NCBI GenBank assembly: GCA_001460835.1
Contig: CYKH01001409.1
Coordinates: forward strand, 36,015-60,325
Length of the DNA stretch: 24,311 nucleotides
Direction: 5' to 3'
Origin: Bodo saltans
Taxonomy: Eukaryota; Euglenozoa; Kinetoplastea; Eubodonida; Bodonidae
Below, piece after piece: positions 1-24,311 of the stretch. Each line of letters starts with the position of its first letter. Position 1 is the stretch's first letter. The notes under the pieces are model-generated. The model was not told where the DNA came from. It saw only the letters and a list, made by a program, of their open reading frames with translations, and ran no database searches. Position numbers and translations under genes: made by a program.

Positions 1-1836
1 CTTATCGAAACACGACTCGCTGTCGTGGAGTTCTTTACGTACACACCCGCCCTGAACCTTTTTTCGTCCTTCAAGTCCTTTACCGAAGTGACGATCGGTG
101 GACGCATTGAGACATATGTGCAATCACAAAACTTCAAGCTCTGGACACCACATTTAGCAGGGTACACCGTGTTCTTCGTGATCTTTATGATATCGGTGCT
201 GTTGTATTCTTTTGCACTTGTACGAAATGTTCGCAGGGCAGCGCGAGTAGGAGCATTGTGGTCGCAGTGTCTCTTCTCCGGCTGGTTCTTTCTCGATGTC
301 GCCAACGTTCTGATTTTCTACGCCGCCTTCGTTGTGCACATTGTTTGGATCGCACAGAGTGTGTCGACGAATGTACAAGTGTGGTATCCGACGTTGGAGC
401 AACGAGATGCGTATCCGCAAGAGTTGGAGTTTGTTCTCTTTCTCTATCAGATGGAGCAATACTTCAATGCCACCAATACAGTGCTTTGTTTCCTCAAGTT
501 GATCAAGTTTACATCCCTTCACAGTGATGTGAGTGCCGTGATTGGAACGTTGCAGCGGGCCAAAGATACAATGCTAAGCGTCCTGATCATTTTCCTCCTT
601 GTGGTGCTTGCCTATGCTGTTGCCGGCACCATTGTCTTTGGTACGTTTCTCCCAGATGATTACAGCACGGTGACCAAGTCCTTCTCATCACTTCTTCGAC
701 TGCTTGTTGGTGACTTTGATTACGAATCGATGCGCCTGGTCAACGGCGCGATTGCTGGACTATTCTTTTGGAGCTTTGTCATTCTCGCACTATTCCTGAT
801 GCTGAGCTTTATTGTTGGTCTGTTGGCATCTGAGTTCGGTGAGGAGCGTGAGCGTATCGATGAAAGCAAGAAGAGAACGCTGCAACAAGAGGAACACGAC
901 AAGCGACTTCGAGAAGAAGCAGGCGACGCTCATCATCGGCCTCCTTCCCTTTCCACACGATTCAAGTTGTGGTGTAAGGCGCTACGAGCCGCCCCGAAAG
1001 ACACCATCCAAGAGAGATTCGATGTGATACTGTTGTGGATGAGAGCACCCCGCTACATGCGTCGACTGGAGCGAGCTCTCGTAGAGTACACAGCCGCTGA
1101 GGCATCCAAGTTTACTGCCGCCACGGCAGGTCTGGATGCGCGAGTGGTTGCCAAGAAGAGGAAGCAGTTACGCCGTCATCGAGTAACAGCAGAGAGGATG
1201 ATTGACATCGTCACGGAGTATCGCAAGAAGCCGATTCCCCGCTCATTGGTCGCCAATTTTTGGACAAGAGCCACCGCGGAGATGTCGTACGATAAAGAAG
1301 TATGCGACGACAATGCAGATGATGTTGCGTTACAAAGCATGAAAGACGCAGTCGATCATGTCTTGACGGATTTGTTTGGACTCGTCGCTGTTGGTTCCCG
1401 AGATGGCACCCTAGCGAACGCAGAACTTGAGCACTATCGATCTAGTAAGACCCTTTGGAATAGCATTCAAGATACAGCTGCCGCGGCACCTGGGGGTGCT
1501 TCCACAGCTGCTGATGACACGCAGGCAGAGCGCACCGCAGACGGCAACGGGACCTCTGCTACTGAGGGCGAGGGAGCGCAGCGGCGCCAGCAGTATTCAC
1601 TGAATAGCACCGCTGCTGCACATGAAGCACTTCAAGTTCGAGATGCGTTGTTGCACGAAGAACAACTGCAAACACAACTTCGTGCGCTTGATACAATGGT
1701 GTCACGCCTGGAGCTTTGTGTGTTGGAGGCTGTGATTGCCGTCAACCTTGGCCCTGATGCTTTGCGGCAATCAAATGTTCCCTCACCACCGACGGGCCGC
1801 CGTGAGCCCTCTGAGGGGCATCATGCTCCGTTTTAG
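1..1836 (+). CDS. Polycystin (PKD2/TRPP-like) cation channel, 5' partial
   Basis: This is the C-terminal two thirds of a polycystin-family channel; the frame is open from base 1, so the start lies outside the window and the GTG at 25 is an internal Val codon. In order: the end of the extracellular domain with a VEFFTYTPALNLF stretch (polycystins have a similar Y-N-x-N-x-NLF motif), hydrophobic helices at about nt 151-222 (S2), 259-354 (S3), 472-522 (S4, with FLKLIKF resembling the PKD2 S4 end and few charges), 571-648 (S5), a pore helix and filter at 664-720 (LLVGDFDY, aligning with LGD of PKD2), and S6 at 748-834. A charged coiled-coil-like stretch follows S6, then about 300 mostly polar residues with another heptad-like helix near nt 1620-1740. 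No EF-hand is evident. Polycystins are Ca2+-permeable or non-selective cation channels, often ciliary; flagellar location here is inference. Confidence 0.88.
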   Translation, partial: LIETRLAVVEFFTYTPALNLFSSFKSFTEVTIGGRIETYVQSQNFKLWTPHLAGYTVFFVIFMISVLLYSFALVRNVRRAARVGALWSQCLFSGWFFLDVANVLIFYAAFVVHIVWIAQSVSTNVQVWYPTLEQRDAYPQELEFVLFLYQMEQYFNATNTVLCFLKLIKFTSLHSDVSAVIGTLQRAKDTMLSVLIIFLLVVLAYAVAGTIVFGTFLPDDYSTVTKSFSSLLRLLVGDFDYESMRLVNGAIAGLFFWSFVILALFLMLSFIVGLLASEFGEERERIDESKKRTLQQEEHDKRLREEAGDAHHRPPSLSTRFKLWCKALRAAPKDTIQERFDVILLWMRAPRYMRRLERALVEYTAAEASKFTAATAGLDARVVAKKRKQLRRHRVTAERMIDIVTEYRKKPIPRSLVANFWTRATAEMSYDKEVCDDNADDVALQSMKDAVDHVLTDLFGLVAVGSRDGTLANAELEHYRSSKTLWNSIQDTAAAAPGGASTAADDTQAERTADGNGTSATEGEGAQRRQQYSLNSTAAAHEALQVRDALLHEEQLQTQLRALDTMVSRLELCVLEAVIAVNLGPDALRQSNVPSPPTGRREPSEGHHAPF

Positions 1837-1947
1837 TGATTGAAGAGGATCGTGTTTGTTCACTCTCACGTTCGATAGATCATCGTTCCAATACATATTT
1901 TGTTCACACACTGTTCAGTGACGATAAATTTCCCCACACGGTAGGCA

Positions 1948-1989
1948 TTTCGATTTCATTTCATTTGCATTTGTTTTGTCAAAGCATAG
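1948..1989 (+). promoter_or_regulatory. Candidate spliced-leader acceptor for the cytochrome b5 reductase gene
   Basis: A T-rich tract at 1948-1980 is followed by AG at 1983-1984 and 1988-1989, giving a short 5' UTR of about 56-61 nt before the ATG at 2045. The reading frame is open upstream to a TTG at 1976, but that codon lies inside the tract, so it is not a credible start. Confidence 0.5.
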
Positions 1990-2044
1990 TCAAGTTCGGA
2001 AAGGACGAGAGAAATCAAATTTTAGGACAACCTTAAGAGGGAAA

Positions 2045-2941
2045 ATGCTCAGGGCACTTTCACTCCTCGGCGCCAGCGCCTTCATTGGTGGTGCCACACA
2101 CGCTGCGTACGTCAGTGAATCTAGTGCCGCTGCGGTTGCATGCAAACCTGCAGCAAAGAACGAGTGCGCCTTCTCGCCCGATGAGTTCCGTGGCTTCAAG
2201 CTCATCAGCTCTCGGTACGAATCTCACGACACCAGGCGATTCTACTTTGCCCTCGATGGCGACTCCACCATGAATCTTCCTTTCGCATCGTGCGTTGTGT
2301 GCAAGTACACCGATGTCGACGGCAAGGACATTACCCGCCCCTACACCCCCATTAGCGACAACTCCACCAAAGGGCGTTTCGAGCTTCTCATTAAGAAGTA
2401 CCCCAAGTCTAAAATGGGCACCCACATCTTCCAGCTGCGCCAGGGCGAAGAGCTCCTCGTCAAGGGCCCGTTCAAGAAGTTCGACTACTCCGTCAATCAG
2501 TGGTCACACGTCGGCATGATTGCCGGAGGCACTGGCATCGCCCCTATGTTCCAGGTCATCCAGGGCATGCTGCAGAACCCCAAAGATAAGACGAAGATCT
2601 CACTCGTGTACGCGAATAACGCTAGACGCGACATTCTCCTCGCGAATGAGCTTACCGAGTACCAGAAGACCTACCCTAACTTCAACCTCTACATTACCCT
2701 GCTGGAGGTGCCAAAGCGGTGGTTGGGCGGCATTGGCTACATCAATAAGGAGATGGTCGAGGCCTTCATGCCCAAGCCCGGTGAGAAGAATACGAAGATT
2801 CTTGTGTGCGGTCCCCCACCGATGATGAAGGTGATTTCTGGCGACAAGGAGTTCCCCGCAGGTAAGGCACCCATCCAGGGCACCCTATCCGGTCTGCTGA
2901 AGGATATGGGATACACCGAGGCCCAGGTGTTCAAGTACTAG
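2045..2941 (+). CDS. NADH-cytochrome b5 reductase
   Basis: FAD flavoprotein that passes electrons from NADH to cytochrome b5 or similar heme acceptors. The 298-residue protein starts at the ATG at 2045. An N-terminal hydrophobic stretch (about residues 2-21) looks like a signal anchor, as in Mcr1-type enzymes of the mitochondrial outer membrane or ER enzymes; which membrane is not decidable. The FAD-binding motif RPYTP is at 98-102, the pyridine-nucleotide GGTGIAP motif at 161-167, and the C-terminal CGPPPMM motif at 255-261. Length and motif order are normal for the family and nothing appears missing. Codon use is strongly biased to C-ending codons and AAG for Lys, like the uL13 gene, suggesting high expression. 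A MAPR-type heme protein lies at 22394-22858, but linkage in a kinetoplastid array is weak evidence of partnership. Confidence 0.93.
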   Translation: MLRALSLLGASAFIGGATHAAYVSESSAAAVACKPAAKNECAFSPDEFRGFKLISSRYESHDTRRFYFALDGDSTMNLPFASCVVCKYTDVDGKDITRPYTPISDNSTKGRFELLIKKYPKSKMGTHIFQLRQGEELLVKGPFKKFDYSVNQWSHVGMIAGGTGIAPMFQVIQGMLQNPKDKTKISLVYANNARRDILLANELTEYQKTYPNFNLYITLLEVPKRWLGGIGYINKEMVEAFMPKPGEKNTKILVCGPPPMMKVISGDKEFPAGKAPIQGTLSGLLKDMGYTEAQVFKY

Positions 2942-3570
2942 GACATTGTGTGGTGTTTGCCCCTTGTCACGTAGAAAACACACTCTGCACGTCGTTGTCA
3001 AACCCCCTTTGCTCCTCTCCCGGTTCCACATTGTACTGTCTGCAGCTGTGCATTCATACTTGTTGTTGTTGTTGCGGTAAGCACCCGTCGTTCGCTCGGC
3101 ATTGAAGTGAAGGCAACTACATGTCTTTTTTTTTCTGTTTTCCTCCCTATGTCTTTGTTGTTTTTATGGGCTCATTTTTTTTCTTTCCTTTTGCTTGGGT
3201 TTCAATTTTGTTGACGCTACCAATGTCGAATTGTAAAACGTGAGGTTTGCCAACAAGAAGAAAAAGTGGTGACAGGGAGTAGTTGTTAGGGCAGTGAAGC
3301 GGTGCAGAAATTTTCTGCTGAGCAAGGAAGTGTGTGTGCGAGATGATGCGGCTGAGTTAACAACTCACAACAACCAACACATTCAAAGTGCTGCTATGAT
3401 GCATGATGTCCTGCACGACTCCATTTTATTGTGCCATTCGTTCTACTGCCTTTTTTTCTCTCTTTTTACAAATTCTCCATACAAAAAAACTCACTTGAGT
3501 GAGTTCAATCGTCATCACACAACACCTTATTTTAAGCAAACTACCAACCACCTCCCACAATCGTCGAAGG
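2942..3570 (+). other. Intergenic region with two polypyrimidine tracts
   Basis: No gene is supported in this 629-nt gap. It holds a first group of T/C-rich tracts at about 3124-3215 and a second at 3437-3468. The second is followed by AG at 3498-3499, the likely trans-splice acceptor for the LOG-family gene, leaving a 5' UTR of about 71 nt. After the first group only tiny ORFs occur, such as a 6-codon one from the ATG at 3223. An open frame at 3294-3821 runs into the LOG gene out of phase and has no family resemblance. Confidence 0.6.
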
Positions 3571-4590
3571 ATGTCTGCACCCGTCGACTCTCCATACACC
3601 ATGAAGGATCAGGACAAGGACGCGAAGGCGCTCAAGCCCACGACCAAGTCGTACATGAACAAGCACTTTCTCAAGTCTCACGACGCCCGCATCATCCGTA
3701 TTCTATGCGAGTTCCAGGAGCCCGCACAGCGCCTCAACAAGCACCAGGTGAAGGGAACCATTTTATTCTTTGGCTCTGCTCGCGCGATGCGCAAGGAAGA
3801 CTTCGTCAAGACATACGCTGACATTGAGCGCCAGCACGCCGCTTCATTTGATGAGGCCACCAAGGCCACGTTGTCTGAGAAGCTTGCCGGCTTCAAGCGC
3901 GTGGAGTGGATGTGCGAGTGGGTCGACAAGTCTGAGGAGCTTGCCCGCATCCTCACGCACTGGGCTCTTACCTCAGAAACCCTTCGCAACCAAATGTCTC
4001 GCATTCCGGACTACCTTGACGTGTGCGAGGCGGATGCCCTTGAGAATGGCCAGCCCCTAGTCGTCACCACTGGTGGTGGTCCCGGCATCATGGAGGCCGC
4101 CAACAAAGGTGCCGCCTCTGTCCCAGGCGCCAAGACCATGGGCATGGGTATCTCCCTTCCCTTCGAAAACGGTCTGAACCCTTACGTCTCTGACGGCCTC
4201 GAGTTCGAGTTCCACTATTTCTTTACTCGTAAGTTCTGGATGATGTACAGCGCTCGCGCACTCATTATTGCTCCTGGTGGCTTCGGAACGATGGACGAGC
4301 TGTTCGAGCTGATGACCCTCAAGCAGACCAAGAAGATCCCAGACCTGCCGATTGTGCTGCTCTGCTCCACCTTCTGGAAGACCGTCGTGAATTGGCAAGC
4401 ACTTGCCGACTTCGGCACTGTCTCACAGAAGGAAGTGGACTCACTCATCTTCGCCGACACCCCCGAGGAGGCCCTGACACACATTAAGGCATTCTTCGAG
4501 AAGAACGCTGATGGTGCCAAGTACACCCTTCCCAGCCCTCAGTCGAAGCCTGTTAACCATGGTGACGCCCCTAGCCCACTTAAGGTCTAA
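3571..4590 (+). CDS. LOG-family (lysine decarboxylase-like) nucleotide phosphoribohydrolase-like protein
   Basis: A Rossmann-type protein of the LOG / former 'lysine decarboxylase-like' family. Characterised members remove ribose 5'-phosphate from nucleoside 5'-monophosphates, including cytokinin precursors. The 339-residue protein starts at the ATG at 3571; the open frame upstream begins at a GTG overlapping the splice acceptor. It shows FFGSAR at 66-71, TGGGPGIMEAANKGA at 167-181, an FHYFFTRK segment at 214-221 and the hallmark PGGFGTMDE at 235-243, which carries the catalytic-site Glu. About 95 residues separate the first two motifs, longer than in plant LOGs of about 200 residues; the pattern resembles the longer bacterial members. 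The last 25 residues are polar. Codon use is very biased and resembles uL13. The family is confident; the substrate is unknown. Confidence 0.9.
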   Translation: MSAPVDSPYTMKDQDKDAKALKPTTKSYMNKHFLKSHDARIIRILCEFQEPAQRLNKHQVKGTILFFGSARAMRKEDFVKTYADIERQHAASFDEATKATLSEKLAGFKRVEWMCEWVDKSEELARILTHWALTSETLRNQMSRIPDYLDVCEADALENGQPLVVTTGGGPGIMEAANKGAASVPGAKTMGMGISLPFENGLNPYVSDGLEFEFHYFFTRKFWMMYSARALIIAPGGFGTMDELFELMTLKQTKKIPDLPIVLLCSTFWKTVVNWQALADFGTVSQKEVDSLIFADTPEEALTHIKAFFEKNADGAKYTLPSPQSKPVNHGDAPSPLKV

Positions 4591-4998
4591 AGGCGCGTTT
4601 CCATTCTTTAAAAGGCGGAGGATGACCTCATAGCAGCTTAGTTGCAGCTTGGGGTACAGAGAAGAAGAAGATGTGCACTCTTCCCGAGCAGAGAAATGCA
4701 TCTCTATCAAAACAACAAACACGAAAACAAATTTCGATCTTTTTTTCCTTTTTTTTTTTTGTTTCGGTTATTCTGCGCGACCATTTCCATTTGCGTAAAG
4801 AAACAAACGTGTGGCTTCTGTTTTGGGTGTGTGCCAATGGCGAATAGAGATATTGCGTGATTGGGTCTGATTCGTGTATTTTCTTGCTATCTTTTATGTT
4901 GGTGGAGAGTAATGTGTGTGGGCCGAGGTGCAGTGCCTGTCTTACAGTAAGTAACCCATCACAATACCCCCAAAAGGCCAACACCCACTCATAGGAAT
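4591..4998 (+). promoter_or_regulatory. Intergenic region with a strong polypyrimidine tract and AG
   Basis: This 408-nt gap contains a long, almost pure T/C run at about 4733-4770, followed by AG at 4799-4800, the best candidate trans-splice acceptor for the gene at 4999. That would give a leader of about 198 nt with at least one upstream ATG (4837) heading a very short frame. No RNA gene or coding sequence is recognisable here. Confidence 0.5.
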
Positions 4999-7701
4999 AT
5001 GATCGTTCCCAGCGGCTGTCCTCCCATGGACCCCACTTCCACCACAAAACGGAGGAGGGGAGTCGCCCCTCTCTCCCTCACCTGCCTCACCACCAGCACA
5101 TCAACACCAGCAAGCAAAGATATCGCCTCTCAGCGGAGTCCCACTCCATACTTAGCGGACGATGCCGATTACGCTGCGTTCCGGCAACAAGAAGTCACGT
5201 GGCTGCGTATGATGCATGACCACGTCACAAAAGCTCTTCCCAAGGACGTCTACTTCGATCCCACACTCCGCAAAACGAACGAAGCCGCATTGCTTGCAAT
5301 GGAGGTGGACAAAGCATCCGAGGCGATCATGACGACCCAAGAAGACAAAAGAAGCAGACGAATTGCAAGGAAAGCAACCCTCGGTGCTGAGGGGGTTCAA
5401 GATGAGAGCAGCTTAGCAACCCTCGGTGCTGAGGGGGTTCAAGATGAGAGCAGCTTCCCGACGTCGTCGAGCGTCACCGACTCAAAAACTGATGTGAGCG
5501 CTAAGAAGACTGCTGCCTCACCCACCCCGCCTGTCTCACCAACCGTGTTGTGGGGGAAAGCACTTAACGGTGACATGCTTCGGCGTGTGTTCACCTCCGT
5601 CCAACGATTTCGTGCAAGGGGCGATGAGAAGGCACTTGACCTCGCTGCTCGTGTGATTGATAGAATGTTGTCCCTCCGCAAGCCGAGGATGTTGCGGTGT
5701 CTTCTCCGCAGCTACTTGGACGACGTGATGCTTCTCTTGCAAGTATTGTACCCATCTCTGAGCAAGAGGAGAAGCGGAGGCTTTCCAGAGGCGTTGCTGA
5801 CGTCGGTAGCGACAATCCACAGCACCGCCCAACCAGCGGCGAAAGGTACCACCACCACGCCGTCACCATCTTCCAACGTGCCCTCCACTGTCAAATCTCT
5901 ATCGATAGGCGACACCCCTAGAGTCAAACACGCGGCAATCGGCCTGAGACCTTTCGCCACCCTTTCCAAACTCAGTTGCCACATGGCCACCATTGAAGAC
6001 CTTGTCGATGCAGTAATTCCTCCCTGCGATGACACAACCTTCTGCGGGCTGCAGGAATTCTCTGAGAGGCTCAACGCAATGATGTCCATTGAAATCTGTA
6101 AGTGCCGCTTAATTCCAATTGCCTGTGATGCTCTTCGCACTTCGAATTATACGACCCCGTCATCTTCCCCTCTGGTGAATGTGCCAGAGTTGGGCATCGA
6201 CGACGCGGTCAGAGTGTGGAGCACCCTGCATGAAGCGACCACACGGCTACAGTTGTTTATCAGCAGTCACTGTGAAGGCGACGATGACGATGGCGAAGAT
6301 TCCGCTAGCGACTCGGACACAGCGACGTCGACTGCAAGGGCCCTAGACCTCAAGGAAGACGGAGAGGGCAGCAGTCGAACGGCAGACTCTACCGCGGCGT
6401 GGAAGCCGATGCTGCGTGATGTCGTCAAAGAATCGAAGCTCTTCGGGTCTATTTGTGCCGGCCTCAGTGCTTCCCCCTCATCCCTTCAATCCACACACGG
6501 CGAAGCCACGAGCGGCTACGCAGCCTCTTGGGTACGACGCAAGAGGCTTGCGGCAATGACGCTTCGCACCCTTACTCAAGATAAAGAGACGCTGCACTAC
6601 CTGCAGACAGTGTGTTCACTGTATCCACATGTCTGGGACTACATACTGCCGAGCTTGGTGGACAGTGATTTGTGCTTGAGACAAGAAGTGTATGATTGTG
6701 TGCTGGCGCTGATCTCTAATGTCGAGGGAGATGAAAGCTTTCTCGGGACAAAGATCAAGTGGATTCTGATCAACAGCTTCCAAGATAGAATGCTTGCGTG
6801 CGTGGACATCTCTGCTGAACCGTTGCTCGTAAGCAGCGCTGGATCTGGTTCTCCCACCCGTCGCAGTCGCAACTCTATCAACAACAACGGCTTGGAAAAT
6901 GTACACCTCCAGCAAGTTGCTCCCTTCTCGCGACACAGCTCACAACAAGCCCTCGCACTCATATCCGAACTACTGTACGCTGTTCACGGGGATAAGTGCA
7001 GCAGCAGCAGTTCCTCCTCAGCACAGCAGCCGCAGCAGCCAGTCATCCCCCCAGCAGATATGGAGTCCTACATTACATTCCATAAGTCTGCCATCACGCT
7101 GATTGTGGATCGCTTAGAACATTTCTTCCTCCACACAGCGCAGCAGCCCAACAAACGGCAACGGGATGGAAGTGTCATCCAAAGTGCAACTCATTTGGGT
7201 TTGGGTGTACGAGGGTATCAACCTCTACTGGCAGAATTGCTGCAGCATGTGAGATCTGTAGTGGTCTACACGAAGCGAGAACGCCACCGCTCACAATTTC
7301 CCGAGGTAACGCCAGACACTCGCCGCGGTCTCGCAGATGAGTCGCCAACTTCTGGAAACATTGCCTCGACATCGACATCAGATGCACCTTCGACTTTAAT
7401 AGGAAGGCTGTACGGCACCATTTGCGGAGTGGCCAAGAAGATACACACAACGAGCGCCCAATCTCTCGAACTGTTTGGGGGTGCCCCAGAGAAACTCTCG
7501 TTTCCACTCCTTGAGCGAGTACTGCCTGACGATCTGAAGGAACGGTTGCTGCGAGTGATAGAACGGTGTGTGGAGCCTCCTAGCCCAACGGACGGATCCC
7601 ACCACCACAGGCGACCAAAAAAGAATTTGCTGCACGGCGTCTGCATGGAGCTAAAACTAAGCGTGCCCTCCTTCGAATCCAAGAGAGCAGCTCGAAAATA
7701 G
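4999..7701 (+). CDS. Hypothetical large protein, probably alpha-helical repeat (HEAT/ARM-like)
   Basis: I do not recognise the family. The 900-residue frame has two possible starts, ATG 4999 and ATG 5026 (the latter begins MDPTSTTKRRRG); the first is used by default. The N-terminal 200 residues are polar and include a perfect-phase 14-residue tandem duplication (residues 126-153). Leu-rich amphipathic segments follow, especially around nt 5560-5760 and 6530-6830 (for example LYPHVWDYILPSLVDSDL), suggestive of HEAT/ARM-type helical packing. Low-complexity linkers interrupt them: an Asp/Glu/Ser acidic stretch near nt 6277-6320, a Ser run then Gln/Pro near 7000-7040, and His-His-His with basic residues near the C-terminus. 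Several short basic clusters (KRRRG, NKRQR) could be nuclear signals. There are no membrane helices. Codon use is unbiased, unlike the two genes upstream. Confidence 0.75.
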   Translation: MIVPSGCPPMDPTSTTKRRRGVAPLSLTCLTTSTSTPASKDIASQRSPTPYLADDADYAAFRQQEVTWLRMMHDHVTKALPKDVYFDPTLRKTNEAALLAMEVDKASEAIMTTQEDKRSRRIARKATLGAEGVQDESSLATLGAEGVQDESSFPTSSSVTDSKTDVSAKKTAASPTPPVSPTVLWGKALNGDMLRRVFTSVQRFRARGDEKALDLAARVIDRMLSLRKPRMLRCLLRSYLDDVMLLLQVLYPSLSKRRSGGFPEALLTSVATIHSTAQPAAKGTTTTPSPSSNVPSTVKSLSIGDTPRVKHAAIGLRPFATLSKLSCHMATIEDLVDAVIPPCDDTTFCGLQEFSERLNAMMSIEICKCRLIPIACDALRTSNYTTPSSSPLVNVPELGIDDAVRVWSTLHEATTRLQLFISSHCEGDDDDGEDSASDSDTATSTARALDLKEDGEGSSRTADSTAAWKPMLRDVVKESKLFGSICAGLSASPSSLQSTHGEATSGYAASWVRRKRLAAMTLRTLTQDKETLHYLQTVCSLYPHVWDYILPSLVDSDLCLRQEVYDCVLALISNVEGDESFLGTKIKWILINSFQDRMLACVDISAEPLLVSSAGSGSPTRRSRNSINNNGLENVHLQQVAPFSRHSSQQALALISELLYAVHGDKCSSSSSSSAQQPQQPVIPPADMESYITFHKSAITLIVDRLEHFFLHTAQQPNKRQRDGSVIQSATHLGLGVRGYQPLLAELLQHVRSVVVYTKRERHRSQFPEVTPDTRRGLADESPTSGNIASTSTSDAPSTLIGRLYGTICGVAKKIHTTSAQSLELFGGAPEKLSFPLLERVLPDDLKERLLRVIERCVEPPSPTDGSHHHRRPKKNLLHGVCMELKLSVPSFESKRAARK
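5374..5457. repeat. 42-bp tandem duplication, two copies, in frame
   Basis: Copies at 5374-5415 and 5416-5457 are identical except for the last base (A versus C). Each encodes 14 residues, ATLGAEGVQDESSL and ATLGAEGVQDESSF, so the reading frame is kept. Confidence 0.95.
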
Positions 7702-7728
7702 AAATACAGCTGTGAAAGTGGATGATAA

Positions 7729-7750
7729 ACACACACACACACACACACAC
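7729..7750. repeat. (AC)11 microsatellite
   Basis: An uninterrupted dinucleotide run lies 28 nt beyond the stop of the preceding gene, in its probable 3' UTR. No function is indicated. Confidence 0.95.
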
Positions 7751-7838
7751 CTCATAGAAGAGAATAAATTGATGACACGCAATGCGTGTGTGAGTGCAAC
7801 ATCACGCGATGCCCAAAGCGAGTTGTAATGATCCGTGT

Positions 7839-7863
7839 CACTTCTTTTTGTCTTTCGACGCAG
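7839..7863 (+). promoter_or_regulatory. Candidate spliced-leader acceptor for the WD40 gene
   Basis: A pyrimidine-rich stretch (about 7840-7857) ends in CAG at 7861-7863. The 114-nt leader to the ATG at 7978 contains no other ATG, supporting that start. Confidence 0.55.
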
Positions 7864-7977
7864 TTAGGGGACAAATAGGCAACTTTCTTGACAATTCTAG
7901 AGGTTTAGCAGAATCACTTCGAACGGTGTGCGAACTCAGTAGACGCACACAGCAGACAAAATACACATCACTAACAT

Positions 7978-10900
7978 ATGAGTTTGATTTCTTTCTTAGA
8001 GGGAGGTATCGCCGATGCCTTTGGTGAAAACAATCACAACAGCACGACGCCTCGTAAGACGCCGTCTGGCGCTGCGTCTTCATCCGATGCACCGAGTGTT
8101 GTCAATGCAAGTGGTGCCAAGTCCGCTATCACCCTTTCCACAACAGCTGCCACAACAAGCTCCACTGCCCTCGCATCGCAGCAAGATCGGAAACTTAAGC
8201 ACGATGAAATCCAAATGAGCCTGTCGATTCAATGGGCAACAGGATGCATCCTAACCAAGCAGTTTGCTGTGTCGCTGGTACAAACATGCCCTAACGGCGC
8301 GCATGATCTGAAGACAATCTTCTTCAGTGACTTTGATCATTACCTAGCCCGTCGGCTGGATGAAAAAGCAGGCCAATCCCAGTCGGCAAAAGACGCTGCA
8401 GCAGCAGCGATGGGCGGCAGTATCGCTTCGAAATCCCGTTGGAAGAAGGTGGCACGGAAGCGTGGCGAGCTGGTTGCAGCAATGACCGGTGTGCTCGACG
8501 CTGAGGGTGGCGATTTCATTGCTCGCGATGACCAGACTTCGCGTGTTAAGGCGGGCAAGATGCTTGACGTTGGTATGCTGGGTGGGAGCGATAGCGATGA
8601 CGATGAGACTGGGGGTAGCGGGAGACGATTTGCGAAGCTTCAGCAGACTTCAGCCGCATCCCAAACCGCCACTCATTCCCACTTCTCCAACTTCTTAAAC
8701 GTCGCCAACGGCCTCCTTACGCGCAAGACGGCACGCACTCTTGTATTTCTCGATGCACCGCAATTTGTGTTGCGAGCACTCAAAGTGATGTGCTTGTTGG
8801 ACGTTGTTCCGCAGCACTTTTCTGACGACATTGAATCGCTTGAGATCAATGAAATGCTGGCTGCCTTACGGTGGAGGCAGGTAGACGGCCTTGGGCTGCG
8901 TGCCCCGATGTCCGAAACGGAGCAAGCGAGCGACTACCTTTCCGATGACGATGACCCAGCGTCGAAGTTTCGACGGGAAGATTACGACGCCGATGGATAC
9001 TTTAAAATCGTGCAGCAACGAGATCGTCGTCGCTCCCAACGATGGGAGCGCGAGGTTCGAGAGCGATGGTACAGTCTGCGGGAGCTGCTCGCAGTGGAAG
9101 GCCAACTTCAATACTTTACCCGACTCCCCATTCTCACCTTCGCGCTTTACGATTTATTCCTTGGCGCGAACCATCGCAGGACTACCACCAACACCGTTCA
9201 CTGGAATGATGTAGTTGAGTACTTAGGAGACTGCAGTGGCGGCTCCGGTGGTGACAACGACGCGAAGGGTGCCACCGCAGGAGGAGCGGCCCCCACGACT
9301 TCTGACACTGCGGCTCGTGCCATGCGTGAGGCCATTCACACCATCGCATTCCCTGACGTCAACCGTGCCGCTGTGATCATCCCGTGGCTCAGTAGAGGCG
9401 TGATCATCGCGTTAGAGATTGATCGCAAAGAGCAGGAGACGCTTTCCATGTTTGATTCAAGTGTCCTTCGCCCTAACCGTGCTCACGTATGGCCGCAACA
9501 CTTCGGCAAGATCTCTCACGTAGCGGTGTGCACGGAGCTGCAGGCGATGATCGTCGCCACCTTTGACGTAGTCCGTCTGATCGACGGCGATAACTACGTT
9601 GTGAAGTTTATGCATCGCGTGGAGGAACCCATCACCGCTCTTCAATGGATCGAGGAGTCCAGCATGCTCGTGGTGGGCACACGTGCTGGGAGTGTGGAGG
9701 TATTCCGTCTTCGGAACCTAGATACCTGGTTCTTTGGCTGCGGGTTCTTTGGCTGCGGATCTCGCGTGGTGACGTCGGTTCCATCAGAGGACAACTTCCT
9801 CAACAAGAAGCTACATTCCGATGCCATCACTACAGTGGGGCAGCGTGTCCTCCCTGGCACCACCATTCTCACCGCGTCCATGGACTGTAGCTTGACCAGT
9901 TGGTCGCTAGAATCCAACGTGGTGAGGCGTGTGGTTGGTGCTGTGGCGCTGGGGTTTGAAGCCCTCCCCTCCCTTGCGTTGGTGTTTGCCTATGGCGTGG
10001 AGCTGTTCCCCATGCTGTGGTCGTACACAGTGGCCAACTCCAAGCCTATCATCTTAGGCGGGGCCAAGAAGGGCATTCGGCCCCACCAAGCTCGCATCAT
10101 CGGTGTCGCTCTCCTCTCCCACCCCAAGAACAGTGGTTGCTCCATCGACCGGTTGGGCGGAGTGAAGGTGTGGGATTTGTGGGAACAAGGTCTCCTTCAG
10201 AGTTGGTGTGCGATGGACCACATCCCTCCAGGCCTCAACACACGCGGCCTCACCTTCCAGAACTTCTTCGTGTCACCCAATGGCCGCGAGCTCACGATCG
10301 TCTCATCTAGAATGTTTCACAAGATTGAGCTCATGAAAGCAGAAGATGCCCGCCGTGCACCCATTGCAAGTAACGCACCTGTCCACGCACTGGCGCACTG
10401 CCCAGAGCTTCGTCTCTTTGTATCGGCGCAGCGGAATAGTGTGACGATTTGGAATGCTGTGACTGCGGCCCCCATCACTACCTACGAGGACGTCTCCCGG
10501 GTTCCTGGTGACGAGATACTGTCCATGAAGGTGTACGAGTCGCCTAACCGAGAGATACGGCTGGGGACCAAGTGTGGCTGCGTCATCACAATGTCCCTTG
10601 GGAATGGTAGCATTAAGAACGTGTATCGCCATGCGTCCCACAAAGACATTCAATGCTTCGTGTTCGTCCCGGTCCTGGAGCTGCTCGTGCTAAGTTGTGA
10701 GAAGTCTGCAAAGTCTGTTGTACCTGGGGATGAGAAGAGCTTTGTGCTTCCTCAAAAAACTGCTCTCGGGTTTGCAGATGTGTGCATCCATCACACCACA
10801 ATGCTCTTGATTGCAGCCCACGACGATGAAGTTCGATGCACTGTATGGGATGCAAGTCCCACCACACCTAATCTGTGGATTCGTCTCTGCGATGTGACCA

Positions 10901-12681
10901 TTCCTACCAAGTACCTTGACCGGTCACTTGGTAGCGAGGGAGGGAGGAAAGATTCTGTCCACCATCATGACAATGGCGCCAGCCCTTCCCCTGATCGAGC
11001 TGCATCATCAGAAACCAAGGAAGAAAGTTTGGGTCTCGGAACCGTCGTTTGCGCATTGTTGGAGGATTTCAACGGCACTGCGTTCTTCGCCATGAGTGAC
11101 ACAACGTCCCAGTTTTACATTTGTCAACTCATTGTACAACTGGACGGAAAGGATATCTCGCTGGGTCGCAACGACCACAACAGTGCCGCGGATACGACTG
11201 CTGAAGACAACGACGATGAAGACAACGATGCCAAAGGAGGCGCAGGGCGCCGCTCGACTGCGCTTGAAGCAGCATCGCGCCGTGTAGCCCATCGTCGCAA
11301 GTCCACCTTGTTTGACAAGTGCGTTGGTGTGATGCACAACATTGGCGTTGGGGAGGCGTCCGTGAAACCCAGCGGTGGTACCTCCACGGCGATTTCGAAC
11401 GATGGCCCACGAGCTGTGCCCATGTTGGGAAATGCAGGAAAGAAGGATGTTGCACGAAAGGTGTCCATCGTGGTACGCCAAATTGCCCCTCATAGGCTTC
11501 ATGCCACGAACAACACCGGCGCATCCCTGCCCCCTGGAAAGGTAGATCAGGACGTCATCCCCACCATCACCTCGATTCGATACTTGAATGCATTTGGACT
11601 GCTCTACATCGCCGATGACCTTGGTCGCGTGAGCATCTACGATATCGCTGGAGTGTTGCTGCAGAGCACTCAAAGTCTTGCCTCATCGCCCAGCGCCCCT
11701 CACCTGACCCCTCAAGCAAGCATGTCGCTTGCTTCAGGCAGCTCGGGCAACACGGTAGGCACAGTGTCACGCGGGCGGCCGATGATGAAGACGACGTCCA
11801 CAGTCACTACCAACTTCAAGAACACAAGACCGCAGTCGATTCACGATTTGGTGCTCGCGGAGCAAATTTGGGGGAAAACAGATTTGCCGTTTGCGGTGAC
11901 ATTGGACGACCGCATCGCAGAAATGGGCGAAGTCTTTCAAACCTTTACGACAAAGCAAAGCAGCGTTTCGCAAGCTACCAAGGAGAGGAATCGGAAGCGC
12001 CGAGAGCAGCACGGCGGTGAGTCCGCTGCTGATGGGCCATCAGAAACGGGCTTGAATTCGGCACCGTCAGCAGGGAACGATGTATCGTGGGGAGCGTCCC
12101 GAGAGAGCAATCCCCTCTCCGAAGCGAAGGCAAGCGATTCTGCGGAGTCCAAGTCCGACTTCCTCATTTGTATCGAAAGCCAAAGCGGTGCGTTCAGCAG
12201 CGACGATTTCACGCCTCCCAGCAAGCCGATGGATTCTCATCATGCCGTCATCAGTCCGAACCCTGCACCACCCCTGCCACAGTTTATGCTCATCCCAAGT
12301 CTTGCTGGTGGTGGTGCTAATCCTGCTAGCGTGATTGCCCCCAGCGGTCTTCACGTCAAGGTAGACGTGCGTGAGGGGTCTTCGCTGAAGGTGGACTTAG
12401 GCGCCACTGCTCGTTTCCAAGGAAGCGTGGTGAACTCAGGTGGTGGTCCTCCCCACACCAGCGGCGGTACGTTTGGGGACATGAGCGTCACTTCAAGAGC
12501 AGCCACGATGAAGTTCCAAAACGCCCATCGTGTGAAGCTCGGGCCCCCTCCCCCCGTCGCAGAGACCCCGAAGCACAACAGCAGTGTGGTCGCAAAAGCA
12601 TCGTCGTTCGGCACTGCAATCCCAGACTTGAATAATAGCAGCAATCGTATGCTGGAACTATTCATTATTTTTTTTTTTTGA
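7978..12681 (+). CDS. Giant EF-hand/WD40 protein (WDR49/CFAP337-like), N-terminal part; frame broken at 3' end
   Basis: The first 1567 codons of what appears to be a single longer gene ending at 15722. A polar Ser/Thr/Ala N-terminus and acidic patches are followed by a region with EF-hand-like character: a D-x-D-G segment near residue 336 and FALYDLF...VHWNDVVEYLGD at about 388-418. Degenerate WD40 blades start near residue 458, with Asp/Ser-x-Trp or V-x-V-F/W endings such as GSVEVFRLRN, GVKVWDLWEQ, NSVTIWNAV and GRVSIYDIAG. EF-hand-like repeats followed by many WD blades is the layout of WDR49/WDR64/CFAP337 proteins, which are linked to cilia; assignment is by layout and motif resemblance. 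The last residues (after LELFI) are encoded by a T-run and are not genuine: the stop at 12679-12681 arises from a frame change at a duplicated segment, and the last blade lies in the next frame. Confidence 0.75.
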   Translation: MSLISFLEGGIADAFGENNHNSTTPRKTPSGAASSSDAPSVVNASGAKSAITLSTTAATTSSTALASQQDRKLKHDEIQMSLSIQWATGCILTKQFAVSLVQTCPNGAHDLKTIFFSDFDHYLARRLDEKAGQSQSAKDAAAAAMGGSIASKSRWKKVARKRGELVAAMTGVLDAEGGDFIARDDQTSRVKAGKMLDVGMLGGSDSDDDETGGSGRRFAKLQQTSAASQTATHSHFSNFLNVANGLLTRKTARTLVFLDAPQFVLRALKVMCLLDVVPQHFSDDIESLEINEMLAALRWRQVDGLGLRAPMSETEQASDYLSDDDDPASKFRREDYDADGYFKIVQQRDRRRSQRWEREVRERWYSLRELLAVEGQLQYFTRLPILTFALYDLFLGANHRRTTTNTVHWNDVVEYLGDCSGGSGGDNDAKGATAGGAAPTTSDTAARAMREAIHTIAFPDVNRAAVIIPWLSRGVIIALEIDRKEQETLSMFDSSVLRPNRAHVWPQHFGKISHVAVCTELQAMIVATFDVVRLIDGDNYVVKFMHRVEEPITALQWIEESSMLVVGTRAGSVEVFRLRNLDTWFFGCGFFGCGSRVVTSVPSEDNFLNKKLHSDAITTVGQRVLPGTTILTASMDCSLTSWSLESNVVRRVVGAVALGFEALPSLALVFAYGVELFPMLWSYTVANSKPIILGGAKKGIRPHQARIIGVALLSHPKNSGCSIDRLGGVKVWDLWEQGLLQSWCAMDHIPPGLNTRGLTFQNFFVSPNGRELTIVSSRMFHKIELMKAEDARRAPIASNAPVHALAHCPELRLFVSAQRNSVTIWNAVTAAPITTYEDVSRVPGDEILSMKVYESPNREIRLGTKCGCVITMSLGNGSIKNVYRHASHKDIQCFVFVPVLELLVLSCEKSAKSVVPGDEKSFVLPQKTALGFADVCIHHTTMLLIAAHDDEVRCTVWDASPTTPNLWIRLCDVTIPTKYLDRSLGSEGGRKDSVHHHDNGASPSPDRAASSETKEESLGLGTVVCALLEDFNGTAFFAMSDTTSQFYICQLIVQLDGKDISLGRNDHNSAADTTAEDNDDEDNDAKGGAGRRSTALEAASRRVAHRRKSTLFDKCVGVMHNIGVGEASVKPSGGTSTAISNDGPRAVPMLGNAGKKDVARKVSIVVRQIAPHRLHATNNTGASLPPGKVDQDVIPTITSIRYLNAFGLLYIADDLGRVSIYDIAGVLLQSTQSLASSPSAPHLTPQASMSLASGSSGNTVGTVSRGRPMMKTTSTVTTNFKNTRPQSIHDLVLAEQIWGKTDLPFAVTLDDRIAEMGEVFQTFTTKQSSVSQATKERNRKRREQHGGESAADGPSETGLNSAPSAGNDVSWGASRESNPLSEAKASDSAESKSDFLICIESQSGAFSSDDFTPPSKPMDSHHAVISPNPAPPLPQFMLIPSLAGGGANPASVIAPSGLHVKVDVREGSSLKVDLGATARFQGSVVNSGGGPPHTSGGTFGDMSVTSRAATMKFQNAHRVKLGPPPPVAETPKHNSSVVAKASSFGTAIPDLNNSSNRMLELFIIFFF
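9728..9757. repeat. 15-bp exact tandem duplication inside a WD40 region
   Basis: Copies at 9728-9742 and 9743-9757 are identical and in frame, giving FFGCG twice in WFFGCGFFGCGS directly after a WD-blade strand (VEVFRLRNLDT). It probably lengthens a loop between blades. Confidence 0.93.
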
Positions 12682-12836
12682 AGTTCCAAAACGCCCATCG
12701 TGTGAAGCTCGGGCCCCCGCCCCCCGTCCCAGAGACCCCGAAGCACAACAGCAGTGTGGTCACAAAAGCATCGTCGTTCGGCACTGCAATCCCTGACTTG
12801 AATAATAGCAGCAATCGTATGCTGGAACTATTCATT
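12509..12836. repeat. 158-bp imperfect direct duplication flanking a T-run
   Basis: Copy 1 is 12509-12666 and copy 2 is 12679-12836, with a 12-nt spacer of A plus eleven T; with the T that starts copy 2, the run is twelve T. The copies differ at four positions: two silent, and two changing Ala to Pro and Ala to Thr. The offset is 170 bp, so the second copy is out of phase by one base. Either one extra T, or removal of one copy plus spacer (12667-12836), would give a continuous frame from 7978 to 15722. Confidence 0.95.
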
Positions 12837-15722
12837 CCCTCGTCCACCAACTCCCCACAAGAAGACTCCCTCGTTGGTGCCAAGTTTAAGCAGTCGTTAG
12901 GGACCATGGACAGCACCTCTGCACCTCCCCATGGCGGTGGGATGAGTGGCACAATGCGGCCAGGAGCGTGGAACAACTCAGCCAGCACGCCCAAAGCGAA
13001 GTTGGGGGCACACGGCAAGACGTTGCTACCCTCCGTAGTGGCCTCAATGGTGCCATCTGTGTTCGTCACGTCCCCTATGGCAACATCTCCAAAGGCCATG
13101 GGAACGAGCTTTCACACAACTTTTGCGGCTGACACTGCGGTTGCACCTGGTGGAGTAGAACTCCCCACTACTAGCAGGCGTCGAACCGTGGACTTAGTAT
13201 CACCTAAACATGCGGTACCGACTGCCTTCGCTGTCTCCCCTGGTTTTCCAACAGGTCCACCAGTCCAAGAGGTTGTCATTCCCCCGCCCGTCGCGCTCAA
13301 ACCAAAAGTGTGGCGTGCTCGAAGTGTTGTCGCCAACGCGGAGCCTCCCCCACCAGACGTGGTGCAGCTGCAGGGGAGCGTGTACCTTGTGCATGTTGCC
13401 GTTGCCCACCCCAACCATGCCATTCCCTCGTTGATCATCTTAGACTCACCATTGGTGTCGATTGCCACATGCGGTAAGGACCACTTGATCTCCTTGTGGA
13501 CTCTGTTTATGAAGCCAATTGGACGGCTGGCGCTCAGCGTTGACGCTCGCCTTTCACTGTACGCTAAATTTGAAGGGATGAAGTTCAAAGGAGCGGCCAA
13601 GCCTTCTGGGGCAAAGGGAGAAACAGATCACCTTTCTTTATCGACATCACTGTCGCGTCGCCAACAAGGTCGCAGGAATCGAGGTGCCGTTCGGCGCAAA
13701 AGCTGCGCGCCTCCGCACCTCATGGGAGGAGGCAGCACGATGGTGGATTCCAACAGCGGCGACATGGAAGAGGTATTCGGCAACTCGAAGGACCGCCTCA
13801 GTGTGTTCGATGATGTCCCTCGTCGATTCCGATTCTTCGGCAACTCGAAGGACCGCCTCAGTGTGTTCGATGATGTCCCTCGTCGATTCCGATTCTTGGA
13901 GCGGTCACCTATAAGCGACTGGGAATTCGAAATGGACCGAGTCAACGATGTAGCAGGCGACACTATGGGAGGCGGTGGTGCGGTTGACGCGGAGGACGCT
14001 GAACAAGAGCGAGCAGAGGCGGCAGCGGCGTCCATCTCCAAGACAGGAGGGGGCACCGCTGCGCCAATGCGGCCCATCTTGTGCGATTGGGAGTTCCTTG
14101 TCGCCACCGGACTCGGCGGGCTGGATCGGCCTTTAAGCAGTGGACAACCAGCGGGAGGAGCAGATGAAGGTTCTATCTTGGCAAACCTCGATGCATCTCC
14201 TATCGGCACACCTTCGGGCAACAGCCCCACAGACACTGGCCCTTCGACGTTCTTCCTCACGGCCACCGCTGGAGACTCTCCTCGACAACAACCGAAGTAC
14301 ACCGCCCGGAAGCCAAAGAAACGGCTGCCAAAAAAGACTGCAGAACGGCTGCGTCTCACGCATGAACAAAAGGTGTCCATGTTCTTAGGCTGGTGCTTCG
14401 GTAAAGCGTTGAACACATCGGCAACGGAGGGGCGATCGGTTGATAGAATTCTTGCACTCAAACAAATGGGGCAAACAGATCTGGATGACGTGGTCAACGA
14501 CATTCTGCTGGCGAAGGAGGACGCAGAAGAGGCAGAGAACGCGCGTCGCCTGAAGGAGGCAGAGGATCTCACTTCATTCAAAATGACTCGCGAAATGAAA
14601 CTTCTGTTTGGGACTACGGAAGCACAGGGCGACTCCGTGATACAGCGCCCGGCATCGCCTGAACTAATCCTGCGCGATGGAGAACTCCTCGACGCAACCG
14701 ATGAGCGCTTGGCATCACCTGATCGCGGATACGATCGCTGCGACGAGGCGTGGTTATCTCGTGTTGTATTGAAACACATGGAGCCTAAGGTAGTGGTGCT
14801 ACCAGTGCCGACCACCACGAAGATCGAAAATATGCTGGAGCGCAAGCGCACCACGACTGTGACGTCCCCGCCAGCACTTGCCCGCAGGACGGCAGAACGA
14901 GTCCACAACATCGATGCTGTGGTGGCACAATGCAACTACAAAGACCGCGTGAATGCTTGGGAGCTGATGACGCCAGATGAGCGATGGGAAGATCTTGAAA
15001 CGTTGGAACACATGCCCCACGAAGAGTTCGATAAGCGTGTGATGGAGCCGAGCTTGAAGCAAGCCCGTGAAGATGTGAAGATGGTGGTCGTGCAGCAACG
15101 GCAAATTGAAGAAAGCCGATTGACTCGAACCGTGTCTTCGCTACCGCCCATCATGTCTGCCATGGCAACAACACGGCAACCACAACAAGCATCTCACCAA
15201 CGACGCCGCTCCCCTCCACGATCATCCTCGACGCTTCTGGAGAGGAATAAAGGCAACATGACTCGTCTAGAGATGCAGCAATCCGCGCTCCAACGGGACA
15301 TTGCCAACACGTCAGCCTCCTCCTCGTCGCTTGCTGGGCTTGGTGGGAAGGCGCCACGTGCTGCCGGTGGTGCCGTCACGGCCACCAAATGGGCCAACAT
15401 GACAACGTCCCAATCACTTCTTGAGACAACGATGGGACGGACACGTGGAGGTGGTGCGTCGAGCGTCGAGCCTCGAGGAACGGTCAGCGGAGGGCTCAAT
15501 GATACCTTTAGTGGAGCACCTCGTCGCTCCTTCACCCCTAGCGTCCTTGCCACGATGAATAGCACCATGAGTAGCAACCAAGGCACTTCCACAATGCCTG
15601 CGATTGTCACGGCTGGGCATCCCAAGAAGCGGAAGCCTAACCTTGGGCCTAAGGTCCCGGCGCCAGTGGAAGATACATATGTTGCGATGCATTCTCCGGT
15701 GCAACTTCATGGTCGCAGGTGA
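12681..15722 (+). CDS. Giant WD40 protein (WDR49/CFAP337-like), C-terminal part without its own start
   Basis: About 1013 codons open in a different frame from the preceding part. The frame begins with the second copy of the duplicated segment and has no ATG before 12819, which is internal to that copy. Near nt 13435-13530 it contains what looks like the final WD blade (SIATCGKDHLISLWTL then PIGRL), resembling the WDR49-type ending in which a last blade reading '...vrlWTl.g.yIGtf' precedes a long tail. This supports one gene spanning 7978-15722, of about 2524 residues if the duplication is collapsed or about 2581 if a T is missing. The tail carries a 20-residue exact tandem repeat, a charged helical region at about nt 14490-14650 (Glu/Ala/Lys/Arg-rich), a second one at 14930-15130, and a basic Ser/Thr-rich end. 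Upstream and downstream parts have similar composition. Confidence 0.7.
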   Translation, partial: KFQNAHRVKLGPPPPVPETPKHNSSVVTKASSFGTAIPDLNNSSNRMLELFIPSSTNSPQEDSLVGAKFKQSLGTMDSTSAPPHGGGMSGTMRPGAWNNSASTPKAKLGAHGKTLLPSVVASMVPSVFVTSPMATSPKAMGTSFHTTFAADTAVAPGGVELPTTSRRRTVDLVSPKHAVPTAFAVSPGFPTGPPVQEVVIPPPVALKPKVWRARSVVANAEPPPPDVVQLQGSVYLVHVAVAHPNHAIPSLIILDSPLVSIATCGKDHLISLWTLFMKPIGRLALSVDARLSLYAKFEGMKFKGAAKPSGAKGETDHLSLSTSLSRRQQGRRNRGAVRRKSCAPPHLMGGGSTMVDSNSGDMEEVFGNSKDRLSVFDDVPRRFRFFGNSKDRLSVFDDVPRRFRFLERSPISDWEFEMDRVNDVAGDTMGGGGAVDAEDAEQERAEAAAASISKTGGGTAAPMRPILCDWEFLVATGLGGLDRPLSSGQPAGGADEGSILANLDASPIGTPSGNSPTDTGPSTFFLTATAGDSPRQQPKYTARKPKKRLPKKTAERLRLTHEQKVSMFLGWCFGKALNTSATEGRSVDRILALKQMGQTDLDDVVNDILLAKEDAEEAENARRLKEAEDLTSFKMTREMKLLFGTTEAQGDSVIQRPASPELILRDGELLDATDERLASPDRGYDRCDEAWLSRVVLKHMEPKVVVLPVPTTTKIENMLERKRTTTVTSPPALARRTAERVHNIDAVVAQCNYKDRVNAWELMTPDERWEDLETLEHMPHEEFDKRVMEPSLKQAREDVKMVVVQQRQIEESRLTRTVSSLPPIMSAMATTRQPQQASHQRRRSPPRSSSTLLERNKGNMTRLEMQQSALQRDIANTSASSSSLAGLGGKAPRAAGGAVTATKWANMTTSQSLLETTMGRTRGGGASSVEPRGTVSGGLNDTFSGAPRRSFTPSVLATMNSTMSSNQGTSTMPAIVTAGHPKKRKPNLGPKVPAPVEDTYVAMHSPVQLHGRR
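13776..13895. repeat. 60-bp exact tandem duplication, in frame
   Basis: Copies at 13776-13835 and 13836-13895 are identical and encode FGNSKDRLSVFDDVPRRFRF twice in the tail of the WD40 protein. Absence of even silent differences suggests a very recent event or an assembly duplication. Confidence 0.95.
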
Positions 15723-15809
15723 TGATATTGGATGCACGCGTGCTAGGAACTATGTGGCACATCCCAGTTGTTTGTACACTATTTGGTGGATCGTTTTTCC
15801 CTTTACAGA

Positions 15810-15825
15810 TTTTTTTTAAAAAAAA
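15810..15825. repeat. T8A8 perfect palindrome
   Basis: Eight T followed by eight A lie 88 nt after the stop of the WD40 gene. It could form a hairpin or a bent A/T tract, or simply belong to the AT-rich spacer; no role is shown. Confidence 0.8.
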
Positions 15826-15860
15826 TGGACGGGGGGCTGTTTATCGTCTCGTCCCTCAAA

Positions 15861-15901
15861 TGCTTTTTCCCTTTCCATTCGCTTCCAAAAAAAGAGTTCA
15901 G
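15861..15901 (+). promoter_or_regulatory. Candidate spliced-leader acceptor before 15913
   Basis: A pyrimidine-rich stretch at about 15861-15886 is followed by AG at 15893-15896 and CAG at 15899-15901. The ATG at 15913 is the first after it, supporting that start. Confidence 0.5.
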
Positions 15902-15912
15902 TTTTTTGCACA

Positions 15913-16749
15913 ATGACACTGGGATCATCCAATAAGATCCCATTTAAGGAGACGCTTAACTCCAGCATTCGCGACTTGCACGTGTGCCCTCGTCGAGGGT
16001 TCATTGTGAGGGTTGGTAGTGGTGCATCAAAAGCATCGCCTGCACTTGTGCGCGTGCCTTCTGCCCCCCGGACTTTGCTTGGCGTGGAATTTACGCACGC
16101 TAGTCTTGTCGTCGACCAAGTTGCTGATAACGCTGCAGTCAATGTCAATTTGATGATGCAACTGATGGATAGCTGCGCTCGTCCTTACGGCCCCTCACTA
16201 CCCCTAGCCGTGTTTGCTATTGGCGCAGGTTCACAAAGCAGACTGAGTGCGGCAATGCACATCCCTCTGAGCACAGGGCAGCGTGTAGCTTTGTTTGTCG
16301 TGCAAGACGCAGCAGCCACGTTCTCCATCTCATTGATTGGCCAGGCGATGTTCCAATATCAAGACGGCGCCGCCAATCCAGCGGCCATGAAGTCCCTTCT
16401 AGGAATGGTCAAGAACGATGGCATCGTGGCTGCTCCACCGACTGCTGTGAAGCTCACTACGCCAGCAAAGAAGGTTGAGAGTGAGCCTGTGGTGTTGTCG
16501 CGCAAGTCAAGCAGCAACGTGAGCGTCGCAAAGAGCGCCTCGCCAGTACTTTCTAGGCGAGAATCCACCGGTTCATCGTCACAAGCAGCTACATCTGCGC
16601 AAACTGCGTCCTTGCCCGACGTGGCAGTTGCACCGACGAGGAAACGTTCCCGCAGCGCATCAAACCTACGCAGCCGCGACACGGAGGGGGATGAGGATAT
16701 CCCAGAGCTGGTCCCTGCATTTGTTCAGGGTGGCGACGACGAAAGCTAA
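15913..16749 (+). CDS. Hypothetical protein, possible nucleoplasmin-like domain
   Basis: The 278-residue protein has a compact, beta-rich N-terminal part (residues about 1-155) and a disordered Ser/Ala/Lys-rich C-terminal part. The order of short hydrophobic strands (LGVEFTHASLVV, VNVNLMMQL, LPLAVFAIGAG, MHIPLSTGQRVALFVV, ATFSISLIGQAMF) resembles nucleoplasmin/FKBP39-type beta-barrels, in which an 'L-x-L-x-x-G-x-x-V-x-F-x-V ... F-x-L-x-G' pattern closes the barrel. This is pattern recognition only. The C-terminal part has a basic TRKRSRS cluster that could be a nuclear signal and ends in an acidic stretch containing DEDIPELVP, as histone-chaperone tails often do. It lies between the WD40 gene and the phosphatase with no overlap. 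If the barrel is right it would be a nuclear histone chaperone; otherwise it is an unknown protein. Confidence 0.75.
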   Translation: MTLGSSNKIPFKETLNSSIRDLHVCPRRGFIVRVGSGASKASPALVRVPSAPRTLLGVEFTHASLVVDQVADNAAVNVNLMMQLMDSCARPYGPSLPLAVFAIGAGSQSRLSAAMHIPLSTGQRVALFVVQDAAATFSISLIGQAMFQYQDGAANPAAMKSLLGMVKNDGIVAAPPTAVKLTTPAKKVESEPVVLSRKSSSNVSVAKSASPVLSRRESTGSSSQAATSAQTASLPDVAVAPTRKRSRSASNLRSRDTEGDEDIPELVPAFVQGGDDES

Positions 16750-16820
16750 CGCAACCGATTAATTCCTGGAAATGAATTCGAACAGAATGCGGGAAATCGA
16801 GCATTCTCACACTATCAACG

Positions 16821-16856
16821 TGCTCTCCTTTTGTTCTTTTCTTCCCAACAAGTCAG
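16821..16856 (+). promoter_or_regulatory. Candidate spliced-leader acceptor before the phosphatase
   Basis: A C/T-rich tract at 16821-16847 is followed by AG at 16851-16852 and CAG at 16854-16856. The open frame upstream reaches a GTG at 16857 directly after the acceptor; the first ATG in the mature leader is 16902, so that is the start chosen. Confidence 0.6.
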
Positions 16857-16901
16857 GTGTGTATTTTTCTAAAGGAGGGAAAGACCCTTCAGGTATTATC
16901 T

Positions 16902-18098
16902 ATGAATGATCGTCGATTCGATTTGAGCTCTTGCTCTCTATCGGAGCTTCCATCACAATTGACCTACCGGGACCAATATGACGTCCTTCACCGGCTACTA
17001 GACATCCTCCCGATGGAGTACCTCAAGAAGGAAAAGAATGCGATCCCAGAGGACCTCATCATCGCCATTGTACGATCCGCACGCAGCATTATTTATTCCG
17101 AGCCGCATGTACTGAAAGTGGAGCCCCCGCTGATCATATGCGGCGATCTCCATGGCCAATATTACGACTTGTTAAACCTCTACTCCAGGAGGCCCCCGTA
17201 TGGAGGAGACTACTCAAGGTTTGTGGAGCAGCGACGACAATTGTTGAAGGGCCGAAGTGACAACAGCACAACTAGTACTGGTGCCGGGAGCAAACGACCG
17301 AGGTCTATGTCGGCGGATGGAACGAGCAGCCAGGGAGGAGGACCGTCTGCCTCCTCCTCCCCCACGCCGTTGACCACCGCGCCTACCATTCCGCTAAACA
17401 AATTTCTTTTCCTTGGCGACTACGTGGATCGTGGAAGCCGCAGCATAGAAGTTATGGTCACCCTCCTCGCACAGAAGATTTTATATCCGGATAAAATGTT
17501 CTTGTTACGAGGGAACCACGAAGATGAGCAGGTGGCGTCGTTGTACGGATTCTTCGACGAGTGCAAGAGGAGGTACAGCCTGCGGCTCTTTAAGGTATTC
17601 TGCGACCTGTTCAGGTGTTTACCTGTTGCCGCCGTGGTTGGGGACTCCATCTTCTGCGTCCACGGTGGTATCAGTCAAGACGTGAAGCAGATTTCTGATA
17701 TCCCAGATACACGACCTTGCAACGTCCCCCACGACGGTATCATCAGTGATTTGTTATGGGCAGACCCCGAGGTGCGGTTGCCGTACCACTCCAACGGGTT
17801 GTACGCGCCAAGTCCTCGCAATGTGTCCTATGTCTTCTCTCCTGCTGCGCTCGAACAATTCTTGGAGTCGTGCGATTTAGATCTCGTGGTACGTGCACAT
17901 CAGGTGGTGGAGGAGGGGTACATGTTCTTTCCCCCACAGCAACGAAAGCTGATTACCATATTTGGGGCGACGAACTACTGTGATGAGTTCTTAAACCGCG
18001 GGGCGGCGTTGGAGGTGAAGGCAGATTTGCAGTGTGCGATTCTTACGTTGGAGCCTCCGAGTGAAGAGCAGCGGAAGATGCTACGCGCGTTGAGATGA
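16902..18098 (+). CDS. Serine/threonine protein phosphatase, PP1-like (PPP family)
   Basis: A 398-residue metal-dependent phosphatase of the PPP superfamily, closest by eye to PP1. Catalytic motifs are complete: GDLHGQY at 81-87 (usual GDIHGQY), GDYVDRG at 172-178, RGNHE ending at 207, VHGG at 253-256 and RAHQVVEEGY from 331. They supply the metal-binding Asp/His/Asn residues and the catalytic His. Two oddities: about 69 residues rich in Ser, Gly, Thr and Pro with a KRPRS basic cluster (residues 97-165) separate the first two motifs, where PP1 has a short linker; and the C-terminal PP1 signature SAPNYCGEF reads GATNYCDEF. The latter lies in the beta12-beta13 loop that shapes inhibitor binding in PP1. 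The N-terminus resembles PP1 helices and there is no regulatory domain. It is likely an active soluble phosphatase; substrate unknown. Confidence 0.92.
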   Translation: MNDRRFDLSSCSLSELPSQLTYRDQYDVLHRLLDILPMEYLKKEKNAIPEDLIIAIVRSARSIIYSEPHVLKVEPPLIICGDLHGQYYDLLNLYSRRPPYGGDYSRFVEQRRQLLKGRSDNSTTSTGAGSKRPRSMSADGTSSQGGGPSASSSPTPLTTAPTIPLNKFLFLGDYVDRGSRSIEVMVTLLAQKILYPDKMFLLRGNHEDEQVASLYGFFDECKRRYSLRLFKVFCDLFRCLPVAAVVGDSIFCVHGGISQDVKQISDIPDTRPCNVPHDGIISDLLWADPEVRLPYHSNGLYAPSPRNVSYVFSPAALEQFLESCDLDLVVRAHQVVEEGYMFFPPQQRKLITIFGATNYCDEFLNRGAALEVKADLQCAILTLEPPSEEQRKMLRALR

Positions 18099-18280
18099 GT
18101 TCTGCGTCAAAAAAGAACATGCACCTTTTTTTATTCGCCGTATTTTTTTCTTTCTTCTTGTCACAATAACTCCGCTTTCCTTTTTGTCTTAGCGTGAAGT
18201 AGAAACAAAAAGGCGAACGGGGCTAGAAGTCTTGCCCCTCAAGTGCAGTCTTGAACCAGAACTTTCTTCCTAGAAAACTA

Positions 18281-18297
18281 CATTTTTCCTCGCACAG
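18281..18297 (+). promoter_or_regulatory. Candidate spliced-leader acceptor before the CFAP20-domain gene
   Basis: A short T/C tract (18283-18291) ends in CAG at 18295-18297, 24 nt before the ATG at 18322. Stronger T/C tracts lie further up (18125-18190, AG at 18191-18192) and are an alternative. The in-frame stop at 18271-18273 excludes a longer upstream start. Confidence 0.45.
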
Positions 18298-18321
18298 CTC
18301 TTCGAAGTTGCACACGTCATC

Positions 18322-19848
18322 ATGCAGGAGCTCTTTTCACCACAAGGCTCTAATCCATTGGCAAACATCAAGATTAGCAACCCCCGATGCGGCAAGGTGG
18401 AGTTTGACCGCACGGTGCGGTCTAACGTGATGGTCATCGAGGGGGACCTCACGCAGTCGAGGGTGCAGATCCCGAAAGAAGATCGACCAATGTCCTCATT
18501 GCAGCTGAATCACTCTCTAGTGGTCCTTCAAATTATGATCCCCAGCAGCGGGCAGTTCCTCCTAGAGCTGAATGTGAGCAACTCCCCCATGACCCGTATG
18601 CGGCTGTCCGCAGCAACGTTTATTTCGAGAGCAGATGTGGTGGACGCCAAGGGGATGGCGCACGCTAAAATACCTTTAGTGATCCCTAGAAACTGCTGGG
18701 TGCAGATTGTATTTCATGTCGGTGGTATCTTCACTCATTTATTCCGACTGCCCTCGGTGAAGTGGATTGATAGCGTTGTGCTGGCAGGCAGCTGTAAAGT
18801 GCGGAAGGTGATGACTTGTGCAGATGAGGCCAGTGCGATAGAATCCAAACCCGGCGGCATGCTCCTGTTTGCTGTGCCTGCGTATGGGCCTCCAGTGTGG
18901 CAGACTGCTGGCGGTGTACCAGCTGTGCCCCCACCTCAAATCCATCGATCCGTTGAGGAGGCTCAGCCACCAGCAGACTCGAATGGCATTCCTCCCGCGT
19001 CACCTACGGCTGAGTCAGCCTCATCGGCGCGATCCCCTGCCTCGGTGACTGCTGCAGGCAGAGCAAAGGTTGGCCACAAGAGCCCACCTCCACGCCCTCA
19101 GCAACCAGAAGTGTCGTCGAGGACGATGCTCACAGTCACGTCCCTCAACAAAGGGACCTCACCGTTGCCAGCCCAACGTGGGCAGCTAGATCTCATGACC
19201 GATGCACAAGTCTCAACGCCCACCTCCACCACATCCGACCCCTCAGGAGGAACACCAAGCAAGAGTTCAGCGGGCGCAGCAACCGCCTCGTCCCCAATGC
19301 GAATGAGATTCCTCAAGGGCGACGATGGGAGTATTTCCTTCACAGCGTCGAACCCTGAGCAGGAGGCCAACGAACTTGAGGAGCGCCGTAGACAGCTAGA
19401 CATCATTGAACGCCTTCGACGCGAAGCCGAGGCACTTCGAGTGCGCGAGGATATCGATAAGCAACGCAGAGACTACGAGGAGCAAGAACAACGTGATCAG
19501 TATGTTAGAATTGTAGACGCCCCGGAAGCACCTCCTCTTGTATCAGGACGGCGACAAACACTATCTACGTCCAATAACAGCGGCATGAGCGGTGGTGCTG
19601 GGGTTGGAGGTGGTGACAATGGCACAGCAGCACGTAGAACCACTACAACCGGGCAATCGCTATCCATGCGCCCCAACGGTCGTCTGGGGACACCACCAGA
19701 CGGAGTAGCTCGAGACTTCGGCGACGATGGAGGGTTCGGAAGTTGGGACGATGATAGTGAACAAACTCTGTTCAGCTCGATGCTAGCTGGTGGGGGTGTA
19801 GGAAACAACGTCGTGCAGATGTTTAATGGTCCCAGGCTGCGATTCTGA
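18322..19848 (+). CDS. CFAP20-domain protein (CFAP20DC/C3orf67-like); C-terminus probably frameshifted
   Basis: Residues 1-170 resemble the CFA20 domain, the fold of CFAP20, a doublet-microtubule inner-junction protein. The match to CFAP20DC (human C3orf67) is closest: ELFSPQGSNP near the start, QIPKEDRP at about 50, LVVLQIMIP at about 66, an HAKIPLVIPRNCWVQI segment, and SVVLAGSCKVRKV before the domain ends. It starts about a dozen residues later than the animal protein, with no in-frame ATG upstream. Residues 190-340 are Pro/Ser/Ala-rich and probably disordered, followed by a Glu/Arg-rich coiled coil at about 345-395 and a Gly/Ser/Asp-rich stretch. The frame stops at 19846, but coding-like sequence continues in another frame to 20132, so the true protein is probably about 603 residues. 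A role in the flagellum is inferred from the family. Confidence 0.85.
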   Translation: MQELFSPQGSNPLANIKISNPRCGKVEFDRTVRSNVMVIEGDLTQSRVQIPKEDRPMSSLQLNHSLVVLQIMIPSSGQFLLELNVSNSPMTRMRLSAATFISRADVVDAKGMAHAKIPLVIPRNCWVQIVFHVGGIFTHLFRLPSVKWIDSVVLAGSCKVRKVMTCADEASAIESKPGGMLLFAVPAYGPPVWQTAGGVPAVPPPQIHRSVEEAQPPADSNGIPPASPTAESASSARSPASVTAAGRAKVGHKSPPPRPQQPEVSSRTMLTVTSLNKGTSPLPAQRGQLDLMTDAQVSTPTSTTSDPSGGTPSKSSAGAATASSPMRMRFLKGDDGSISFTASNPEQEANELEERRRQLDIIERLRREAEALRVREDIDKQRRDYEEQEQRDQYVRIVDAPEAPPLVSGRRQTLSTSNNSGMSGGAGVGGGDNGTAARRTTTTGQSLSMRPNGRLGTPPDGVARDFGDDGGFGSWDDDSEQTLFSSMLAGGGVGNNVVQMFNGPRLRF

Positions 19849-20132
19849 AGTCAACCAGGGCAACTGCATCCACCAAGCCTCGTGTTGCTACCATACGAAA
19901 CCCAACCGGCTCTCCAGTTGTCGCCAGAAGAAAGAAGGCATCCCTTCCCCCCAGTATGATGCTCCTATCCCTCCGCCCCGCGCAGGTAGGGGATGCCCAT
20001 CCTGCGGATGACTACGATCCCGATCACTACAGGAAATTGGAGCCTGACGTGGGATACGGCTGTGGGTACATGGATGTCCTCCATGGCACTGAAGAAGAGG
20101 ATGAGGAGTACGAAGAGGAGGAGGAAGAGTGA
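19827..20132 (+). CDS. Out-of-frame C-terminal continuation of the CFAP20-domain gene
   Basis: Immediately before the preceding stop, a second frame (codons phased at 19827) opens after TAA 19824-19826 and runs to TGA 20130-20132. It has no start codon at its head. Its product is Lys/Arg/Thr/Ser-rich at first (for example ILKSTRATASTKPRVAT), then contains DDYDPDHYRKLEPDVGYG, and ends in a run of Glu with Asp and Tyr. Composition matches the upstream tail and looks coding. A single missing base between 19827 and 19846, for instance in the CCC at 19831-19833, would join the two. Alternatively the gene has truly lost its acidic end. Confidence 0.6.
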   Translation, partial: WSQAAILKSTRATASTKPRVATIRNPTGSPVVARRKKASLPPSMMLLSLRPAQVGDAHPADDYDPDHYRKLEPDVGYGCGYMDVLHGTEEEDEEYEEEEEE

Positions 20133-20375
20133 GCACAGAGGTTGCTGTCATTGGCTGCATCTGTGTGTTTGGTACAAGTGTGCGTGCGAGCAAGAAGATT
20201 TATCAACAGAGTGTTGATCACGTCTTTTTTCCCTCCACCTCGTCGTCTGTGTGTGTTAACTTTTTGCTTTTCTCCAACTCCAAACTGCGGCGTTCACACA
20301 CCCCCTCCCAATCCCCCTGTCTGCAATAAAATCACCGATTCGTTAGTGCTGATTGACCTTAGCAATACACAATGT

Positions 20376-20409
20376 CTTCTTCTGGTTGCTTTGTGTTTGT
20401 CTCGTCGAG
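20376..20409 (+). promoter_or_regulatory. Candidate spliced-leader acceptor deciding the uL13 start
   Basis: A T/C/G-rich tract (about 20376-20406) ends in GAG, with AG at 20408-20409. An in-frame ATG at 20372 lies upstream of the acceptor, so it would be removed from the mature mRNA. That leaves ATG 20423, 13 nt downstream, as the start, which also matches the end of recognisable ribosomal-protein sequence. Confidence 0.6.
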
Positions 20410-20422
20410 GAAAAATAAAAAT

Positions 20423-20476
20423 ATGGGAGCTCCCGCCCGCAAGGTTGTTGATCGCCGCGTCCGCAAGGGCTTCAAG
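20423..20476 (+). repeat. Source copy of a 54-bp dispersed repeat (first 18 codons of uL13)
   Basis: Identical to 21267-21320 over all 54 bases. The match begins at the A of ATG and ends after codon 18; bases immediately outside differ on both sides (T versus C before, A versus C after). Confidence 0.95.
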
Positions 20477-21091
20477 AAGCACCGCCCCGACGTCATCACC
20501 ATCGACCTCAAGGACCACGTCCTCGGTCGCGCTGCTGCCGTCGTTGCCAAGCAACTGCTCCTCGGCAAGAAGATCACCGTCGTCCGCACCGAGCAGGTGA
20601 CGATTGCTGGCACTGAGATCCGTAACAAGATCAAGTACCTCAACTTCCTCCGCAAGCGAAAGCTCACCAACCCCAAGCTTGGCCCCTTCCACCACCGCTC
20701 CCCCGCTGATATCTTCGTCCGCACCGTCCGATCCATGCTCCCCCGCTACACCAAGCGTGGCGCTAAGGCACTCCGCGCCCTGGTTGCCTATGAGGGCATC
20801 CCCACCAACTGCACCCGCACTGGTGGACGCGTTGTGATCCCCAAGGCTCAGCGCTTCTCTTGCTACAAGAGCGAGCGCCCCTACACCGTGCTCGGCAACA
20901 TGTGCAAGCACGTCGGCTGGAAGTACAGCCCCGTCGTTGAGAAGCTCGAGAAGGCCCGTATTGAGAAGGCTGCCCGCCAGTACAAGAAGAACGCTGGTGT
21001 CCGCAATGCCTGGAAGTGTGCCCGCAAGGAGGCCCTCGGCAAGATCAACAAGAAGAACCTCGACGTCCTCAAGAAGTTCGGATTCGCGTAA
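20423..21091 (+). CDS. RPL13A: 60S ribosomal protein uL13 (L13a)
   Basis: A structural protein of the cytosolic large ribosomal subunit. The 222-residue product shows the eukaryotic uL13 pattern in order: the HVLGRAAAVVAKQLLLGKK start of the core, IRNKIKYLNFLRKR, NPKLGPFHHRSPADIF, RTVRSMLPRYTKRG, YEGIP, LGNMCKHVGWKY, and a Lys/Arg/Ala-rich C-terminal helix. About 27 basic residues precede the core, a N-terminal extension that human L13a lacks. There is no intron. Codon use is extremely biased (Lys almost always AAG, C-ending codons), typical of a highly expressed gene. The first 54 nt of this CDS are repeated exactly at 21267-21320. Confidence 0.97.
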   Translation: MGAPARKVVDRRVRKGFKKHRPDVITIDLKDHVLGRAAAVVAKQLLLGKKITVVRTEQVTIAGTEIRNKIKYLNFLRKRKLTNPKLGPFHHRSPADIFVRTVRSMLPRYTKRGAKALRALVAYEGIPTNCTRTGGRVVIPKAQRFSCYKSERPYTVLGNMCKHVGWKYSPVVEKLEKARIEKAARQYKKNAGVRNAWKCARKEALGKINKKNLDVLKKFGFA

Positions 21092-21220
21092 ATTTGAGAG
21101 GAAACTAAGAACTGGGATGAAGGCGGAGAACGTTGTGAGATAACGAAAACAATTCCTTTGACTTTGTGGTGTGTGAGTTCTGATGATCTTGATACTGTCA
21201 TGTCTCTAAAGTCCATTGCG

Positions 21221-21251
21221 TGTCGTTACTTTTTTAAAATTATTGCTCAAG
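21221..21251 (+). promoter_or_regulatory. Candidate spliced-leader acceptor before the uL13 fragment
   Basis: A T/C-rich stretch around 21221-21236 precedes AG at 21250-21251, with no other AG between. A mature mRNA starting here would present the ATG at 21267, heading the uL13-derived 25-codon frame, before any ATG of the downstream gene. Confidence 0.45.
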
Positions 21252-21266
21252 GGTGAATTAGTCGAC

Positions 21267-21320
21267 ATGGGAGCTCCCGCCCGCAAGGTTGTTGATCGCC
21301 GCGTCCGCAAGGGCTTCAAG
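21267..21320 (+). repeat. Exact 54-bp copy of the uL13 5' coding end
   Basis: A second copy of uL13 codons 1-18, placed 844 bp downstream of the original. Read from its ATG it gives MGAPARKVVDRRVRKGFK followed by PWGSLIP and a stop (21342-21344), a 25-residue frame. It is out of phase with the gene at 21358. The hexamer GTCGAC abuts the ATG. Confidence 0.95.
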
Positions 21321-21357
21321 CCCTGGGGCTCCCTTATCCCCTGAGGAGTTCCGCGCT

Positions 21358-22023
21358 ATGTACCAAGAGAACATGCGCAAGAAGTTTGAAGAGACACGTC
21401 AACGTCAAGCAGCAGGGCTTCCTGCAGCGGTTGGGATGGCCCCGCGGCCCCAAGAAACGCGCGCTGAGGTTCCGCCACTGTTCCGTCCACAGGCGGCTGC
21501 GCCTCCACCACCGCCACCCCCGCAGCAAGAACAAAACAATGACTTGTGGGAGAATGCCGAGCCCCAGGTTGCTGGCGCGGCACCGCCACAACAACTTCTC
21601 CACCGATGGTTCCCATTTCCTGTGTGGGACTTTCTCCTACAGGTTGGGTTTGCTGCGTTCCTGTTCACCGGCGGCGACGTCATGCGACTCAAGTTCCTAG
21701 GCGTGTTCTGTGCAATCGCCGTTGTCAAATGGGCAACGAGCTTCGCTGGTAAATTTCGCCTTCGTCGCCACCGCCTCGATCACGAAAACGATGTTCGTGC
21801 AGAGGGAGAACGTGTCGAGCTGGTAGGAAGGAGAAAAGTGTGGTATATGGTATGGAAGAGTGTTGCGACGTTCTTTGTCTCTATTCACCCCTCGTTCCGA
21901 GTAGAAGCACTCGAGTTGGAAGTGAGGATGGACGGCATTCACCACGATGACGCGGTGAGAAGAGCAGCAAGAGCTGAGGCGGCTGCGCAACAGGCTGCTG
22001 CTGCTGCTCCACCAGTCGCGTGA
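21358..22023 (+). CDS. Hypothetical membrane protein with two or three hydrophobic helices; native 5' end uncertain
   Basis: I do not recognise the family. From the first in-frame ATG (21358) it has 221 residues. The frame is coding-like further upstream (PGAPLSPEEFRA just before that Met), but there it runs into the uL13 fragment and reaches a stop at 21259-21261 without an ATG, so the natural start appears lost or displaced. The N-terminal 25 residues are charged (MRKKFEETRQRQ). A Pro run near 49-55 follows, then hydrophobic segments at about 86-103 and 111-129, separated by a short polar turn. A third, more amphipathic stretch (VWKSVATFFVSIH) is near 184-196, and the C-terminus is Ala/Gln-rich. 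Two close helices with a basic RLRRHR stretch between them and the third suggest an ER or organelle membrane protein, but nothing firmer can be said. Confidence 0.65.
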   Translation: MYQENMRKKFEETRQRQAAGLPAAVGMAPRPQETRAEVPPLFRPQAAAPPPPPPPQQEQNNDLWENAEPQVAGAAPPQQLLHRWFPFPVWDFLLQVGFAAFLFTGGDVMRLKFLGVFCAIAVVKWATSFAGKFRLRRHRLDHENDVRAEGERVELVGRRKVWYMVWKSVATFFVSIHPSFRVEALELEVRMDGIHHDDAVRRAARAEAAAQQAAAAAPPVA

Positions 22024-22393
22024 GCGACAAAAGATATAGTGATGTTTCGCACGTTGTATGCGTTACTCGTGAAGTTTTCTGGTGATATTGGGCTCAATGT
22101 GCGTTTCCCAAATTACACGAATCATCGAAGCAGCAAAGAACGAATATCCCCCAGTTAGTGCGTGGCCGCTCGCTATTTAGTGGCGGATCACACGATCAAT
22201 TTATTTTTGATCCCATTTATGTTCTTTGCGCTCGTGTTGTGAAATGCTTGCATAGGATGACAGATGCATCAATAATTCTACACTCTCGAAAGATAATGTT
22301 TGCAATCTTGTTGTATCGCTACCGGTAGATGCATCACCAATAATACACAGCAACGAGACTTTTCATACTTTCCTCCTTCAAACATCGACGAAT
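22024..22393 (+). other. Intergenic region, AT-rich, nothing clearly functional
   Basis: No gene or RNA is supported in this 370-nt gap. Near the end, a T/G-rich stretch leads to TAG with AG at 22327-22328, directly followed by ATG at 22329, which heads a four-residue frame (MHHQ, stop). A C/T-rich stretch at 22359-22379 follows, with no AG between it and the next ATG at 22394. The splice acceptor for the next gene is therefore probably the AG at 22327-22328 or one of the AGs at 22349-22357. Confidence 0.4.
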
Positions 22394-22858
22394 ATGCTGA
22401 GTGAAGCATTTGTTCAATTTTGGGTTGCTGCCGTTATTGGTGTCTTTGCTGTGATGACCCTGTCGTTGTACCGCCGGAAGAATGAGCACCGAGCGGAGAT
22501 CCCAGCGGAAAAGATTTTTATTCCACGCCCCTTTACCGCAGAAGAGTTGCGCGAGTACGACGGTACCCGCAACCCGCTGATCTTTGTTGGCGTGAAGGGT
22601 GTCGTCTACAACGTCGCCAAGGAATGGTACGGGCCTCAGAGCTCCTACAATGCATTTGCTGGACATGAATCGTCGCGACAGTTAGGAAAGACCAAAGTGG
22701 GCCGTGAAGAAACCAATGCGGATTGGACGACGCTGTCCCCGGAGCACCTTGAGACACTTAACCAGTGGGAGGAGAGATTCCTTTCCAAGTATATCCCAGT
22801 GGGGTGGTTTGTGCCCGATGGGGCATACTACACCAAAGGGCAGGAGTTTACGCACTGA
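22394..22858 (+). CDS. Membrane-anchored cytochrome b5-like heme-binding protein (MAPR/PGRMC type)
   Basis: A 154-residue protein of the membrane-associated progesterone receptor family: an N-terminal helix (residues about 8-26) followed by a non-canonical cytochrome b5 fold. The domain starts PFTAEELREYDGT at 46-58 and continues with IFVGVKGVVYNVAKEWYGPQ, then NAFAGHESSRQLG at 86-98 and ETLNQWEERFLSKY near the end, each aligning with PGRMC1 segments. Tyr79 and Tyr85 (in YGPQSSY) correspond to PGRMC1 Tyr107 and Tyr113, the latter being the heme ligand; MAPR proteins bind heme through Tyr rather than the two His of cytochrome b5. Such proteins support cytochrome P450 and heme trafficking. Length is typical for the family and both ends are intact. 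Location in ER or outer mitochondrial membrane is inference. Confidence 0.92.
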   Translation: MLSEAFVQFWVAAVIGVFAVMTLSLYRRKNEHRAEIPAEKIFIPRPFTAEELREYDGTRNPLIFVGVKGVVYNVAKEWYGPQSSYNAFAGHESSRQLGKTKVGREETNADWTTLSPEHLETLNQWEERFLSKYIPVGWFVPDGAYYTKGQEFTH

Positions 22859-23087
22859 AAGACGTCCTTGAGTCACGCCGAGATTTTTTGAAAGTTTTAG
22901 TGACGTGTTCGCTGTTTGCTTCCGCACCAAAAAAACGGGAACGCACTTTTGACCCCCTCCAAGTGCTTCGTGGTTAATGTTGGGATCTCTTCTTTGTGCT
23001 TGCTTGGGATCTTTGTACAAGGACAAGTGTATCAAATATACTCAGTATTACAAGTTTAGACACTACTTACAATCAACGAAGATAGAA

Positions 23088-24311
23088 ATGAAAAGCGTCC
23101 CTCGGCCCTCCACCGCTGGCCGACAGCGCCCATCAAGTGCCTCGCAGAACATTCCAGGCCAAACAACTCCTAGGGGAACATCTTCATCCATCACACCACT
23201 CGCTCCTGCCCTTGGGGGAGGACGAGGTGACAACAGTAGTGTCAGAGTAACAGATGACATACTTCAATTTAGTGGAGCTGCCCCACCGTATTCCCCCACC
23301 ACACGTTGTCTTGTGAGCACTGCGATGCAAACCGACGGAAATGAAGTGCTTGAGCAACAGAAGATGGAAGATGAACGCCGTGTGGCTCGTCTACGGACAG
23401 AGGCGTCGCTGCAGTCCATCGCAGGGCTTACAAAAGCCTTGAACAGGCAGCATGAACGCAGCGCTGCTGTAGAAGAGATGTCGGCGTCGCGTGATAAGCT
23501 TTTAGAACGCGTTGCGGAGCTGGAAGCAGAGCTGCTGGTATTTAGAAAACAGAGGTTTGAAAACTCTACCAAGCCCGCAGGGGGAACACTCGCGTCTGGA
23601 AAGCCGAAACTCGCCGGATTGGTTGGTAAGAAGATCACAATTATCGACGTCACTGGCACATTGTCCTCCCTGCGTAGCCCAACTGCTGCTGTGGGAACGG
23701 GGAACAATGCTTCCAAGGCGGCAATCATCGATCATCAGCATCATCTGCACGCGTCGCATCTCGACTCTGAAGGCGCATCAGCAGCAACAGAGAAGCACGT
23801 CGGCAGCCACAATGAAACCAATTTGGAGTCCAATGCTGCTCTTACCGCATCCCAACAGCAGCAGCATCAACAACACAATACTCCTAGTGAGACTATCATC
23901 TCACCCGCGTTTGTGCTTCCGCATGGAGAGGTACAGCAGCTCCTATCCGTAACAATGAACACGAACGGAATTTTCTTGCCTGGTGCAGTTGAAACGCTGC
24001 GAACGTTGGACAACCTTGCAGCAAATGGCACACTGTCGGTTCAGTTGCAGCAACAGAACACAAACCACAAAGAGGGAGTGCCGTCGAGTGGGGACGGCCA
24101 GATGATCAGCAGTAGCGCCTCCCTGCGTGAAGCCATGGACGCCCAGCAAGAAATTATTCAATGCCTAGAGAAAGAAAATACGATTCTCAGGAAGCAACGC
24201 GATGATCAAGTCAACTCCAATGCAAAGGAACATCAGCGCCTCATGCAAGAATTGGAGGATACTCAGCAAACACTAGATGAGAACCCACGCCTGACCGTGC
24301 TCTTTGTCTTC
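23088..24311 (+). CDS. Hypothetical coiled-coil protein, 3' partial
   Basis: A frame of 408 codons runs from the ATG at 23088 to the last base of the window without a stop, so the end is outside. The product begins MKSVPRPSTAGRQRPSSA, a basic Pro/Ser-rich head. A heptad-like helix rich in Glu, Arg and Leu follows at about residues 85-160, then a Gly/Ser/His/Gln-rich linker (a cluster of Gln and His near nt 23850-23878), and a second helical stretch from about residue 340 to the window end (for example QEIIQCLEKENTILRKQ). No family is recognised; the arrangement is common in kinetoplastid cytoskeletal and flagellar proteins. An in-frame ATG at 22977 would add 37 residues, but AGs at 23044-23054 are good acceptor candidates and favour 23088. 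Confidence 0.75.
   Translation, partial: MKSVPRPSTAGRQRPSSASQNIPGQTTPRGTSSSITPLAPALGGGRGDNSSVRVTDDILQFSGAAPPYSPTTRCLVSTAMQTDGNEVLEQQKMEDERRVARLRTEASLQSIAGLTKALNRQHERSAAVEEMSASRDKLLERVAELEAELLVFRKQRFENSTKPAGGTLASGKPKLAGLVGKKITIIDVTGTLSSLRSPTAAVGTGNNASKAAIIDHQHHLHASHLDSEGASAATEKHVGSHNETNLESNAALTASQQQQHQQHNTPSETIISPAFVLPHGEVQQLLSVTMNTNGIFLPGAVETLRTLDNLAANGTLSVQLQQQNTNHKEGVPSSGDGQMISSSASLREAMDAQQEIIQCLEKENTILRKQRDDQVNSNAKEHQRLMQELEDTQQTLDENPRLTVLFVF

Follow-up and report, generated by a model that had tools for sequence, protein, structure and literature searches.

The analysed window comprises 24,311 nt of the Bodo saltans genome (C516:36015-60325, one of 934 contigs in a 29.3-Mb assembly), and positions are given below in window coordinates unless another sequence is named. 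A complete uL13 (RPL13a) gene of 222 codons was located on the + strand at 20423..21091. Its product matched the Pfam family PF00572 with an E value of 4.3e-18, and the two best PDB chains, both named L13a, aligned over residues 3-222 and 1-222 of the protein. We take these chains to be kinetoplastid entries. Because the alignments begin at residue 3 and residue 1, respectively, and extend to the end of the protein, position 20423 is very probably the true start codon of uL13.

The first 18 codons of the gene (20423..20476) recurred on the same strand at 21267..21320, a second copy that we refer to as the stub. Comparison of the two stretches within the window showed identity at 54 of 54 positions, over the whole of codons 1 to 18, which confirmed the exact repeat described in an earlier, sequence-only reading of the locus. 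The repeat length is divisible by three, and the two copies are 844 nt apart. The bases that flank them differ, with T before the gene and C before the stub, and with AAGCAC after the gene stretch and CCCTGG after the stub; the stub is thus bounded by GTCGAC immediately before its ATG and by CCCTGG immediately after its final AAG. Searching the assembly with the first 60 nt of uL13 returned three matches: the local gene, the stub (E 3.4e-21 over 54 nt), and, at 93%, the beginning of a uL13 paralogue on contig C703. The query detected no other piece of uL13 in the assembly contigs. Given an exact 54-nt match at that E value, with the local gene and the C703 start as the sole matches beyond the stub, chance was rejected as the source of the repeat, as the sequence-only reading had held. 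The stub is closer to the neighbouring uL13 (100%) than to the C703 gene. Among 61 exact local matches listed from 16 sampled sequences (at least 22 nt, low complexity left out), it was the only + strand match that starts with ATG, such starts being judged on the + strand. The GTCGAC hexamer flush with the ATG had raised the suspicion of a cloning site. When the 64 palindromic hexamers were counted, it occurred 80 times in 195,807 sampled bases and came 61st in the order from rarest to commonest; a hexamer this common is not unusual for the genome, and the cloning-site origin was rejected.

Between the uL13 stop and the stub lies a spacer of 175 nt (21092..21266, + strand of the window sequence). 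By eye, it holds a pyrimidine tract, an AG at 21250-21251 and then a 15-nt leader that ends at the stub ATG, and we regard this AG as a putative splice acceptor. Applying the same rule by eye, i.e. the first AG past the pyrimidine tract, left leaders of similar form at all three starts: 13 nt for the local gene, 16 nt for the C703 gene and 15 nt for the stub. The reading frame that opens at the stub ATG crosses the junction and, upon translation, gives a short frame of 25 codons plus TGA on the + strand (21267..21344), which stops at 21344, 13 nt before the next ATG. That ATG, at 21358, is the first in-frame ATG of the downstream open frame, gene X (21319..22023, + strand), for which no family was found. 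Relative to the stub, gene X occupies the +1 frame, and it has no start codon at the junction. The stub had been described as sitting in front of the next gene; the arrangement is better described as a stub joined to a gene that appears to lack its original start.

The 37-nt stretch that separates the junction from the ATG at 21358 (21321..21357, + strand) is coding-like by GC content, coding score and predicted helix. Its GC content is 0.68, a value reached by 0 of 286 intergenic windows, and its coding score in the X frame was reached by 4 of the 286, compared with 95 and 29 of the 286 for the other two frames; these windows were picked for absence of long open frames and are therefore skewed towards low GC, and the test stretch is 37 nt long. 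In a structure model of gene X predicted from one sequence, a confident helix starts six residues before the Met encoded at 21358. The model is poor overall (mean pLDDT 60.9), and the first helix, with block means of 92 and 93, is the sole part used here. Since the 37 nt look coding in the X frame and the predicted helix begins ahead of the Met, the original start of gene X probably lay further upstream and was lost at the junction. Searches for relatives of gene X returned none in Pfam at E values up to 1, and only seven weak matches among PDB sequences (best E 0.66). No paralogue was found in its own genome. With a single-protein query, which reaches close relatives only, 34 pattern matches in a genome contig collection and 2 in a viral contig collection were obtained, none of which was confirmed. 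Apart from the stub itself, neither the spacer nor gene X turned up elsewhere in the assembly.

The two full uL13 genes, on C516 and C703, share their coding sequence and not their flanks. The CDSs are identical at 648 of 669 positions, with 21 differences that change 3 amino acids, whereas upstream of them only 18 of 60 positions match, no more than expected by chance, and the first 40 nt of the 3' flanks look unrelated when viewed side by side. This coding-only sharing rests on one pair, and HSP70 differs in this respect. A difference-free run of 218 nt between the two genes (P 0.005 for random placing) suggests gene conversion inside the uL13 CDS. The stub relates to the local gene in the manner of a truncated tandem paralogue: identity is complete from the start codon on (54/54), and the sequences upstream of the ATG are unrelated, with 20 of 60 positions in agreement, again at chance level. 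The sequence-only reading had assumed that the edge of a local duplication would not be expected to fall on the start codon. The full uL13 pair, which shares the CDS and nothing outside it upstream, does not support that assumption, and neither do two ribosomal-protein paralogue pairs of Leishmania major (PMC11098316). Since uL13 paralogues share the coding part only, a broken second copy can show identity that begins precisely at the ATG.

We therefore consider it likely that the stub represents what is left of a second uL13 gene, namely its 5' end, and that the rest of that gene is missing together with the 5' end of gene X. A second, tandem uL13 gene would once have existed; it would have stood, or may still stand, directly downstream of the first. 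The spacer at 21092-21266 is read here as the 3' flank of the first gene followed by the 5' flank of the lost one, and would carry the putative acceptor 15 nt before the second ATG. The assembled sequence would lack the second copy from its codon 19 on, all that followed it, and the 5' coding part of gene X. The identity would start at the ATG as uL13 copies have the CDS in common and not the flanks, and would stop at codon 18 as that is where the break fell. Against a second gene stands the fact that no full second uL13 lies beside the first, and 54 of its 669 nt are all that is seen. As to the nature of the break, an assembly join was rightly listed among the options of the sequence-only reading. 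A single deletion explains the anatomy more simply than a collapse of the tandem pair during assembly does: after a simple collapse, the 3' end and 3' flank of the second gene should have stayed joined to gene X, but they are absent, so that the assembly version needs an extra loss. A simple collapse is thus disfavoured, yet multicopy genes are broken elsewhere in this assembly, and we give about equal weight to a real deletion and to a short-read assembly or gap-closing join over the tandem pair.

The published B. saltans assembly was built from Illumina reads with Velvet (k=41), SSPACE, GapFiller and IMAGE and was checked with REAPR, which was run with reads of a 3-kb library; the libraries described are of 500 bp and 3 kb (PMC4728078). 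The assembly analysed here appears to resemble it. At least one locus each of alpha-tubulin, HSP70, H3 and H4 shows cut or orphan pieces, the names alpha-tubulin, H3 and H4 being recognised by eye within their Pfam families. Alpha-tubulin runs off the end of contig C626 after 806 nt; on C128, an N run is followed directly by the gene, which starts there at its nt 754. The C128 gene also contains an in-frame internal duplication of 21 codons at a 63-nt offset (L042 1876-2005), which is most likely an assembly artefact. The start of contig C360 falls inside an HSP70 gene. On C223 (L033), an orphan HSP70 gene start of 66 nt (22 codons) lies directly before a full HSP70 gene, as part of a 184-nt unit with 3 mismatches; the 5' leader is also common to the copies, and a further copy is cut off after 8 nt by the contig end. 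In the same sequence, L033 973-1551 and 3772-3858 hold nested partial repeats of the 5' leader, and the stretch common to the contig-end copy starts near a possible acceptor AG, as if it comprised the mature mRNA part only. On C197 (L044 1000-1039), a 40-nt exact orphan adjoins an N run; it consists of the final 39 nt of the H3 coding sequence and the first base, T, of the stop codon. The length of 40 nt equals k-1 for the published k=41, a coincidence that is only suggestive, as N runs may not be scaffold gaps. A 145-nt exact repeat on C750 (L046 964-1108 and 1690-1834) involves H4, with the last 9 nt of the CDS and the 3' flank in the upstream copy fused to other sequence.

Other copies of these families look whole, with long open frames and no break in the tables: three of four tubulin matches (on C436, C620 and C651) and several of the 13 HSP70 matches (e.g. 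on C33, C857, C712 and C501). Among the control families searched in the contigs, the shortest length seen being 10,049, PF00164 and PF01015 had no match and PF00297 had one weak match. The absence of PF00164 and PF01015 fits a loss of multicopy genes from the assembly and proves nothing alone.

Local duplications were also seen outside these families. Sequence restarts across a poly-T run at 3 places among 129 homopolymer runs of at least 7 nt in the 195,807 sampled bases: at 12509-12836 in the window, at L019 6170-6330 and at L024 2824-2950. The one in the window is a 158-nt duplication, 97% identical, with the poly-T run between the copies; it sits where two long open frames, 7978-12681 and 12678-15722, meet; these may be one gene, and the arrangement resembles a gap-closing join between two alleles. 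Two other duplications in the window, at 5373-5456 (42 nt) and 13776-13895 (60 nt), are perfect tandem repeats within open frames. In L021 (1-130 and 384-1022), the contig start is the end of a paralogous gene beside a fuller copy; the two paralogues have an exact 67-nt block in common inside the coding sequence and differ after it.

A further explanation does without a second uL13 gene at the locus and attributes the stub wholly to assembly, a contig end beside gene X having been wrongly extended with, or joined to, uL13 sequence at gap closing. The resemblance of the assembly to the published short-read, gap-filled one (Illumina, Velvet; PMC4728078) speaks for it, as do the join-like local duplications without N in the sampled sequence, the three poly-T restarts among them, and the alpha-tubulin gene on C128 with its duplication at a 63-nt offset. 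A misplaced uL13 fragment would, however, be unlikely to have the ATG as its very first codon and a plausible acceptor 15 nt ahead of that, and REAPR with the 3-kb library reads described in PMC4728078 should presumably have caught some large false joins. We consider this artefact unlikely. Another view, that the sequence is a real templated insertion or conversion patch by which the 5' region of gene X received a 54-nt stretch from the neighbouring uL13, is in our estimate a little less probable again. The exact identity, the length in multiples of three and a donor only 844 nt away agree with a patch, and so does the finding that the spacer and gene X occur nowhere else in the assembly. It would nevertheless leave the start exactly at the ATG to coincidence, no target-site repeat is obvious by eye at the stub ends, and the 37 nt past the junction, coding-like and without a start, would mean that gene X must have lost sequence as well. 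The variant of a transcript-derived patch, which the sequence-only reading had offered, found no favour: by eye there is neither a poly(A) nor an obvious target-site repeat, the upstream identity is at chance, and a retrocopy of the mRNA was rejected.

The stub might also have been captured for a function, giving gene X a start and a basic N-terminal leader. The stub peptide, MGAPARKVVDRRVRKGFK, is indeed basic, no ATG lies between the putative acceptor and that of the stub, and the frame of the stub ends in CCC-TGA, where a +1 slip would enter the X frame. Yet the stub is out of frame with gene X and stops after 25 codons, and the searches yielded no X homologue to show which N-terminus should be expected. 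Such a capture is very improbable, and the specific route, in which translation from the stub would slip by +1 at CCC-TGA (21339-21344) into gene X and so endow it with a basic leader derived from a ribosomal protein, is scarcely credible. Stop contexts like CCC-TGA can be slip-prone. Under the preferred reading of a broken second uL13 gene, a real stub would amount at most to a short upstream frame ahead of an N-terminally shortened gene X.

The stub is ordinary in kind, and its value lies in the caution it teaches and in the pointer it gives to breaks in the assembly. A copy that begins precisely at a start codon does not, alone, indicate that a kinetoplastid genome has received a patch from an mRNA or by engineering; where ribosomal-protein duplicates have just the coding part in common, this ATG-precise look is expected of broken copies. 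The locus also flags broken multicopy genes in the assembly, which affects gene counts and gene models, including that of gene X.

As reported for L. major in PMC11098316, the RPL13a paralogues have near-identical CDSs and divergent UTRs, and in a tandem RPS16 pair the UTRs diverge although the CDSs are identical. The situation in B. saltans is alike in that the same gene, L13a, is duplicated and that the sharing lies in the coding part and not in the flanks. It differs in that the L. major RPL13a copies reside on different chromosomes, according to the same source, whereas a tandem copy is proposed here, a point against the preferred reading, and in that both L. major copies are studied genes, whereas the second local copy in B. 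saltans is an 18-codon stub. Within the genus, the Bodo tubulin genes were described in PMC2621209 as having no amino-acid differences and unalignable 3' regions, and an HSP70 tandem array was described there on a B. saltans fosmid. Coding-only sharing between gene copies is not universal. PMC1621084 describes concerted intergenic sequence in the tubulin arrays of Trypanosoma; together with the leader shared by the HSP70 copies on C223, this means that tandem kinetoplastid copies need not have divergent spacers, which also weighs against the preferred reading. The HSP70 locus nonetheless offers a likeness within this assembly, since there, too, an orphan gene start (of 22 codons) lies directly ahead of a gene; unlike the uL13 stub, the HSP70 stub shares the 5' leader and precedes another HSP70, whereas the uL13 stub precedes an unrelated gene. 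More broadly, the uL13 stub resembles multicopy genes broken in short-read assemblies, which leave orphan or cut pieces at joins, contig ends and N runs, and it differs from the broken alpha-tubulin, HSP70, H3 and H4 pieces in being joined without N to an unrelated gene.
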